64,000 bases of DNA from Fluviicola chungangensis (GTDB taxonomy: Bacteria; Bacteroidota; Bacteroidia; Flavobacteriales_D; Crocinitomicaceae), in assembly GCF_007558725.1 (NCBI RefSeq), contig NZ_VLPL01000006.1:62001-126000 (forward strand), given 5' to 3'. How positions within the stretch are numbered: position 1 is the first letter of the stretch; every line of letters starts with the position of its first letter. The translations under genes and the position numbers were made by a program. A model generated the notes under the pieces. The model worked only from the letters and a program-made list of their open reading frames with translations. It searched no databases and was not told the origin of the DNA. Below, piece after piece: positions 1 through 64,000 of the stretch.

Positions 1-2
1 CA

Positions 3-137
3 GCTTTGATCTTAAAATTGGGAGGTCGGGTGGCTTTACCCAAATTTGCAATTCCGGGAAGATGCTGGCAAGGATACTTTATTGATTTGGATAATAATAC
101 GTTTGGGATTTTTGAAGTGGATGAACAAGCAAAGTAA
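3..137 (+). CDS. VOC/glyoxalase-family protein, C-terminal fragment
   Basis: Only the last 44 codons are inside the window; the gene starts upstream. The readable C-terminus contains GRVALPKFAIPGRCWQGYFID followed by DNNTFGIFEVDEQAK and a TAA stop. The pattern 'YF-D-D-N-FGIFE' is the usual final beta-strand of vicinal-oxygen-chelate (glyoxalase/bleomycin-resistance) proteins, where the terminal Glu is often a metal ligand. No substrate can be inferred from this piece. A second VOC protein lies about 2 kb away on the other strand. Confidence 0.6.
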   Translation, partial: ALILKLGGRVALPKFAIPGRCWQGYFIDLDNNTFGIFEVDEQAK

Positions 138-204
138 AAGAAGAGGAACTAACTAAATTCCCCTCCTCGCTTTGTTTATCTGCACTCAAAAAATGAATGG
201 TGAT

Positions 205-1362
205 TTAGCTGGCGATTAATTTCAACAATCGCAAATGCATCTGGATCAAAGTCAGATTTTGCAGTGCGATTTTTGTGGTGTTGGATGCCAGATCAATTGA
301 ACTGATTTCAAACACCAAATCTTTTTGCCCGGGATAAGCAGTTCTCAATCTTCCATTGATCTGTTCTGTCAGCTTACACACATCATCCCATTTATGCTGA
401 ATATTTGCATTCAAAATACGCGACATTGCTTCTTCTTTCGGTAATCTGGCAAAGGCTTCATCTTCCGGCATCGCATCGTATTCCTGCTTTGTCAATTTAG
501 CAGAGCTTCGAATAATCATGGATTTCAGACTGATGATTTCCTCGTTTAGTTTCATGACCTGTCTCTGCAATGCTTTTACATCCTCCCGATTCACTGATAT
601 AACCTTTGATTGATCCATCTTTTGAACTTCTTCATTCAGCAAACGGTAAGCCTGTCTGGAAGATTCTTCCACCCTGGTAGAATATCCCAGATTATACATT
701 GCGAATAACAATCCTCCACATCCCATCATTAAGACGGAGTTAACAGTGGCATTGAAACGCAGTTCCGGTCTTCTAACCCGTGTAAAGAAATACAAGGGAA
801 CATAAACAAAGGTAAATGAAACCAAACCCGAAAGCATGAGTATATTCGCCCCTGGCCAATGCATCATTTTAAATAGAAAACCCAATGAGGCAACGATTCC
901 CACTAAAAATCCGAAACTTAAAACGAGTTTATCTGTTTTGGATCCCTCATCCCTGAATTTAAGGGCAATCATCAGCGGAAGAAAGATTAAGCTGAAAATA
1001 GCGATTCCCAATACAAAGCTAACTCCGGCACCAGGCCAGTGCATGACTTTAAAAACGGATCCCAAAAGGGTGAAAACGGCCGCTAAAAGGCCCGAAATAT
1101 TTACTGTTTTTTTCATGGCGTAAAAATGTTTGAAGGTTAATAACAATTCTGTTTCCTCCTGAATTTCACGCAAGTTGTCGTTGAAAAATCGAGGCAAGAG
1201 CCTTTGAAAGAACTGGTCAAAGTTGTCTGTTTCAGACATTTCATTCTCGATAATACAGCACATGTGATCCAGTAGGTTCCATTGCAGATCTTCAATAGTA
1301 ACCCCACGTGCTTCAATTTCACGAAGAATAAAATCAACTTGCTCGTCCGAAACTTTAACCAT
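205..1362 (-). CDS. GldL-like membrane protein with duplicated FKxMHWPGA motif
   Basis: This is a 385-residue protein of unknown function. Residues 1-80 are soluble and helical. Four or five hydrophobic segments follow between about 87 and 230, then a charged, coiled-coil-like C-terminal half. Residues 104-113 (FKVMHWPGAG) and 164-173 (FKMMHWPGAN) are near-identical motifs, each at the end of a membrane helix. The same FK-MHWPGA signature is familiar from GldL, the T9SS/gliding motor membrane subunit, but full GldL architecture is absent. The start overlaps the PadR regulator gene by 8 bases, so the pair is probably one operon. A PadR-controlled membrane protein of envelope stress or cell-surface function is inference only. 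Confidence 0.75.
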   Translation of the reverse strand: MVKVSDEQVDFILREIEARGVTIEDLQWNLLDHMCCIIENEMSETDNFDQFFQRLLPRFFNDNLREIQEETELLLTFKHFYAMKKTVNISGLLAAVFTLLGSVFKVMHWPGAGVSFVLGIAIFSLIFLPLMIALKFRDEGSKTDKLVLSFGFLVGIVASLGFLFKMMHWPGANILMLSGLVSFTFVYVPLYFFTRVRRPELRFNATVNSVLMMGCGGLLFAMYNLGYSTRVEESSRQAYRLLNEEVQKMDQSKVISVNREDVKALQRQVMKLNEEIISLKSMIIRSSAKLTKQEYDAMPEDEAFARLPKEEAMSRILNANIQHKWDDVCKLTEQINGRLRTAYPGQKDLVFEISSIDLASNTTKIALQNLTLIQMHLRLLKLIAS

Positions 1363-1699
1363 TTCCAGTTCTTGGCTCTAAATCCAACAGAAACTTCATG
1401 GTATTCATGAAATCCACCAACTCGTTTACTTTCTCTTTGGCTGTCGACTGTCCTTTTTCAGTGAGCGTATAGTATTTGCGTACCCTCTTACCGATGAAGA
1501 CTTCTTCCGTTTGCAATTCGCCTTGTGACTCAAGCGCATGCAAGGTTGGATAAAGTGCTCCCTCGGTAATCTGAATTTTCTCACCGGTGAGATCTTTGAC
1601 ACGTTGGGTAATTTCATAACCGTACATTCTGCCGTTGTCCTTGAGCAGATTGAGAACGATTGTTTTAAGCGTACCTTTTAAAAGTTCTGATGAATACAT
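1355..1699 (-). CDS. PadR-family transcriptional regulator
   Basis: A 114-residue winged-helix repressor. MYSSELLKGTLKTIVLNLL and DNGRMYGYEITQRV match the PadR N-terminal helices; ITEGALYPTLHALESQGEL is the recognition helix, and the wing is GKRVRKYYTLTEKG. The C-terminal helix (residues about 85-110) would dimerise. I chose the ATG at 1699 rather than the one five codons upstream, because a TATATTTG -7 box (1704-1711) sits four bases before it. It is the first gene of an operon with the GldL-like membrane protein and probably represses itself through the inverted repeat at 1709-1729. Confidence 0.88.
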   Translation of the reverse strand: MYSSELLKGTLKTIVLNLLKDNGRMYGYEITQRVKDLTGEKIQITEGALYPTLHALESQGELQTEEVFIGKRVRKYYTLTEKGQSTAKEKVNELVDFMNTMKFLLDLEPRTGNG

Positions 1700-1703
1700 A
1701 GGA

Positions 1704-1729
1704 CAAATATACATAAGAATTTTATGTAT
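1704..1729 (-). promoter_or_regulatory. padR promoter and probable PadR operator
   Basis: On the minus strand, TATATTTG (1704-1711) matches the Bacteroidota -7 consensus TAnnTTTG. It is overlapped by a perfect inverted repeat ATACATAA-GAATT-TTATGTAT (1709-1729). PadR proteins typically bind ATGT/ACAT dyads, and this repeat has the same flavour. A second small dyad, CCTAA-GAAAA-TTAGG, lies at 1741-1755. Binding here would block the promoter directly. Confidence 0.55.
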
Positions 1730-1887
1730 ACAAATTTTTACCTAAGAAAATTAGGTATTAATTCTGTTATTTATATTAATCCATTATAAATCAATTGATT
1801 AAAAATCAAACAGCAGATATAAAAACATGTGCTCCTCTATTGTATCAAATCAACTTTTTTCTTAAATTAAATAAGAAAGTATTATTT

Positions 1888-2196
1888 ATGGGAGCAAAAA
1901 AGAAACACATCTTCACGTATGAGACGAACCGGAATGCAGAATTGGGATTGGTGATTTCAGCATCAGCACGCATAGAAATTTTGGAATATCTGGATAATCA
2001 CCAGATCATGAATATCCCGATGCTGGAACAATTTATACGGTTGCACAAAAAGACCTTGAACCATCATGTAAATCTGATAGAGCGAAGCGGATTGATAAAA
2101 GGTTTTTATTTGGGGAATACTTATTTCTGGTCAAAAAATGAAGATCTGCTTGAAGAATGGGATAAAATTCGTTGGGCTTTTACCACCCGTGGATAA
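1888..2196 (+). CDS. small winged-helix (ArsR-like) DNA-binding protein
   Basis: A 102-residue protein starting MGAKKKHIFTYETNRNAEL. The segment LVISASARIEILEYLDN, then IPMLEQFIRLHKKTLNHHVNLIERSGLI, then a short wing (GFYLGNTYFWSK), follows the helix-turn-helix and wing order of ArsR/MarR-type domains. No metal-binding cysteine pattern is present. The reading frame is open upstream to 1795, but that part is AT-rich and low in complexity, so I start at 1888. The gene stands alone. Its stop codon lies inside the first copy of the 41-bp repeat. Confidence 0.65.
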   Translation: MGAKKKHIFTYETNRNAELGLVISASARIEILEYLDNHQIMNIPMLEQFIRLHKKTLNHHVNLIERSGLIKGFYLGNTYFWSKNEDLLEEWDKIRWAFTTRG

Positions 2197-2231
2197 GTGC
2201 AAGATTATCCACCACTTACCTAGGTAATTAT
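2191..2231 (+). repeat. 41-bp palindromic intergenic repeat, copy 1
   Basis: It contains GGATAA-GTGCAAGA-TTATCC (an inverted repeat with DnaA-box-like TTATCC arms), then ACCAC and the 12-bp palindrome TTACCTAGGTAA. An inverted copy at 16362-16402 matches at 39 of 41 positions. The only two differences are the central bases of the 12-bp palindrome (TA here, CG there), so both copies stay perfectly palindromic. The element begins at the last codons of the small winged-helix gene. Confidence 0.8.
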
Positions 2232-2257
2232 CTAAATAGGTTATTTTAATGCAAGGA

Positions 2258-2665
2258 CTAGCGCATTTCCTGAATATTTTCCTTATCGAAACTAGAATCA
2301 ACCGGCTCCCACAATTCGATGCGGTTACCTTCCGGATCTAAAATGTGGACAAATTTACCGTATTCATACGTTTCTATGTCGTCACAAATCACTGTTCCTA
2401 TTGTTTGAAGATGCACCAGCAAACTTTCGATTCCTTCTACCCGGAAATTGATCATTGCACGTTGGCTTTCCATTCCGAAATAATCGGATGTTTCAGGAAA
2501 TACTCCGAGTTGTAAATACGCTCTTGGATCTGAGTTTCCATTAAACGAAAACAACACCCCGTAGTCATTCGGATTGAGTCCCAACGCTTCCTTATACCAG
2601 GTTATCATGGCTTTTTCGTCTTTAAACTTAAAGAAAATACCTCCGATTCCGATTGCTCTTCCCAT
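2258..2665 (-). CDS. VOC-family (glyoxalase-like) protein
   Basis: A 135-residue single-domain vicinal-oxygen-chelate protein. It opens MGRAIGIGGIFFKFKD, continues MITWYKEALGLNPNDYG (the first beta-alpha-beta unit) and ends VHILDPEGNRIELWEPV, where the final Glu is the usual metal ligand. The frame extends 16 codons upstream to a TTG, but the fold begins at MGRAIG, so I use that ATG. Substrate is unknown; such proteins range from lactoylglutathione lyases to antibiotic-binding or non-catalytic members. It is divergent from the carotenoid desaturase gene. Confidence 0.8.
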   Translation of the reverse strand: MGRAIGIGGIFFKFKDEKAMITWYKEALGLNPNDYGVLFSFNGNSDPRAYLQLGVFPETSDYFGMESQRAMINFRVEGIESLLVHLQTIGTVICDDIETYEYGKFVHILDPEGNRIELWEPVDSSFDKENIQEMR

Positions 2666-2745
2666 TTGATCAAAATTTAGTGTTAAAGATGAGAAATTAA
2701 ACTTCAATTCCAAACAGGTATTTCGAAATAAGCTACTTTTAGCAC

Positions 2746-4212
2746 ATGTCTAAGGAAGCTATTGTTATTGGCTCGGGAATTGCAGGGATCGCCTCAGCAA
2801 TCCGATTAACAAAAAAAGGATATGCTGTTTCTGTCTTTGAAGCAAATTCCTACGCGGGTGGAAAACTCACCAGTATTCAATTGGGAAACTACCGTTTTGA
2901 TGCCGGGCCTTCCCTCTTTACGCTTCCGCATTTAGTGGATGAATTGTTCACGTTATGTGGCAAAAATCCAAGGGATTATTTCGCTTATCAGCAACTCGAC
3001 ATACTTTGTCATTATTTCTATGAGGACGGAACGATTCTGCACGCCTTTTCGGACCAATCCAAATTTTTAAATGAGATCGAATCCAAACTCAATGTTGATT
3101 CAATGCCTTTGAAAAAATACCTGGAGCACAGTGCGTATCTATTTGAACGGACACGTCATTCATTTCTTGAAAAATCGCTGCATCAGTTCAGCACCTATCT
3201 TTCTTTGGATATCCTGAAAACAGTTTCTTCCATCCGGAAGCTGAATTTATTCGACAGCATGCACGAGGTGAACAATAAACGTTTGAACCATCCGAAGCTT
3301 ATCCAGTTGTTTGATCGTTTTGCAACCTATAACGGATCCAGCCCATACAAAGCTCCGGGAGTCCTGAGCAGTATCCCACATTTGGAATTCGGTGTCGGAT
3401 CCTATTTTCCAATAGAAGGAATGCATCACATTTTAACTGCCTGCATGACACTGGCTGAAGAAATCGGGGTCCGGTTCCATTTCAACGAACGGGTTAAAAA
3501 CATTCAAACTGTCAATCGAAAAATCAAAGGAATAGAAACTGGAAAAGGTTTTTATCCGGCCGACCTGATCATCAGTAATTGCGATGTAAAACAAAGTTAT
3601 AACCAACTAATTCCTGAGCACAAGTCTCCAAAAAAAACAATGAATCAGGAACCGAGCAGTTCAGCTCTTATTTTTTATTGGGGAATAAACAGATCCTTTC
3701 CTGAGTTGGATGTCCATAACATTCTGTTCAGTAACGACTACAAAAAGGAATTCGAAGCCATCTTCGAAGAAAATACTGTCAGTGAAGATCCCACCGTTTA
3801 CATTCATGTTTCTTCCAAGGTCGTTACCGGAGATGCTCCTGAAGGAAAAGAAAATTGGTTCGTCATGATCAATGTTCCGGCAAATCAGGGGCAAGATTGG
3901 GAAAAACTTCGGACGTGCGTACGTAAAACCATCATTAAAAAGATGAATCGTATCCTGAAAACAGATATAGAATCCTTGATAGAAGAAGAAGATTATTTGG
4001 ACCCGGTTCGTATATCAGATCGCACCAACAGCTTTGCAGGTGCTCTTTACGGAGCAAGTTCAAACAACCGGATGGCCGCCTTTTTTCGTCATCCGAATTT
4101 TTCCAAAATAAACGGACTCTATTTCGCCGGAGGAAGTGTTCATCCCGGTGGAGGAATTCCGCTTTGCCTGCTTTCCGCTAAAATTGCAACAGACTTAATC
4201 CCTAGCCTTTAA
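2746..4212 (+). CDS. carotenoid desaturase, CrtD/CrtI family
   Basis: A 488-residue FAD-dependent oxidoreductase. The N-terminus has the dinucleotide fold IVIGSGIAGIASA (residues 6-18) and FEANSYAGGKL. YRFDAGPSLFTLP follows near residue 50, and the C-terminus has LYFAGGSVHPGGGIPLCLLSAK, the conserved FAD-binding end of phytoene-desaturase-type enzymes. The GPSLFT motif and length fit the flavobacterial 1-hydroxycarotenoid 3,4-desaturase (CrtD) group better than classical CrtI; that distinction is my inference. No other carotenoid genes are adjacent. TACTTTTA sits exactly four bases before the ATG, so the mRNA may be leaderless. Confidence 0.8.
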   Translation: MSKEAIVIGSGIAGIASAIRLTKKGYAVSVFEANSYAGGKLTSIQLGNYRFDAGPSLFTLPHLVDELFTLCGKNPRDYFAYQQLDILCHYFYEDGTILHAFSDQSKFLNEIESKLNVDSMPLKKYLEHSAYLFERTRHSFLEKSLHQFSTYLSLDILKTVSSIRKLNLFDSMHEVNNKRLNHPKLIQLFDRFATYNGSSPYKAPGVLSSIPHLEFGVGSYFPIEGMHHILTACMTLAEEIGVRFHFNERVKNIQTVNRKIKGIETGKGFYPADLIISNCDVKQSYNQLIPEHKSPKKTMNQEPSSSALIFYWGINRSFPELDVHNILFSNDYKKEFEAIFEENTVSEDPTVYIHVSSKVVTGDAPEGKENWFVMINVPANQGQDWEKLRTCVRKTIIKKMNRILKTDIESLIEEEDYLDPVRISDRTNSFAGALYGASSNNRMAAFFRHPNFSKINGLYFAGGSVHPGGGIPLCLLSAKIATDLIPSL

Positions 4213-4375
4213 TTACAAACAACGGAGACACCTTCGAAATCATCTTATTATTTGCGGACGATGCCTTCATTAATCAATCATCGACAAAAAAAGTAACCGC
4301 AAAGACAGAAAATTAAGATACCTTATTGCATTTCTTGTCAAATAACTTACATTTTCCGTGATATTAATAATCATA

Positions 4376-5018
4376 TCAATGGTTTGTAAAATTATAAGGC
4401 ACTCGAAAAGAGTTTACAATCCCATATGCAAGTCTTGCTTGTTTGACTAATTCAATTACTTGTAGGGTAGTTTCAAAACTTTTAGGATTAACACACATTG
4501 CGAACTCTTCCCTTTTGCCATTGGTATTTGAGTTTCGATCAACCCAAGTCAAAAAACAATCTGGTATATCTCCATTCTTTACATCATTTAGAAACTTAGG
4601 TTTCATTCGTTCGACAAACCAATTATAATCAACTGAATGTAAAAGAAAAGCCAACAGTCAAGTTGAAAAAAGATAAAAAGTCTGTTCCCCTGAAAAACCA
4701 CATTTAGTGAAGATCCTTTCAAATTCAAGTACATCTAAGAAATCTTGCTTTATGGAAAGTCTTGATAAACTATCATCAAGTGCTTCATTTTTTTTGATAA
4801 AAATGCTCTGTATTTTTGATTTTATCTGAGAATTCTTTGACCAAGTAAGCTGGAGAATCAAAACCTTTGCTTCTAAGTTTGAGATTGTTGTCATGGCCTT
4901 GTTGATTCAATCTTTTCTTTTTCGTTAAAGGATTCGCCCATTTTAGCCCAATTAAATCCATCAATTTTTTATTAAAAAATGTAGGAGCACAAATTCGATG
5001 TGACCATGCAACTTCCAT
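4376..5018 (-). pseudogene. decayed AT-rich gene of unknown function
   Basis: Three overlapping minus-strand segments appear to be one broken gene. Reading begins at 5018 (MEVAWSHRICAPTFFNKK) and reaches FSDKIKNTEHFYQKK, where a run of eight A's (minus strand, about 4787-4795) puts the frame out of register. The other frame continues NEALDDSLSRLSIKQDF to a TGA at 4658-4660. Beyond that stop the same frame stays open (LLAFLLHSVDYNWFVERMKP) to 4376. One frameshift plus one in-frame stop, and lower GC than the neighbours, suggest an acquired gene in decay. I do not recognise the family. A sequencing error in the A-run could explain the frameshift but not the TGA. Confidence 0.5.
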
Positions 5019-5209
5019 TGCAATTGATGTATTGTTAAGTTTATGATAGCAAAATGCCCTTAAATTTAAACTACCGTATTTTTTTTCTACTTTTTAAATG
5101 CTGTCAATGCCGCTTTGTATTTGGAAGCATCTACCCCCCAATTGATAGACAACATTACAATCTTTCCTATAATCAATTGTTAATTATTTAACAGTTGAAT
5201 TCTTTGTTT

Positions 5210-6247
5210 TTACTCCTTTAAAAAATTCCGGATCAGCAAATTCACCGTGTCAGGCTGATCAAAACTTAAAAAGTGTCCTGCATTTTCAATTGTTCCGGTT
5301 TGGACATTTGGGAGCCATTTCTTCGCTTTATCCAAACACCGCTGATTGTTTATGATATCCTTATCTCCAATCAATACCAATACAGGCATACTTAATGTTT
5401 CCACAGATTTTCTGGAATAAGGTGTCATCTGAAAAATGCAGGAAGAAATAGCATCTTTCTCCGTACCCAGGTAATATTGATCAAAGTATGTTTTATTTAT
5501 TTTGACACTTCGAACGGATAATCCCGACAGGATTTGACCCAATTTATCTTTGTCAGGAGAAATCGAATACGTGATATTGCTTAGCAAGGCGGAACTCGGC
5601 GGGATCCATGTAAATGTTTGAGCCGGGCTGAGCAATACCAGTTTCTTTATTTTTTCGGGTTTATTTAAAGTAACTGCCACGGCAAGCCAGCCACCACGCG
5701 AGCATCCCACTAAATAAACGGACTTCAGTCCAAGTTTTGAAAATACCTCATCGTACCAGTCTGCAATCTGCTTTTTATTTAACCGTTTGGTATTGCAGGT
5801 AGATTTTCCGGGCTCCAGCAAAAAATCAATCGCATACACACAATAATTTTTGGCCAGGGTTTTCATATTCGGATACCACATGGTAGAACTGGCATTCATC
5901 CCATGCAGTAGCACCACCGGCGGATTTTCCGATTTCCCGCAGATCAATACGTGTGCATTCCCGAATTGGGTGGGGACATCTTTCTCCCTGACCGGCAATT
6001 CAAATAATGAAAGCGTTTTGTTGTAGGCATTGATGTATTCACTGAGCGAATCATCATAAATGAATTCATCATCCTGCTCTGAACCTGAGATTTCATTCGT
6101 TTCTTCAGCATTTTTCCGTTTTCCTTTTATCGCATCTTTTTCATTTTTTTCTGACTTTTCATTTACTTGCCGACTACCATCCGAACAAAAAAAGAGAAGC
6201 GGTGTCAATAAGAACAAGGTGATCACAAATCCTACTGTGCGCATCAT
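5210..6247 (-). CDS. alpha/beta hydrolase, predicted lipoprotein
   Basis: 345 residues. A hydrophobic leader ends PLLFFC with Cys at 21, an imperfect lipobox, followed by a charged linker (residues 25-90). The hydrolase domain then shows the oxyanion HGMNASSTMW (115-124), the nucleophile elbow GCSRGG (Ser183), the acid region IGDKD (about 297) and the catalytic His in NAGHF (His325). This order is typical of the alpha/beta hydrolase superfamily. The substrate is unknown. It is divergent from a methyltransferase gene, with a gap of under 50 bases. Confidence 0.85.
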   Translation of the reverse strand: MMRTVGFVITLFLLTPLLFFCSDGSRQVNEKSEKNEKDAIKGKRKNAEETNEISGSEQDDEFIYDDSLSEYINAYNKTLSLFELPVREKDVPTQFGNAHVLICGKSENPPVVLLHGMNASSTMWYPNMKTLAKNYCVYAIDFLLEPGKSTCNTKRLNKKQIADWYDEVFSKLGLKSVYLVGCSRGGWLAVAVTLNKPEKIKKLVLLSPAQTFTWIPPSSALLSNITYSISPDKDKLGQILSGLSVRSVKINKTYFDQYYLGTEKDAISSCIFQMTPYSRKSVETLSMPVLVLIGDKDIINNQRCLDKAKKWLPNVQTGTIENAGHFLSFDQPDTVNLLIRNFLKE

Positions 6248-6256
6248 AAAAGCAAC

Positions 6257-6264
6257 TATTTTTG
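6257..6264 (+). promoter_or_regulatory. -7 box (TATTTTTG) of the 6295 methyltransferase gene
   Basis: TATTTTTG matches TAnnTTTG. The upstream TTG at 6262, which would extend the reading frame by 11 codons, lies inside this box. That argues for translation from the ATG at 6295 with a leader of about 25 bases. No convincing -33 element was seen. Confidence 0.5.
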
Positions 6265-6294
6265 TCTAATTTACCCGAAAAAAATGTGAACGCA

Positions 6295-6984
6295 ATGGAT
6301 AACAACAATCAAAAAGCAGTTGATTTATTCAACAAAATGGCAGATTCCTATCAGAAGCGTTTCTTCTCCGTAGACTGTTACAGCGAATCACTGAATAGTT
6401 TTCTTGCTTATTTAAGTGACCATTCGTCTGTTCTGGATGTGGCTTGCGGTCCCGGAAATATTAGCCATTTTTTACTGAAACAAAAACCCGGTTTAAAATT
6501 GCTGGGAATCGATTTGGCCCCCAATATGATTAATCTGGCGCGAATAAATAATCCAACGGCACAATTCCGGGTTTATGATGCCATGGAGATCGATCGGCTT
6601 GACTCCTCTTTTGATGCTATCATTATCGGATTTCTGTTTCCCTATCTTTCCGCCGAACAGGTAGAACTGTTTTTAATTAAAACATACGAAAAACTCTCCG
6701 ATAACGGTATCGTCTATCTCAGCACCATGGAAGATCTATACGAAAATTCCCGATTAAAGGCATCAAGTACCGGGGAAGAATTAATGATGCATTATTACGA
6801 GGAAACATTCCTGGTTCGGTTACTGGAACAAATCGGTTTTCAAATCCTGTCCAAACACACACAACCCTTTGTTATTTCTGAAACTGAAACAGATACGGAT
6901 CTGATCATTATTGCTCAAAAGAAAGGATTCTTTAAAAAAGAAGAGCCGGTATCAATGATCCCGGCCCAACAAAGGTTTAGTTAA
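6295..6984 (+). CDS. class I SAM-dependent methyltransferase
   Basis: A 229-residue Rossmann-type methyltransferase. MADSYQKRFFSVDCYSESL is a typical N-terminal lid; motif I is VLDVACGPGNISHFLL, motif II is LLGIDLAPNMINLARI, and the acidic loop is FRVYDAME. The C-terminal strands are FDAIIIGFLFPYLS and LSDNGIVYLSTME. The acceptor substrate cannot be told. I start at ATG 6295 because the alternative TTG start falls within the promoter. The final codons run close to lysA, which is convergent. Confidence 0.85.
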   Translation: MDNNNQKAVDLFNKMADSYQKRFFSVDCYSESLNSFLAYLSDHSSVLDVACGPGNISHFLLKQKPGLKLLGIDLAPNMINLARINNPTAQFRVYDAMEIDRLDSSFDAIIIGFLFPYLSAEQVELFLIKTYEKLSDNGIVYLSTMEDLYENSRLKASSTGEELMMHYYEETFLVRLLEQIGFQILSKHTQPFVISETETDTDLIIIAQKKGFFKKEEPVSMIPAQQRFS

Positions 6985-7005
6985 CGAAAAGCGCAATGCT
7001 TTTAT

Positions 7006-8235
7006 TTATTCGTATGTAGCGTAGGAAGCACTTTTTGACAAATCAATTTCATTTCGGATGACATCTTCAAGCGTTTCTCTTTTCCGGATCAACTGAGGAA
7101 CCCCGTCCTTAATATAAACCTCCGCAGGTCTCAATCGTGAATTGTACTGGTTACTCATGCTGAAGCCATAAGCTCCGGCGTTGTAAATTCCCAGGACATC
7201 CCCAACTTTCGCTTCTGAGATCGGGCGATCATACCCAAAGGTATCTGTTTCACAAATGTAACCCACAACAGAATACAATTTTTTTTGTCCTTCCGGGTTG
7301 GAAATATTCTCAATGCGATGATACGCATTGTAGAACATGGGCCGGATCAGATGGTTTTGTCCGCTGTTCACTCCTAAAAAAACGGTTGATGTGGTTTGCT
7401 TTACCACGTTAACGGAAACCAGTAATACTCCACTCTCACTTACCAGGAATTTTCCGGGTTCGAACCACAATTCCAGTTCCCGGCCATATTCCTTGCAGAA
7501 ATGTTGAAAGGACTCCCCTATTTTAGTCCCGATTTCTTCAATTGGCGTTACAAAGTCACCTTCCTGGTAAGCTACTTTGAATCCCGATCCGAAGTCCATA
7601 AACTGCAATTCCGGAAAATACCCCGCCGCATGGTATAATAAATCAGCGCCCTGCAAAAAGACATCTGCATCTACAATATCACTTCCCGTATGCATGTGCA
7701 AACCAATAATATGCAGTTTATAATGTTCAACGATCCGTTGAATGTGTCTTAGCTGGTGAATCGAAATCCCAAATTTGGAATCAATGTGTCCAACAGAAAT
7801 ATTTGCGTGACCACCTGCCAATATGTGCGGATTGATTCGGATACACACCGGAACACTTGCTCCGTAAACCATCCCGAAATGTTCCAGCACACTCAGGTTG
7901 TCAATATTGATCATCACACCTAAAGCTACGGCTTCTTCTATTTCGGAGAATGCAACACCATTGGGTGTATACATAATTTCATTTGCCTCAAACCCTGCTC
8001 TCAATCCTAACAAAACTTCTTCTATTGAAACAGCATCCAGTCCGGCACCCTGTTCCTTCAATGTTTTCAGCACATTGATATTGCTCAATGCCTTCATTGC
8101 ATAATGCAGTTTTACTTCTTGCGGACCAAAGGCCTTTTTCAAACGATTATACTGTGAAATAATTTTTGTTTCATCATACACGTAAACCGGCGTTCCAAAT
8201 TCACCGGCCACAGATTCCAAGAGTCTTGAGTTCAT
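7006..8235 (-). CDS. lysA: diaminopimelate decarboxylase LysA
   Basis: A 409-residue PLP enzyme that decarboxylates meso-diaminopimelate to L-lysine in the cytoplasm, the last step of lysine synthesis. The PLP lysine is K48 in HYAMKALS. HMHTGSD (180-186) and GSGFKVAY (216-223) line the fold-III barrel, EPGKFLV (259-265) binds phosphate, CET (328-330) is the catalytic cysteine region from the partner subunit, and YNAGAYGFSM (351-360) closes the active site. Length is normal. It is monocistronic, with a consensus promoter just upstream. Confidence 0.95.
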   Translation of the reverse strand: MNSRLLESVAGEFGTPVYVYDETKIISQYNRLKKAFGPQEVKLHYAMKALSNINVLKTLKEQGAGLDAVSIEEVLLGLRAGFEANEIMYTPNGVAFSEIEEAVALGVMINIDNLSVLEHFGMVYGASVPVCIRINPHILAGGHANISVGHIDSKFGISIHQLRHIQRIVEHYKLHIIGLHMHTGSDIVDADVFLQGADLLYHAAGYFPELQFMDFGSGFKVAYQEGDFVTPIEEIGTKIGESFQHFCKEYGRELELWFEPGKFLVSESGVLLVSVNVVKQTTSTVFLGVNSGQNHLIRPMFYNAYHRIENISNPEGQKKLYSVVGYICETDTFGYDRPISEAKVGDVLGIYNAGAYGFSMSNQYNSRLRPAEVYIKDGVPQLIRKRETLEDVIRNEIDLSKSASYATYE

Positions 8236-8257
8236 TTTATTATTACTTTTCAGAGGT

Positions 8258-8288
8258 CAAAAGTAGAAACAAATATTTATTTCACAAA
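8258..8288 (-). promoter_or_regulatory. lysA promoter
   Basis: On the minus strand there is a -33 TTTG (8285-8288), then 19 bases, then the -7 box TACTTTTG (8258-8265). This is an exact fit to the Bacteroidota sigma-ABfr consensus. The transcript would start about 17 bases before the lysA ATG. Confidence 0.7.
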
Positions 8289-8377
8289 ATTTTTGTTTTA
8301 ACACAATTTGTTTGAAATAAAACATTTTGCTTTTGAACGGATGAGCTATCCATGTGTATTACCCTAAAACCAATTCT

Positions 8378-10108
8378 ATGAAAAAACACTTTTTAAACTT
8401 GTTACTGGTTCTTTTTCCACTTGCTATTTTTGCGCAAAGCATACAGGAGCAGGTGCTTAAAACCGATATTAAGAAAGTCAAATTATTTCTTACTGCCGGT
8501 GAGATGACACATGAAACCCAGGTGAAACTTATCAAAGGGAGAAACAAAATTATCTTTTCGGGAATTTCGGCATTTGCTGATCCAAGAACCATCCAATTTA
8601 CCGGTTCCGGCTCGTTTCGTCTGGTTTCTATTTCAACAGAAATGGATTTTTTGGCAGCGGAACAATGGAATCCCAGAATCAGAGTCCTGGCAGATTCTCT
8701 TGAAGATTTAAAGGACAGGCATCAGATGAACGTGGATTTATTAAGTTCATACCAGGCTGAACTGGGGATATTGAATACCAATAAGGACTTAAAAGGTAAA
8801 AACACCTTAACGATCGATCAAATCAAGGCTGCTGGGGAATATTACCGTACACGTACTTTTGAGATCAATAAAACCATTACCAAAGTAAGGAAGGAACAAG
8901 AGGTACTATCTTCTAAAATAAACGATACCCGTTTTCAATTAACCGAATTGAACTATCTAGAAAATCAACGCAGTAACCAGGTAATCGTGCTGATTGATGT
9001 GGACAACAGCACCGATATTTCCGGCACATTGAAGTACCTGGTTTCCGATTGTGGTTGGGCAGCCACTTACGACCTTTCCGCCACAGATTTAAATCAGCCG
9101 ATTAACCTGAAATACAAGGCCCAGGTTTACAACAATACCGGAAACGACTGGAAAAACGTACACTTAACTTTAAGTACTTCTGATCCGCTTTTGAGTGCTG
9201 CCTCACCGGTTCTGAATCCCTTTTATATCCGCTATGGTGAACAAGTTGAATACAGCAAAAAATCCTATGTTCAACCCATGCAACAAAAAACAGAATACCG
9301 TACCGAGATCATGAATGAGATTAACATGGCAAATCAGCGCGCCTATGACAATTATGTGTTAGATCAAAAGGTCAGTGAAAATGCGGACTATTTTTCTTCG
9401 AGCAGATCAGGTTCCAAAAATGAAGGAAAAAAGGTAAGTACCGTTGCGATGAAACAAATCGAGATTTCCGATTTGAATGCAGAATTCGTTATCGCACATC
9501 CGTTCTCCTGCCCCACAGATGCAAAACCTTATATCGTAGAGATTAAAGAGATCAACATGCCTGCAACGTTTACACATGTCTCCGTTCCGAAATTGGATCA
9601 GGGATCTTTCTTACTGGCAAATATTGTCGGATGGCAGGATCTGGATCTGATTCCCGGTCCTACGAACGTTTATTTTGCAGGAAACTACGTAGGAGTCAGC
9701 GAAATCAACACCAATAACGTTGATGATACTTTGAGCTTATCTTTTGGACGCGATTCCAAAATACAGGTATTGCGCAAACTTAAATCAGAAATGAGCACGA
9801 AGAAAATATCCGGAAGTACGAAAAAAGACACGTATTTCTACGATATCCAGGTCCGCAATAACAGAACCGTACCTGTAAAAATCAACGTATTCGATCAGAT
9901 TCCGCTTTCCAGTTCCGGTGAAATTACGGTTACGGTAGAAACTATCGGCACCGGCAAAAAGAATGATCTTACCGGAGAAGTTACCTATATGATTATCCTT
10001 CAGCCGGGAGAAACAGCCAATCTGGAAATCGGTTATTCGGTCAAATACCCGAAAAACGCAAAAGTCACAACGAAGACTTTCCGGACCATTAGCTGTCCAA
10101 GCTTCTAA
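8378..10108 (+). CDS. secreted DUF4140/DUF4139 protein (mucoidy-inhibitor MuiA-like)
   Basis: 576 residues with a signal peptide (MKKHFLNLLLVLFPLAIFAQS). The N-terminal part (TDIKKVKLFLTAGEMTHETQVKL, then IIFSGISAFADP) matches the DUF4140 beta domain. A coiled-coil of about 100 residues follows (RVLADSLEDLKDRHQ to TRFQLTELNYLENQR). The C-terminal two-thirds is DUF4139-like, with YLVSDCGWAATYDLSA and a closing FDQIPLSSSGEITVTVE segment. The family is found in bacterial envelopes and has no settled function. The start at 8378 puts the signal peptide at the N-terminus. A strong terminator follows. Confidence 0.85.
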   Translation: MKKHFLNLLLVLFPLAIFAQSIQEQVLKTDIKKVKLFLTAGEMTHETQVKLIKGRNKIIFSGISAFADPRTIQFTGSGSFRLVSISTEMDFLAAEQWNPRIRVLADSLEDLKDRHQMNVDLLSSYQAELGILNTNKDLKGKNTLTIDQIKAAGEYYRTRTFEINKTITKVRKEQEVLSSKINDTRFQLTELNYLENQRSNQVIVLIDVDNSTDISGTLKYLVSDCGWAATYDLSATDLNQPINLKYKAQVYNNTGNDWKNVHLTLSTSDPLLSAASPVLNPFYIRYGEQVEYSKKSYVQPMQQKTEYRTEIMNEINMANQRAYDNYVLDQKVSENADYFSSSRSGSKNEGKKVSTVAMKQIEISDLNAEFVIAHPFSCPTDAKPYIVEIKEINMPATFTHVSVPKLDQGSFLLANIVGWQDLDLIPGPTNVYFAGNYVGVSEINTNNVDDTLSLSFGRDSKIQVLRKLKSEMSTKKISGSTKKDTYFYDIQVRNNRTVPVKINVFDQIPLSSSGEITVTVETIGTGKKNDLTGEVTYMIILQPGETANLEIGYSVKYPKNAKVTTKTFRTISCPSF

Positions 10109-10116
10109 AGAAAAAG

Positions 10117-10144
10117 CTCTCGGTTTCGGCTGAGAGTTTTTTTT
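10117..10144 (+). terminator. intrinsic terminator after the DUF4139 gene
   Basis: The stem CTCTCGG/CTGAGAG (7 pairs, one G-U) with a 6-base loop is followed directly by eight T's. It begins 8 bases after the stop codon. Confidence 0.9.
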
Positions 10145-10227
10145 ACCCCTAGACGAATTAATGAATCAAAGCTAAATTTTTAGTAAATAATTTGTTAAAA
10201 AATTAGGAATTCACTATATCGTTTTAG

Positions 10228-10235
10228 TATGTTTG
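10228..10235 (+). promoter_or_regulatory. -7 box (TATGTTTG) of the lectin-like secreted protein gene
   Basis: TATGTTTG matches TAnnTTTG and lies 16 bases before the ATG at 10252. No clear TTTG at the usual -33 distance was seen. Confidence 0.5.
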
Positions 10236-10251
10236 CGCTAAACTATTGATT

Positions 10252-11829
10252 ATGAAGCAAACTATCCTACTACTGATTTTTAGTGGATTGTCATTTATCC
10301 GTGCATTTGCATGTACCGGTGGAACTGCATCCGGTTCATTGACACCAACAGCAGCTTATCAGACTTTTGCGACACAAAACGGCCGATACTATACCGTAAA
10401 TGTGGTCCAATGCAACCAATACGAATTTACTTTCTGTACCGGAGGAGGCGCTTCTGGAATAGACACACAACTCACACTGCTGGATGCCACGGGCGCAACT
10501 CAAATTGTTTATGCAGATGATATTTGCGGAACAAATGCATCCATCAACTGGACTGCTACCTTTACGGGAACAATCCGGATCCTGGTGTCTAAATACAACT
10601 GTGTACACGACTTAACTTCCAATGTAACTTTGGCTTACAAAATGGTAGCAAATACAGGAAACTATTGTTTGAACGGAAATGCAAGTTATCAGACCATCGG
10701 TGGACAAAGTTGTATTGAGTTAACCCCGGAAACATCCAATCAAACAGGATGTGCATGGAACAACACGGTGATTGACTTCAATCAACCTTTTAATCTTTCC
10801 CTGAATTATTACTTCGGGAATAATATCAATGGGGCGGATGGAACAACTTTCACCTTTCAGCCGAACCCAACAGCTTGCGGAACTGCAGGAGGACAATTGG
10901 GAGCCGGAAATATTCCCAATTCCCTGGTCGTGGAATTTGATACATACGACAACGACAATCCCGCGCACGTTTACGATATGCTGGCAGATCACATTGCCGT
11001 TGAGATTGACGGAAACCTGCAAGGTCCGGGAGCCCCGTATTGTGGACCAGTGCCAGCTTTTGCATCATTGGCAAACCTGGATGACGGTGCTGTTCATACC
11101 ATTATGATTTCCTGGGACCCTGTTACTTTGAACCTTCAAATTTATGTGGACGGGAATTTGCGTTTAACCTGTAACGGGAATTTTGTGACTTCCGTGTTCG
11201 GAGGAGACAATACGGTATATTGGGGTGCTACAGCCGCAACAGGAGGTTTGAACAACCAACAATACTTCTGTCCTTCAACGGTAGTTCTTCCGGTAGAACT
11301 CAGTGCTTTTAAGACCAGTTGTGATAATGGGTACAACCGTATTTTCTGGAGAGCTGAAACGGAGAGCCGCCTGGATCATTATGTCATGGACTATACGTTC
11401 GACGGACAATTATTTTATCCGCTTGCAACGTTTCAGGCCAGCGGAAGTTCAGACGTTCCTTTGGAATATACTTATATAGACGAGCGCAAATGGGAAAAAC
11501 AGATTTATTACCGTCTGACTTCTGTGGATATCGACGGAAAATTGGAATACAGTGACTTGATATCTGCTTTCAACTGTTCCGTTGATTCCAAAAAACTGAT
11601 CACAAGTCTTTCCTCTGAAGAAGGAATTGTATCCATTCATTTCGCAGATAAATCCGTTTACTACCAGATTTTTGATTTAAACGGAAAAGCGATTACAGAA
11701 GTTTTAACGAACGAATCTAAGGCTGAAAACCAATTAATCACCTCTGTATCACAAGGGATTTACATCCTGAAATCTTGGAATAAACAGGAGACTATTTTTG
11801 AAAATCAACGTTTTTTTATCGATAAATAG
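10252..11829 (+). CDS. secreted L-type lectin-domain protein with T9SS C-terminal signal
   Basis: 525 residues. A signal peptide is followed by a PPC-like jelly roll (about residues 25-145: RYYTVNVVQCNQYEFTFC). Then comes an L-type lectin-like domain (about 150-345), with FNLSLNYYFGN, GADGTTFTFQ, SLVVEFDTYDND and LNLQIYVDGNL. LPVELSAFKTSC introduces the Fn3-like pre-CTD module common in Bacteroidota exoproteins. The end (YYQIFDLNGKAIT, SQGIYILKSW) is a type A T9SS sorting domain. It is probably exported and anchored at the cell surface to bind glycans; that role is inferred from the domain. ATG 10252 is preferred over TTG 10246. Confidence 0.85.
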   Translation: MKQTILLLIFSGLSFIRAFACTGGTASGSLTPTAAYQTFATQNGRYYTVNVVQCNQYEFTFCTGGGASGIDTQLTLLDATGATQIVYADDICGTNASINWTATFTGTIRILVSKYNCVHDLTSNVTLAYKMVANTGNYCLNGNASYQTIGGQSCIELTPETSNQTGCAWNNTVIDFNQPFNLSLNYYFGNNINGADGTTFTFQPNPTACGTAGGQLGAGNIPNSLVVEFDTYDNDNPAHVYDMLADHIAVEIDGNLQGPGAPYCGPVPAFASLANLDDGAVHTIMISWDPVTLNLQIYVDGNLRLTCNGNFVTSVFGGDNTVYWGATAATGGLNNQQYFCPSTVVLPVELSAFKTSCDNGYNRIFWRAETESRLDHYVMDYTFDGQLFYPLATFQASGSSDVPLEYTYIDERKWEKQIYYRLTSVDIDGKLEYSDLISAFNCSVDSKKLITSLSSEEGIVSIHFADKSVYYQIFDLNGKAITEVLTNESKAENQLITSVSQGIYILKSWNKQETIFENQRFFIDK

Positions 11830-11913
11830 AATTCGTTCATACTGTTATTCGCCGGCGTTCACCCCTTTTTTTTTTAACACTTGCCGAATAATTTAAATGA
11901 ACTAGTAAATTAA

Positions 11914-11945
11914 TTTGGAAGTAGTTAAGCCCTTAGATATATTTG
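11914..11945 (+). promoter_or_regulatory. consensus promoter of a short non-coding unit
   Basis: TTTG (11914-11917), a 20-base spacer and TATATTTG (11938-11945) form a complete Bacteroidota promoter. No credible protein gene follows on this strand; a perfect terminator ends about 40 bases downstream. Confidence 0.65.
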
Positions 11946-11951
11946 TTAAAG

Positions 11952-12011
11952 AAGAAATTCTAACACATCTCTTACCGATATGAAGCCGCAGAGTTTGTCT
12001 GCGGTTTTTTT
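11952..12011 (+). ncRNA. candidate small RNA (about 60 nt)
   Basis: The unit runs from the expected start of the promoter at 11914-11945 to the end of a strong intrinsic terminator at 12011. The only reading frame inside it would be 13 codons long and would cross the terminator stem, so I regard it as non-coding. It lies between a secreted-protein gene and a convergent lacI-type gene. Start is estimated from promoter geometry. No known RNA family was recognised. Confidence 0.45.
11986..12011 (+). terminator. intrinsic terminator of the candidate small RNA
   Basis: CCGCAGA-GTTTG-TCTGCGG is a perfect 7-bp GC-rich stem with a 5-base loop, followed by seven T's. Confidence 0.9.
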
Positions 12012-12102
12012 GTGTCCATAGAAAGTTTAAAAAAGTTTAACCGATAAAAAAGGCTCAAACAACTTTTGAACCTATCGAACTTCTTTAAACATTTAAACAT
12101 GT

Positions 12103-13095
12103 TTAGTGTGACCCCCGTTCAATAAACGAACATTCCATCATCAAATGCTTCCGGTTTTCGGTAGATTCTTTCAATCGATCCATCAACCTTTCGACCGTCT
12201 CTTTCCCTATCCCGTTCACAGGTTGACTCAAAGCAGTAACCGGAGGAGCAAAGTAAGAGAAAGCTTCAGAGTCATCAAACGAAATAATACGCACTTTTTT
12301 CGGAATCTCTACTTTCAAAATATTCAGTGCATTGATTGCATGCAGAGCCACCTTATTGTTTAAAGCAACAAACGAATCCACTCCATCGTCGATCATTTGC
12401 TTGATTTTTTCTACACTTTCTTTTTGATTTTCACTCAAAGAAGCCAGCTCATACGGAATCGATTGTTTTTCACATGCCGATTTTGTTCCATCTATACGCA
12501 ATTGGATGGTCATTACATCGGATCTTTTCGGATGCAGGATTCCGACTTTTTTAGGTTTTACCGAGAATTTTTTAACCAGCATTGCAGATTCCATGTAATT
12601 ATCAACCCCTACAAAATCTGCAAATTCATCTCCGATCCGGTCAACCCAAACAACCGGAATCGGTGTTTCGTCCAAAACAGGTTTCAATGCGGGAATTCCA
12701 TTGCAAGGAGCAATGATCAGGGCATCCACCGAACGCAAAATCAAATCGCGGATCAGTTTCAGTTCCATGGTGCTGTCGTCGTTTGTGGAAACTATAAACA
12801 AGCTATATCCTTTTTCGTATAAAGACTCCTGAATCGCTTTACTTAACTCCGAATAGAAGGGATTGGAAATATCGGCCAAGACCAAACCGATAGTTTGTGT
12901 TTTCCCTTCTCTCAATCCTTTAGCAAAATAGTTCGGAACATAGTTCAGTTCTTTTGCCTTATCCAAGATTAGCTTCTGCGTTGTCTCACTGATGTTGAAT
13001 TGTTTTCCTTTGCCATTCAATACGAATGAGACAGTAGATTTTGAAACATTTAAACTTTCGGCAATATCCGCAAGTGATGTTCTTTTTGATTTCAT
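12103..13095 (-). CDS. LacI-family transcriptional regulator
   Basis: 330 residues. The N-terminal helix-turn-helix is SLADIAESLNVSKSTVSFVLNG, followed by the hinge helix NYVPNYFAKGLREGKT. A periplasmic-binding-protein-type sensor domain starts at QTIGLVLADISNPFYSELSK and runs to the C-terminus, with the interdomain crossings typical of the family. Effector and targets are unknown: there is no sugar operon beside it, only nadK 10 bases upstream, so it may be the third gene of a CBS protein-nadK-lacI transcript. Confidence 0.9.
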   Translation of the reverse strand: MKSKRTSLADIAESLNVSKSTVSFVLNGKGKQFNISETTQKLILDKAKELNYVPNYFAKGLREGKTQTIGLVLADISNPFYSELSKAIQESLYEKGYSLFIVSTNDDSTMELKLIRDLILRSVDALIIAPCNGIPALKPVLDETPIPVVWVDRIGDEFADFVGVDNYMESAMLVKKFSVKPKKVGILHPKRSDVMTIQLRIDGTKSACEKQSIPYELASLSENQKESVEKIKQMIDDGVDSFVALNNKVALHAINALNILKVEIPKKVRIISFDDSEAFSYFAPPVTALSQPVNGIGKETVERLMDRLKESTENRKHLMMECSFIERGSH

Positions 13096-13105
13096 TCCTA
13101 AAACG

Positions 13106-13984
13106 TTAGTTTCTTTGGTCTTTTCCCCACGACATTTTGTTGCGAATCGTATCCAAGAAATTAGTGTCCTCTAATTTAATTACATTAATCATATATTCGG
13201 CCTTTCTGATCAAAACTTCTTCGTTCTGTTTGATACTTTTAGCGTTACCGTCCAATGAAATCAAGTAATTGCGTTCCCGTCCCTCTATTCTTAATTTAAT
13301 CGGCATGTTGTCGGGAACTACCACCGGCCGAACATTCAGGTTGTGCGGTGCAATTGGAGTAATAATATGGACTTGGCACCCCGGTGTAACGATGGGTCCG
13401 CCACAACTTAAATTATAGGCTGTGGAACCGGTCGGTGTAGCCACAATTAAACCGTCGGCCCAATAAGAATTCAAGTATTTGTCTTCCAGAAAAGTATCCA
13501 CCGTTATCATCGATGAAGTATCTTTTTTTAAGAGCGTTACTTCATTCATTGCCACGTTATCCGAACCGTAAATTCCTCTTTCCGTATCTACCCGTAGCAA
13601 AGACCTTTTTTGAAAATCATATCTTTTTTGACGGACCAATTCCAAAGCGTCCTCAAAAAATTCGTCGCCGATATTGGCAAGGAATCCAAGTCTTCCGGTA
13701 TTAATTCCAAGAATGGGAACGCCTGAATCGCGGATGTACGCAACAGTTCTCAAAAAAGTTCCATCTCCCCCAATACTAAAGGCCAGATCAATTCCCTGGT
13801 GAAAATCTTCGTGACTTGAAAACACTTCTGTTTCTTTAAAAATCCCGGTCTTTTTAACCAACTGATGCTTTAATTCTTTTTCAAGGATAAGCTTCCAGCC
13901 AAAGCGTTCGGTTACAGCTGCGAAACGCATAAAAATCGGAATCGTAGCTTTATTGACTTTCTTACTATAAACTGCAACCAGCAT
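13106..13984 (-). CDS. nadK: NAD kinase
   Basis: 292 residues; phosphorylates NAD to NADP using ATP (or polyphosphate) in the cytoplasm. The diagnostic GGDGTFLR motif is at 72-79, NEVTLLKKD at about 147-155 and the NAD-binding TPTGSTAYNLSCGGP at 183-197. LRPVVVP-like NVRPVVVPDNMPIKL precedes the C-terminal beta-sandwich. It lies one base downstream of the CBS-domain gene, an arrangement common in this phylum. Confidence 0.95.
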   Translation of the reverse strand: MLVAVYSKKVNKATIPIFMRFAAVTERFGWKLILEKELKHQLVKKTGIFKETEVFSSHEDFHQGIDLAFSIGGDGTFLRTVAYIRDSGVPILGINTGRLGFLANIGDEFFEDALELVRQKRYDFQKRSLLRVDTERGIYGSDNVAMNEVTLLKKDTSSMITVDTFLEDKYLNSYWADGLIVATPTGSTAYNLSCGGPIVTPGCQVHIITPIAPHNLNVRPVVVPDNMPIKLRIEGRERNYLISLDGNAKSIKQNEEVLIRKAEYMINVIKLEDTNFLDTIRNKMSWGKDQRN

Positions 13985-13985
13985 C

Positions 13986-14648
13986 TTAAATGTTTAAATA
14001 ATTCATCAACGCATCGTACCTGAATTGCATATCATCCTGATCTGTTGAACGCTGAAAACTTGCTTTCACGATCATATCATGCCGTTCAAAAGAGCGAATG
14101 ATACGGGATAAATCCACTTCCGATATCTTCAGTGTAACTTCTATCCTGGTAGTATCCCCTGAAGACATAATGAATGAAGAAAGGATTTTCGCATTTTCAC
14201 TTTCTACAATTTGAGCGATCTGTGCGAGAGAATAATCAACCCGGTTCATTTCCAGGATAACTATTCCACCGACCTCTTTAATACTGGCAGTATTCGCGAT
14301 CAGGGTCATCAATTGATGAACGCTGGTGCATCCCAGGTATTGCTCATTGACATCCAGGACCGGTAAAACGGAAATGCGGTGTTCCGCCATTTTGCCCAAT
14401 ACCTCATATATGTGAGCATTTTCAGAAACGTAAGGTCTCGGAAGGTGATCGAACAGCACATCCAGGGACAATTCCAGGTCTTTTTTATCTAAAATATCGT
14501 TTTCGGAAATCAGCCCTACAAAATTGCCATTTTTCAATACTGGAAGATGCGAAACTTTGAACTCTTCCATCCAAATCAATGCCTTCTCCCCTGAATCTGT
14601 ATGAATTAACGGGGGAATCTCGTCTGTAATTACTTCTTTTGCTGTCAT
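13986..14648 (-). CDS. CBS-domain pair protein
   Basis: 220 residues. Two tandem CBS motifs occupy residues about 1-120: SHLPVLKNGNFVGLISENDIL and ISVLPVLDVNEQYLGCTSVH. The last 80 residues (GIVILEMNRVDYSLAQIAQIVES onward) look like an ACT-like regulatory fold. CBS pairs usually bind adenosine nucleotides, so coupling to the adjacent nadK is plausible but inferred. I use the ATG at 14648; a TTG four codons upstream is possible. Confidence 0.85.
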   Translation of the reverse strand: MTAKEVITDEIPPLIHTDSGEKALIWMEEFKVSHLPVLKNGNFVGLISENDILDKKDLELSLDVLFDHLPRPYVSENAHIYEVLGKMAEHRISVLPVLDVNEQYLGCTSVHQLMTLIANTASIKEVGGIVILEMNRVDYSLAQIAQIVESENAKILSSFIMSSGDTTRIEVTLKISEVDLSRIIRSFERHDMIVKASFQRSTDQDDMQFRYDALMNYLNI

Positions 14649-14743
14649 GTTATGCGCCAAAGTAGTAAAAAGGTAGCTATGAGCGAAACCTTTGCGGAAA
14701 TTTAATCTGTATAAACCATCCTTTCAAACCTTTTACCCAGACA

Positions 14744-15442
14744 TCACGGTTCTATGCGATTGCCGTATTTTTTTCTCAGATGCTTGGTTTTAAGGTCTTC
14801 TTCTTTCCAACGAATATGCTGTCCGAAAGTTCCCCTTAATCGCTGCCATTTGGACTGTCTGTTAACTATTGAAACAAAATTGGCACGCTTGGCAGAACTG
14901 GGATCGATGGTAGGTTCACTTAAATCCTGCTTCATCAACGTATCTTTAATAATGGGCAAAAGGTCCACCGGGAAGTCAAACTTCTTAATAAATTTTCGCA
15001 TCCCGTTTAATTGAAAGGGATCCGTAGCCAAAGCAATCTTATGAAATCCCTGTTTTTTGGCAACCCGATAAGAATAATAAATATTTTCTGTTGTATGTTC
15101 GGCTCGTGGATCAGTAAAGATGTGTTGTTTCGGAATCCCCAGAGCTTCCCCGTAAAGCGCCATAACCTTCGCTTCTTCGTATTCCGTATACACTGCAGAC
15201 CCGGAAAAAATAATGTTTTTGGTATATCCTTTCCGATACAGGTAAACTCCCCAATGCACCCGATTTCTCATCGTTTCGCTCCAATGCTTTCCATCGTACG
15301 GAACTCCCGGAACAATGATCGCATCATAAGGAGCCTTTTTCAAATACTTTTGATTGGTCTTTTCCGCTGACGGGGAAAAAAGAAAACAGCCGCTTAGCAG
15401 CATGGTCAGCGACAAATAAGTGATTATTGAAACTGCTTTCAT
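14744..15442 (-). CDS. DUF218 (YdcF/SanA-like) lipoprotein
   Basis: 232 residues with a lipoprotein signal (SLTMLLSGC, Cys19). The DUF218 core is visible: [69 protein letters not shown] and [13 protein letters not shown]. Members of this family (ElyC, SanA, YdcF) are linked to envelope or peptidoglycan-precursor metabolism, but the chemistry is not settled. The box TATCATTG (one mismatch from consensus) is four bases before the ATG. It is divergent from pdxJ. Confidence 0.82.
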
Positions 15443-15545
15443 AGGTCAATGATACGGTTTTTAGTGAAAAAATTTTCACAGAAAACGTTAAATCGGAAAA
15501 CGAAACTTTCCATAACTTTAACATCCCTAAGAGTTAAATCCTATT

Positions 15546-15553
15546 TATCTTTG
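15546..15553 (+). promoter_or_regulatory. pdxJ -7 box (TATCTTTG)
   Basis: TATCTTTG is an exact TAnnTTTG. It gives a purine-rich leader of about 55 bases before the pdxJ ATG. The leader contains two direct copies of GCGTCGCC. Confidence 0.55.
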
Positions 15554-15613
15554 CCCATTCACAAAGGCAAAGAGCGTCGCCCCAAGCGTCGCCGTTCAAA
15601 GAAAGGAAAAGTT

Positions 15614-16330
15614 ATGACAAAATTAAGCGTAAACATCAACAAAATTGCTACGATCCGTAATGCACGAGGTGGAAACACCCCAAATGTAGTCCAGGTAGCG
15701 ATTGACTGTGAGCGCTTTGGAGCTGCAGGAATTACAGTACATCCCAGACCCGATGAAAGACACATCACGGGAAAAGATGTCGTGGATCTATCGAAAGTGG
15801 TAACCACCGAATTCAATATTGAAGGTTATCCGGATCAGCGGTTCATGGAAATGATCGAATCCATTCGTCCTGCACAGGCCACCCTGGTACCTGATCCACC
15901 GCATGTATTAACGAGCAATGCAGGCTGGGATACCAAAGAGCATTTGGAAGTCCTCCAGGATATTATTCGACGCATCAAATCCTGGGGAGTACGTACGTCT
16001 ATTTTTGTCGACACTGACTTACAGAACATTGAGTATGCCATTAAAACAGGAACCGACCGTATTGAATTGTATACCGGTCCTTATGCAGAAGTTTTTCCTG
16101 AAAATCCGGAACAGGCAGTTGAACCGTTTGTTATTGCTGCGAACCGAGCTTTGGAATTGGGTCTGGAACTGAACGCCGGACACGATTTAAACCAGGAAAA
16201 TCTGCGTTTTTTCAAACAGCATATTCCACAATTAGCCGAAGTATCCATTGGTCATGCATTGATTTCAGATTCAATCTATTTGGGATTGGAGAATGCAATT
16301 CAGCGATACAACTACTTGCTGAGAGATTAA
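15614..16330 (+). CDS. pdxJ: pyridoxine 5'-phosphate synthase PdxJ
   Basis: 238 residues. PdxJ condenses 1-deoxyxylulose 5-phosphate with 3-amino-2-oxopropyl phosphate to form pyridoxine 5'-phosphate. The start [19 protein letters not shown] is the classic N-terminus. [43 protein letters not shown] and [12 protein letters not shown] carry the conserved His, Arg and Glu residues. The reading frame is open 55 codons upstream, but that part overlaps the promoter and encodes an unlikely Arg/Lys-rich string, so I start at 15614. Confidence 0.95.
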
Positions 16331-16361
16331 TCTAACAGCAACAATCAAGGAAGTGTGAAAA

Positions 16362-16402
16362 ATAATTACCCGGGTAAGTGGTGGATAATCTTGCACTTAT
16401 CC
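16362..16402 (-). repeat. 41-bp palindromic intergenic repeat, copy 2
   Basis: Inverted copy of the element at 2191-2231 with two differences in 41. The 12-bp palindrome is TTACCCGGGTAA here (16367-16378), followed by the conserved GTGGTGGATAATC and TTGCACTTATCC. It lies in the 91-bp gap between the convergent pdxJ and hydrolase genes. Confidence 0.8.
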
Positions 16403-16421
16403 CCAAAGAGGAAAAAGGAAA

Positions 16422-17216
16422 CTAAAATCGATCTTCCAGTATCTTCTGAATGTAGCCCATAATCTGCTTTTTTTGCTTCCTGGAACCCTCGTCGTTCATT
16501 TCGTTGTGGGTAATCTTTTTCAATTGAAAAATCCGAATGCCATAACGTTCACAATCTTCCTTCGAAGGAATCACCAGCGTGTCTGCTACTTTATCCGTCG
16601 ACCTTAAACTTGAAAATTGTGGCTTTGAGACAACTGGTAACGGCATCCTCAAATGGTCCAGTGTAATGACTTTGCGAATTAGTTCCGGATGGTCTCTTGC
16701 GGCCAAAACGCTCATATCTCCCCCATTCGAATGACCAATTAGGTCTATTGAACTAATTTTTAGATTCGGATGTTTCTTCTTAAAATCCTGCAATACAAAC
16801 AACATGTTTTCTTCTCCTCTGATCCAAAACGGCATGCGAACAATCTGCATGATCCCTTCCTTTGGAATTAACGGATCACCCAATAATTCATGCTGGATAC
16901 TCAGTGTCCAAAAACCTGCCTTGGCAAGTCTTTTTGTCAAATAAGAATAATTCAAATAATTACGTGAATAATTAGAGCCGTATCCGTGGCTGAAAATCAC
17001 CAGGCGAATAGAATCTTTTAAGGGCTGTTTCGACTCCAGGAAATACAGTGCGTAAGGAACCACGCGATTCCGCACACTATCCAGCACTTCATATTTTTCT
17101 ATCCCGATTTTAGTTGAAACGACCTCATATTCGGATGACATGGAAGCAAAAGCAACTATAACAAGAGCAAAAATTCCTGCCAGTACAAAATAAAACCGAT
17201 TCTTCTTCCGCTTCAT
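16422..17216 (-). CDS. membrane-anchored alpha/beta hydrolase
   Basis: 264 residues with one N-terminal transmembrane anchor (residues 8-26). The hydrolase core shows LVIFSHGYGSNYS (oxyanion region, 72-84) and the nucleophile elbow GHSNGG with Ser163. The catalytic His is probably in KITHNEM near the C-terminus. The arrangement resembles the cutinase/lipase-like dienelactone-hydrolase branch. Substrate unknown. It is the last gene of a tight three-gene operon (3-base gap) with two secreted proteins of unknown function. Confidence 0.8.
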   Translation of the reverse strand: MKRKKNRFYFVLAGIFALVIVAFASMSSEYEVVSTKIGIEKYEVLDSVRNRVVPYALYFLESKQPLKDSIRLVIFSHGYGSNYSRNYLNYSYLTKRLAKAGFWTLSIQHELLGDPLIPKEGIMQIVRMPFWIRGEENMLFVLQDFKKKHPNLKISSIDLIGHSNGGDMSVLAARDHPELIRKVITLDHLRMPLPVVSKPQFSSLRSTDKVADTLVIPSKEDCERYGIRIFQLKKITHNEMNDEGSRKQKKQIMGYIQKILEDRF

Positions 17217-17219
17217 GGC

Positions 17220-18113
17220 TTACTTTGAAACAAGTGAAAAATTCACTCCGTCAACAATAACGGTATGTACTTTTTCTTCGGAATCCGTAATGGTATAACT
17301 GACTTTTTTGCCTCCTGTATTCGGAACTTCTTTCATTTCAGACCAAAAATTACTCAGGCAACTTTCCACATCTTCCATGTGGTAATCCAATAAATTTCCT
17401 TTTGGATCAAAATTCAGGAGCAGATAGCCGATTTCCATTCCGGCTCCGCACATTCCATTCGGATTAGCGGTAGAATTCATCTCGTATTTCAGCAATACTT
17501 TAGAACCAACAGCATCAGTCCTGGACGCGAATATAGAATAACCGTAAGCATAAGGGCCGAATTGACTCAGGGCAATGTGTTTTTTTTCATTCTTCGGCAA
17601 GGGAAGTACCAAAAACTCCTCGCGCTTGTCCAGATCAATATTGCTTGTATTCAAACGGACACCCAGCGTTTTCTTATCGTTTTTCCAGGTTCCCGAATAA
17701 CTGTATTCAGAATAAGCCAGTTCAAACTTTTCAGTATACCCGGAACGATTGATCAGTTCATCCGTTGTTTCCCATGGATTGGCAGCCGTCGAAGTCATGT
17801 GCTTGATGCTGTCGATACGCAATGGATCAGCAAATGAATACAGGGTAATTCCATCACCATAGTAAATTCCAACCAATGGAATTTTCTTTTGGACATGGTC
17901 GTAATAATACCAACCTGAAACAGAGAAACTCAACCAGTTTTCAGGAGAATATTCTTCGAATTTCAAATAAGCCGTAATGGAATACTTATCATCGATCTGA
18001 CCATGTAAGACCTGATCTGAAATCGTAAATTCCTCCATATAAATCCCGGTTTGCTGTGCTTTTATGGAAAAGAATAGCGAGATCCATATAAAACTTGTGA
18101 TGAGTTTTTTCAT
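17220..18113 (-). CDS. secreted protein of unknown function
   Basis: 297 residues with a signal peptide ending SIKAQ. The rest is rich in beta-strand and aromatic residues (YYYDHVQKKIPLVGIYYGDG; EYSYSGTWKND), suggesting a periplasmic or surface beta-sandwich, but no family was recognised. Paired cysteines occur late (GMCGAG, VESCLSNF). The start overlaps the preceding 81-residue gene by 4 bases (ATGA) and the stop is 3 bases from the hydrolase start, so the three are probably co-translated. Confidence 0.7.
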   Translation of the reverse strand: MKKLITSFIWISLFFSIKAQQTGIYMEEFTISDQVLHGQIDDKYSITAYLKFEEYSPENWLSFSVSGWYYYDHVQKKIPLVGIYYGDGITLYSFADPLRIDSIKHMTSTAANPWETTDELINRSGYTEKFELAYSEYSYSGTWKNDKKTLGVRLNTSNIDLDKREEFLVLPLPKNEKKHIALSQFGPYAYGYSIFASRTDAVGSKVLLKYEMNSTANPNGMCGAGMEIGYLLLNFDPKGNLLDYHMEDVESCLSNFWSEMKEVPNTGGKKVSYTITDSEEKVHTVIVDGVNFSLVSK

Positions 18114-18355
18114 TTGATGCGCGTATTTTGAGTAGTGATAATTTGTTCGTGAAGAATACCCACGGAATCTGTATTTTGAATAGAAACAGCCGATTTTTCA
18201 GCGATTAAGCAGGTTGGCGTGGATCTGTTTTTTTGTGTCGTCGTAAAGCTGGACCTGGCAATATTGATCGGTAGAATCGGTTTTTCGTCCTGGGAAAAAC
18301 TCATTGAGCTTCCCCAAACAGCAAAAAAACACAAAATAGCAGATGACTTACTCAT
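18110..18355 (-). CDS. small secreted protein of unknown function
   Basis: 81 residues. An N-terminal signal peptide (MSKSSAILCFFAVWGSSMSFSQ) is followed by a 60-residue Thr/Ser/Asn-rich tail with one cysteine. No family was recognised. It overlaps the next gene by 4 bases (TGA within ATGA), which together with the signal peptide supports it as a real gene and first member of the operon. TAATTTCG, a common variant of the -7 box, occurs about 18 bases before the ATG. Confidence 0.55.
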   Translation of the reverse strand: MSKSSAILCFFAVWGSSMSFSQDEKPILPINIARSSFTTTQKNRSTPTCLIAEKSAVSIQNTDSVGILHEQIITTQNTRIK

Positions 18356-18471
18356 TTAACCAGGCTTCAAGATCGAAATTAATATAAATCCGCAATATCC
18401 GAACCGGAAGTACAGGCCAAAAAAAATCCGGCATTGATAGTCTGCCGGATTTCCCATTGGTGTTAGTTAAT

Positions 18472-21400
18472 TTAAATCACTCCATGAACGGTAGCTTCGT
18501 CTTCTCCTTCGAGGTTTATTTTCTTTCTTGTCAATTTCACTTGCAACCTGTCTACTACATAGTACATAATTGGTACTACAATAATAGTCAAGAACATTGA
18601 ACTTGTCAACCCTCCGATCAAAATCCACGCCAATCCGTTTTTCCATTCTGCTCCTGAACCTGTTGCTGTTGCAATTGGAATCATCCCGATGACCATGGCG
18701 ATCGTCGTCATCAATATCGGTCTCATTCGTTCGCGAACTGCTTCCAGCAGTGCACTATAAGTAGAACGGCCTTCCGACTTCAGGTGATTGGTAAAGTCGA
18801 CGATCAGGATCGCATTCTTGGCCACGAGTCCGAGGAGCATCAACATACCGAGCATGGTAAAGATCCCCATGTTGGACTGTGTGAGGTTCAGCGCCAGGAT
18901 TGCACCGATCAGTGAAACCAGGATCGAAAACAATACAACGAACGGATAAACAAAATTGTCATAAAGCGCAACCATGATCAGGTATACCAGGATCAACCCG
19001 ATTCCCATTGCCATACCCAATGCTCCCATCGATTCTTTCTGACGCTTTACTTCACCACCCCAAAGGAAACGCACATTTTTGTCGAGCGGTTCTTTTTTCA
19101 GGTAAGCCGTAATGGAATCAGCAACCGTTCCGGCAGCAGTCCCGAGAACATAGGATCTCAAAGTGGTATTCGAAATGCGGTTTTTACGTTCCAATTGACC
19201 GTATCCGTTTTCAATGGAAACGTCTGCAAATTCACTTAAACGTACTTGTTTTCCATCATTGGTCATAAAAGTCATTTCATTGATGTTGTCCACATTGCTT
19301 CTGTCGTATTTATCCAGCATGATACGGATATCGTATTCTTCGCCTTTGACATCAAAACGGGCATCATCATTACCGGTCAAACCGTTTTGCAATTGCATTC
19401 CAACACTTGCAATCGGCAAGCCCAGCTGTCCCATTTTCTCTCGATCCAGTTCAATACGCACTTCCGGAGAGAACTCATCGGTAGAAATACTTGGGTCTTT
19501 CGCTCCGGGGATACTCAAAATCTTTGTTTTCAATCTGCGCGCTTCTTTCATTAGCAGATCCGGATCATCCGAAGAAAGGAAAATTTCAATCGGTGCTTCT
19601 TCCGAATCCACCATTCCCATATTCAGCGCTTTCACCTCAACACCCGGGTACTTGTTCTGAATTTTCTTCCGTATTTCATTCATGTAATTGATCGTCGGAT
19701 ATTTTTTCTGCATATCCTTTTTCATTTTTACAGTGATCTCGGACCTGTTTTCCTGTCCGAATGAAGCCGCACCCATTCCGGAGGAAGGTCCACCCACGTT
19801 CGCAAAAACAATATCCACCACATCCTTTTGTGCCAGGATCATCTGCTCAATTTCAAGCGTTGTCGCATTATTCTCTTCAAACGTCGTACTCTTATCGTAT
19901 TTCAATTTGATCATGAATTTTCCCTGATCACCTTGAGCAACGAATTCCTGTCCGACAATTCCAAGTCCCATGGACGCCATACTGGCGAAGAAAATAACCA
20001 GTACACCAAGTCCCATAATAATTTTGTGTTTCAGGGACCAGGCAACCAATTTCACATACCCTTCCGTGAATGACTTGATCATGCTCTCAAACCAGATCAG
20101 GAAGAGCTGGAACGGATTCTTCGGATTCAGTTTCACTTCTTTCGCCAATCTTGAAGCCAGCCATGGAGTCAGCGTAAAACACACCAATAAGGACATCAAC
20201 GTGGATACCACCACTACCACAGAGAACTGACGTAAAATGTCAGAAATTGTTCCTTCAATGAATACTACCGGTGAGAACACCACCACGTCCACCAGGGTAA
20301 TTGCCAATGCAGTAAACCCGATTTCGTTCCGTCCGTCCAAAGCTGCTTTTCTTCTTCCTTTACCCATTTGCAAGTGGCGGTAAATGTTTTCCAGTACCAC
20401 AATGGAGTCATCCACGAGAATACCGATTACCAAAGACATCGCCAGCAGGGTCATCAGGTTTAAGGTGTAACCCAACAGGTACATCGCAATAAATGTAGAA
20501 ATCAAAGACGCCGGAATGGCAATCAATACGATCAAAGCGTTTCTAAAGCTGTGAAGGAAAAGCATCATTACTGCTGCCACTAATAATACAGCCAGTTCCA
20601 AATCATGCAATACCGCATCTACTGATTCAATGGTCGGAATCGATGTATCCGTTGCAACTGTAAATTTGATTCCTTCCTTTTTGTATTTCTCTTCTATTTC
20701 TTTGAATTTTTGCTTTGTCAGGTTTGCCATGTCAACTGCATTCGCATCACTTTGCTTCTTAATCCGAAGTCCGATACCATTCAAACCGTTCAAACGGCTG
20801 ACAGTTACCACATCTTCCGATCCGTCAGTAACATCCGCAACATCTCCCAAACGAACGGAAGAGGTTCCGTCTGTATATATGATCAGGTTCTTTAAGTCAT
20901 CCACTGTTTGGAATTTTCCTGCCAAACGCACGGTCATTTGTTCCGTTTCGTTTTTCAATTTACCTGTCGGGAACTCCACGTTCGCAGCGGCAACAATCTG
21001 GTTCACCTGTGCTAAAGACAAACCGTACATTTTCAGACGGTCTTTGTCTACATCCACGCGAAATGCACGTTTTTCCCCTCCGATCACCTGCACTTCAGCA
21101 ACCCCTTTGGTTTGCTTAATTTGCGGAAGTAACTGCTTATCCATTAGCTCCATGAACTCGCGATCATCCATGTTTTTGGCAATCGCACTCACCTGGAGTA
21201 CCGGTGATGCATTCGGTTCAATTTTAGCAATGGTAGGAGCTTTTGCTCCTTCCGGCAATTCATTCAGAATATTGTTGATTTTCCGTTGTGCATCTTCCAG
21301 GGCAACATCAATGTCTGCAGAAGGCTTGAATTCCAACATCACGATAGAAGCATTGTCCATCGAAAAAGTCGTTACTTCCGAAATATTCTCCAATCCGCTC

Positions 21401-21612
21401 AAAGCATCTTCCAGGGGTTTTGCAACCTGTGTTTCCACAGTTGCCGGAGAAGCTCCCGGGTAAAGTGTCGTTACCGTAAGGATTGGCGGAGAGAAATCCG
21501 GCAACAGCTCGTAACTTAGTTGATTATAACTTATCAGACCACCACCAATCAGAATTGTAAAAATTACAATAATGAAGGACGGTCTCTTAATGGATAGTTC
21601 CGTTAATGTCAT
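18472..21612 (-). CDS. RND efflux pump inner-membrane permease (HAE1/AcrB type)
   Basis: 1046 residues, normal for the family. The N-terminal helix (RPSFIIVIFTILIGGGLISY) leads into YPGASPATVETQVAKPLEDA. The proton-relay aspartates are D401 and D402 in GILVDDSIVVLENI. A second set of membrane helices follows in the C-terminal half, ending with RMRPILMTTIAMVIGMIP. It acts as a proton-driven trimeric exporter with the MFP encoded 13 bases upstream and the TolC-type channel. Last gene of the tetR-regulated operon; substrate unknown. Confidence 0.95.
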   Translation of the reverse strand: MTLTELSIKRPSFIIVIFTILIGGGLISYNQLSYELLPDFSPPILTVTTLYPGASPATVETQVAKPLEDALSGLENISEVTTFSMDNASIVMLEFKPSADIDVALEDAQRKINNILNELPEGAKAPTIAKIEPNASPVLQVSAIAKNMDDREFMELMDKQLLPQIKQTKGVAEVQVIGGEKRAFRVDVDKDRLKMYGLSLAQVNQIVAAANVEFPTGKLKNETEQMTVRLAGKFQTVDDLKNLIIYTDGTSSVRLGDVADVTDGSEDVVTVSRLNGLNGIGLRIKKQSDANAVDMANLTKQKFKEIEEKYKKEGIKFTVATDTSIPTIESVDAVLHDLELAVLLVAAVMMLFLHSFRNALIVLIAIPASLISTFIAMYLLGYTLNLMTLLAMSLVIGILVDDSIVVLENIYRHLQMGKGRRKAALDGRNEIGFTALAITLVDVVVFSPVVFIEGTISDILRQFSVVVVVSTLMSLLVCFTLTPWLASRLAKEVKLNPKNPFQLFLIWFESMIKSFTEGYVKLVAWSLKHKIIMGLGVLVIFFASMASMGLGIVGQEFVAQGDQGKFMIKLKYDKSTTFEENNATTLEIEQMILAQKDVVDIVFANVGGPSSGMGAASFGQENRSEITVKMKKDMQKKYPTINYMNEIRKKIQNKYPGVEVKALNMGMVDSEEAPIEIFLSSDDPDLLMKEARRLKTKILSIPGAKDPSISTDEFSPEVRIELDREKMGQLGLPIASVGMQLQNGLTGNDDARFDVKGEEYDIRIMLDKYDRSNVDNINEMTFMTNDGKQVRLSEFADVSIENGYGQLERKNRISNTTLRSYVLGTAAGTVADSITAYLKKEPLDKNVRFLWGGEVKRQKESMGALGMAMGIGLILVYLIMVALYDNFVYPFVVLFSILVSLIGAILALNLTQSNMGIFTMLGMLMLLGLVAKNAILIVDFTNHLKSEGRSTYSALLEAVRERMRPILMTTIAMVIGMIPIATATGSGAEWKNGLAWILIGGLTSSMFLTIIVVPIMYYVVDRLQVKLTRKKINLEGEDEATVHGVI

Positions 21613-21625
21613 GACCTTAGTTTAT

Positions 21626-22675
21626 TTATTTGGTTTTGATCTTTGTCTTGTCCTGAAGGTTCACCTGTCCTTTTACTACGATGATGTCTCCTTTTTTGAT
21701 TCCACTGATTACTTCGATGTAATCCCCGTCTGAAGTTCCTGCATTGAAGGTTGTCAAATAAGCTATGTTATTTCGAACAACATACACTTGTGGATTTTTG
21801 GATGATCCCACCAGGGCAACACGCGGCACAGATAGTCTCGTAACACTTTCATTGTTTTTCAAACGAACGGAACCGTACATTCCCGCCATTAATTCTCTTT
21901 TCGGATTTGGAACCGTAATTTGGACCTTAAAGTTGTGTGCCCGGTCTGCCACTACAGAAATATTGGTGATCTTTCCCGGAAAATCCCGGTCTCCGTAAAT
22001 ATCTGCTCTAACAGAAACAGCTTGTCCCAATTTGAATTTCAAAACATCTCTTTCCGGAACATTCACTGTTAGTTTCAAACTGGAAATATCGGTCAACTCA
22101 AACAAGGGAGTTCCCTGTCCGACAAACGATCCCAAATCGATCATTTTCCTGGTCACAACACCCGAATAAGGTGCCACGATTGAAGTGCTTTTAATCTGTT
22201 TCTGGATCTGCTTCTTTTGCAATTCACCGGAGCGAACACCCAATTTTGTCTTCTCTACCTGGACTCCTGAAACCGCGTTTTCCTTTTCAAGATTGGAATA
22301 ACGTCTGTCATCGTTTTTTTGACCTTCCAGTCCCACCTCGGCATTTTGAAGCTGCAACTGCAACATTTCATCATCCACTTTTGCCAGTAATTGCCCTTGT
22401 TTTACCTGATCCCCTTCTTCGAATCTGATACTGACTAATTTCCCGTTTGCATCCGATCCGATCGTATTTTGGCGGGATGGCTCAAACGTTCCCAAAAAAG
22501 AAAGTGAACTTTCAAATGAATGGATCGTAGGGCTTGCTGTCTTTACCAACACCGCAGCATTTACGTCATTGATGAAAATCTTCGCCTTCACTTCTTTTTG
22601 GTTAGATTTTAATTTAAACACAATAAGTCCTACCAAAACTACTGCTACAACGACTATAGTGATAACTCTTTTCAT
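21626..22675 (-). CDS. RND efflux periplasmic adaptor (MFP/HlyD family)
   Basis: 349 residues. A single N-terminal membrane anchor (ITIVVVAVVLVGLIVF) is followed by the barrel-sandwich half-motif LVSIRFEEGDQVKQGQLLAKVDD. A short alpha-hairpin (LQLQNAEVGLEGQKNDDRRY onward) and the second lipoyl half TSIVAPYSGVVTRKMIDLG come next. It lacks a lipobox, unlike the adaptor of the second pump at 34.6 kb. It bridges the permease and the outer-membrane channel. Confidence 0.93.
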   Translation of the reverse strand: MKRVITIVVVAVVLVGLIVFKLKSNQKEVKAKIFINDVNAAVLVKTASPTIHSFESSLSFLGTFEPSRQNTIGSDANGKLVSIRFEEGDQVKQGQLLAKVDDEMLQLQLQNAEVGLEGQKNDDRRYSNLEKENAVSGVQVEKTKLGVRSGELQKKQIQKQIKSTSIVAPYSGVVTRKMIDLGSFVGQGTPLFELTDISSLKLTVNVPERDVLKFKLGQAVSVRADIYGDRDFPGKITNISVVADRAHNFKVQITVPNPKRELMAGMYGSVRLKNNESVTRLSVPRVALVGSSKNPQVYVVRNNIAYLTTFNAGTSDGDYIEVISGIKKGDIIVVKGQVNLQDKTKIKTK

Positions 22676-22698
22676 TTCTATTTAAGTTAATCTGATTA

Positions 22699-24000
22699 TT
22701 ATTTAACGTTTCCTATGTTTTTTAAATACTCTAGTTCTGCCTGACGTAATTGAACGTATGCCAACACAACATTTGTCTGAGCTTGCTGTAAATCCGTACT
22801 CGCTTTGACAAGATCGTTGGAATCAACTGTTCCCTCGTTATATCGAAGTTCCGTTTGTTTGTAGACACTTTGTGAAAGTTTCAGTTGTTCCTGAGCAATC
22901 CCAAGTGAATTAACCTGAATTTCGATCTGACGTTTTGCATTTTCAGTCTGCATATGCAATTGCTGGTTCAATAATTCCTCCTGGTTTTCCAGTTTCATAT
23001 GTGTCACCTTGGTCACCTTTTGCTTGTAATATTTTTCCATCCCGTCGAATAAAGTCCAATCCAGTCGGATTCCTAAAAATGCAGAAGGAATTCCCTGGCG
23101 CACTTTATCTTCCGGCTTCATGTTATAGGTATAATTGTAACCTGCATAGAAAGAAAGTGAAGGCAAATAAGCCATGTTGTTCCCTTTTTTCTCCGCTTCA
23201 TTCATACGGATTTGAGCTCCTACCAACTCCAGTTCAGGATAGTTGATCGTATTTCCATCCACCAGGATCGATTTTTCCACCAAATCATCCGACGCCAATG
23301 TGATTTTTTGATCTTCCGGAATTCCAATCAGGATTTTCAATAACATTTCCAATTGGTCCTTATTCGCAAGAAGTGTCTGCTTGGCATTTACCGAATTCAA
23401 GCGGTTGATCCGCAACTTATCCACTTCTGTTTGAACAACCATTTTCTGCTTCTCCATCGCCTCCATATTACCGATCAGGCGCTCAATATTTACCAGGTTC
23501 GAATCCACAAAATCAATCTGCTTATTAACTGCCTGAAGGTTGAAGAAGGTACTGGCAACCTGCGTTTTGCTGTCGCGTTCAGTGATTCTTTGCTGAATCT
23601 CTACCAACTCTTGCTGAATTTTCAAAGCACTAATCCCGTAATTCACTTGCGGATTAAACAGGATCTGTTGCAATTGGACTGTGTTACTAAACACATACGG
23701 AACCCCAAACTTTACCGCTTGATACGTTCCCGGAGCTCCTCCGAAAATTTCTGCCGGTAACAACTGGCCCGGGATAATCGCATTATACTTATAATCACCT
23801 GTAGCAGTGATTTTCGGATAACGCGCAGTTAAATAGGAGGAAACCTGGCTTTTATTCACTGCTACGTCCAACCGGGAGTTAACAATGGATAAATTGGCCG
23901 TATCCGCCATTCTCAAACATGTTTCAAGGTCCAGTACCTGAGCCGAAGCACCGCTTCCAGCTCCTAAAACCACGAGTACACCTAAAAAAACTTTTCTCAT
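22699..24000 (-). CDS. TolC-family outer-membrane efflux protein
   Basis: 433 residues with a signal peptide ending GASAQ. LDLETCLRMADTANLSIVNSRLDV and, after the midpoint, repeated long amphipathic helices with LRINRLNSVNAKQTLLANKDQLEML and ELRYNEGTVDSNDLVKASTDLQQAQ are the duplicated OEP repeats of TolC. It would form the outer-membrane exit duct. It is placed between tetR (26-base gap) and the adaptor gene. Confidence 0.93.
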   Translation of the reverse strand: MRKVFLGVLVVLGAGSGASAQVLDLETCLRMADTANLSIVNSRLDVAVNKSQVSSYLTARYPKITATGDYKYNAIIPGQLLPAEIFGGAPGTYQAVKFGVPYVFSNTVQLQQILFNPQVNYGISALKIQQELVEIQQRITERDSKTQVASTFFNLQAVNKQIDFVDSNLVNIERLIGNMEAMEKQKMVVQTEVDKLRINRLNSVNAKQTLLANKDQLEMLLKILIGIPEDQKITLASDDLVEKSILVDGNTINYPELELVGAQIRMNEAEKKGNNMAYLPSLSFYAGYNYTYNMKPEDKVRQGIPSAFLGIRLDWTLFDGMEKYYKQKVTKVTHMKLENQEELLNQQLHMQTENAKRQIEIQVNSLGIAQEQLKLSQSVYKQTELRYNEGTVDSNDLVKASTDLQQAQTNVVLAYVQLRQAELEYLKNIGNVK

Positions 24001-24026
24001 ATTAAATCGTTGTTTAAATGAAGTGT

Positions 24027-24647
24027 TTAACTATTTGTTTTTGGGATAAATAAATATCCTATTAGCATTTCCGTAACATATTGTTTTTGGAGCGTTAAAC
24101 GCTCCTGATATTCCTCTTCCGATAAACTGTTGAGGTATTTCATCAACGGTTTTGCCATGAAGGGATAGTGACAATTGGACATGATCATTAACATCAGGTT
24201 CGTCAGGTCGATTTTACGAATAATTCCCTTTTCCTGTGCTTCCAGCAATTCTTCAAAAACTCCCGTACTGGCTATCTTATCAAGTATTCCGGCATGATCA
24301 AACTCGCATTTATCTCCTCTTGAAAGTTCGGACAAAATAAAACGCGGAATATCCGGATGCATCGTCAGGAATTCAAACTCCCGTTCGATGAATATCCGCA
24401 TTTTAGATTCCAAACTCAGATCCTTTCTGAAAACCTCTACCGTTGAAAGCATAAAGTCTTCCATGGCAGTCTCGAAAATAAGTTTAAACAGTTGTTTTTT
24501 AGAACAGAAATAGTAGTTTACAAGCGCCACATTCATTCCCGCAGCTTTCGCAATTTCACGGGAGGTACAGCCGTCAAATCCTTTAGCGATAAAGACATGC
24601 TTTGCAGCTTCACGGATCTTCTCTTCTGTAGATAGTTCTTTGCTCAT
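24027..24647 (-). CDS. TetR-family repressor of the adjacent efflux operon
   Basis: 206 residues. The helix-turn-helix spans about 7-58: EEKIREAAKHVFIAKGFDGCTSREIAKAAGMNVALVNYYF, split here by the usual GxTxxxIA pattern. The C-terminal helical ligand domain is variable. It is the first gene of the operon with TolC, MFP and RND genes, and its own promoter overlaps a perfect dyad (24681-24698), so autoregulation and control of the pump is the natural reading. Confidence 0.92.
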   Translation of the reverse strand: MSKELSTEEKIREAAKHVFIAKGFDGCTSREIAKAAGMNVALVNYYFCSKKQLFKLIFETAMEDFMLSTVEVFRKDLSLESKMRIFIEREFEFLTMHPDIPRFILSELSRGDKCEFDHAGILDKIASTGVFEELLEAQEKGIIRKIDLTNLMLMIMSNCHYPFMAKPLMKYLNSLSEEEYQERLTLQKQYVTEMLIGYLFIPKTNS

Positions 24648-24663
24648 ATTTTTAAAATCGCGA

Positions 24664-24698
24664 CAAATTTAAACATCATTTTTAAACAACCGTTTAAA
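24664..24698 (-). promoter_or_regulatory. efflux-operon promoter with TetR operator
   Basis: On the minus strand the -7 box TAAATTTG lies at 24664-24671. Just upstream, where RNA polymerase would contact the spacer, is the perfect inverted repeat TTTAAAC-AACC-GTTTAAA (24681-24698). A related imperfect repeat (GTTTAAA...TGTTTAAC) spans 24012-24031 between tetR and the tolC gene. The geometry fits steric repression by TetR. Confidence 0.65.
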
Positions 24699-24699
24699 T

Positions 24700-24971
24700 T
24701 CTTTTGATTTAATTGTCTGAATAATTTAAAACCTCAGTAAAATCAAGCGTTTTAAGTTAAATAAACTATTAAACAGGGCAAATTTCGGTACGGAACGTTT
24801 ACCATCCCATCAAAAATCGGCGAATGGTAACTACAACACCGTGAATGGTGGAAACAGTTAAATAAGGTGAAAGAAAACGAGTATAGCTTATGTGTTCAAA
24901 AGCTTGAATTATTCAAAGATTGAACAGTATTTCCCCGAAATTCCTTGAACTTTTAAACGCTTTGGGCAAGA
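24700..24971. other. intergenic region without recognised features
   Basis: Between the tetR promoter and the end of the 24972 gene lie about 270 AT-rich bases. I saw no credible gene, terminator with a T tail, or RNA family here. Confidence 0.5.
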
Positions 24972-25685
24972 TTACTCCGAAGGCTCATCCAGGAACACGT
25001 CGGAACGTTTATTATTGAAATAAAGTGAGATGGCAAAACCTACAAAGATTGATTGTGTAGGAGCTTTTAAATCCTTTTCAGTATATCCTCCCGAAGAAGT
25101 AGAACCGATCCTGCTGCCTGTAAATTGATAACCGGTAAAATTATACCCTACGATCCAGCGATAAGCCACTGCTTCATCTGAAGCCAATACAATTGAAAAC
25201 ACCGGTTCTACATAAGCAGCAACCACGTTTTGCTTTCCATAAGCTTTCGTTCCTGAAGTGGTAAACCAATGCTGAGCAATTCCGCCCCGAACACCCAATT
25301 CAAGGCCCAAACGCGGTCCCACCCAACTTGTCCAGCCCAATTCCACATCTCCGCCAAGAACATGCATTCCTCCGGTCATGGAATAGACTTTTTGATGATT
25401 TGAAACCGAATCATTGCTGACTCCCGGTTCAAAAGGAATCCGGAATTGGTTCACTTTGTAATACATATACTTGGGTCCGAAAGCTACATACCAATGTTTA
25501 AAGGGTTTGTATTGAATTTTTGGATGCGCATAAATTAACCCGTTCAGGTAATTCTTGAACATTTTATTTCCCATTCCGGCAGGCAACATCAACTCACCAG
25601 TTATATTCCACTTGTCATTTTCAATTTGAGCGTTGGAATAGTTCACTGAATTCAAAATGAACAACAATACCAGAATTTTTTTCAT
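24972..25685 (-). CDS. predicted outer-membrane beta-barrel protein
   Basis: 237 residues with a signal peptide ending SNAQ. The mature part alternates polar and aromatic residues in the manner of an 8-12-stranded barrel (HWYVAFGPKYMYYKV; GPRLGLELGVRGGIAQHW; YRWIVGYNFTGYQFTG) and its last strand is SIFVGFAISLYF, followed by a short charged tail. No specific family was recognised. Function unknown. It is monocistronic, with a TACTTTTG box upstream. Confidence 0.65.
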   Translation of the reverse strand: MKKILVLLFILNSVNYSNAQIENDKWNITGELMLPAGMGNKMFKNYLNGLIYAHPKIQYKPFKHWYVAFGPKYMYYKVNQFRIPFEPGVSNDSVSNHQKVYSMTGGMHVLGGDVELGWTSWVGPRLGLELGVRGGIAQHWFTTSGTKAYGKQNVVAAYVEPVFSIVLASDEAVAYRWIVGYNFTGYQFTGSRIGSTSSGGYTEKDLKAPTQSIFVGFAISLYFNNKRSDVFLDEPSE

Positions 25686-25712
25686 GAATTCCCCATTTTA
25701 AGCTTAAATCTA

Positions 25713-25720
25713 CAAAAGTA
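25713..25720 (-). promoter_or_regulatory. -7 box (TACTTTTG) of the 24972 beta-barrel gene
   Basis: Minus-strand TACTTTTG matches TAnnTTTG and lies 27 bases before the ATG at 25685. No TTTG at the standard distance was seen. Confidence 0.45.
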
Positions 25721-25776
25721 TTTCCACACTTAACACAGAAATTGATCAAACACTGCCGGAAATTGAACATACCTTA

Positions 25777-25784
25777 TACTTTTG
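25777..25784 (+). promoter_or_regulatory. -7 box (TACTTTTG) four bases before the EamA ATG
   Basis: TACTTTTG is an exact consensus box and is followed by only four bases (TGAA) before the ATG at 25789. With the usual promoter-to-start distance the mRNA would begin at or within a base or two of the start codon, i.e. a leaderless transcript. Confidence 0.5.
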
Positions 25785-25788
25785 TGAA

Positions 25789-26730
25789 ATGATCAAAGGG
25801 ATTAGCTACATCATTCTTTCCGGAATGGCATTTTTCATTATTAACTTTTTTGTCAAGTTGCTCGGAAATCCGGATAATGAGATCATACCCCATCTTCAAA
25901 AATACCCGGCACACGAATTGGTGTTTTTCAGAAGCCTGGTGTCATTTGCAATCAGCGCGGCAATTATTAAATATCGCGGACTTCCGCTTTTGGGAAACAA
26001 CAGGCGCTGGCTGCTTCTGAGAGGAACTGCAGGAATGCTGGCACTGACTATTTTCTTCTTTACCTTACACAAATTACCTTTAGCGATTGCTTCAACCCTG
26101 CAATACCTCTCTCCTATTTTCACCGTATTGATTGCTTCACGCCTGTTCCGGGAACGAGTGAGTAATATCCAGTATTTTAGCAGCCTGATCGCCTTTTCGG
26201 GTGTTGTATTCATTGGCTTCAACGGGATAACTGGTGGTTTCAACAGTCAAAAAACGGACCTGTTCTGGATGGGAATGGGAATTCTTTCCGCTGTTCTCTC
26301 CGGGGTTGCTTACAACGCCATCTCCAAGTTGAAAGAGACCGAAGAAACCATCAATATCGTGATTTACTTCCCTATGCTTGCTCTTCCTCTGACCGGAATT
26401 TGGTGCTTATTTGATTTTACGGTTCCAAGAGGCGTTGAATGGCTTATTTTACTCATCATTGGTGTCTTTACGCAAATAGCTCAAGTTTGTATGACAAGGG
26501 CATTCTTATCCGCCAACACAGCCATTATCGCACCTTTTCAATACATCGGTGCAATTTATGCATTAATCTCCGGTTGGTTCGTGTTCAATGAAAAACTGGA
26601 AACAGCTTCCATTATCGGCGTTTGCCTCGTCGTTTTCGGAGTGATTTTCGGAACGATCTTTCGCGCCGGAAAAAAACTACGAAAAGATCCGGAATTAGCT
26701 CTGGAGCCCGAAACGGAAGTTCTTTCTTAA
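25789..26730 (+). CDS. EamA/DMT-family transporter
   Basis: 313 residues with ten predicted membrane helices in two EamA halves: residues about 1-140 (ISYIILSGMAFFIINFFVKL to YFSSLIAFSGVVFIGF) and about 155-295 (MGILSAVLSGVAYNAISKL to IIGVCLVVFGVIFGTIF). HELVFFRSLVSF and PFQYIGAIYALISGWFVFNE are typical family positions. These proteins export or import small metabolites; the substrate is not deducible. The C-terminal tail is charged. Confidence 0.88.
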   Translation: MIKGISYIILSGMAFFIINFFVKLLGNPDNEIIPHLQKYPAHELVFFRSLVSFAISAAIIKYRGLPLLGNNRRWLLLRGTAGMLALTIFFFTLHKLPLAIASTLQYLSPIFTVLIASRLFRERVSNIQYFSSLIAFSGVVFIGFNGITGGFNSQKTDLFWMGMGILSAVLSGVAYNAISKLKETEETINIVIYFPMLALPLTGIWCLFDFTVPRGVEWLILLIIGVFTQIAQVCMTRAFLSANTAIIAPFQYIGAIYALISGWFVFNEKLETASIIGVCLVVFGVIFGTIFRAGKKLRKDPELALEPETEVLS

Positions 26731-26780
26731 AATTCGTGAAACTTCCGTAAAACAATCACTTTTATACGTATTTTCGAACC

Positions 26781-27701
26781 ATGTTGTCTACCATACAAAA
26801 AGACCAGCTGGCTCAATTCGGCAATTTGGAATTGCTTGCAAAACAGGTCGTAGAGGGATTTATTACCGGAATGCACAAAAGTCCGTTCCATGGATTTTCT
26901 GTGGAATTTGCTGAACACCGTTTGTACAATCCCGGGGAATCTACCCGGCACATCGACTGGAAATTGTATGGTCGCTCGGAGAAAATGTTTACCAAGAAAT
27001 ACGAAGAAGAAACCAACCTGCGCTGCCAAATGGTGATCGATGTATCTTCTTCCATGTATTACAGCGGAAAAAACGAACTTTCCAAACTCGAATTTTCGGT
27101 TCTTGCCGCAGCATCCTTATCCGAACTGTTAAAAAGACAGCGAGATGCCGTGGGACTTTCCTTATTCCATAATCGCTTGTTTCTGCATACTCCGGCAAAA
27201 TCTTCCGGCGCTCATCACCGTTTCTTATTACATGAAATGGAAAAACAACTGCACGAATATCAGACAATTGATTCCAAACTTACGGAAACCATTTCCTGCC
27301 TGCACGATGTCGCTGAATTATGCCACAAGAGAAGTTTGATCGTTATTTTCACCGATTTATTGGATGATCCTTCCCGGTTGGATGAATTCATGCAGAGCAT
27401 TCAGCACATGAAACACAACAAACATGAAGTGGTTTTGTTCCACGTCATGGATAAAGCTACGGAAATCGATTTTGAACTTGGGCACAACCCGATCAACCTG
27501 ATCGATATGGAAACGGGAGAAAAAATGAAATTGCAGCCGGCTGAGATCAAAGAAAAGTACACCACGGAAATCAACCGTTATTTCAACGAAGTAAATCTGA
27601 AATGCACCCAGTACAATGTCGACTTTTATGCCATTGACATCAAAGACCCGATACAGGACGTTCTCGTAAAGTATTTATTGAAACGGCAAAAGCTCTATTA
27701 A
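26781..27701 (+). CDS. DUF58 (vWA-like) protein
   Basis: 306 residues. The DUF58 signature FAEHRLYNPGESTRHIDWKLYGRSEK occupies residues about 46-71, followed by the von Willebrand A-like metal site IDVSSSMYYSG (about 91-101). These proteins commonly work with MoxR AAA+ ATPases in protein-complex assembly, but no moxR is adjacent here. TATTTTCG ends four bases before the ATG, so a leaderless mRNA is possible. It is convergent with the DUF4301 gene. Confidence 0.88.
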   Translation: MLSTIQKDQLAQFGNLELLAKQVVEGFITGMHKSPFHGFSVEFAEHRLYNPGESTRHIDWKLYGRSEKMFTKKYEEETNLRCQMVIDVSSSMYYSGKNELSKLEFSVLAAASLSELLKRQRDAVGLSLFHNRLFLHTPAKSSGAHHRFLLHEMEKQLHEYQTIDSKLTETISCLHDVAELCHKRSLIVIFTDLLDDPSRLDEFMQSIQHMKHNKHEVVLFHVMDKATEIDFELGHNPINLIDMETGEKMKLQPAEIKEKYTTEINRYFNEVNLKCTQYNVDFYAIDIKDPIQDVLVKYLLKRQKLY

Positions 27702-27803
27702 TTGAAAATGCAAAAATGGATCATTAATAACCTAATGGACTACTAATTTGGGGTTAGACCCCGTCTCAAATCTTATCCATTTTTCAATTGTCAATTTTCA
27801 ATT
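27700..27803. repeat. long imperfect inverted repeat with inner hairpin
   Basis: The left arm 27700-27721 (AATTGAAAATGC then AAAAATGGAT) pairs imperfectly with the right arm 27775-27803 (ATCCATTTTTCAATTG then TCAATTTTCAATT), which carries a 7-base insertion. Inside lies a perfect GGGGT-TAG-ACCCC hairpin (27750-27762). It fills the gap between convergent genes and may act as a terminator for both; a decayed mobile repeat is possible. Confidence 0.5.
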
Positions 27804-27805
27804 AT

Positions 27806-29197
27806 TCACGGTTGATGCGCTTTATCCAGCAGATCCAGGATGGATTTCACCGGACTGAATGTCTGGCTTGGAATTTCCACAAAAACAGTATTCCACTTCG
27901 CCATTGAGCCATTCCAAAGCCCCGGCAATTCAACAAAATGAATCGATTGTCCGTTGTGTGATTTACTTACTTTGAAATAAGCATGTTCATCCTTGTATGC
28001 CTGTAGATCGATTTTTGAACCGTCACTGTTTTTTCCCTGGCAAACCATGATCACCGGATTAAAATGGGAAGACTGGATCATTACGCGTACCTGGTCGCTT
28101 TTGGGATTAATCTGTGCTTTTTCGACGATCTGTTTGGTGATTTCACCGTTATTCTCCACCCAAAACGGTCCTCCTCCGGGCTGTCCTTCATTTTGGACCA
28201 TCCCGCAAATCCGAAGCGGACGTTTCAATAATTCCAGTTTTTCCGCTTGTGACAAACTGTTAGCCGATTCATGGAACAGTTGATATTCCTCGTTGAAATC
28301 ATTCCAGGCTTTTTCCGAAAAATGAGCCTTTAACTTCTCTATTTTACCCTGAACTTCCAGGAATAAGCCCCCAAGCATGCGCTGTGTTTCAATTGCAATT
28401 TCGGAGTGGTTGTAATGTTGAATGTTGTCTATGTTCTTAATAAAGATCAAATCGGCATCTACCTGAGCGAAATTTTCCAGCAGGGCTCCGTGTCCCGCCG
28501 GCCTGGTCAGCAAATCACCCTCCGGATTAAGGATGGGCTGGTAATTGTCATCAAAAGCAACAGCATTTGTTTCGATATTCTGAACCGAGAAATCCACATC
28601 AAACTTTTTAGAAGTCATTCCTTCCAAAAATTCCAATTGACGCTGAATGTATTCCTGGAACTTAGACTGGATCGTAAAATGAAACGAACAGGCATTTTGA
28701 TTCAATAATTGTCCCTGAACCACGTGTTCCTGGATCGGACACAGTAAAAAAGGCCCGTTTTTATGAAAAGGGATCAACCCTTTCGGAAGATGTGCCAGTC
28801 CATAACCTTTGTTATTTAAAATGAAGGATACAAACGCATCCAGGTCCATGCTCCTGTTTCTTAAAGCTCTCTGAATAGCGGTTGGAAATTGATAGAAAAA
28901 TGCAAAATCTTCAATATGCGTTAAAAAACGCTCCACATACCCGCTGTTGCTTTCATTGGGATTATCCAAAAATTCAAACAAAAAGTGGAACATCCTGGAA
29001 CCGGAACCCGATGCGGGAATAAACACAGCGATTTTCTTGTCCGACTGATAAAACGAATTGGCCAGACCGGCAATTTTCTCATCGCTCAATGCAATAATCC
29101 CTTCCCGAATTCTACAGGCAGAAACCAGGTTTAAAGCCGGTTGTGGAGCCCGCAAGCGTTCCAATTGCAATTCTATTGTAGTTTTTAGCATAAGCAT
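27806..29197 (-). CDS. DUF4301 family protein
   Basis: 463 residues. VFIPASGSGSRMFHFLFEFLD near the N-terminus is the DUF4301 signature and resembles the nucleotide-binding loop of sugar nucleotidyltransferases. FHKNGPFLLCPIQEHVVQG and GHGALLENFAQVDADLIFIKNIDN follow, again reminiscent of that fold. PGGGPFWVENNGEITKQIV is a further conserved block. Whether it is a nucleotidyltransferase is inferred. I start at 29197, where AGGA precedes the ATG; the frame is open to 29236. It is divergent from a methyltransferase gene. Confidence 0.8.
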   Translation of the reverse strand: MLMLKTTIELQLERLRAPQPALNLVSACRIREGIIALSDEKIAGLANSFYQSDKKIAVFIPASGSGSRMFHFLFEFLDNPNESNSGYVERFLTHIEDFAFFYQFPTAIQRALRNRSMDLDAFVSFILNNKGYGLAHLPKGLIPFHKNGPFLLCPIQEHVVQGQLLNQNACSFHFTIQSKFQEYIQRQLEFLEGMTSKKFDVDFSVQNIETNAVAFDDNYQPILNPEGDLLTRPAGHGALLENFAQVDADLIFIKNIDNIQHYNHSEIAIETQRMLGGLFLEVQGKIEKLKAHFSEKAWNDFNEEYQLFHESANSLSQAEKLELLKRPLRICGMVQNEGQPGGGPFWVENNGEITKQIVEKAQINPKSDQVRVMIQSSHFNPVIMVCQGKNSDGSKIDLQAYKDEHAYFKVSKSHNGQSIHFVELPGLWNGSMAKWNTVFVEIPSQTFSPVKSILDLLDKAHQP

Positions 29198-29230
29198 GCT
29201 TCCTGTAGCGTTTTTTCGTTTCTTTGCGTC

Positions 29231-30022
29231 ATGCAAAATTCCAAATCAATTTTCGGATTTTTACTCAAGTCCAAAGGACGACATGGCATTCATTCTCCCT
29301 TTGTATTCGACTTTGTTGACAATTGTTTAACGACAAAAGTGGATAAAAATTTTCTCACTGCACGAAAAAAGTGGTTACAAAAAGTCAAAAAAAGCACAGA
29401 ACAATTTAAAATAACCGATTTGGGAGCGGGTTCCAAACAAATGGGAAAAACGCGCTCCGTAGCCGATTTGGCAAAAAATGCAAGCAGCAACGGATTGTAT
29501 GGAGAAATTTTATGGAGAATCGCACATCACTACAAGCCTATGCTCATGCTGGAGCTGGGTACTTCCATCGGGACCGGATCCATTCATTTGAAAGCGGGAA
29601 ACCCTTCCGGCCATGTAATTACCGTGGAAGGCTGCGACGCCATTTTATCCCGGGCCTCCCAACAGCTTGACGCCTGGAACCTTTCCGGGATCACCACTAT
29701 TTGCAGCTCTTTTGACGATTTCGTAAAACTTCCCGGGATCGGCAAATATGATCTGATCTTCCTCGATGGCAATCATTCCGGAAAAGCAACTTTGAAATAC
29801 ATCGATGCCTTATTTGATCAGACACACAGCAATACCGCTTTTATCCTCGATGATATTCGCTGGAGTAAAGACATGTGGGATTCCTGGAAATACCTGGCTT
29901 CAGATCCGCGCTTTCATGTTTCCATTGACCTGGGAAGAATGGGCATTCTTTGGAGAAGGGAAGAACAGACAAAAGAGCAGTTTACCATCCGTCCGAAAAT
30001 CTTCAAGACCAAATTATTTTAA
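29231..30022 (+). CDS. class I SAM-dependent methyltransferase (O-methyltransferase-like)
   Basis: 263 residues. RHGIHSPFVFDFVDNCL is a conserved N-terminal block in a Bacteroidota methyltransferase family. The SAM site reads MLMLELGTSIGTGSIHLKA, HVITVEGCDAILSRAS and YDLIFLDGNHSGKATLKYIDAL. The DGNH and FILDDIRWSKDMWDSW blocks suggest a metal-dependent O-methyltransferase type; the acceptor is unknown. TTTCTTTG lies exactly four bases before the ATG. Confidence 0.85.
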   Translation: MQNSKSIFGFLLKSKGRHGIHSPFVFDFVDNCLTTKVDKNFLTARKKWLQKVKKSTEQFKITDLGAGSKQMGKTRSVADLAKNASSNGLYGEILWRIAHHYKPMLMLELGTSIGTGSIHLKAGNPSGHVITVEGCDAILSRASQQLDAWNLSGITTICSSFDDFVKLPGIGKYDLIFLDGNHSGKATLKYIDALFDQTHSNTAFILDDIRWSKDMWDSWKYLASDPRFHVSIDLGRMGILWRREEQTKEQFTIRPKIFKTKLF

Positions 30023-30107
30023 AGCCCCTCAATACGGCTCATTTTCTTGGAAATGAAAACCCATCGTTCATTATATGCCCTGAATGGTATTTTATCTTGT
30101 GATCTAA

Positions 30108-32381
<2,274 letters not shown>

Positions 32382-32421
32382 AAAACAGTAGGCGTGCGAT
32401 TAATCGCACGCCTACTGTTTT
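32382..32421. repeat. 40-bp perfect palindrome, copy A (bidirectional terminator)
   Basis: The left arm AAAACAGTAGGCGTGCGATT is followed directly by its exact reverse complement. It starts on the base after the katG stop and separates convergent genes, so an RNA hairpin with A/T ends would terminate transcription from both sides. A second 40-bp copy lies at 46681-46720 with two differences per arm, both compensated in the other arm. Confidence 0.85.
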
Positions 32422-32428
32422 AATTGTT

Positions 32429-32791
32429 TTAAGATTTTTCTACAGATCCCATCGTAATCACATAGCGAAGAATCTTTTCCTGTCCCGCTTCATCAATGTG
32501 ATGCCCTTCCTTGCTGTTTACTTTTTTAACCATTCGGGGCACAATCTCTTTCCATTCTGATTCAGGCTCAGAAGCCGGCTTTTTCAACTTATGGCATAAA
32601 TTGCAATTCGATTCAAATAATTGTTTTCCCTGGTACAACTCATCCAGGGTCATTCCCGGGAATTTGGACTGCATTCTGTCAACGTCTCCCTGAGTAGGCA
32701 TGGCTTCTACTTTCGGCGATGAATTTTTTGCTGTTCCGCAGGCAACCAGGATCACAACCCCAACCATTGCCAATAGACTTTTTTTCTTCAT
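32429..32791 (-). CDS. c-type cytochrome lipoprotein
   Basis: 120 residues. The signal MKKKSLLAMVGVVILVACG has a lipobox with Cys18. The heme-attachment site is CNLCH in LFESNCNLCHKLKKP, and MGS near the C-terminus (VITMGSVEKS) may supply the axial Met. It is likely a periplasmic monoheme electron carrier anchored to a membrane. Its location beside katG is suggestive but it is convergent with katG, not in its operon. The open frame extends to 32890 but the signal peptide fixes the start. Confidence 0.82.
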   Translation of the reverse strand: MKKKSLLAMVGVVILVACGTAKNSSPKVEAMPTQGDVDRMQSKFPGMTLDELYQGKQLFESNCNLCHKLKKPASEPESEWKEIVPRMVKKVNSKEGHHIDEAGQEKILRYVITMGSVEKS

Positions 32792-33002
32792 ATTATTTTG
32801 ATAAATGTGTGTTCTTTTCAGGAGATCATTCCAGGCTGTTTTATACGCATCGCCTACCTCAAAAGGACCGAATTGTAAAAAACAAGACAAGTAACGTAAT
32901 TAATCTCATGGTCTTTGTTTTCGTTCAACCAAATATAATTAAAATCTTCCGTGGTAAATAGCTTATGGATACGAATAAGTGAAATATCATTAACTTTAGA
33001 TT

Positions 33003-33554
33003 ATGAAAGTCTATACAAAAAAAGGAGATAGCGGAACAACCGGTTTAATTGGAGGAACACGGCTTCCCAAACACCATATTCGCATTGAAAGTTACGGAAC
33101 TGTTGATGAGTTGAACAGTTACATCGGTTTGCTTCGCGACCTGATCAACGAAGAATCCAAATCAGCTGTTCTGATCGAAATTCAGGACCGCCTGTTCACA
33201 ATCGGTTCTCATTTAGCAGCCGACCCGGTAAAATCCAAAATGACCCTACCGGAATTATTTGAAAGTGACGTGACCTTTCTGGAAAATCAGATTGACGAAA
33301 TGGATGCCACCTTGCCTCCGATGAAGTTTTTTGTACTTCCCGGTGGAAATGCGGTTGTTTCCCAATGCCACATCGCCCGGTGTATTTGCAGAAGGGCCGA
33401 AAGATTAGTGGCACACCTGAGCGAATCAGAAACGGTAGAACCGATTATCAGTGCCTATATGAACCGATTGAGCGACTACCTGTTTGTCCTTTCCAGAAAA
33501 CTGGCTCATGAACTAAATGCTAAGGAAACCCCATGGAAACCACGAACAAGCTGA
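33003..33554 (+). CDS. cob(I)alamin adenosyltransferase, PduO type
   Basis: 183 residues. The N-terminus MKVYTKKGDSGTTGLIGG is the ATP-binding signature; YGTVDELNSYIGLLRD and FVLPGGN...CHIARCICRRAERLV are the conserved trimer-interface and active-site blocks. The enzyme transfers the adenosyl group of ATP to cob(I)alamin to make coenzyme B12. No cobalamin riboswitch or B12 genes are next to it. TAACTTTA ends four bases before the ATG. Confidence 0.93.
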   Translation: MKVYTKKGDSGTTGLIGGTRLPKHHIRIESYGTVDELNSYIGLLRDLINEESKSAVLIEIQDRLFTIGSHLAADPVKSKMTLPELFESDVTFLENQIDEMDATLPPMKFFVLPGGNAVVSQCHIARCICRRAERLVAHLSESETVEPIISAYMNRLSDYLFVLSRKLAHELNAKETPWKPRTS

Positions 33555-33610
33555 TTTTCAAAAAATTAAAAAACTAAAAAAAACTTTTTTTTTAATCCTG
33601 TGTAAAACAC

Positions 33611-33640
33611 TTGCATTTTTTTAGAATAAGGTTATTTTTG
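33611..33640 (+). promoter_or_regulatory. promoter of the DUF2795 gene
   Basis: TTG (33611-33613), a 19-base spacer and TATTTTTG (33633-33640) fit the Bacteroidota consensus. The leader would be about 23 bases. Confidence 0.65.
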
Positions 33641-33668
33641 CGCAAATAAACAACAATATTACTAAGAC

Positions 33669-33890
33669 ATGTACTGGACATTAGAACTAGCATCCTACTT
33701 AGAAGACGCTCCCTGGCCTGCAACAAAAGACGAGTTAATTGACTATGCAATTAGAGCAGGTGCACCTTTAGAAGTAGTTGAAAATCTGCAAGATTTGGAA
33801 GATGAGGGTGACGTATATGAAAGCATTGAAGAAATTTGGCCGGATTACCCGTCTAAAGATGACTTCCTGTTTAATGAAGATGAATACTGA
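33669..33890 (+). CDS. DUF2795 protein
   Basis: 73 residues, strongly acidic (YWTLELASYLEDAPWPATKDELIDYAIRAGAP read in part, then VVENLQDLEDEGDVYESIEEIW). The ELASYLEDA-WPATKDELIDYA pattern is the DUF2795 helix pair, a small domain conserved across Bacteroidota with no known activity. It has its own consensus promoter and a strong terminator, so it is transcribed alone, which suggests substantial expression. Confidence 0.9.
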   Translation: MYWTLELASYLEDAPWPATKDELIDYAIRAGAPLEVVENLQDLEDEGDVYESIEEIWPDYPSKDDFLFNEDEY

Positions 33891-33925
33891 TTCATAATGA
33901 ATTCTTATCCTTACGGATAATAGAT

Positions 33926-33954
33926 AAGGTTCTCATTTCTGAGAACCTTTTTTT
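33926..33954 (+). terminator. intrinsic terminator of the DUF2795 gene
   Basis: AAGGTTCTCA-TTTC-TGAGAACCTT is a perfect 10-bp stem with a tetraloop followed by a run of T's. Confidence 0.92.
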
Positions 33955-34065
33955 GTTTCTAAATTCAACTAAAAAAAACGCTGATTTTCCTTTAGTTATC
34001 CATATTAACCAATATTTAACACCGGAAAATTTGGCTATGTTTTAACTCTAAGTTAGTTTTACACC

Positions 34066-34482
34066 ATGAAAAGTTTGCTTATTGGATTTTTTCAGCTCTT
34101 GTGTGTCCTCCAGGTTTTTGGTGTGAACCAGCTGAATGCTCATCCTTCAGAACCGGCAAACTCCGCTTTCAATTTTCATTATCATCATTCGGAGCACACT
34201 AAATTTATCGTTAAACACCATAAATCAAGTGCCACCATTGATTCCAATTCTTCTATTCCGGTAGAAGATACGGAATTGATTTTTGAAAACATCGAAGAAG
34301 AAGCGGAAGACTTTTCTTCCGAAAAACACCTGTATAATAATCTGTTCTTTGCTGGTATCCCGGTAGATCAATCGCTCGATTACCTCTACGGAAATGCCAA
34401 AAACAGCGCTATATTCTGTGAACAGTTGTCTTTTATTACAGCAAATAAAAGACATGTCGTTTTTCAAGTTTTCAGAATATAG
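34066..34482 (+). CDS. His-rich secreted protein of unknown function
   Basis: 138 residues with a signal peptide (MKSLLIGFFQLLCVLQVFGV, cleaved near LNA). The mature N-terminus is histidine-rich (FNFHYHHSEHTKFIVKHHKS, ten residues apart from the signal) and could bind metal ions, followed by an acidic stretch (FENIEEEAEDF). No family was recognised. It lies 166 bases upstream of an RND pump on the same strand. A metal-linked role with the pump is inference. TAGTTTTA ends four bases before the ATG. Confidence 0.55.
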   Translation: MKSLLIGFFQLLCVLQVFGVNQLNAHPSEPANSAFNFHYHHSEHTKFIVKHHKSSATIDSNSSIPVEDTELIFENIEEEAEDFSSEKHLYNNLFFAGIPVDQSLDYLYGNAKNSAIFCEQLSFITANKRHVVFQVFRI

Positions 34483-34648
34483 AATCCGGCGGACAATGAT
34501 TCATTGTCTCAGCACCCAATTTTCCTTACCGATTGATTTGATGCTAATTAAAACAATCTTATCTTAGGAAAACTATCGCTGGATCGAAACATCCAAAACA
34601 CAATTTTTTACAACAAAAAAAACAATTCGTTTTAAAAACACGATTATT

Positions 34649-35731
34649 ATGAAGAGAGTTCTCATTCTCATGAGCTTGATTGTTGCAGTATGCAGTACAA
34701 GTTGCGGTCCCAAAACCGAAGAAAAGGAAGTGCCAAACAAATTACTGGTGACAAGTCCTTTAATGAAAGACACGACAATCATACAAGATTATGTATGCCA
34801 GATACGCGCCATTCAGCATATTGAAATCAGAGCGCTGGAAAAAGGTTACCTGCAAAAGATCTACGTAGATGAAGGGCAATTAGTGAAAAAAGGGCAAATG
34901 ATGTTCCAGATTATGCCGATGATGTATGAAGCAGAAATGCAAAAAGCACAGGCTGAAGCTGATTTCGCAAAAACAGAATACCTGAATGCCAAATTGTTGG
35001 CTGACAGCAATGTGATTTCCAAAAATCAATTAGCTCTTGTGAAAGCAAAATACGATAAAGCAAAAGCTGAATTATCTTTATCACGAGTGCGTTTAGGTTT
35101 TACGGAAATCAAAGCACCGTTTGACGGGATTATGGACCGTTTCCAGGTTCGATTGGGAAGTTTGGTTGACGAAGGCGATTTGCTGACAACACTTTCCGAC
35201 AACAGCCGGTTATGGGTCTATTTTAACGTTCCGGAAGCTCAGTACCTGAACTTCAAAACTGTTTCCCAAAGTGACAACATGAAAAATGTGCGCCTGCTGA
35301 TGGCAAACAACGAAATCTATGAATATCCGGGAGTTGTAGAAACAATCGAAGCGGATTTCAATAACGAGACCGGTAACATTGCCTTCCGTGCTACTTTCCC
35401 GAATCCAAAAAAACTATTGAGACACGGTGAAACAGGAAGTATCCAAATGGTTGTCCCTTTAAAGCACGCTTTGATCATTCCTCAAAAAGCAACGTTCGAA
35501 ATCTTGGAGAAAAAATATGTTTTTGTTGTGGATAAAGACAACGTGGTGCATTCGAGAGAAATCGTTATTCGTTCTGAAATGCCGGACTTATATGTCTTGA
35601 AAAGCGGTGTGAAAACAGATGAACGCATTCTTCTTGAAGGAATCCGCAAAGTAAGAGAGGGAGATAAAATCACTTACAAATACCAGGAACCGAATTCAGT
35701 AATTTCCAACCTGAAAGTTTATACGGAGTAA
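34649..35731 (+). CDS. RND efflux periplasmic adaptor lipoprotein (second pump)
   Basis: 360 residues. The signal MKRVLILMSLIVAVCSTSC ends in a lipobox with Cys19. The barrel-sandwich halves are EIRALEKGYLQKIYVDEGQLVKKG and FTEIKAPFDGIMDRFQVRLGSLV (each read in part), separated by an alpha-helical hairpin, and the membrane-proximal domain follows. It is AcrA-like in length and lipidation, in contrast to the adaptor at 21.6 kb. The permease gene starts 24 bases downstream. Confidence 0.93.
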   Translation: MKRVLILMSLIVAVCSTSCGPKTEEKEVPNKLLVTSPLMKDTTIIQDYVCQIRAIQHIEIRALEKGYLQKIYVDEGQLVKKGQMMFQIMPMMYEAEMQKAQAEADFAKTEYLNAKLLADSNVISKNQLALVKAKYDKAKAELSLSRVRLGFTEIKAPFDGIMDRFQVRLGSLVDEGDLLTTLSDNSRLWVYFNVPEAQYLNFKTVSQSDNMKNVRLLMANNEIYEYPGVVETIEADFNNETGNIAFRATFPNPKKLLRHGETGSIQMVVPLKHALIIPQKATFEILEKKYVFVVDKDNVVHSREIVIRSEMPDLYVLKSGVKTDERILLEGIRKVREGDKITYKYQEPNSVISNLKVYTE

Positions 35732-35755
35732 CACCCATTTTAATCCGATCAGATT

Positions 35756-38700
35756 ATGTTTAACAAATTCATACATCGACCTGTTTTAGCTATCGTGCTA
35801 TCATTGGTCATCATCTTCATGGGTGTACTTGCCATCAGTGGATTATCCACTTCACAGTTCCCTGAGATTGCACCACCCACAGTTATTGTACGAGCCTCTT
35901 ATCCGGGAGCAAGTGCGAAAGTATTGACCGAATCCGTTCTGATTCCGTTGGAACAAGCCGTAAATGGTGTTCCCGGAATGAAATACATGACTTCCGATGC
36001 AACGAGTGCCGGGGAAGCGAATATTCAAATCGTGTTCAACTTAGGGACCGATCCCGATCAGGCTCTCGTTCAGGTAAACACCCGCATCGCACAGGTATTG
36101 AATCGTTTACCGGTTCTTGTTCAGCGGGAAGGGGTTATCGTAAACCGCATCATGCCAAGTATGTTGATGTACGTCAACTTATACAGTAAGGATCCAAACG
36201 CCGATATGAAATTTATTTTCAACGTTGCCGGGGTAAACATGATTCCTGAATTGCAGCGTATCAATGGAATTGGTCAGGCAAGTATCCTGGGAAGCCGCCA
36301 GTACGCCATGCGTGTTTGGTTGAAACCGGATCGTATGCGGGCTTACAATGTTTCTGCAGAAGAAGTCCTGGAAGCCTTGAGTTCTCAAAGTGTGATCGGT
36401 TCTCCCGGAAGGATCGGACGAAGTGACGGTAAACGTGCAGAAGCGCTGGAATATGTATTGACTTATAAAGGCCGGTTCAACGAAGCAGACGAATACAAAA
36501 ATGTGATTATACGTTCCAATCCGGATGGAGAGATACTCCGACTGAAAGATGTTGCCAATGTAGAACTCGGTAGTGAGTACTACGATATCTACTCCAACAA
36601 GGACGAATATCCTTCTGCGGCGATTGTATTGAAACAAACTTACGGAAGTAATGCGACAGAAGTAATTGGGCGTGTAAAAGAGAAATTGGAAGAATTGAAA
36701 AAGACTTCCTTCCCTCCGGGAATGGAATACGAGATCAGTTATGACGTTTCGAACTTCCTGGATGCGTCCGTTGAAAAAGTAATCCACACGTTGGGGGAAG
36801 CATTCATCCTTGTGGCATTAGTGGTATTCTTATTTCTAGGCGACTTCCGTTCGACCCTTATTCCAACAATTGCCGTACCGGTCTCCCTGGTCGGGGCATT
36901 CATTTTCATGCAAATGTTCGGTTTGACGATCAACCTGATCACTTTATTCGCATTGGTATTGGCAATCGGTATTGTTGTGGATGACGCTATCGTCGTCGTC
37001 GAGGCCGTCCATGCCAAGATGGAAGAAGAACACCTCTCCCCTTATCAGGCGGTCAAAAAAGTATTGAAAGAAATCAGCGGAGCCGTAATCGCTATTACCT
37101 TATTGATGACCGCCGTATTCGTTCCGGTTGCCTTCATGACTGGTCCGGTAGGGATTTTCTATCGACAGTTCGCGATTACTATGGCAACTTCAATCGTTCT
37201 TTCGGGATTAGTAGCGTTGACTTTGACTCCTGTCCTTTGTGCCATGCTATTGAAAAACAATCACGGAAAACCAAGACGGAGAACACCTATCAATCGTTTC
37301 CTGGATTGGTTCAATCGCGGATTTGAAAAACTGACCGGAAGATATGTCGGGCTTTTAAATAAGATCGTAAACAGAAGACTCATTACTGCTGTTATCCTGA
37401 TTGCATTTGGTATTGGAATCTTCGGATTGAGTGAAAAATTACCTTCCGGTTTCATCCCGAGTGAAGACCAGGGAATGATTTATGCAATTATTCAGACACC
37501 TCCGGGATCAACCCTGGAAAGAACCAACGATATTGCACGGAAACTTCAGGCAATTGCCGAGAAAGTAGAAGGAATCAAATCCGTTTCTGCTTTGGCCGGT
37601 TACGAGGTATTAACAGAAGGTCGGGGTTCCAATGCAGGGACCTGTTTGATCAACCTCGAACCATGGGAAGAACGAAAGCACAATGTACAGGAAATTATTT
37701 ACGAACTGGAAGAGAAAGCTAAAGTCATTCCGGGTGCGACGATTGAGTTTTTCGACCCTCCGGCAGTTCCCGGTTATGGTGCTGCAGGTGGTTTCACCCT
37801 TCAATTGTTGGACAAGACCAACACGGGAGACTACAAGGAACTGGAGCGCGTAAACACGGAATTCATGAATACCTTACGCAAACGGAAAGAGATTACCGGT
37901 TTGTTTACCTTCTATAGTGCGAACTATCCGCAATACGAACTTCAGATCAATAACGATCTGGCCATGCAAAAAGGAGTTTCCATCGGAAATGCGATGAATA
38001 CACTCTCCATTTTGATTGGTAGTACTTACGAGCTTGGTTTCATTAAGTATCAGCGCTTCTTTAAAGTATTCGTTCAGGCATCGCCGGAATACCGTAGATT
38101 ACCTGAAGATATCATGAAGTTATATGTGAAGAATGACCGTGGCGAAATGGTTCCGTTCTCCTCCTTCATGAAGATCGTGAAATCTCAGGGAGCGAATGAG
38201 ATCAACCGTTACAACATGTATACAACAGCATCCATTCGTGGTTCTGCGGCAAAAGGATACAGTTCGGGTGAAGCTATTAAAGCTGCACAGGAAGTTGCCA
38301 AATCGACCTTGCCGAGAGGTTACGACATCGACTGGGGAGGACTTTCCAAAGATGAAGTAATGCGTGGAAATGAAGCATTATATATTTTCATTGTCGTATT
38401 GATCTTCGTATACTTTGTATTGGCAGCTCAATATGAAAGTTTCATCATTCCACTGGCAGTAATTTTCTCACTCCCTGCCGGAGTATTCGGATCATTCTTC
38501 CTGTTGCAAATAATGGGACTGGAGAATAACATTTACGCACAGGTCGGATTAGTCATGCTTGTCGGGCTCCTTGGAAAGAATGCCGTTTTGATCGTGGAAT
38601 TTGCCATGCAGAAACATCACGATGGTGCAACGGTACTGGCAGCGGCTATTGAAGGTGCAAAAGTACGTTTCCGTCCGATCCTGATGACTTCCTTTGCATT

Positions 38701-38965
38701 CATTGCCGGATTGCTGCCGCTTGTTGTGGCAACCGGTCCGGGAGCTATCGGAAACAGGACAATCGGCGCCTGTGCACTCGGAGGAATGCTTTTCGGAACT
38801 ATTTTCGGAGTAATCATTATTCCGGGTCTGTACTATATTTTCGGTACGCTTGCAGAAGGTCGCAGACTGATCAAAAACGAAGACGACAGTTCTCTGACAG
38901 AAGACTTCGTTCATGCAATAGACAATTTCCCAACAACAGATGAAACTGAAGACAATGCGCACTAA
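35756..38965 (+). CDS. RND efflux permease, HAE1/AcrB type (second pump)
   Basis: 1069 residues. FNKFIHRPVLAIVLSLVII and ISGLSTSQFPEIAPPTV are typical of the AcrB/MexB N-terminus. The proton-relay aspartates are D409 and D410 in AIGIVVDDAIVVVEA. GFIPSEDQGMIYAIIQ and GLLGKNAVLIVEFA are conserved landmarks of the second half. The ends overlap the outer-membrane component gene by up to 26 bases, so translation is coupled. Closest in form to hydrophobic and amphiphilic multidrug exporters. Confidence 0.95.
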   Translation: MFNKFIHRPVLAIVLSLVIIFMGVLAISGLSTSQFPEIAPPTVIVRASYPGASAKVLTESVLIPLEQAVNGVPGMKYMTSDATSAGEANIQIVFNLGTDPDQALVQVNTRIAQVLNRLPVLVQREGVIVNRIMPSMLMYVNLYSKDPNADMKFIFNVAGVNMIPELQRINGIGQASILGSRQYAMRVWLKPDRMRAYNVSAEEVLEALSSQSVIGSPGRIGRSDGKRAEALEYVLTYKGRFNEADEYKNVIIRSNPDGEILRLKDVANVELGSEYYDIYSNKDEYPSAAIVLKQTYGSNATEVIGRVKEKLEELKKTSFPPGMEYEISYDVSNFLDASVEKVIHTLGEAFILVALVVFLFLGDFRSTLIPTIAVPVSLVGAFIFMQMFGLTINLITLFALVLAIGIVVDDAIVVVEAVHAKMEEEHLSPYQAVKKVLKEISGAVIAITLLMTAVFVPVAFMTGPVGIFYRQFAITMATSIVLSGLVALTLTPVLCAMLLKNNHGKPRRRTPINRFLDWFNRGFEKLTGRYVGLLNKIVNRRLITAVILIAFGIGIFGLSEKLPSGFIPSEDQGMIYAIIQTPPGSTLERTNDIARKLQAIAEKVEGIKSVSALAGYEVLTEGRGSNAGTCLINLEPWEERKHNVQEIIYELEEKAKVIPGATIEFFDPPAVPGYGAAGGFTLQLLDKTNTGDYKELERVNTEFMNTLRKRKEITGLFTFYSANYPQYELQINNDLAMQKGVSIGNAMNTLSILIGSTYELGFIKYQRFFKVFVQASPEYRRLPEDIMKLYVKNDRGEMVPFSSFMKIVKSQGANEINRYNMYTTASIRGSAAKGYSSGEAIKAAQEVAKSTLPRGYDIDWGGLSKDEVMRGNEALYIFIVVLIFVYFVLAAQYESFIIPLAVIFSLPAGVFGSFFLLQIMGLENNIYAQVGLVMLVGLLGKNAVLIVEFAMQKHHDGATVLAAAIEGAKVRFRPILMTSFAFIAGLLPLVVATGPGAIGNRTIGACALGGMLFGTIFGVIIIPGLYYIFGTLAEGRRLIKNEDDSSLTEDFVHAIDNFPTTDETEDNAH

Positions 38966-40391
38966 AAATAACATCGGGATTTGGGTCATATCAGCCTCCA
39001 TGGCATTGACCATTACAGCTTGCAAGAGCTTGAAAATGAATCCCAAGATAGAAAACAAATACACCCCGGAAGCTTATCAAAGTTCGAAGGATTCCACCAA
39101 TTCGGCAGACATCAAATGGAAAACTTTTTTCCATGACCAATACCTGGTTGCACTGATTGATACGGCCCTGAAAAACAATCAGGAGTTGAACATCACCATC
39201 CAGGAGATCGCAGTTGCCCAATCAGAGGTCAGAGCAAGAAAAGGGGAATTTTTACCTTCTGCGGGAGTGAAAGTTGGGGCCGGGGTAGAAAAGGTCGGTG
39301 AATATACCCGTAACGGGGCAGTTGAAAAAAACTTGCCGATCCGGGACGGAAAAGCCTTCCCTGATCCGCTCGGTGACCTGCAATTAGGTCTGAATGCGTC
39401 CTGGGAAGTCGATATCTGGCGCAAATTGCGCAACGCAAGAGACGCTGCATCTTCCCGTTACCTGGGAACCATCGAAGGGAAAAATTTCATGGTGACCAAC
39501 CTGGTGGCCGAGATTTCCGAATCCTACTATGAGTTGATGGCGCTCGACAACAAGCTGGAGATTTTAAAGCAAAACTTAGAAATCCAGAAAAATGCGCTTG
39601 AAATCGTGAAACTTCAGAAAATCGCGGGTGAAGTAACTGAATTAGCTGTGAAAAAGTTTGAGGCCGAAGTTTACAAAAACCAAAGTCATTTATTCTACCT
39701 GCAACAGCAAATTATCGAAGCAGAAAATCGCATCAACTACCTGGTTGGACGTTTCCCTCAGCCTGTATTACGCAATTCGGCTACATTCCAGCAAATGGTG
39801 CCGGATACCATTTACAATGGGATTCCTTCTCAATTGCTGCAGAACCGTCCGGATATTCGTCAGGCTGAATTGGACCTGGCTGCATCCAAACTGGATATCA
39901 AAGTGGCGAGAGCAAACTTCTACCCTTCCCTGCGCATTACTGCAGGAGTTGGTTACCAGGCATTCAATGTCAAGTATCTGATCACGTCACCACAATCCCT
40001 GCTGTATAATATCGCAGGCGACCTGGTAGCTCCGTTGATCAACAGGAATGCTCTAAAAGCAAAATACGCTTCGGCAAATGCAAAACAAATTCAAGCTGTA
40101 TACAAGTATGAACAAACGATCCTGAATGCGTACATTGAAGTAACCAATCGGGTGACCAAGGTTCAAAACCTGAAAAACAGTTATGAACTGAAGCAGAAAC
40201 AAGTCGATGCCATGAATCAGTCTATTACAATATCGACGAATCTCTTCAAATCTGCCAAAGCAGATTACATGGAAGTCTTAATGACACAACGCGATGCAAT
40301 TGAAGCGAAATTCGACCTGATTGAGATCAAACAGGAACAGCTTTCAAACATGGTCAGTGTTTACCAGGCATTGGGAGGTGGTTGGAGGTAA
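38955..40391 (+). CDS. RND outer-membrane factor lipoprotein (NodT/OprM type)
   Basis: 478 residues. The signal MRTKNNIGIWVISASMALTITAC ends with a lipobox Cys23. EVDIWRKLRNARDAASSRYL and IPSQLLQNRPDIRQAELDLAASKLDI are diagnostic of the NodT family; VARANFYPSLRITAGVGYQ starts the second repeat. It completes the tripartite pump. The ATG at 38955 lies within the end of the permease gene; one five codons earlier (38940) is also possible. Confidence 0.93.
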   Translation: MRTKNNIGIWVISASMALTITACKSLKMNPKIENKYTPEAYQSSKDSTNSADIKWKTFFHDQYLVALIDTALKNNQELNITIQEIAVAQSEVRARKGEFLPSAGVKVGAGVEKVGEYTRNGAVEKNLPIRDGKAFPDPLGDLQLGLNASWEVDIWRKLRNARDAASSRYLGTIEGKNFMVTNLVAEISESYYELMALDNKLEILKQNLEIQKNALEIVKLQKIAGEVTELAVKKFEAEVYKNQSHLFYLQQQIIEAENRINYLVGRFPQPVLRNSATFQQMVPDTIYNGIPSQLLQNRPDIRQAELDLAASKLDIKVARANFYPSLRITAGVGYQAFNVKYLITSPQSLLYNIAGDLVAPLINRNALKAKYASANAKQIQAVYKYEQTILNAYIEVTNRVTKVQNLKNSYELKQKQVDAMNQSITISTNLFKSAKADYMEVLMTQRDAIEAKFDLIEIKQEQLSNMVSVYQALGGGWR

Positions 40392-40418
40392 TCTGACAAT
40401 GTGAAAAATAATTTACGA

Positions 40419-40450
40419 AAAAGCATCAGTTTGTGACTGGTGCTTTTTTT
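40419..40450 (+). terminator. intrinsic terminator of the second RND operon
   Basis: AAGCATCAG pairs with CTGGTGCTT (9 pairs, one G-U) across a 7-base loop, followed by a T run. Confidence 0.88.
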
Positions 40451-40577
40451 ATTCCCCCTTCTTGTCGTATTAAGAGGATATAAAAAGGAATCCGCTTCTG
40501 GTAAAAGATTCGCTGACAACTTTGAATGCATTTTAGAACTATTTCGGATAAAAAACTCCTTTATTAATCAATTTCAT

Positions 40578-40585
40578 TACCTTTG
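40578..40585 (+). promoter_or_regulatory. -7 box (TACCTTTG) of the Rrf2 regulator gene
   Basis: TACCTTTG is an exact TAnnTTTG, 19 bases before the ATG at 40605. It lies in the AT-rich gap after the RND operon terminator and should be the start of the nitric-oxide-type cluster. Confidence 0.55.
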
Positions 40586-40604
40586 TATCACAACAATAAG
40601 AGCA

Positions 40605-41039
40605 ATGTTTTCAAAAACCTGTGAATACGGAATAAAAGCAACGCTGCACATCGCGTATCAATCTCAGCTGAATAACCGGATCAGCTTAAAGGATATTGCA
40701 AAAGCAATAGATTCACCTGAAGCTTTCACAGCCAAAATTTTACAAATTCTTTCCAAAAACGGAATCCTGAAATCAACGAAGGGTCCGACAGGAGGATTTG
40801 AGATCGAAAAAGAAAACAGGGAAATGATCAAATTGAGCGATATCGTCTTCGCTATAGACGGAAATGAACTCTACAAAGGATGTGGTCTTGGTCTGAAAGA
40901 ATGTAACAGCTTAAAACCATGTCCCCTGCACGATAAATTTATGAGCATCCGGGATGATTTGAAACAAATGCTCGAAACAACAAGCATTGAAGAACTTGCA
41001 AACGGATTAAACAGTGGTTTATCTTTTCTGAAACGTTGA
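40605..41039 (+). CDS. Rrf2-family regulator, NsrR-like
   Basis: 144 residues. MFSKTCEYGIKATLHIAY and ISLKDIAKAIDSPEAFTAKILQIL form the Rrf2 winged helix, with the wing at STKGPTGGFEIEK. Three cysteines, C93, C100 and C106 in KGCGLGLKECNSLKPCPLHD, match the cluster-binding arrangement of NsrR-type nitric oxide sensors. The downstream genes (globin, hemerythrin, ScdA_N) are the kind NsrR controls. The frame is open to 40440 but the domain begins at 40605. Confidence 0.85.
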   Translation: MFSKTCEYGIKATLHIAYQSQLNNRISLKDIAKAIDSPEAFTAKILQILSKNGILKSTKGPTGGFEIEKENREMIKLSDIVFAIDGNELYKGCGLGLKECNSLKPCPLHDKFMSIRDDLKQMLETTSIEELANGLNSGLSFLKR

Positions 41040-41058
41040 AAAAAAATTAAATCAATAA

Positions 41059-41082
41059 AAGATAAAAAGGTCTTAATATCTT
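41059..41082 (+). promoter_or_regulatory. possible operator before the 41106 gene
   Basis: AAGATA, 12 bases, then TATCTT is a perfect 6-bp inverted repeat in the 66-base gap between the Rrf2 regulator and the next gene. It could be a binding site of that regulator. AT-rich chance repeats are common, so confidence is low. Confidence 0.3.
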
Positions 41083-41105
41083 ATAAATTATTAAAAACAA
41101 CTGAT

Positions 41106-41411
41106 ATGAAAGCTTCTGAAACTTCAAAAACCAATTTGAATTGGTTTCAAAAACAAATTGCAAGTTTTGAAAGATCCCGGTTCGGGGCAATGGCAGCTTT
41201 ATTGACTGCTCAAAGCTGTTTTGGTTCCGTTGCGGCTATGTACTCACTCAAAACCCAAAGCTATGTACTCCTGGCAATTTGTGCCAACATTACCATGGCT
41301 TCAAATGGTGCATTTATCGCCCAGGTTTCCGCTAAATGGTGCCTGATCCTCTTCTATTTAAGCGTAATCCTCAACCTGGGAATTCTAATCATCAACTTCT
41401 TTATCCGATGA
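41106..41411 (+). CDS. small membrane protein of unknown function
   Basis: 101 residues with about three hydrophobic helices (FGAMAALLTAQSCFGSVAAMY; SYVLLAICANITMASNGAFI; LILFYLSVILNLGILIINFF) after a short polar N-terminus. No family was recognised. The stop overlaps the globin start by 4 bases (ATGA), which places it firmly in the globin/hemerythrin operon. A role in nitric oxide or heme handling is inferred from context only. Confidence 0.7.
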   Translation: MKASETSKTNLNWFQKQIASFERSRFGAMAALLTAQSCFGSVAAMYSLKTQSYVLLAICANITMASNGAFIAQVSAKWCLILFYLSVILNLGILIINFFIR

Positions 41412-41797
41412 AATCAGCACAAAAACACGACATCCTGGAACTCGAAGACATTCAATTGCTCGTTGATTCCTTCTATTCCAAAGTAAGGGAAAATAAACTC
41501 TTGAATCCCATTTTTCTTGACAAAATCAGTGACGAACAATGGCCTGCACACCTGGATAAGATGTACCGGTTCTGGCAAACGCTTTTACTCGGGGAAATTA
41601 CTTATCAGGGCAATCCGCTCATGCATCATCTCCAATTAGCACTTACTGATGAACATTTCGAGGAATGGCTCCGGCTGTTCCGTGAAACCACGAATCAGCA
41701 CTTCACAGGAGAAAAAGCAGCTGAAGCAACTAGGCGGGCTGAAAAGATCAGGTGGGTCTTCCAAACAAAGATTAAGCAGTTCGGATTAGGCAATTAA
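41408..41797 (+). CDS. group III truncated hemoglobin
   Basis: 129 residues. IQLLVDSFYSKVRENKLLNPIF carries the B-helix aromatic pair; MYRFWQTLLLGEITYQGNPLMHHLQL contains the probable proximal His (H74 region), and LTDEHFEEWLRLFRET is the family-typical G-helix start. Such globins bind O2 or NO and are implicated in nitric oxide detoxification. The start overlaps the upstream membrane-protein stop by 4 bases; a start at 41336 in the same frame would lie inside that gene and is unlikely. Confidence 0.9.
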   Translation: MKSAQKHDILELEDIQLLVDSFYSKVRENKLLNPIFLDKISDEQWPAHLDKMYRFWQTLLLGEITYQGNPLMHHLQLALTDEHFEEWLRLFRETTNQHFTGEKAAEATRRAEKIRWVFQTKIKQFGLGN

Positions 41798-41821
41798 TAA
41801 TCACTCATTAAACAACGACTT

Positions 41822-42736
41822 ATGGACCAAAAAACCATTCTTGAAAAATTAGAAGAAAAATATGTAGAGCAGGGAGAAAACCCGGAAACATACCTAAAAG
41901 GACTGTTTTACAGCAAACCTCTATCCTATTGGGACTATATAGAGGTAGAAACCCTTAATTCTCTTCAAAAACCGAGGACAAATTTCAAAGACGAAGAGAT
42001 TTTCATCATGTATCACCAGGTTACCGAACTGTTTTTTAAAATGATGATCCATGAACTCAAGCAGATGATTCATGAAGATTTGCCCGAAAAAAACCTCCTG
42101 GATAAATTGAATCGGTTGATTAAGTATGCCGAGATCCTCATCAACTCATTTGATGTCATGAAACACGGAATGGATTACGATAATTACAACCAGTTCCGTA
42201 GTTCCTTAACTCCGGCAAGTGGTTTCCAATCTTTCCAGTTCAGAGCAATCGAGCTTTATTGCACACGCATCGGAAACCTGCTATCCGAAAAAAACGGGTC
42301 CATCGCTCCTGAAATCAATGAAGCAGTTTTTGAGCGGTTGTATTGGAAACAGGCTGGTAAAAAACCGGGAGCAAACAGGAAATCTCAAACTCTTTTGCTC
42401 TTTGAAGAAAAATACCAGGAAGACCTGATCTTGCTTGCCCGAAAAGTTCAGGGAAAAACCCTCGAAGAAAAATTACTTGCAATTCCTGATCCGTCCGATG
42501 CACTGGTTCATGCAGCAAAACAATTTGATTTTTTATACAATTTCAAATGGCCGAATGTGCATTTAGAGACCGCTGCACATTACCTGGACAGTAAAGGAGA
42601 AAACCAGGCCGCTACGGGAGGAAGCGAATGGAAAAAGTATCTAAACCCGATCTTTCAGCAGCGCCGTTTTTTTCCGTCTTTCTGGAAAAATGATTCGATG
42701 GAAAACTGGAAAACCAAGGAGCAGATCAACAGATGA
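41822..42736 (+). CDS. tryptophan 2,3-dioxygenase family protein
   Basis: 304 residues. IFIMYHQVTELFFKMMIHELKQM carries the distal His65 and core helix; SGFQSFQFRAIE carries Arg141. WPNVHLETAAHYLDSKGENQ then ATGGSE contains the probable heme ligand His247 and the TGGS (265-268) loop, with about four extra residues between them compared with classical enzymes. Classical members open the indole ring of tryptophan to give N-formylkynurenine. No kynurenine-pathway gene is adjacent, so a different heme role within this cluster is possible. The end overlaps the next gene by 4 bases. Confidence 0.85.
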   Translation: MDQKTILEKLEEKYVEQGENPETYLKGLFYSKPLSYWDYIEVETLNSLQKPRTNFKDEEIFIMYHQVTELFFKMMIHELKQMIHEDLPEKNLLDKLNRLIKYAEILINSFDVMKHGMDYDNYNQFRSSLTPASGFQSFQFRAIELYCTRIGNLLSEKNGSIAPEINEAVFERLYWKQAGKKPGANRKSQTLLLFEEKYQEDLILLARKVQGKTLEEKLLAIPDPSDALVHAAKQFDFLYNFKWPNVHLETAAHYLDSKGENQAATGGSEWKKYLNPIFQQRRFFPSFWKNDSMENWKTKEQINR

Positions 42737-43191
42737 TTAAGGAGGAAAACTGGAACGCTCAATTGGCGCAATTAACATTGGAACATCAAAACAGCTTGCT
42801 GGTATGCTGGAAGATTCGTACCGGTATCCGAAAAGGGATTGAGCTTTCACGTATCAAAGCGTACCTGGATTGGTTTTTTGAAACTCAATTCCTGCCGCAT
42901 CTCCAAAAAGAAGAGCAATTGATGATCCGTATCCTGGGAGAATCTGACCAGATGGTTACCAAATCACTCGCCCAGCACAGGCGATTGAAACGATTATTTT
43001 TAAAGGAAACGGAGTTAATAAAACAATTGAATTCGATTGAAGAAGAGCTGGAAACAAACATCCGGTTTGAAGAAAACAAGGTGTTTAAAGAATTGAAAAG
43101 AAATCCGGACCTTTTCTCCCCGGATTTGGTTTATTACGAGGATGAATGGGAGTCAATCCCCGAAGAATGGGAAGACAAGTTCTGGAAGTAG
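42733..43191 (+). CDS. hemerythrin-like protein
   Basis: 152 residues, all-helical. His18 (LEHQN), His56 and Glu60 (LPHLQKEE), His82 (LAQHRRL) and Glu113/114 (RFEENKVF) give the spacing expected of a di-iron hemerythrin four-helix bundle, as in the C-terminal domain of the Fe-S repair protein Ric/ScdA/YtfE. It overlaps the dioxygenase stop by 4 bases. With the ScdA_N-like protein that follows, it would supply the two halves of Ric as separate polypeptides. Confidence 0.75.
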   Translation: MIKEENWNAQLAQLTLEHQNSLLVCWKIRTGIRKGIELSRIKAYLDWFFETQFLPHLQKEEQLMIRILGESDQMVTKSLAQHRRLKRLFLKETELIKQLNSIEEELETNIRFEENKVFKELKRNPDLFSPDLVYYEDEWESIPEEWEDKFWK

Positions 43192-43236
43192 CCTGACCTT
43201 GAACTCATCGATGACACAAATGAATCAACTGTCAAA

Positions 43237-43431
43237 ATGATTATTACCGGAAATATATCAATTAACGAAATACTGACTAAAAACGAAGAGCTAAATCAGG
43301 TTTTTCAAACGTTCGGGATTGATTGCAAGGCCGAAGGTTCTGAAACACTTTTTGAGGTGTGTGAAGTTCGGAGCATCGATTTTTCTGTATTAAAAGAATG
43401 TTTGGAGATCGTTGATCAGGCCCTTTATTAA
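43237..43431 (+). CDS. ScdA_N/DUF1858-like small protein
   Basis: 64 residues. ISINEILTKNEELNQVFQTFGIDCKAEGSETLFEVCEV resembles the N-terminal domain of ScdA/Ric (pattern FGIDFCCGG-TLEEAC), read here as FGIDCKAEGSETLFEVC with Cys30 and Cys42. It normally precedes the hemerythrin domain in one chain, but here it is a separate gene 45 bases after the hemerythrin-like gene. It ends the cluster; a bidirectional terminator follows. Confidence 0.7.
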   Translation: MIITGNISINEILTKNEELNQVFQTFGIDCKAEGSETLFEVCEVRSIDFSVLKECLEIVDQALY

Positions 43432-43440
43432 TCCTATTTC

Positions 43441-43477
43441 AAAAAAAAGACCCAATCCCGAATGAATTGAGTCTTTT
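43441..43477. terminator. bidirectional terminator between the NO cluster and ychF
   Basis: AAAAGACCCAAT pairs with ATTGAGTCTTTT (12 positions, one mismatch) across a 9-base loop, flanked by A and T runs, so it can stop transcription from both convergent genes. Confidence 0.8.
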
Positions 43478-43491
43478 ACAGCTTTTAGTTT

Positions 43492-44589
43492 TTACACATT
43501 AAATCTGAAATGCATAATGTCTCCATCCTGCACAATGTATTCTTTTCCTTCCACTTTAAATTTCCCGGCTTCCTTTACCGCAGCTTCAGAACCTAAAGTA
43601 GTATAGTCGTCGTATTTCATAACCTCTGCCCGGATAAATCCTTTTTCAAAATCCGTATGAATAACTCCGGCAGCCTGAGGAGCTGTTGCACCGATAGGCA
43701 CAGTCCATGCACGCACTTCCTTCACTCCTGCCGTGAAATAAGTTTGCAAATTCAACAAGGAATAAGCTGAACGGATCAACCGGTTTACTCCCGGTTCCTC
43801 CAACCCAAGTTCCTCCAAGAACATCTGACGTTCTTCGTAAGTTTCCAATTCGGAGATATCTGCTTCGATCTTTGCGCCAACAATCAGAATCTGCGCATTT
43901 TCATCCTTCACTGCCTCACGAACTGCTTCAACATGCGCATTTCCCGTTTTAACAGCAGATTCCTCCACGTTGCAGACATACATCACCGGCTTGGAAGTAA
44001 TCAATTGGAATTTTTGAACGATTTCCGCTTCTCTTTCATCAAAATTCATGGATCGAACAGATTTCCCTTGCTCCAAAGTTGCTTTGATAGCAAGTGCCAG
44101 GTCATTTTCTTTCACCACTTCTTTATCTCCCGACTTTAATGAACGGGCCAAAGACTGGATGCGTTTCTCTATCGATTCCAGGTCCTTCAATTGCAATTCG
44201 ATATCGATGATTTCTTTATCACTCACCGGGTCTACTCGTCCGTCAACATGGATAATATTCCCATCTTCAAAGCAACGCAACACGTGTAAAATAGCATCTG
44301 TTTCACGGATATTTGCCAGGAATTGATTACCCAAACCTTCTCCTTTGGAAGCTCCTTTCACTAAGCCCGCGATATCCACGATTTCCATAGTAGTTGGAAC
44401 CACTCGCTCCGGATTTACCATGGATTCCAATTTCTCCAAACGCGGATCCGGAACAGAAATAGTTCCTACATTCGGTTCGATCGTACAGAAAGGAAAATTC
44501 GCAGATTGCGCTTTAGCGTTAGATAAACAATTAAACAAAGTTGACTTACCCACATTCGGCAAACCAACAATTCCGCATTTCAATGCCAT
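43492..44589 (-). CDS. ychF: redox-regulated ATPase YchF
   Basis: 365 residues of the Obg-like GTPase superfamily. The P-loop is GLPNVGKSTLFN (8-19), NFPFCTIEPNVG covers the switch I region, and IVDIAGLVKGASKGEGLGNQFL is the switch II segment. The C-terminal TGS-like domain includes LQTYFTAGVKEVRAWTV. YchF hydrolyses ATP rather than GTP and interacts with ribosomes. Monocistronic. Confidence 0.96.
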   Translation of the reverse strand: MALKCGIVGLPNVGKSTLFNCLSNAKAQSANFPFCTIEPNVGTISVPDPRLEKLESMVNPERVVPTTMEIVDIAGLVKGASKGEGLGNQFLANIRETDAILHVLRCFEDGNIIHVDGRVDPVSDKEIIDIELQLKDLESIEKRIQSLARSLKSGDKEVVKENDLALAIKATLEQGKSVRSMNFDEREAEIVQKFQLITSKPVMYVCNVEESAVKTGNAHVEAVREAVKDENAQILIVGAKIEADISELETYEERQMFLEELGLEEPGVNRLIRSAYSLLNLQTYFTAGVKEVRAWTVPIGATAPQAAGVIHTDFEKGFIRAEVMKYDDYTTLGSEAAVKEAGKFKVEGKEYIVQDGDIMHFRFNV

Positions 44590-44603
44590 AAAAAAAATTT
44601 TTG

Positions 44604-44611
44604 CAAAGATA
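44604..44611 (-). promoter_or_regulatory. ychF -7 box (TATCTTTG)
   Basis: Minus-strand TATCTTTG, 14 bases before the ychF ATG, matches TAnnTTTG. Confidence 0.5.
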
Positions 44612-44617
44612 CTTTAT

Positions 44618-44712
44618 AATTGCGAATTCAGAATTGAGAATTGAGAATTAAAGTTCCGGCCTATTTCCCCTTATCCCATAATTCGGCATTTGTAATTCGT
44701 AATTCGGCATTC
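44618..44712. repeat. low-complexity intergenic AATTC-type repeats
   Basis: Short degenerate repeats occupy this divergent gap: AGAATTG twice in tandem, then AATTCGGCATTTGTAATTCG and AATTCGGCATTC. Similar AT-rich stuttering sequences occur in other intergenic gaps of this window. Confidence 0.5.
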
Positions 44713-44750
44713 ATTTATTAATTTCGCAAAGCATCAAACAAAACACAGGC

Positions 44751-46121
44751 ATGTTATTCCGTACCCTATTTTTTATTTCAATTCTGTTCAGCTTAAGCCC
44801 AGCTTTCAGCCAAAACGACTCTACCATGATCCGTAAGCTATTTGACGAAGCCCTGATTCGTGGAAAGTCTTACGATGATCTGCGTTCCTTGTGCAAGGGA
44901 ATCGGTGCACGGCTTTCCGGTTCAACTCAGGCACAAATGGCCGTTGAATGGGGAAAACGAAAAATGGAAACCTATGGTTTTGATAAAATATACCTGCAAC
45001 CTGTTATGGTCCCGCATTGGGAACGAGGGAACAAAGAAGTTGCCTGGATCCAAAGCAGTTCGGGAGAAGTGGTTCCGATAGACATTTTGGCTTTAGGTGG
45101 TTCGATCGGAACAAATGGGATGTTAAAAGCCGAAGTCGTTGAATTCAAATCATTGGATGACTTAAAGAAAGCTTCAAAAGCAAGTGTGCAAGGGAAAATC
45201 GTGTTTTTGAACCAAGCCATGAACCCTGCAGATATCGTGACATTTACAGCTTACGGTGGTTGTTACGGCATTCGCGGACACGGAGCAGTGGAAGGAGCAA
45301 AATTGGGAGCTGTCGGAGTGGTAATCCGTTCACTGGCTTTGCCGGAAGACCATTTCCCGCATACCGGTTCCATGTACTACGAAGAAGGAATTTCCAAAAT
45401 TCCTGCCGGAGCACTTTCCACCATTTCTTCCAATGAATTGTCAAAAGCACTCGAAAAAGGAAAAGTGACCCTGATTATGGAAATGGATTGCCGCGATTTT
45501 CCCGATGAACCCTCTTTCAATGTGATGGGAGAATTGACCGGAAGCGAAAAACCCAACGAAATCATCACCATCGGTGGACATTTGGATTCCTGGGATGCCG
45601 GCGAAGGAGCACACGACGACGGTGCCGGGATCGTTCACTGCCTGGAAGCTTTACGTATTCTGAAAACAACAGGCATTAAACCGAAACATACGATCCGAGT
45701 TGTTTTCTTCATGAACGAAGAGAACGGGAACAAAGGCGGACACGCGTATGCAACCTGGGCAAAAAAAGAGAACCAAAAACAAATTGCGGCGGTGGAAAGT
45801 GATCGTGGTGGATTCAGCCCGGATGGTTTTGAATGCGACGGAAACCCATCATACGTCCAATTGATCAAAGGATTTGCATCCTTATTAAAACCATACGATC
45901 TCCACCATTTTGAAGCCGGTTACGGTGGTGTCGACATCAGCCCGTTAAAATCAGCTTATGAAGGAATTCCATTATTCGGTTTTGTTCCCGATTCACAGCG
46001 GTATTTCGATTTTCACCACGCAGCAAGCGATGTGTTCGAAAGGGTGAACAAACGCGAACTCGAATTGGGTTGTGCCAGCATGGCGGCTTTCGTATATTTA
46101 CTGGATAAATCGTTAGAATGA
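44751..46121 (+). CDS. secreted M28-family metallopeptidase
   Basis: 456 residues with a signal peptide ending SPAFSQ. The fold resembles carboxypeptidase Q/plasma glutamate carboxypeptidase: a PA-like insert (ADIVTFTAYGGCYGIRGHGAVEGA), then the zinc core GGHLDSWDAGEGAHDDGAG (about 275-293), NEENGNKGG (Glu base) and ESDRGGF, with a final His ligand in FDFHHAASD. Two Zn ions are expected. It likely acts on peptides outside the cytoplasm. The last bases overlap the DinB gene start by 4. Confidence 0.9.
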   Translation: MLFRTLFFISILFSLSPAFSQNDSTMIRKLFDEALIRGKSYDDLRSLCKGIGARLSGSTQAQMAVEWGKRKMETYGFDKIYLQPVMVPHWERGNKEVAWIQSSSGEVVPIDILALGGSIGTNGMLKAEVVEFKSLDDLKKASKASVQGKIVFLNQAMNPADIVTFTAYGGCYGIRGHGAVEGAKLGAVGVVIRSLALPEDHFPHTGSMYYEEGISKIPAGALSTISSNELSKALEKGKVTLIMEMDCRDFPDEPSFNVMGELTGSEKPNEIITIGGHLDSWDAGEGAHDDGAGIVHCLEALRILKTTGIKPKHTIRVVFFMNEENGNKGGHAYATWAKKENQKQIAAVESDRGGFSPDGFECDGNPSYVQLIKGFASLLKPYDLHHFEAGYGGVDISPLKSAYEGIPLFGFVPDSQRYFDFHHAASDVFERVNKRELELGCASMAAFVYLLDKSLE

Positions 46122-46675
46122 TGAGCGAACAGGACCCGTTTACCGGCAGACCGAATCCGGAATTTTCTCCGGCTTATGCCAAATATTATTTTGACCGCAC
46201 CATCGGTCAGGATCATTTGATACATGCATTGGAAAAAGATTTGAATGAAACCGCCGCTTTTATCGCCGGGCTCCCCCCATCAAAAGCCGATTTTCAATAT
46301 GCAGATGAAAAATGGACATTGAAAGGTGTCATCCTTCATTTTATTGAAACCGAACGCATTTTCCAGTATCGGGCACTGCGCTTTTCCCGAAAAGACAAAA
46401 CTCCTTTGGATGGGTTTGATGAGGGCTGGTATGCACAGCACAACAATACCGATCAGCGTTCGCTCGAGGACCTGAGGTCGGAATTCATAGATGTTCGCAA
46501 GGCAAGTATCTCCCTGTTCAAAGGAATGACAACTGCTATGCTCGATTCAATCGGAACCGCAAACCACTCTCCGAATACTCCGCGAAATCTCGGCTGGATC
46601 ATGGTAGGACATGTCATTCACCACTGTAACATCATCAAAGAGCGTTATCTGGTAGACACAGACGAAGCGTTTTAA
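46118..46675 (+). CDS. DinB-family protein
   Basis: 185 residues. Three histidines in the expected order (ILHFIETERIFQYR; GHVIHHCNIIKERYL) form a likely metal site of the DinB four-helix bundle. Members include bacillithiol S-transferases and proteins of unknown role; none can be chosen. It overlaps the M28 peptidase gene by 4 bases, so the two are co-transcribed. Confidence 0.85.
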   Translation: MMSEQDPFTGRPNPEFSPAYAKYYFDRTIGQDHLIHALEKDLNETAAFIAGLPPSKADFQYADEKWTLKGVILHFIETERIFQYRALRFSRKDKTPLDGFDEGWYAQHNNTDQRSLEDLRSEFIDVRKASISLFKGMTTAMLDSIGTANHSPNTPRNLGWIMVGHVIHHCNIIKERYLVDTDEAF

Positions 46676-46680
46676 ACAAT

Positions 46681-46720
46681 AAAACAGTAGGGGCGCGATT
46701 AATCGCGCCCCTACTGTTTT
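46681..46720. repeat. 40-bp perfect palindrome, copy B (terminator)
   Basis: The left arm AAAACAGTAGGGGCGCGATT is followed by its exact reverse complement. It lies five bases after the DinB stop, here between tandem (not convergent) genes. Compared with copy A it differs at positions 12 and 14 of each arm, with both changes mirrored. Confidence 0.85.
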
Positions 46721-46764
46721 CAAATCCCCCTGTTCATTTCTTGGTTAATTAATTTCATCACAAA

Positions 46765-46797
46765 TTGGTAATATGAGTCAGAATACTACTAAATTTG
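46765..46797 (+). promoter_or_regulatory. promoter of the SPT-like gene
   Basis: TTG (46765-46767), 22 bases, then TAAATTTG (46790-46797). It gives a leader of about 46 bases before the ATG at 46851. It follows directly on the copy B palindrome. Confidence 0.5.
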
Positions 46798-46850
46798 CAC
46801 TCTCAACTGTTAATCACAGTATTTACGTGATTAATGGAAAATGAACAAGT

Positions 46851-48119
46851 ATGGCAGATATTTTTGATAAAATTGAACGTAATCGTGGACCTATCGGACA
46901 GTATTCCAAAGGAGTTCATGGTTATTTCACCTTTCCGAAGTTAGAAGGTGAATTAGGCAACAAAATGATTTTCCGTGGAAAAGAGTGTTTGGTTTGGTCT
47001 CTAAACAACTACCTGGGATTGGCAAATCATCCGGAAGTTCGTGAAGCAGATGCGCAAGCGGCGGCACAATACGGACTTGCTTACCCGATGGGAGCACGTA
47101 TGATGACCGGTCAGACAAGTGAGCACGAAAAGCTGGAAAATGAGTTAGCTGAATTCATGGGAAAAGAGGATTGTATTCTTTTGAACTTTGGATACCAGGG
47201 AATGGTTTCTGCAATCGACTGTTTGGTTGATCGCAGTGATATCATTGTTTATGACTCGGAAGCACATGCTTGTATCCTGGATGGGATGCGTTTACATACC
47301 GGTAAGCGTTTCGTTTTCCAGCACAACGATATGGAAAGCTTTGATAAGCAAATGAGAAATGCAAGCCGTTTGGCTGAACAAACAGGTGGCGGTATTTTGG
47401 TGATCACGGAAGGTGTTTTCGGAATGGCAGGTGACCAGGGGAAATTGAAAGAAATCATTGAATTCCGTAAATCCGGGAAATATGATTTCCGTTTGTTTGT
47501 TGATGACGCGCATGGATTCGGAACATTGGGTAAAACGGGACAAGGTGCCGGTGAAGCTCAAGGAGTTCAGGATGAAATCGACGTGTTGTTCGGAACATTT
47601 GCAAAATCCATGTCATCAATCGGCGGATTTATTTGTGCGAAGGAATCGATCATTGAATTCTTCCGTTACAACATGCGTTCCCAAATGTTTGCAAAAGCAT
47701 TGCCTATCACTATCACGATCGGTGCACGCAAACGACTGGAATTATTGCGTACCCGCCCTGAATTGAAAGACAAATTGTGGGAAATTGCCGATGCACTTCA
47801 ATCCGGATTTAAAAATGCAGGATTTGATATCGGTGATTCGAACTCCCCGGTTACCCCGGTTTTCATGAAAGGAAACCTCGCAGAAGCTACGAATTTGACA
47901 TTCGACTTGCGTGAAAATTACAATATCTTCTGTTCGATCGTAATTTACCCGGTAGTTCCTAAAGATGTGATTATGTTGCGTATCATCCCGACTGCAGCAC
48001 ATACTTTGGAAGACGTCAATTACACGATTGAAACATTCAAGAAGTTAAAAGATAAGTTAGATGCCGGAGCTTACAAAGCGGATGAATTGGCAGCTGTTGA
48101 AGTAGACAGAAAAAAGTAA
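46851..48119 (+). CDS. serine palmitoyltransferase-family alpha-oxoamine synthase
   Basis: 422 residues of fold-type I PLP enzymes. LNNYLGLANHPEV, GARMMTGQTSEHEKLE and EAHACILDG (His139 stacks on PLP) are family landmarks. VDDAHGFGTLG carries Asp219 and His221; the PLP lysine is K252 in TFAKSMSSIGG. It condenses an acyl-CoA with an amino acid. In Bacteroidota, close relatives make either sphinganine backbone (with serine) or capnine of sulfonolipids (with cysteate); sequence alone does not settle it. Confidence 0.9.
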   Translation: MADIFDKIERNRGPIGQYSKGVHGYFTFPKLEGELGNKMIFRGKECLVWSLNNYLGLANHPEVREADAQAAAQYGLAYPMGARMMTGQTSEHEKLENELAEFMGKEDCILLNFGYQGMVSAIDCLVDRSDIIVYDSEAHACILDGMRLHTGKRFVFQHNDMESFDKQMRNASRLAEQTGGGILVITEGVFGMAGDQGKLKEIIEFRKSGKYDFRLFVDDAHGFGTLGKTGQGAGEAQGVQDEIDVLFGTFAKSMSSIGGFICAKESIIEFFRYNMRSQMFAKALPITITIGARKRLELLRTRPELKDKLWEIADALQSGFKNAGFDIGDSNSPVTPVFMKGNLAEATNLTFDLRENYNIFCSIVIYPVVPKDVIMLRIIPTAAHTLEDVNYTIETFKKLKDKLDAGAYKADELAAVEVDRKK

Positions 48120-48146
48120 GAGAAAGCACTGCTTTCGAAGACTGAG

Positions 48147-48169
48147 TATAGCAATGACAAATTGCTATA
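48147..48169 (+). other. hairpin in the SPT-gene 3' region
   Basis: TATAGCAAT-GACAA-ATTGCTATA is a perfect 9-bp stem with a 5-base loop, 28 bases after the stop codon and 55 bases before the terminator. Confidence 0.55.
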
Positions 48170-48224
48170 TTACGAAGGAACATATTCGTGCAAAATGTCT
48201 GCAGCAACTGACAACACTAAAATG

Positions 48225-48254
48225 AAACCCTGATAGTTAACTGTCAGGGTTTTT
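48225..48254 (+). terminator. intrinsic terminator after the SPT-like gene
   Basis: AAACCCTGA pairs with TCAGGGTTT, extended inside by AGTT/AACT, followed by a T run. Confidence 0.88.
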
Positions 48255-48358
48255 GTTTGCCTTTAGCCAATCTTCGATAAAGGAATTACTAAAAATTCGG
48301 CAGTGAATCGCGGAGGAGAATCAAAGAATCAGTATATTCACTCATCAAAAATTAAACT

Positions 48359-49597
48359 ATGCTTAAGCTGCTCAACAGTGTTTTCTTTCCGAAATTCACC
48401 AATGAAAATAATTTCGAAGATGAGACCCGGTTCATACTGGCTTATCGGATGTCTTTGTTTTTGACTCTGGCGATCGGAATACTCAGCATTGTCCTGTTTA
48501 TTTATTTCAGTACAACGGTTGCTTCTATTACATTGTTGGCCTTCTTCTCCGTTTTAGTTACAACAATTTACATCTTCAGAACCGGAAAATTCAAACTACC
48601 AACGATCATTTTCAATATAATCGGTGCTTTTTGCTGCACCGTAACCTTGTTCTTTGTTCACAACCAGCCGCATTTTTTGGATGGTTTTTGGATGACGATC
48701 AATATCCTGTTCGCTTTCATCGTATTGGGAGCGCGCTGGGGACTGGTATTCACTCTGTTTCATACAACCTGTCAATCGATTTACTTCTACTATTTCCTGG
48801 ACCAGCAGATGGAAATTATGCGCAACCTGAGTCATGAACAACTCATTGCAACCGTCATTAACTGCATCTTGTGTTTTGCTATTCTCGGATATCTGGGTTG
48901 GGAAAACATCCGAACAAATGAGGTGGGAAGAAAAAAATTAAATGAAGCACAAGATGTTCTGCAAGTGCAATACAACATTATTTCCAAACAAAATGAAGAA
49001 AAAACGGTGATGCTGAAAGAGATCCATCACCGGGTGAAAAATAACCTCCAGATCATCACCAGTTTGTTGCGGCTTCAATCCCGAGAACTGGAAAACCCGG
49101 AAGCAATCGCCAAATTCAAGGATGCAACCCATCGTGTCATCGCCATGTCGATGATCCACGAAAAGATGTACCAGAGTGATCACCTTTCCACCCTTCATTT
49201 ACGGGAATACTTACACGATCTTTCTTCCGACCTGGTTTCATCCTATCAATCCGGTTACCCGGTAAATCTAAAGATCGATTGCGACATCGATTCCATCGGC
49301 TTAAGGTCCATCGTTCCGATTGCCCTGATCCTGAATGAATTAATTTCCAACTCGCTGAAATATGCCTTCGACGATTACGACAATTGCCTGATCTCCATTT
49401 CTTTTATGCATCACCAGGGGAAAAAATGTAAATTGATCTACAAAGACAGCGGAACCTGGAAAGCTCCGTCGCGGCAGGGATCTTTCGGCTTAGACCTCAT
49501 CGAATCCTTAACCGACCAATTGGAAGGAACCATGGAATTGAAAACCTATCCGGAAACCATTTTTGATATTACATTCAGTCCGCAGGAAGACCAATAA
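48359..49597 (+). CDS. membrane sensor histidine kinase (HisKA_2 type), orphan
   Basis: 412 residues. About six transmembrane helices occupy residues 25-180 (MSLFLTLAIGILSIVLFIYF to CILCFAILGYLG). A short coiled coil leads to KEIHHRVKNNLQIITSLLRLQS, the HisKA_2 phosphoacceptor box (His223). The ATPase domain has LILNELISNSLKYAF and GSFGLDLIESLTDQLEG. No response regulator is encoded nearby. The sensor part is all membrane, so a lipid or membrane signal is plausible but inferred. Confidence 0.9.
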   Translation: MLKLLNSVFFPKFTNENNFEDETRFILAYRMSLFLTLAIGILSIVLFIYFSTTVASITLLAFFSVLVTTIYIFRTGKFKLPTIIFNIIGAFCCTVTLFFVHNQPHFLDGFWMTINILFAFIVLGARWGLVFTLFHTTCQSIYFYYFLDQQMEIMRNLSHEQLIATVINCILCFAILGYLGWENIRTNEVGRKKLNEAQDVLQVQYNIISKQNEEKTVMLKEIHHRVKNNLQIITSLLRLQSRELENPEAIAKFKDATHRVIAMSMIHEKMYQSDHLSTLHLREYLHDLSSDLVSSYQSGYPVNLKIDCDIDSIGLRSIVPIALILNELISNSLKYAFDDYDNCLISISFMHHQGKKCKLIYKDSGTWKAPSRQGSFGLDLIESLTDQLEGTMELKTYPETIFDITFSPQEDQ

Positions 49598-49606
49598 GTA
49601 GTTACA

Positions 49607-49670
49607 CTTCTCCCCTTGAGGGGAGACAGAGAGGGGTGACCATCCCCCTTAATCCCCCTTCAAAGAGGGA
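49607..49670. repeat. GC-rich intergenic palindromic repeat
   Basis: It begins with the palindrome CTCCCCTTGAGGGGAG (49610-49625) and continues with AGAGAGGGG, CCCCCTTAATCCCCCTTC and AAAGAGGGA. The C/G-rich runs contrast with the AT-rich surroundings and can fold back on each other. Similar CCCCTT/AAGGGG elements occur between genes in many bacterial genomes. Confidence 0.6.
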
Positions 49671-49708
49671 AAATTGATTCAAATGCTTATTTTCGTAAAA
49701 ACGCAAAA

Positions 49709-50368
49709 ATGGAGAAAGAACAATTAATAGAATTGGCTTCCCAATTAAGTCATCCATCCGGAGAAAAAGGCAGTGAAATTGCTCAAATGATGAATGAAAC
49801 CAATATCGGGATGACTAAAAATGCCATTGCGAACCTGAACCTGGCCTCCAATGATTCCGTTTTGGAACTGGGACATGGAAATGCCGGACATTTGGAGTTT
49901 CTTTTTTCTCAATGTCAAAGTATTGACTACACCGGTTTAGAGATCTCCACCTTAATGAACAGTGAGGCACAAGAAAAAAATCAATCTTTCATAAACGCCC
50001 AAAAGGCATCATTCGTGTTGTACGAAGGAGGAAAAATGCCATTCAAAAAAGATCAGTTCGACAAATGTTTTACTGTAAATACGCTCTACTTTTGGGAAAG
50101 TCCCCTGGAAGTGCTTTCAGAATTTTCCCGGATTTTAAAGCCAAAGGCATTGTTCTCATTGACTTTTGCCCACAGAAGCTTCATGGAAACCTTACCCTTT
50201 ACCCCTTTTGGTTTTACACTTTACAACCCGGATGAAGTACTGAAACTGATTGAACAAAGTTCATTTATTTTGAATCAGGAAGACTCACAGGTAGAAACGG
50301 TAATGACCAAGACCGGGGATTCTGTGGAACGGCAATTCTCAACCTTCGTGCTGAACAACAATAAATAA
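49709..50368 (+). CDS. class I SAM-dependent methyltransferase
   Basis: 219 residues. Motif I is VLELGHGNAGHLEFLFS; YTGLEISTLMNSEA is motif II, and FDKCFTVNTLYFWESPLEVL with LKPKALFSLTFAHR are motifs III-IV. It resembles the UbiE/Methyltransf_11 group. Acceptor unknown. TATTTTCG lies 13 bases before the ATG. Probably transcribed alone. Confidence 0.85.
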   Translation: MEKEQLIELASQLSHPSGEKGSEIAQMMNETNIGMTKNAIANLNLASNDSVLELGHGNAGHLEFLFSQCQSIDYTGLEISTLMNSEAQEKNQSFINAQKASFVLYEGGKMPFKKDQFDKCFTVNTLYFWESPLEVLSEFSRILKPKALFSLTFAHRSFMETLPFTPFGFTLYNPDEVLKLIEQSSFILNQEDSQVETVMTKTGDSVERQFSTFVLNNNK

Positions 50369-50417
50369 ATTAGGTACACACGATCTTTTTCAATGATCCA
50401 TTTTCAATTTTTTCAAT

Positions 50418-50888
50418 ATGAAAGAACACACATACGAATCAACTGTCATCTGGACGGGAAACAAAGGCAACGGAACATCCGATTACGCAGCATACGGAAG
50501 AGAATTCACTCTGCAGATACCGGATAAAGTCGATTTGCTTTGTTCGGCTGATGTACCCTTTCGGGGTGACAAAACAAAACACAACCCGGAAGACTTCTTT
50601 TTGGCATCCCTTTCCAGCTGCCACATGCTTTGGTATCTTCACCTGTGCGCAGATGCAGGAATACAGGTAATCGAATACCGGGACGAACCCGTTGGTAAAA
50701 TGGTCCAGGACCCAAATGGTGGAAGATTTACTTCGGTTACTCTCAGACCGAAAGTGGTCATCACCGATGCCTCCCAAATCGAATTGGCGAACAGCCTACA
50801 TCACGAAGCAAACAAACAATGCTTTATAGCGAATTCCTGCAATTTCAAGGTTACTCACCTACCAACTTGTGTTACGAAAGACCTTTGA
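50418..50888 (+). CDS. OsmC-family protein
   Basis: 156 residues. The peroxidatic cysteine lies in LASLSSCHMLWYLHLCADAGI and the resolving one in CFIANSCNFKV, separated as in OsmC/YhfA proteins. KTKHNPEDFFLASL and YRDEPVGKMVQD are further family blocks. OsmC proteins reduce organic hydroperoxides using a thiol donor. Standalone gene with a short AT-rich leader. Confidence 0.9.
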   Translation: MKEHTYESTVIWTGNKGNGTSDYAAYGREFTLQIPDKVDLLCSADVPFRGDKTKHNPEDFFLASLSSCHMLWYLHLCADAGIQVIEYRDEPVGKMVQDPNGGRFTSVTLRPKVVITDASQIELANSLHHEANKQCFIANSCNFKVTHLPTCVTKDL

Positions 50889-50962
50889 TGATAAGCTGTA
50901 AATCTATTTTTGACGTAATAACACAATAGTACATCTGCCTATTGAAATACTGAAAATCCGGC

Positions 50963-51583
50963 ATGCAAAAAAAGAAAAAAAGTCTTAATTCCATTCGAAA
51001 AGTCCGTTACGTTCTCTACAAGGAAACACTCGTCGATCTCAAAGAACACTTCTGGACCTTCATTGGTTCCTTTTTCGGTATCGGGTTAATTGCCTTTACT
51101 CAATCACTTTCCTTGGACAAAATATCCAACATCTTCCTCATCGGGTCTTTTGGGGCAAGCAGTGTTTTGATCTATGGAGCTATTCAAAGTCCGCTCGCTC
51201 AACCCAGGAATCTGGTAGGAGGACATGTTATTTCTGCTTTTGTCGGGGTTTGCATTTTCAAATTGATTCCTGATCCAATCTGGATTTCAGCTCCCCTGGC
51301 CGTCAGTTTTTCCATTATTGCCATGCAAATGACTAAAACGCTGCATCCTCCCGGAGGTGCTACCGCTTTAATTGCTGTTATCGGAACTGAAAAAGTTAAA
51401 GCCCTGGGATTTATATACGTTTTATCTCCGGTCTTATCAGGAGTCCTGATCCTGCTTTTGGTGGCACTCATTGCCAATAACCTGACAAAAAACCGAACGT
51501 ATCCAACCAACAGCCGATTGACCAAATACATTAAACCCCGAAAAATTCGTTTAAGAGATGTCACTAACAGAAAGAATTTGTAA
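50963..51583 (+). CDS. HPP-family membrane protein
   Basis: 206 residues with four or five helices and the family signature TLHPPGGATALIAVIG at about 133. LIGSFGASSVLIYGAIQSPLAQPRNLVGGH precedes it, another conserved block (read in part). HPP proteins are linked to nitrite transport in cyanobacteria and plastids; bacterial roles vary. The C-terminus is basic and its coding end overlaps the next gene by 26 bases. Confidence 0.9.
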   Translation: MQKKKKSLNSIRKVRYVLYKETLVDLKEHFWTFIGSFFGIGLIAFTQSLSLDKISNIFLIGSFGASSVLIYGAIQSPLAQPRNLVGGHVISAFVGVCIFKLIPDPIWISAPLAVSFSIIAMQMTKTLHPPGGATALIAVIGTEKVKALGFIYVLSPVLSGVLILLLVALIANNLTKNRTYPTNSRLTKYIKPRKIRLRDVTNRKNL

Positions 51584-51842
51584 GAAAGGACATCACTATT
51601 TTAAAAGTTCGGATTGTCCTACCTGCCCGATTTGTGAGGCAGAACGAAAATCGGAAGTCGGCATTTTTGCCGCTCTTTCTGCTCCGGCAAGAAGAGCTTT
51701 GGAGAATAACAGGATCACTTCCCTGGAAGATTTGGCTCAATACAGTGAAAAAGAAATTCTATCATTCCATGGAATGGGAAAAGCCTCACTTCCGGTATTG
51801 AGAAAGTTATTATCCGATCATGGAGTTTCTTTCAAAGATTAA
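51558..51842 (+). CDS. small zinc-ribbon plus RNAP alpha-CTD-like HhH protein
   Basis: 94 residues. The N-terminus RICKKGHHYFKSSDCPTCPIC has Cys8, Cys20, Cys23 and Cys26, a likely zinc ribbon. The rest, APARRALENNRITSLEDLAQYSE and ILSFHGMGKASLPVLRKLL, is a helix-hairpin-helix unit like the RNA polymerase alpha C-terminal domain. It recurs as a hypothetical family; nucleic-acid binding is a fair inference. Its start is 26 bases inside the end of the HPP gene. Confidence 0.85.
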   Translation: MSLTERICKKGHHYFKSSDCPTCPICEAERKSEVGIFAALSAPARRALENNRITSLEDLAQYSEKEILSFHGMGKASLPVLRKLLSDHGVSFKD

Positions 51843-51905
51843 TTGAGTTATATTTATCTGCGAACAGACAACAGGATGCAAGGTCCTCTAAACTTTAGGT
51901 CAATT

Positions 51906-51960
51906 CAAGTCTTAATATCCTAAAATCCTGTAGTCTTGATATCTTGATGTCCTAATATTC
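51906..51960. repeat. degenerate tandem TCTTGATATC/CCTAATAT repeats
   Basis: The gap holds several near-copies of a short phrase: TCTTAATATCC, TCTTGATATC, TTGATGTCC and TAATATTC. It has no coding potential and ends just before the iron chaperone-like gene. Confidence 0.45.
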
Positions 51961-51965
51961 AAAAT

Positions 51966-52334
51966 ATGAAAACTTTCACTAGCGTGGATGAATACATTCG
52001 GGAGTTCGAAGAAGAAACGCAGGAGCGTCTTACCGAAATAAGAAAACTAATCCTGGACATTGCTCCCGAAGCAGCAGAATCCATTTCATACGGAATGCCT
52101 GCCTATAAACTCAATGGAAAACCCTTGGTTTATTTCGGAGGATACAAATCACATATCGGGTTTTATGCTACTCCCACAGGTCACAAAGCTTTTGAGAAAG
52201 AACTCTCGAAATACAAGCAGGGAAAAGGTTCGGTACAATTTCCATTAGATGAGCCACTTCCCAAAAAACTGATCCGGGAAATCATTCTGTTTCGTTTAAT
52301 GGAGAATCGCGAGAAATATGGAAAGAAGAAATAG
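51966..52334 (+). CDS. DUF1801 / YdhG-like iron chaperone-family protein
   Basis: 122 residues. EEETQERLTEIRKLILDIAPEAAESISYGMPAYKL and PLVYFGGYKSHIGFYATPTG match the frataxin-like DUF1801 fold, with KYKQGKGSVQFPLDEPLPKKL later (each read in part). Some members are iron chaperones. It often neighbours the zinc-ribbon/HhH gene, as it does here. Confidence 0.88.
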   Translation: MKTFTSVDEYIREFEEETQERLTEIRKLILDIAPEAAESISYGMPAYKLNGKPLVYFGGYKSHIGFYATPTGHKAFEKELSKYKQGKGSVQFPLDEPLPKKLIREIILFRLMENREKYGKKK

Positions 52335-52380
52335 ACAATCTATTCCCGTACGGAATTAGTAATTTCACAAAAAACAATTC

Positions 52381-54021
52381 ATGAAACAACTTCTTTTCCT
52401 TTGTACCTTATTTGTTGTTACAAACTCATTCAGTCAGTTCACTCACGCCGATTCGTTGCGCGGTACTTACGGCCCGGGTCGTAATTGGTGGGATTTACGG
52501 CACTATGATCTGAGCGTCACATTCGATATCAGTAAGAAGGAAATTCACGGGAAGAATATCATTACTTTCTCAATGATTGGAAAAGGCCCGGATGAATTGG
52601 CTATTACAAGTACGCTGCAATTGGATTTACAAGAACCGATGATTATCGACAGTGTATTGATTAACAACAACTGGGTAGATCCTTCGAAAATCAAAAAGGA
52701 TGGAGCGGCTTATTTTATTCCATTCATGTCACATGACGGATCTGAAAAAGAAGAAAACCAACTTGTTGTCTATTTCCATGGAAAACCGCGAGTAGCAAAA
52801 CGCGCTCCTTGGGATGGAGGAATTGTGTGGACGAAGGATCACAATGGAAAACCCTGGGTTTCTGTAGCTTGTCAGGGGCAAGGGGCAAGTGTTTGGTTCC
52901 CGTGCAAAGATTCCCAATACGATGAACCGGACCAGGGAGTTACCATGCATTATACCTGCCCGTCTGATTTGGTTTGCGTCAGCAACGGAAGCTTTATCGG
53001 CAAAGAAATTAAAAACCTAGGTCAATCAATCTATTCATGGAAAGTCAGTAACCCGATCAACAATTACTGCATGATCCCTTACATTGGGGATTACGTGAAC
53101 ATACATGAACATTTTGCGGGGGAAAAAGGAAACCTGGAACTGGACTATTGGGTATTGAGAGGAAACGAAGAGAAAGCTAAAAAACAATTCCAGGATGCTC
53201 CCAGAACATTAAAAGCACTGGAATACTGGTTTGGTCCCTACCCTTTCTATGAAGATGGCTATAAATTAGTCGAAGCACCATATTTGGGAATGGAACACCA
53301 AAGTGCCGTTGCTTACGGAAATGAATTCAAAAACGGATATTTGGGTTCCGACCTGAGTAATACCGGAGTGGGATTAAAGTGGGACTTCATCATCGTGCAC
53401 GAAAGCGGACACGAATGGTACGGAAACAACATCACTTCGAAAGACATTGCCGATATGTGGATCCACGAAGGATTTACCTGCTACAGTGAGACCTTGTTTA
53501 CGGACTATTGGTTTGGAAAAAGCGATGCAGACAAGTACTGCCAGGGATTGCGAAAAAACATTCTGAACGACCAGCCTATTATCGGACCATACGGAGTAAA
53601 TACCGAAGGAAGCGGTGATATGTATTACAAAGGGGCAAACATGTTACATACAATTCGTACCATCTATGGAAACGATTCGCTGTTCCGCATGATGTTGCGC
53701 AAAATGAATGCTACCTTTTACCATGAAACGGTTACAACTCAACAAATCGAACAGTTTATGTCGGCGGAACTGGGAATGGATTTGTCAAAAGTATTCGATC
53801 AATACCTGCGCGAGAAGAATCCTCCGACGCTGCAAGTGAAATACGGTAAAAAGAAGGTGAAATTCCGTTGGGTGAATTGCATTGAAGGTTTCGACATGCC
53901 GATCATAAACGGGAAACAAAAACTGGCTTGCACTTCCAAATGGGGATCGTATGCAATTGGGCATGATTATTCATTTGAGCTAAATCCCAATCTCTATATT
54001 TTGAAGAAAGAAAAGAAGTAA
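52381..54021 (+). CDS. secreted M1-family aminopeptidase
   Basis: 546 residues with a signal peptide ending NSFSQ. The zinc site is HESGHEW, with His340, Glu341 and His344, and the third ligand Glu lies in WIHEGFTCYSE. The substrate-recognition loop, GxMEN in the family, reads LGMEHQS, so the usual Asn is replaced. An N-terminal beta-domain begins HYDLSVTFDISKKEIHG. It likely trims N-terminal residues of peptides in the periplasm or outside. Confidence 0.9.
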   Translation: MKQLLFLCTLFVVTNSFSQFTHADSLRGTYGPGRNWWDLRHYDLSVTFDISKKEIHGKNIITFSMIGKGPDELAITSTLQLDLQEPMIIDSVLINNNWVDPSKIKKDGAAYFIPFMSHDGSEKEENQLVVYFHGKPRVAKRAPWDGGIVWTKDHNGKPWVSVACQGQGASVWFPCKDSQYDEPDQGVTMHYTCPSDLVCVSNGSFIGKEIKNLGQSIYSWKVSNPINNYCMIPYIGDYVNIHEHFAGEKGNLELDYWVLRGNEEKAKKQFQDAPRTLKALEYWFGPYPFYEDGYKLVEAPYLGMEHQSAVAYGNEFKNGYLGSDLSNTGVGLKWDFIIVHESGHEWYGNNITSKDIADMWIHEGFTCYSETLFTDYWFGKSDADKYCQGLRKNILNDQPIIGPYGVNTEGSGDMYYKGANMLHTIRTIYGNDSLFRMMLRKMNATFYHETVTTQQIEQFMSAELGMDLSKVFDQYLREKNPPTLQVKYGKKKVKFRWVNCIEGFDMPIINGKQKLACTSKWGSYAIGHDYSFELNPNLYILKKEKK

Positions 54022-54061
54022 TTCGGTAAAATGAGTAAATTCGTATTCCCATCTAAACAGT

Positions 54062-55087
54062 ATGAAATACATTTATCACTTTATCATCGTCTTTTTTCCG
54101 ACAATTTCTTTCAGCCAGTTAATTCTGGGAGGAAATGATCCCCAGGATTTAGTCACACATGCGCTTTCCGGATCCGGAGTTAGCATTTCCAATATTCAAT
54201 ACACCGGTTCTCCGGATGCCATAGCATATTTTTCATCGAGCAATATTACAGATATGCCTTACAGTTCTGGTTTTTTAATGACCACCGGATCAAAATACTA
54301 CGCTCAGGGACCCAATAATTCAACTAATGCAGGTATTGACAATCAAACTCCCGGGTTCGCTCTTTTTAATAGTGTGTTCAATGCAACTTCCTATAACGCT
54401 TCCGTTATTGAATTTGATCTTGTTCCGAGTGGAAATACACTGCATATAAACTATATATTTGGTTCGGAGGAGTATAGTGGTCCCACTATTACCCCTGTCT
54501 ACGCCTTCAACGATGCATTCGGGATATTCATTTCCGGTCCCGGAATAACCGGTACACAAAATATGGCCCGTTTACCGAATACCAGTCCTGTTTCAACCAG
54601 AACACTCAATCCTTCAGCAAACAGTCAATACTTTGTTTACAATGGAAGTGGATCTGAAGGACCTTACAACAGTTCTGACCAATACCTGCAATACAACGGG
54701 TTAAGTATTCCGTTAACGGCTTCCTCATCCAATCTCACCCCCGGTTCTTCCTACCACATAATCATGGTCGTTGCAGATGCCGGAAACGCCATGCATGATT
54801 CGGGTGTCTTCCTTGAGGAAGGAGGAGTTACAGCAAGCATCGACGAAACCACATTGGACCATTTTGTCAGTATTCTTTACAATTCATCCAAGCAGGAGGC
54901 AACCATTCAAATCTCAGAATACGAGGACCATTTGACTTATTCCATTGTCGATCTTTCCGGAAAAATCTGGGAGCAATCCAAAATCAGTGAAACTACGCTT
55001 ATTGATCTGAGCGATTACTCATCAGGAATGTATTTGATCCGTGTGGAGGGAAATAACGGTCAAATCACCAAAAAAGTGATTCGCTGA
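54062..55087 (+). CDS. secreted choice-of-anchor L protein with T9SS signal
   Basis: 341 residues. Signal peptide, then the choice-of-anchor L domain (about 20-255): LVTHALSGSGVSISNIQYTG, SGFLMTTGS, INYIFGSEEYSG (the diagnostic FGSEEY), and FGIFISGPGITG. The C-terminal 70 residues (LTYSIVDLSGKIWEQS; DYSSGMYLIRVEGNNGQITKK) are a type A T9SS sorting domain. It is a predicted cell-surface or released protein of unknown binding role. Confidence 0.88.
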   Translation: MKYIYHFIIVFFPTISFSQLILGGNDPQDLVTHALSGSGVSISNIQYTGSPDAIAYFSSSNITDMPYSSGFLMTTGSKYYAQGPNNSTNAGIDNQTPGFALFNSVFNATSYNASVIEFDLVPSGNTLHINYIFGSEEYSGPTITPVYAFNDAFGIFISGPGITGTQNMARLPNTSPVSTRTLNPSANSQYFVYNGSGSEGPYNSSDQYLQYNGLSIPLTASSSNLTPGSSYHIIMVVADAGNAMHDSGVFLEEGGVTASIDETTLDHFVSILYNSSKQEATIQISEYEDHLTYSIVDLSGKIWEQSKISETTLIDLSDYSSGMYLIRVEGNNGQITKKVIR

Positions 55088-55168
55088 TTACTTTTGGTTT
55101 TCACCTTTAGCGTGTCATTTTGTTAATTAATTCTCGAAAGTTGCTTCCGAACACCTTCCTGATTTTGG

Positions 55169-55176
55169 TACTTTTG
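55169..55176 (+). promoter_or_regulatory. -7 box (TACTTTTG) of the flavin-reductase gene
   Basis: TACTTTTG, 15 bases before the ATG at 55192, fits TAnnTTTG. Confidence 0.5.
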
Positions 55177-55191
55177 TAGAAATTTGCAAGC

Positions 55192-56085
55192 ATGTTAACG
55201 CTCGATCCGAAAGAACTTCCCGTACCAAAACTCCATGGTTATCTCCTTGGAGCTATTGGACCACGTCCCATCGCATTTGCTTCAACAATCGATGAAAACG
55301 GGGTAAACAACTTGTCTCCATTTAGTTTTTTCAACGTGTTTTCTGCTGCTCCACCCATTTTGATTTTTTCTCCGGCAAGAAACGGGAGAACGAATACCAC
55401 AAAAGATACCTACAACAATGTCAAAAAAATACCGGAAGTGGTTATTAACATTGTGAACATGGATATTCTTCACCAAATGAGTTTAAGCAGTTCTCCTTAC
55501 GGACCGGAAGTGGATGAATTCGTGAAATCCGGATTAACTCCTGTGAAATCAGACACCGTCAGACCTATGCGTGTTTTGGAAGCTCCTGTTCAGTTTGAAT
55601 GCAAAGTACTGGAAGTAAAGGAGCTCGGTGATCAGGGTGGTGCCGGTAACCTGGTAATCTGTGAAGTGACTAAAATTCACATACATGAAGAAATCCTTGC
55701 GGAAGATGGTACCATCGATCAAAAAAAGATCAACCTGGTAGCCCGAATGGGAGGAAACTGGTATTGCCATGCGAATGAAGCATCCATGTTTGAAGTTACC
55801 AAGCCCATCACGACTGTCGGGATCGGTTTTGACCAGATTCCGGAGGATATCCGGGTAAGTCCTGTCCTTTCAGGAAACGATTTGGCACAGCTTGCCGGCA
55901 TTACTGAAATCCCCAATGAAACTGACGTAAACGAGTATAAATTATTGGAATTAAGTGATTTATTCCTAACTTTAGAAGACGAACCGGCGAAATTGGAACT
56001 CGCTTTACACGAACGTGCAAAAGAATTAATTAATAACAACGATATTGAAGGAGCCTGGATGACCTTGCTCTCTTTTAACGATTAA
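55192..56085 (+). CDS. flavin reductase-family flavoprotein
   Basis: 297 residues. LLGAIGPRPIAFASTIDENGVNNLSPFSFFN and IFSPARNGRTNTTKDTYNN are the FMN-binding split-barrel blocks (read in part). The C-terminal 90 residues, FDQIPEDIRVSPVLSGNDL and onward, form an extra helical tail found in the Bacteroidota subgroup. Its partner oxygenase, if any, is not nearby. Confidence 0.88.
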   Translation: MLTLDPKELPVPKLHGYLLGAIGPRPIAFASTIDENGVNNLSPFSFFNVFSAAPPILIFSPARNGRTNTTKDTYNNVKKIPEVVINIVNMDILHQMSLSSSPYGPEVDEFVKSGLTPVKSDTVRPMRVLEAPVQFECKVLEVKELGDQGGAGNLVICEVTKIHIHEEILAEDGTIDQKKINLVARMGGNWYCHANEASMFEVTKPITTVGIGFDQIPEDIRVSPVLSGNDLAQLAGITEIPNETDVNEYKLLELSDLFLTLEDEPAKLELALHERAKELINNNDIEGAWMTLLSFND

Positions 56086-56107
56086 AATAGTAAATACCCG
56101 TAGAAAT

Positions 56108-56503
56108 ATGTTTAAAATATCCGGAATCTTAAAGGTTAAGAATGATACTGTTCAAGTATCGGAAAAATTTTCAAAAAGAGAATTTGTTTTAACTGATAAT
56201 GCAAGTATGTATCCACAGGATATCTTGTTTCAACTGACACAAGATAAGTGTAGTTTAATTGATGGATTCAACACCCAGGAACAAATTGAAGTGTCTTTCA
56301 ACTTAAGAGGCCGTGAGTGGACAAGTCCCCAGGGGGAAGTGAAATACTTCAATACTTTAGAAGCCTGGAGAATTGAAAAAGTTGGAAATCCTTCCATGGG
56401 TGGAGGAATCCCGGCAGGAGGACCTACAGCAATGAATTTAGATCCGATTGCAACTCCAAGTGCTTCTACAGCACCAAGTGACGATGACGATTTACCATTC
56501 TAA
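56108..56503 (+). CDS. DUF3127 protein with SSB-like acidic tip
   Basis: 131 residues. MFKISGILKVKNDTVQVSEKFSKREF and GREWTSPQGEVKYFNTLEAW (read in part) define DUF3127, an OB-fold-like domain. A flexible Gly/Pro/Ala linker (about 98-122) leads to a DDDDLPF terminus, very like the DDDIPF tip of single-strand DNA-binding protein that recruits repair proteins. A DNA-binding helper role is inferred from this. Confidence 0.85.
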   Translation: MFKISGILKVKNDTVQVSEKFSKREFVLTDNASMYPQDILFQLTQDKCSLIDGFNTQEQIEVSFNLRGREWTSPQGEVKYFNTLEAWRIEKVGNPSMGGGIPAGGPTAMNLDPIATPSASTAPSDDDDLPF

Positions 56504-56511
56504 ATAATCCC

Positions 56512-56538
56512 AAGCCCCGGTCATTAACACCGGGGCTT
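56512..56538 (+). terminator. hairpin terminator after the DUF3127 gene
   Basis: AAGCCCCGGT-CATTAAC-ACCGGGGCTT is a perfect 10-bp stem with a 7-base loop. The T tail is weak (CTTATAT), so termination may be partial. Confidence 0.65.
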
Positions 56539-56554
56539 CTTATATCCTCAACTC

Positions 56555-57016
56555 ATGAAACCTGAAACGCAGCGTAAATTAACCGGAAACCTGACACTCA
56601 TACGAATTATTTTCGGGGCCTTCCTGTTTGGAATCGTCAGTTTTCTTACGGTTATGAGTATTATCGTCGTTCCGGGAAGCCAACAAGCAAACATCAACGA
56701 ACTGTTGCAACTGATCGCACCTATTATCATGGTCATTGCTGTCTCAACCAGTATTTTTCTGCGTAAATCCATGCTCTCGAAGGTGCACAACGAAACAAAT
56801 CCATTGAGCCTCATCAAAGCCTATACATCTTCCAAAATTATTCAAATAGGTTTGGTGGACGCGTCGATTATTTTTGCCATTGTTTGCTACGTACTCACAA
56901 CAAACACTTTTTTCATTGCTTTAGCTGGTATCGGGATTCTTTATTTTATATCGTTATTTCCACTTCAGAAGAAAGTAATTCAACAACTTAAGTTAGATCA
57001 ACCCATCGAATTCTGA
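56555..57016 (+). CDS. four-helix membrane protein of unknown function
   Basis: 153 residues with four hydrophobic helices (IIFGAFLFGIVSFLTVMSII; LLQLIAPIIMVIAVSTSIFL; VDASIIFAIVCYVLTT; FIALAGIGILYFISLF). No family was recognised and no motif is visible. It follows the DUF3127 terminator by 16 bases, so read-through expression is possible. Confidence 0.7.
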   Translation: MKPETQRKLTGNLTLIRIIFGAFLFGIVSFLTVMSIIVVPGSQQANINELLQLIAPIIMVIAVSTSIFLRKSMLSKVHNETNPLSLIKAYTSSKIIQIGLVDASIIFAIVCYVLTTNTFFIALAGIGILYFISLFPLQKKVIQQLKLDQPIEF

Positions 57017-57222
57017 TTCAATTTGGGAAGCTTTTTTCCAAATTGGAAATTTCATCCTGATCCGAAGGAGGTATAATAACGCGTTGCTAGCCCTTTACTT
57101 CTCTTGCAACCGTCTGTTTTTCAATGATTTAAATTCTGTTTAACTTATTTTATAAAGTTCAAACCGGGCACTGGTATCATTTTTCCCAAACCGGTTCACA
57201 GAATTTTAAAAAAATAAGTACC
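57017..57222. other. intergenic region with small hairpin and direct repeat
   Basis: CAATTTGG...CCAAATTG (57019-57045) is an 8-bp stem without T tail just after the upstream stop. CAAACCGG occurs twice, near 57158 and 57187, ahead of the PepSY-like gene and could be a regulator site. Nothing else was recognised. Confidence 0.35.
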
Positions 57223-57537
57223 ATGAAAAAGTTCATCATCGCAGCGATCGCACTTACAACAACCGTGTTCGCAAATGCTCAGGCAGAAACAACAGTTGCC
57301 AAAGCTCAAACGGAAGTGGCAGATGCAAACAATCCGGATCGAGTAAAAATCAAACTGGAAGAATTACCGGCGGCCATAAGAAAAGCATTAACGGAAGACG
57401 CTTTCCAGGGATGGACTGCTAAATCAGCATATGTTGTAAAAGCGGAAAAACCTTATTACGAAGTCGAATTGACTAACACAAAAGCTGAATTAAATGTCGT
57501 GAAGTTTAATGAAGACGGAACAGTGATCAAAAAATAA
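57223..57537 (+). CDS. small secreted PepSY-like protein
   Basis: 104 residues with a clear signal peptide (MKKFIIAAIALTTTVFANAQA). The mature domain, VKIKLEELPAAIRKALTED and KAEKPYYEVELTNTKAELNVVKFNEDG, is the PepSY-like (BLIP-type) fold of secreted Bacteroidota proteins. Such domains may inhibit peptidases or bind ligands; the role here is unknown. It is followed by a very strong terminator, suggesting high expression. Confidence 0.82.
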   Translation: MKKFIIAAIALTTTVFANAQAETTVAKAQTEVADANNPDRVKIKLEELPAAIRKALTEDAFQGWTAKSAYVVKAEKPYYEVELTNTKAELNVVKFNEDGTVIKK

Positions 57538-57564
57538 GCTGTACTCATCATTAACAATGAACGG

Positions 57565-57606
57565 TCTTGTAGGTACCTGAAGTTTTATGTACCTACAAGA
57601 TTTTTT
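57565..57606 (+). terminator. strong intrinsic terminator after the PepSY-like gene
   Basis: TCTTGTAGGTAC and GTACCTACAAGA form a perfect 12-bp stem around a 12-base loop, followed by six T's. Confidence 0.92.
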
Positions 57607-57619
57607 CCCGTTTCATAGC

Positions 57620-58693
57620 CTACCTTCCCTTCCACTCGGGTTGAGAGACCATCAGATAAGCCACCAGGGCGACCAAATAAACAGGATAAAACAATTCGAA
57701 CAAACCCAAACCGATCAAATCAAACGATGTCGGTTTCTTTTTATCCATTTTCACCAGCATAAAATCCATTCCGTATTTGAAAACGATGATTAAGCCGGTC
57801 AGCCAATAAACTCCTGCAAAAAAAGTAATGATCAGGAGAAGGAAATAATAAACATGCAGTCCGACAGCCCAAATTCCTAAGAAATTGTTTAGAGAATCCG
57901 CAACATGACTTGTTTTTCCCAGCCAGCGAACACGTTGCTCCATCACTTCCGAAATAGTCTCCGGAGTTTCCGTTTCTACCTTTAAGGCTTCATTTTCTAC
58001 TATCTCTACCCGTTTCCCGAATGTACGAAAGGCACGTAAAGTATAAATATCATCTCCACTCAAAATGTGATCGTGATCATCAATATCGTCTACCTGGTCA
58101 AAACTGGAAACATGGATCAGCAAATTTGCGCCGCTGCAGTTTACGGGTCTTGCCCATCCTGCAATTCCTTTGTTCAAAAGCGTCGTAAAAAGATATTCCA
58201 GTGTGAAGAACGATTGCCACCATTTTTTTCCTGTCATTTCAACCGGTAAAATGATCAGTTCAGCCTCGGGAAGGAGCAGCATCGATTTCATGTAATCTTT
58301 TCCAAAAGATACATCCGCGTCCATTGTTAAGCAATATTCCGTTCGTACATGGTCCATTCCAAAGCGAATCGCACGCTTTTTGCCCCTTTGTTCTTCCGGT
58401 AAATGCAACAAACGGATTGGGAATGAATCCATTTCTTTAAACAGATCGATATAGGAATCTGAGGAATGGTCATTGACAAAAATCCATTGTGCCGGCTGAT
58501 AACGCTGTGAATAAATACAATCCAGAAATACCTGGAGATTGTCTGCTTCATTTCGAAAAGGAACAACAACCGATATTTCATCAATTGCCATCATCTTTTT
58601 TGAATTTCGGCTAACGCGTAATCGATTCACGCCAAACAGGAGTGTTAATATCGAAAGAATGTAGAGAAGTACCCAGGAACCAATCAACCACAT
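57620..58693 (-). CDS. family 2 glycosyltransferase, membrane-bound
   Basis: 357 residues. An N-terminal membrane helix precedes ISVVVPFRNEADNLQVFLDC, and the nucleotide-sugar site TMDADVSFGKDYM follows. The acceptor region is HILSGDDIYTLRAF, and QRVRWLGKTSHV is the Q-x-x-RW motif of processive GT2 enzymes. Two or three C-terminal helices follow. It is 3 bases downstream of a flippase-like membrane gene, so the pair may glycosylate and move a lipid-linked sugar. Confidence 0.88.
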   Translation of the reverse strand: MWLIGSWVLLYILSILTLLFGVNRLRVSRNSKKMMAIDEISVVVPFRNEADNLQVFLDCIYSQRYQPAQWIFVNDHSSDSYIDLFKEMDSFPIRLLHLPEEQRGKKRAIRFGMDHVRTEYCLTMDADVSFGKDYMKSMLLLPEAELIILPVEMTGKKWWQSFFTLEYLFTTLLNKGIAGWARPVNCSGANLLIHVSSFDQVDDIDDHDHILSGDDIYTLRAFRTFGKRVEIVENEALKVETETPETISEVMEQRVRWLGKTSHVADSLNNFLGIWAVGLHVYYFLLLIITFFAGVYWLTGLIIVFKYGMDFMLVKMDKKKPTSFDLIGLGLFELFYPVYLVALVAYLMVSQPEWKGR

Positions 58694-58696
58694 AAC

Positions 58697-59614
58697 TTAA
58701 TTTTTTCTTTTCGGTAACCAAATAAAACTACTCATAAATGCGGGTAAGGCGATATTTATCAGGTAAATAAAAATACTGCACACAATCACATCCGGAACAG
58801 AAACACTGGTTTTTGCAAAAACGAATAACGCGGCTGTTTCCCGGATCAGCACCTTCCCAGACCACAAAGACGGAACAAAGGACGTAAAAAGATAAATCAG
58901 CCAGATTTGTGTGATCAGGAACCAAAAATCCCCGTAACCGAACGTCACAAATAAAAGCGCATATTGCACACTAAAAACCAGGAAACGAATGGATGAATAT
59001 GCCAAAAATGGCCATTTGAGGTTTTGATAGCGTCCCCGGATACTTTGCAGTCTGCGGACAAAAAGGTACCTGCTTCGGTTCTTCGGAAGCAGGTAATCGC
59101 CAAAAAAGTAAATCAGCAAAATTACCAGCGCTGCTCCGCTTGCAGAGATCCACAGGGAATTCGTTCGACCATATTTCAAAAACACTGCAAACAAACCGAA
59201 AAGCAATGTTGGAACGAGTTGACTTAAATTGGCAAGTGCTGTTGAAAAAACAATGTAGATTGTCTGTCTCTTTTGAAAGTAAATCAATCTTCCGAGAAAA
59301 TTTCCCCAGCCGTTTGGCGACATGAAACCGGAAGCTACTCCTGCCCAAAATGCATTTTTTACCAGTTTCGTTTCCACATTCAACGGATCTGTAATGATCT
59401 TCCATTTCAGGAATTCCATCCATAAATTGGGAATAAGCAATGTGAAAGCCAGAATCAATGCCCACCAATGTGCGACTTCCAATCCCCTGGCATGCTCCCA
59501 ATCCACGTTTTTCAACTGAAAATACAAGGTCCAGATTACTGCTGTAAACACCAATAATTTGAATAATGTCATTAAACCAGCCCGTTTTTTAGTAGCTTTA
59601 ACTTTCTCTTTCAT
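58697..59614 (-). CDS. LPG synthase-TM/UPF0104-like membrane protein
   Basis: 305 residues with about eight helices. [52 protein letters not shown] and [20 protein letters not shown] match the conserved blocks of the lysylphosphatidylglycerol-synthase TM / UPF0104 family (read in part). These integral proteins work with glycosyltransferases in lipid-linked sugar export. I start at 59614; a Met two codons earlier is possible. The divergent ruvC gene begins 4 bases away. Confidence 0.82.
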
Positions 59615-59618
59615 TTGC

Positions 59619-60176
59619 ATGGCCGAAGATAAAATAATTTTAGGGATTGACCCCGGAACAACTGTACTTGGATACGGATTAATCCACATTCAAGGCACGA
59701 AAATTGACATGCTCAACTTCGGTATTATCCAGTTGAACAAACTCGATAATCAACCGGATAAATTAAAACGCATTTTTGATCGTATCGATGGACTTATGGA
59801 AGAATACAAACCGGATGAAATGGCTATCGAAGCTCCTTTCTTTGGCAAAAACGTTCAATCCATGTTAAAACTTGGCAGAGCACAAGGCGTAGCAATCGCA
59901 GCTTCGCTAAGACGGAATATTCCTTATGAAGAATACACTCCGAAACGGATCAAACAAGCCATTACCGGAAACGGAAACGCATCGAAAGAACAGGTTGCTG
60001 CCATGCTTCAAACCTTGCTCCGTTTTGATGAACTTCCCAAATACCTGGATGCGACAGATGGATTGGCTGCGGCAGTTTGTCATCATTTTTCCAAAGGAGT
60101 GGGTGAAAACAACAAGACCAAAGGAAGCAGCTGGAACAGTTTTTTGAGTAAAAATCCCGAACGAAAAATAAGATGA
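59619..60176 (+). CDS. ruvC: Holliday junction resolvase RuvC
   Basis: 185 residues. The catalytic acidic residues lie in [15 protein letters not shown] (Asp11), [11 protein letters not shown] and [13 protein letters not shown]. RuvC cuts Holliday junctions in the RuvAB complex during recombination repair. [13 protein letters not shown] is the right start; the frame is open 20 codons upstream but within the divergent flippase gene. The end overlaps the next gene by 4 bases. Confidence 0.95.
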
Positions 60177-60883
60177 AAAACCTGGTTGTGATTGTTTTTT
60201 TCCTTGCTTCCTTTTCTCCTTTGAGTAAAGCGCAGGAAGTATTCGAATGGTATGAGGGAAGTTGCCTTTCAATAGCAGTAATCGACTCGTCAAAAGCAAA
60301 TTATCAGCAAGTACAGAACGCCCATTATACCTTGGTCCAGTCATCCGAATTAAGTCAGCCGTTTCTTGCTTATCAGCCAAAAGACACAGCCTATTTAAAA
60401 ATCAAAAGTATTCGGTTTGAATGCCACAATTTTGTAACGGAATTAGAGCAAATGGAATATCCGAAGGGCGATTATTGGGCCAATCTCAAAAAAATGAGAC
60501 TGGAAAATATCCGGGAACAATGCCTGCTTCGTGAGAAAGCTGTTATTGCATTAAATCAACCGAAAGCATTAAAGGGAACTCCTTATTGCAAAGAGTGTTC
60601 GTATTACGTAAATGCTTTGGAAAAAGGTGGAAAAACCCTCCTAAACGCCTGGAAAGAACTTCACGAAAAGGAAGTTGCCGGGGCGCTTGATCCGGATCCG
60701 ATTAACAAAGCCTTCGAGCAGCACTGGAACGCTCCGGACAAGGAACTGTGGGCTAGAATTGAAGTACTGAGATATGGCTGGTGGAATTGTATCCTGGAAA
60801 ATCAAACAGCCTGGTTCAATGAGAACCAATATCACCGGGAATTCAAAAAATTGATGACCTCTATTCAATTAGAATGCCACTAA
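60173..60883 (+). CDS. secreted protein of unknown function, downstream of ruvC
   Basis: 236 residues with a signal peptide ending PLSKAQ. The mature part has three or four cysteines ([31 protein letters not shown]) and aromatic runs ([11 protein letters not shown]), so disulfides are likely. No family was recognised. It overlaps the ruvC stop by 4 bases, and its own stop overlaps that of the convergent DUF4296 gene by 4. Confidence 0.7.
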
Positions 60884-61233
60884 GTTTTCTTTTGCAGCTC
60901 GATCGATTCTTTCTGCAGGTTTTCCATTACCTTATCCAACATGAGTTTGTATTCTTCATGCATACTGGTATAATACATGAATGAATCCTCATATTGTTTC
61001 TCGGTAATGTGTTTCGATTTCAGGTAATCCCTTCCGGAAGCAGTCATTACTTTATAATACCGGTTTACGGTAGAATAAGTTGTTTGAATATGTCCTTCCA
61101 GGATCAGCATGTCCGTCATCAGGGTAATCATCTGATCCTTGGGAATTAAGTTCTCAGGCTTTTCCAAACCATGCAATTCACTATCACAGGACTGCAATAA
61201 AATAAAAAGACATATTCCAAGTATTTTTTTCAT
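60880..61233 (-). CDS. DUF4296 lipoprotein
   Basis: 117 residues. The lipobox is in FILLQSC (Cys16). KPENLIPKDQMITLMTDMLILEGHI is the DUF4296 signature, then a helical tail. The family is widespread in Bacteroidota next to dihydroorotase and polyprenol-phosphate mannosyltransferase, and this gene keeps that order, overlapping pyrC by 4 bases. Function unknown. Confidence 0.88.
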   Translation of the reverse strand: MKKILGICLFILLQSCDSELHGLEKPENLIPKDQMITLMTDMLILEGHIQTTYSTVNRYYKVMTASGRDYLKSKHITEKQYEDSFMYYTSMHEEYKLMLDKVMENLQKESIELQKKT

Positions 61234-62567
61234 CGGTTAAACAACATGCGTTCGCCTCCTTTTTCTCCTGTCAGTTTCCCATTTTCGTAAACCAAAACAC
61301 CGTTCACAAACGTTTTTTCCACAGAGGAAGAAAAAGTGGTTCCTTCAAATGGCGACCATCCGCATTGGTAAAGCAGCGAATCTTTTGTGACAGTCGATTT
61401 TTTGTTGAGATCTACTAAAACGAGGTCTGCAAAATAACCTTCCCGCAAAAAACCCCGGTCTTTTACCTGGAAACAAACAGCAACAGCATGTGCCATTTTT
61501 TCAACTACCCGTACCAACGGAATTTTTCCGTTTGCAGATGCATCCAGCATTGCCAGCAAAGCGTGCTGAACCAATGGTCCTCCCGAAGGTGCCTGCAAAT
61601 ATGGCTGTTGTTTTTCTTCGATCGTATGAGGTGCGTGATCTGTCGCAATCACATCAATGCGGTTATCCAATAACGCTTTCCAGATCTGGTCTCTGTCTGC
61701 TGCTGTTTTTACAGCCGGATTCCACTTGATCCAGGTTCCTTTGCTTTCGTAGTCTGCATCCGAGAACCATAAATGATGTATACAAGCCTCAGCGGTAATG
61801 CGTTTTTGTTCCAAAGGAATATCATTGCGAAATAATTCCGTTTCGATTCCAGTGGAGATATGCAGGATATGTAATCGTGTGTTGTTCTTTTTTGCCAGTT
61901 CAACCGCTTTGGAAGAGGATAGATAACAGGCTTCCGCACTTCGGATCAAAGGGTGAGCAGACATCGGAATAGCTTCCCCGTATTTCTCTTTGTATTCTTC
62001 CAGGTTCTTTCTGATCGTTGTTTCATCTTCGCAATGTGTAGCTATCAGCATGGGTACATTTGCGAACAGGTGTTCCAACGTATTGGTATTATCAACCAGC
62101 ATGTTTCCTGTAGAAGATCCCATAAATATCTTGACACCGCAAACATCCTGAATGTTTGTTTTCATCACCTCATCATAGTTATCGTTCGAAGCTCCCATGA
62201 AAAAAGAGTAGTTCGCCGGAGAAACCTCTGCTGCACGCAGGTATTTTGCTTCAAGTAATTCTTGTGTCAGGGTATTCGGAACGGTATTCGGCATTTCCAT
62301 GAAAGAAGTAATTCCTCCTGCAACTGCCGCCCTGGATTCAGACTGGATATTCGCTTTATGCGTTAGTCCCGGCTCCCGGAAATGTACTTGGTCATCAATA
62401 CAACCCGGGAGTAAGTGCAATCCTTCACAATTGATCTCTTTCACTGATCCGTCAACCGAAATAGAGGGTGCAATTTTGGAAATCCGCTTTCCGTCAATTA
62501 ACACATCTCCGATAAATTCCCGGCCCTCATTTACCAGTGTTGCACCTTTCAGTAAAATCTTTGTCAT
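61230..62567 (-). CDS. pyrC: dihydroorotase
   Basis: 445 residues of the amidohydrolase superfamily; it closes carbamoyl-aspartate to dihydroorotate in pyrimidine synthesis. GGITSFMEMPNT, KIFMGSSTG (carboxylated Lys), THCEDE, LHILHIST and VIATDHAPHT are the metal and catalytic blocks. The usual first HxH metal pair reads DDQVHFREPG, so the first His is Gln. This also occurs in Bacteroidota relatives, so activity is likely but unproven. The start overlaps the mannosyltransferase stop by one base (TAATG); the frame is open to 62594. Confidence 0.88.
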   Translation of the reverse strand: MTKILLKGATLVNEGREFIGDVLIDGKRISKIAPSISVDGSVKEINCEGLHLLPGCIDDQVHFREPGLTHKANIQSESRAAVAGGITSFMEMPNTVPNTLTQELLEAKYLRAAEVSPANYSFFMGASNDNYDEVMKTNIQDVCGVKIFMGSSTGNMLVDNTNTLEHLFANVPMLIATHCEDETTIRKNLEEYKEKYGEAIPMSAHPLIRSAEACYLSSSKAVELAKKNNTRLHILHISTGIETELFRNDIPLEQKRITAEACIHHLWFSDADYESKGTWIKWNPAVKTAADRDQIWKALLDNRIDVIATDHAPHTIEEKQQPYLQAPSGGPLVQHALLAMLDASANGKIPLVRVVEKMAHAVAVCFQVKDRGFLREGYFADLVLVDLNKKSTVTKDSLLYQCGWSPFEGTTFSSSVEKTFVNGVLVYENGKLTGEKGGERMLFNR

Positions 62568-63280
62568 TACACCTTTAAATTTCTCATTTTCCAAACTCCA
62601 AAGAAAGCTTCTTTGAAAATACTTGAAGACATCTTTGATTCTCCGAATTGACGGTCAATAAACGTAATCGGAACTTCAATTATTTTAAATCCTTTTCTTT
62701 TCGCCGCATACTTCATCTCAATCTGAAAAGCGTATCCTTTGAAATGAATATTGTCCAAATCAATAGCTCTAAGTACCTTATTGGAATAACACATAAATCC
62801 GGCAGTCGTATCCGAGATCCCGATAAACAAGATCATCCGAACATAAACAGAAGCAAAATAGGACATCAATATGCGGCCCATCGGCCAATTTTGTACCTTT
62901 CCTCCTTTTGTATACCGCGAACCGATACTTACATCGGCTCCGTTTTTTGTACACGCTTCCAGCAACCGGGGTAAATCCAGCGGATTGTGTGAAAAATCGC
63001 AATCCATTTCAAAAATGTATTCGTAGTCCTGTTTGAGGGACCATTTAAACCCATGGATATACGCTGTTCCGAGTCCCAATTTCCCCTGTCTTTCTTCCAG
63101 AAAAATGCGCTGGGGAAATTGTTGCATCAAATCACGAATAATGGCGGCCGTACCATCGGGAGAATTGTCATCCACAAACAGAATATCGATTGCAACAGGC
63201 AAGCTCATGACTGCCTGGGCCATACGCTCAACATTCTCTTTTTCATTATACGTCGGGATAATTACAACTGCTCGCGTCAC
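62567..63280 (-). CDS. polyprenol-phosphate mannosyltransferase (DPM1-like)
   Basis: 237 residues of GT2. VVIIPTYNEKENVERM, DILFVDDNSPDGTAAIIRDL, IFEMDCDFSHNP (the DxD-type site), and GSRYTKGG are the catalytic blocks; the protein lacks the C-terminal GtrA part. It charges polyprenyl phosphate with a hexose from a nucleotide donor. The start is GTG at 63280. First gene of a probable operon with pyrC and the DUF4296 gene. Confidence 0.9.
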   Translation of the reverse strand: MTRAVVIIPTYNEKENVERMAQAVMSLPVAIDILFVDDNSPDGTAAIIRDLMQQFPQRIFLEERQGKLGLGTAYIHGFKWSLKQDYEYIFEMDCDFSHNPLDLPRLLEACTKNGADVSIGSRYTKGGKVQNWPMGRILMSYFASVYVRMILFIGISDTTAGFMCYSNKVLRAIDLDNIHFKGYAFQIEMKYAAKRKGFKIIEVPITFIDRQFGESKMSSSIFKEAFFGVWKMRNLKV

Positions 63281-63494
63281 GTGGGTTCAATTTCAGGTGA
63301 TAAAAATAGTCAAATTCCGCTTCCTTCAACGAATTTATAGAGTTTCTAACATATTTTAGAATTCCGGAAACCAAAATTTTTATGCCTGATTTAATCGGTT
63401 AAACTATTCCAGTCAGATGAATACATTCCATTGACACTTCAATTGATATTCATTACATTTAAAGGAATGTCCCACACTGACTCCCAATATTATT

Positions 63495-63502
63495 TATCTT
63501 TG
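63495..63502 (+). promoter_or_regulatory. -7 box (TATCTTTG) of the 63509 gene
   Basis: TATCTTTG is an exact TAnnTTTG six bases before the ATG, so the leader would be at most a base or two. A wider inverted repeat ACATTCC...GGAATGT flanks the region at 63423-63470. Confidence 0.5.
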
Positions 63503-63508
63503 ATACAG

Positions 63509-64000
63509 ATGAAATGGGGTTCCAAAATAACGTTTTTAGTATTTTCACTTTGCCTGAATCAGGGATTATTTGCTCAAACATTTCGGAACATCACCCTGCT
63601 AGATCAATGGCACCAGGACAGTTTGATCTCCAATTCTTCGAAAGTCCGCTATTCCGATTGCTTTGGTTTTGTGCAAAACGGAAACGAATATGCGGTCATA
63701 GGATCAACGGAAGGAACACATGTTTTCCTTGTCAATAACCAAAACAAACTTGTCCCGAAAGGTTTCATCAAGGGGCGTTATTCAAGTACTTTTGTACAGC
63801 ACCGGGAATATGCTGTTTTTCAACATTACCTGTATGCTGTTTGTGATGAAGGTGTAAGCAGTTTGCAAATTATCGACTTGCAATACCTTCCCGACTCCGT
63901 TCACCTGGCAAAGGAAGACTCGCTCCAATTCGGTCGCGTTCACAATATTTTTATTGATCCTGTCCAGGAAAAATTCTATTCCTGCATTCACCGAAGTACG
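63509..64000 (+). CDS. secreted choice-of-anchor B-like protein, N-terminal part
   Basis: The first 164 codons are in the window; the gene continues beyond it. A signal peptide (MKWGSKITFLVFSLCLNQGLFAQ) is followed by NEYAVIGSTEGTHVFLV, YAVFQHYLYAVCDEGVSSLQIIDL and FGRVHNIFID, typical of LVIVD/choice-of-anchor B repeats that form a beta-propeller. A T9SS sorting domain would be expected at its unseen end. Confidence 0.75.
   Translation, partial: MKWGSKITFLVFSLCLNQGLFAQTFRNITLLDQWHQDSLISNSSKVRYSDCFGFVQNGNEYAVIGSTEGTHVFLVNNQNKLVPKGFIKGRYSSTFVQHREYAVFQHYLYAVCDEGVSSLQIIDLQYLPDSVHLAKEDSLQFGRVHNIFIDPVQEKFYSCIHRST

Follow-up and report, generated by a model that had tools for sequence, protein, structure and literature searches.

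Gene content and layout of the operon

The window analysed here is a stretch of 64,000 nucleotides from the Fluviicola chungangensis genome (contig NZ_VLPL01000006.1). All six same-strand genes listed in a preliminary description, which was made from the sequence alone, are present on the + strand between 40578 and 43431. The features of the locus are as follows (coordinates, strand, feature and basis of the assignment).

40541-40564, unstranded: putative operator 1, palindrome ATTTCGGATAAAAAACTCCTTTAT upstream of rrf2 at the expected -33 place (PWM score 16.5)
40578-40585, +: TACCTTTG, which by motif type we take to be a Bacteroidota-type -7 element (sequence)
40605-41039, +: rrf2, Rrf2 regulator (Pfam/NCBIfam profiles, alignment)
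41055-41078, unstranded: putative operator 2, degenerate ATAAAAGATAAAAAGGTCTTAATA, where relatives have strong second sites (score 9.2, shuffle p 0.006)
41106-41411, +: small membrane protein (hydropathy, no family)
41408-41797, +: truncated globin, group III by its C6 paralogue (Pfam, alignment, 2ig3 match of the paralogue)
41822-42736, +: TDO-family heme dioxygenase, clade A (Pfam, tree, fold, residues)
42733-43191, +: hemerythrin-like protein (Pfam, ligand alignment)
43237-43431, +: 64-aa ScdA_N/DUF1858-like protein, CC motif missing (sub-cut-off profiles, likeness to RIC N-domains)

The membrane protein and globin genes overlap by 4 bases, as do the dioxygenase and hemerythrin-like genes, and gaps of 66, 24 and 45 bases follow rrf2, the globin gene and the hemerythrin-like gene, respectively; the three tight junctions described earlier were recovered as two overlaps and one near junction. 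Profile searches placed the regulator in PF02082 (6.2e-23), the globin in Bac_globin (5.5e-7), the dioxygenase in Trp_dioxygenase (1.7e-25) and the hemerythrin-like protein just within Hemerythrin (1.9e-5; 25.6 bits, cut-off 25.3), while the last gene gave sub-cut-off matches to DUF1858, ScdA_N and TIGR03980. The membrane protein has two hydrophobic stretches by hydropathy and found no family in the profile searches. The window globin itself was placed by Pfam and alignment, and its earlier assignment to group III holds through its paralogue on contig C6 of the same genome, a sequence relative of 2ig3 ('Group III truncated haemoglobin', 2e-15). The regulator and neighbours of the 2ig3 globin differ from those of the module.

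Conservation of the module among relatives

Does this gene content recur in relatives? Case loci were collected by dioxygenase sequence alone (91 in all, 80 of them named), and a globin, Rrf2, RIC or hemerythrin-like gene was located within 5 kb on the strand of the dioxygenase gene in 40 of the 80 named loci, with at least two such partners in 29. The corresponding figure for control loci with other TDO genes was 0/26 (Fisher 7e-7), a comparison in which the controls were hand-chosen from 48 near-full-length weaker TDO matches, the partner-gene profiles were built from the case loci and may favour them, and the loci are kin, so that the counts are not independent (L038/L065 and L042/L099 each being one locus counted twice). 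RIC and the hemerythrin-like gene were each found near the dioxygenase gene in 22/80 named loci, and together in 15 named rows of the tree; a match to the membrane-protein profile was present in 15/91 loci, and all four partner genes were missing in 40/91.

In the dioxygenase tree, the bootstrap of which has not settled, all 50 linked dioxygenases were found on the 81-row side of one branch (support 100/92), which we refer to as clade A, and none on the 35-row side; the distribution of linkage takes 10 changes. Clade A carriers make up 5 of the 14 genomes of the genus, and a search for plasmid relatives of the dioxygenase returned none at 1e-20.

Genes of nitrogen-oxide metabolism adjoin the dioxygenase gene in several relatives. 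NosD was detected in 6/91 TDO loci versus 0/26 controls, directly upstream and on the strand of the dioxygenase gene in L073 and L095 and on the opposite strand in the other four loci. In two relatives, the dioxygenase and globin genes directly follow nos (N2O reductase) genes, with the order NosZ-334aa-NosD-f9-f31-TDO-globin in L095, where NosZ scored 920.6 bits (cut-off 625); in the genus, NosZ was found in 0/14 genomes. Some relatives also carry a cbb3-like oxidase gene. Its helix Tyr is kept in 10/10 module copies and Q occupies the cbb3 E position in 6/10, four copies being unread there; the roles of both residues are our assumption, and the gene was considered as a possible NO reductase.

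Together, the linkage, the single clade, the nos neighbours and the palindrome described below support the idea of a module. Co-location of the dioxygenase with its partners in relatives, a point on which the preliminary description had made its reading depend, was observed. The conserved gene content is supported, whereas the split Ric proposed with it is not (see below).

The regulator and its putative operators

The three cysteines expected of an Fe-S cluster in NsrR are present in the window regulator, and E7 and the pattern C-x6-C-x5-C-x2-H are invariant in 36/36 module regulators. Such cysteines are common to other Fe-S regulators of the Rrf2 family. The NsrR-like cysteines noted earlier fit Rrf2 Fe-S sensors in general, and the name NsrR is not supported by the score (23.7 of 182 bits for the equivalog PRK11014). 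The His three residues past the last Cys (36/36) occupies an IscR-like place. By eye, the acidic E7 falls at the position of Asp8, given as a cluster ligand of NsrR in PMC9338935.

A palindrome with a consensus of about ATTTnGGAYAAATTTRTCCnAAAT precedes rrf2. The matrix was trained on 24 unique sites, with the window and its nearest relative, L035, kept out, and was symmetrised by adding reverse complements. A score of at least 13 was reached upstream of rrf2 in 34/36 rows, including 5/7 untrained rows, and the palindrome appeared again, untrained, after rrf2 in 15/36 rows and before globin, RIC, oxidase or TDO genes in L072, L108, L113 and L118. No match was present in the 26 control loci; a few stray matches of at least 13 occurred elsewhere in case loci L055, L060, L071 and L074. 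In a separate check of 29 sites, paired positions were complementary at 0.70 versus 0.64 when permuted (0/2000 as high), although for some inner pairs complementarity was below the permuted level. Shuffles for the upstream scan were made by base inside 50-base blocks. The second site of L035 scored 12.5. A wider regulon sought with the exact 14-base operator core was rejected, as matches were little above the reversed control (33 forward versus 20 over the 14 genus genomes; 3 versus 2 in the window's genome).

Another possibility is that the module is a general response to Fe-S damage, iron or low oxygen and not to NO, with an IscR-like regulator. The best NCBIfam equivalog of the window protein is indeed IscR (TIGR02010, 52.4 of 207.55 bits, like NsrR below cut-off), and the conserved His and the cbb3-like oxidase with its retained Tyr are compatible with such a role, but RIC, the group III globin and the nos neighbours point to nitrogen oxides, and E7 lies, by eye, at the place of NsrR Asp8. 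We regard this broader reading as unlikely, though it is the strongest of the alternatives.

A putative dedicated dioxygenase and the kynurenine route

The assignment of the fourth gene to the tryptophan 2,3-dioxygenase family agrees with its Pfam match, fold and residues. The fold compares with Xanthomonas TDO at Z 18.0, and Y36, Y39, F61, H65, Y122, R126, H247 and T265, which we take to be the heme and substrate residues, are invariant in 58 rows. The protein thus resembles the solved enzymes (Xanthomonas 2nw8, Ralstonia 2nox) in fold and in these residues, but it differs in its operon context and in scoring below the cut-off of the equivalog TIGR03036 (100.9 versus 390.7 bits); sequence alignment to solved TDOs is weak in its C-terminal half. 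Most pocket residues are invariant in clade B too, so the pocket does not set clade A apart. Since fold and pocket are kept and the clade A protein is the sole TDO match in 20 of the 47 carrier genomes searched, it most likely still oxidises tryptophan to N-formylkynurenine.

An earlier remark that kynurenine genes are lacking nearby holds for the immediate surroundings, where a Pfam scan of the neighbours noted none beside the module, but the same genome carries kynureninase and TIGR03037, presumably 3-HAO, on contigs C12 and C13. Kynureninase was over cut-off in 47/47 carriers versus 163/197 class genomes, and both genes occur in 14/14 genomes of the genus. As NadA was found in 0/14 of these, no de novo NAD route other than the kynurenine route was seen in the genus by gene presence. 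NAD supply as a general reason for the dioxygenase was nevertheless weakened, because NadA was over cut-off in 20/47 carriers.

Could the dioxygenase have been recruited for NO chemistry (NO dioxygenation or nitrite reduction) instead of tryptophan oxidation? Its neighbours are NO-type heme and di-iron proteins, and a weaker TDO match (38-46%; split into two fragments in G002), present as well in all five genus carriers, could fill the ordinary role. The presumed substrate residues are, however, invariant, and the sole-TDO carriers all have kynureninase, 8 of the 20 with a partner gene adjoining the dioxygenase gene; these points make such recruitment improbable.

A probable selected variant of a fuller module in the same genome

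Contig C6 (L034) carries a fuller module with both a full-length RIC and a hemerythrin-like gene, and we read the window operon as a version of it that has diverged but stayed under selection. Relative to L035, dN/dS was 0.030 for rrf2, 0.035 for the membrane protein, 0.098 for the globin and 0.064 for the dioxygenase, with dS from 0.67 to 1.06; the hemerythrin-like gene was left out of this comparison because its synonymous sites are saturated. That the operon is a decaying duplicate is suggested by the long dioxygenase branch (0.82), the weak second operator, the missing RIC gene and a lost ligand in the hemerythrin-like protein, in which H18, H56, E60, H82 and E113, five of six ligands predicted by our reading of the hemerythrin pattern, are kept and the sixth, H109, is N in the window and L035 but H in 25 other rows. 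With all reading frames open and the four dN/dS values between 0.03 and 0.10, we consider decay very improbable.

That the last two genes jointly do the work of one RIC chain, the earlier proposal of a split Ric, is hardly credible: the 64-aa protein has its nearest matches among the N-domains of RICs from the module (best 5e-7), but it lacks the CC motif that RIC/ScdA proteins combine with a hemerythrin domain, there is no room for its gene at the corresponding place in L035, and the hemerythrin-like family sits beside full-length RIC in relatives and in this genome. Relative to RIC/YtfE/ScdA as characterised in PMC9268430, the full protein occurs in many relatives and in the module on C6 and is missing from the window operon itself.

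Discussion

We propose, with a probability of roughly 0.55, that the locus is an operon with which Bacteroidota meet nitrogen-oxide stress, controlled by an Rrf2 Fe-S regulator of its own and including a dedicated TDO isozyme. The proposal is built on gene content, conservation, clade, operator, fold, pocket residues and the presence of pathway genes; NO as the signal, repression and the reason for the dioxygenase are what we infer from them. A nitrogen-oxide role gains indirect support, at the level of gene context, because RIC and nos genes are neighbours in relatives.

The Fe-S form of Rrf2 would occupy the palindromes upstream of and after rrf2 and block the promoter, and NO or another cluster-destroying agent would release it. 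The products of the operon would then be a group III globin that may bind NO or O2, membrane proteins, di-iron proteins (the hemerythrin-like protein in this operon, a full RIC in many relatives) and the dedicated tryptophan 2,3-dioxygenase isozyme, joined in some relatives by a cbb3-like oxidase. In a weaker step, which we nonetheless favour, the clade A enzyme would keep the kynurenine route going under conditions in which the housekeeping heme enzyme is inactivated by NO.

As described in PMC1274295, the proteobacterial NsrR regulon shares with this module an Rrf2-family regulator, a palindromic site and RIC (dnrN) as a target, but it has another operator, and the group III globin and TDO are features of the module; that paper names HcpR as the regulator of hcp in Bacteroides and of dnrN in B. 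fragilis. Among the literature matches listed (titles, beginnings of abstracts and term counts, with few subscription journals), none was found that connects a bacterial TDO with RIC, Rrf2, globin or nos genes.

For Bacteroidota, the analysis names a candidate NO regulon and a putative operator for it; the kynurenine route is drawn into this regulon, and evolution has seemingly coupled a TDO gene to an NO-type module. Direct tests are possible on the operator, on the enzyme clade and by knock-out. More tentatively, the heme TDO of these Bacteroidota may be placed under an NO sensor as an NO-proof isozyme or NO consumer, making the breakdown of tryptophan to kynurenine part of the nitrosative stress response. 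In mammalian cells, TDO and IDO1 activity first rises and then falls under NO (PMC10220489), and the arrangement proposed here would, if true, be a bacterial counterpart of the link between NO and TDO/IDO in animals.

Organization of the window operon

The preliminary description had placed six same-strand genes behind one promoter, and all six are present at 40605-43431 on the + strand, 3' of a -7 element of the Bacteroidota type.

Features of the window operon and its operator sites
40541-40564, operator site 1, score 16.5
40605-43431, + strand, six genes:
gene 1, +, Rrf2 regulator
gene 2, +, small membrane protein
gene 3, +, truncated globin
gene 4, +, tryptophan 2,3-dioxygenase (TDO)-family protein
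gene 5, +, hemerythrin-like protein
gene 6, +, 64-aa ScdA_N/DUF1858-like protein
41055-41078, weak operator site 2, score 9.2

On the 5' side (35756-40391) lie a 1069-aa transporter-like ORF, presumably of RND type, and an outer membrane efflux protein, while the 3' neighbour is a convergent GTPase gene, which we assume to be YchF-like. Five genes are 83 to 93% identical to those of the nearest relative (locus L035), and the operon has been maintained by selection, with dN/dS of 0.03 to 0.10 for four genes in this comparison.

Association of TDO with partner genes

A contig scan with the TDO alignment revealed 582 places, the best 80 of which were retained; by title, these belong to Bacteroidota or unspecified bacteria, with one exception titled Verrucomicrobia. 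Counted on the same strand within 5 kb of TDO, the partner genes were globin (32/80), Rrf2 (26/80), the repair protein RIC (22/80) and the hemerythrin-like gene (22/80). At least one was found at 40 and at least two at 29 of these best 80 places, vs none at 26 control loci, taken from 48 near-full-length weaker TDO matches (Fisher 7e-7 for 40/80 vs 0/26), so the co-location in relatives expected earlier was borne out. Among all 91 case loci (the best 80 places, additional relatives and the window), 51 had at least one partner gene and 40 had none.

When 116 TDOs were placed in a tree, an 81-row side (support 100/92; clade A) contained all 50 linked and 31 unlinked rows, and the 35-row side (clade B) comprised all 26 controls together with nine rows lacking linkage. 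The linkage label requires 10 changes on this tree; thus, linkage was frequently gained or lost. One module-bearing record (L062) is titled as a Verrucomicrobia MAG; this title may be wrong, because the closest grouping of its TDO in the tree is with that of a Flavobacteriales MAG.

Other recurrent neighbours, each family identified by scanning one member, were a 2Fe-2S ferredoxin, present at 10 loci, and a hexameric tyrosine-coordinated heme protein, present at 7. The latter is the small protein family seen near TDO in L052, L057, L060, L064, L068, L071 and L128, with the L060 member identified (PF11534, 5.8e-35).

NosD was detected in 6/91 case loci and 0/26 controls, on the TDO strand and 5' of it in L073 and L095 and on the opposite strand in L069, L075, L076 and L079. 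In L095, a single strand encodes, in this order, NosZ (920.6 bits vs a cut-off of 625), a 334-aa protein, NosD, two more proteins (from size and order, presumably NosF and NosY), TDO and globin; L073 repeats this order from the 334-aa protein onward (NosD 400.1 bits vs 300). In both loci, TDO and globin lie directly 3' of nos genes on the same strand (L095:2245-8900, L073:96-5113). In the window's genus, NosZ was found in 0/14 genomes.

Regulator and operator

E7, a C-x6-C-x5-C motif and a His three residues further were invariant in 36/36 module regulators. The window regulator passes the Rrf2 superfamily model (84.1 vs 73.3) and none of the equivalog models, NsrR and IscR among them. By our placing, E7 corresponds to Asp8 of NsrR, described as a cluster ligand in PMC9338935.

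A palindrome recurs 5' of rrf2 at an almost constant distance. With a matrix built from 24 unique sites and a hit defined as a score of 13 or more, this operator was found upstream of rrf2 in 34/36 rows. Outside the training set, 5/7 rows reached this score (window 16.5, L035 22.9, L052 14.0, L058 17.3 and L115 13.4), with L040 and L086 below 13. A second copy, absent from training, starts 15 to 20 bases 3' of the rrf2 stop in 15/36 rows, and further sites precede globin (L072) and both RIC and globin (L108). No hits occurred in the 26 controls or the nine clade B case loci, and the shuffled null was 0.05 per 10 kb. An operator was also observed ~53 bases 5' of a clade A TDO with no module genes nearby (L118:6198). 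Since the bare 14-base core was only slightly in excess across 14 genus genomes (33 vs 20 in the control), it demonstrates no wider regulon there.

A second module and the proposed split RIC

Three TDO-family genes were detected in the genome: the window copy and those on contigs C6 (61% identical) and C2 (39%). The C6 locus (L034) is a fuller form of the module, with rrf2, a cbb3-like oxidase subunit I, a FixO/cytochrome c subunit, two small proteins, globin, a 148-aa membrane protein, TDO, a full-length RIC (252.7 bits vs a cut-off of 204.7) and a hemerythrin-like protein; it occupies L034:3191-10055 of an 11.2-kb contig with two operators. Subunit I (L034:3672-5423 and relatives) retains the helix Tyr in 10/10 module copies, with Q replacing the usual E in at least 6/10, and may be either an oxidase or an NO reductase.

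The preliminary description proposed that genes 5 and 6 represent a split RIC. The best matches of the 64-aa ORF are N-domains of module RICs (L067, 5e-7). However, the hemerythrin-like family adjoins full RIC in L034 among others, the ORF lacks the Cys pair of the RIC motif, and its expected place in L035 holds only 113 bases; a split RIC is therefore not supported. This motif is called highly conserved in a review of RIC (PMC9268430). Full RIC exceeded the cut-off in 3/14 genus genomes, including the window's, always within a C6-type module. Hemerythrin-like members in L036 and L037 are 47% identical to the window protein, whose sixth predicted ligand is N, as in L035, vs H in the 25 other rows.

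The dioxygenase and the kynurenine route

Both sequence and predicted model (pLDDT 83.6) give a TDO fold for the dioxygenase (vs 3bk9: Z 18.0, rmsd 2.6, 214 residues). Positions that we take, from known TDOs, to bind heme and tryptophan were invariant in 58 clade A rows, and the majority also in 22 clade B rows. The best 80 of 582 places included 71 clade A loci, and the genomes of 47 of these were searched as carriers; kynureninase exceeded the cut-off in 47/47 (G070 by 0.1 bit only), vs 163/197 class genomes (p 0.0007). A single TDO match was found in 20/47 carriers, eight of them with an adjacent partner gene (L052, L056, L057, L058, L064, L073, L086, L094); absences are soft, because many of these genomes are MAGs.

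Since kynureninase and TIGR03037 (which we take to be 3-HAO) occur in 14/14 genus genomes and NadA in 0/14, de novo NAD synthesis in the genus seems to run through a TDO. Among the wider set of carriers, however, NadA exceeded the cut-off in 20/47. In mammalian cells, NO alters TDO and IDO1 activity in both directions (PMC10220489).

Taken together, these genes likely form a real nitrogen-oxide-type module, which is conserved, under separate regulation and distinguished by a TDO clade of its own; no prior description of such a module was found in the literature searched. NO would be its signal, and we likewise only infer the reason for its TDO.
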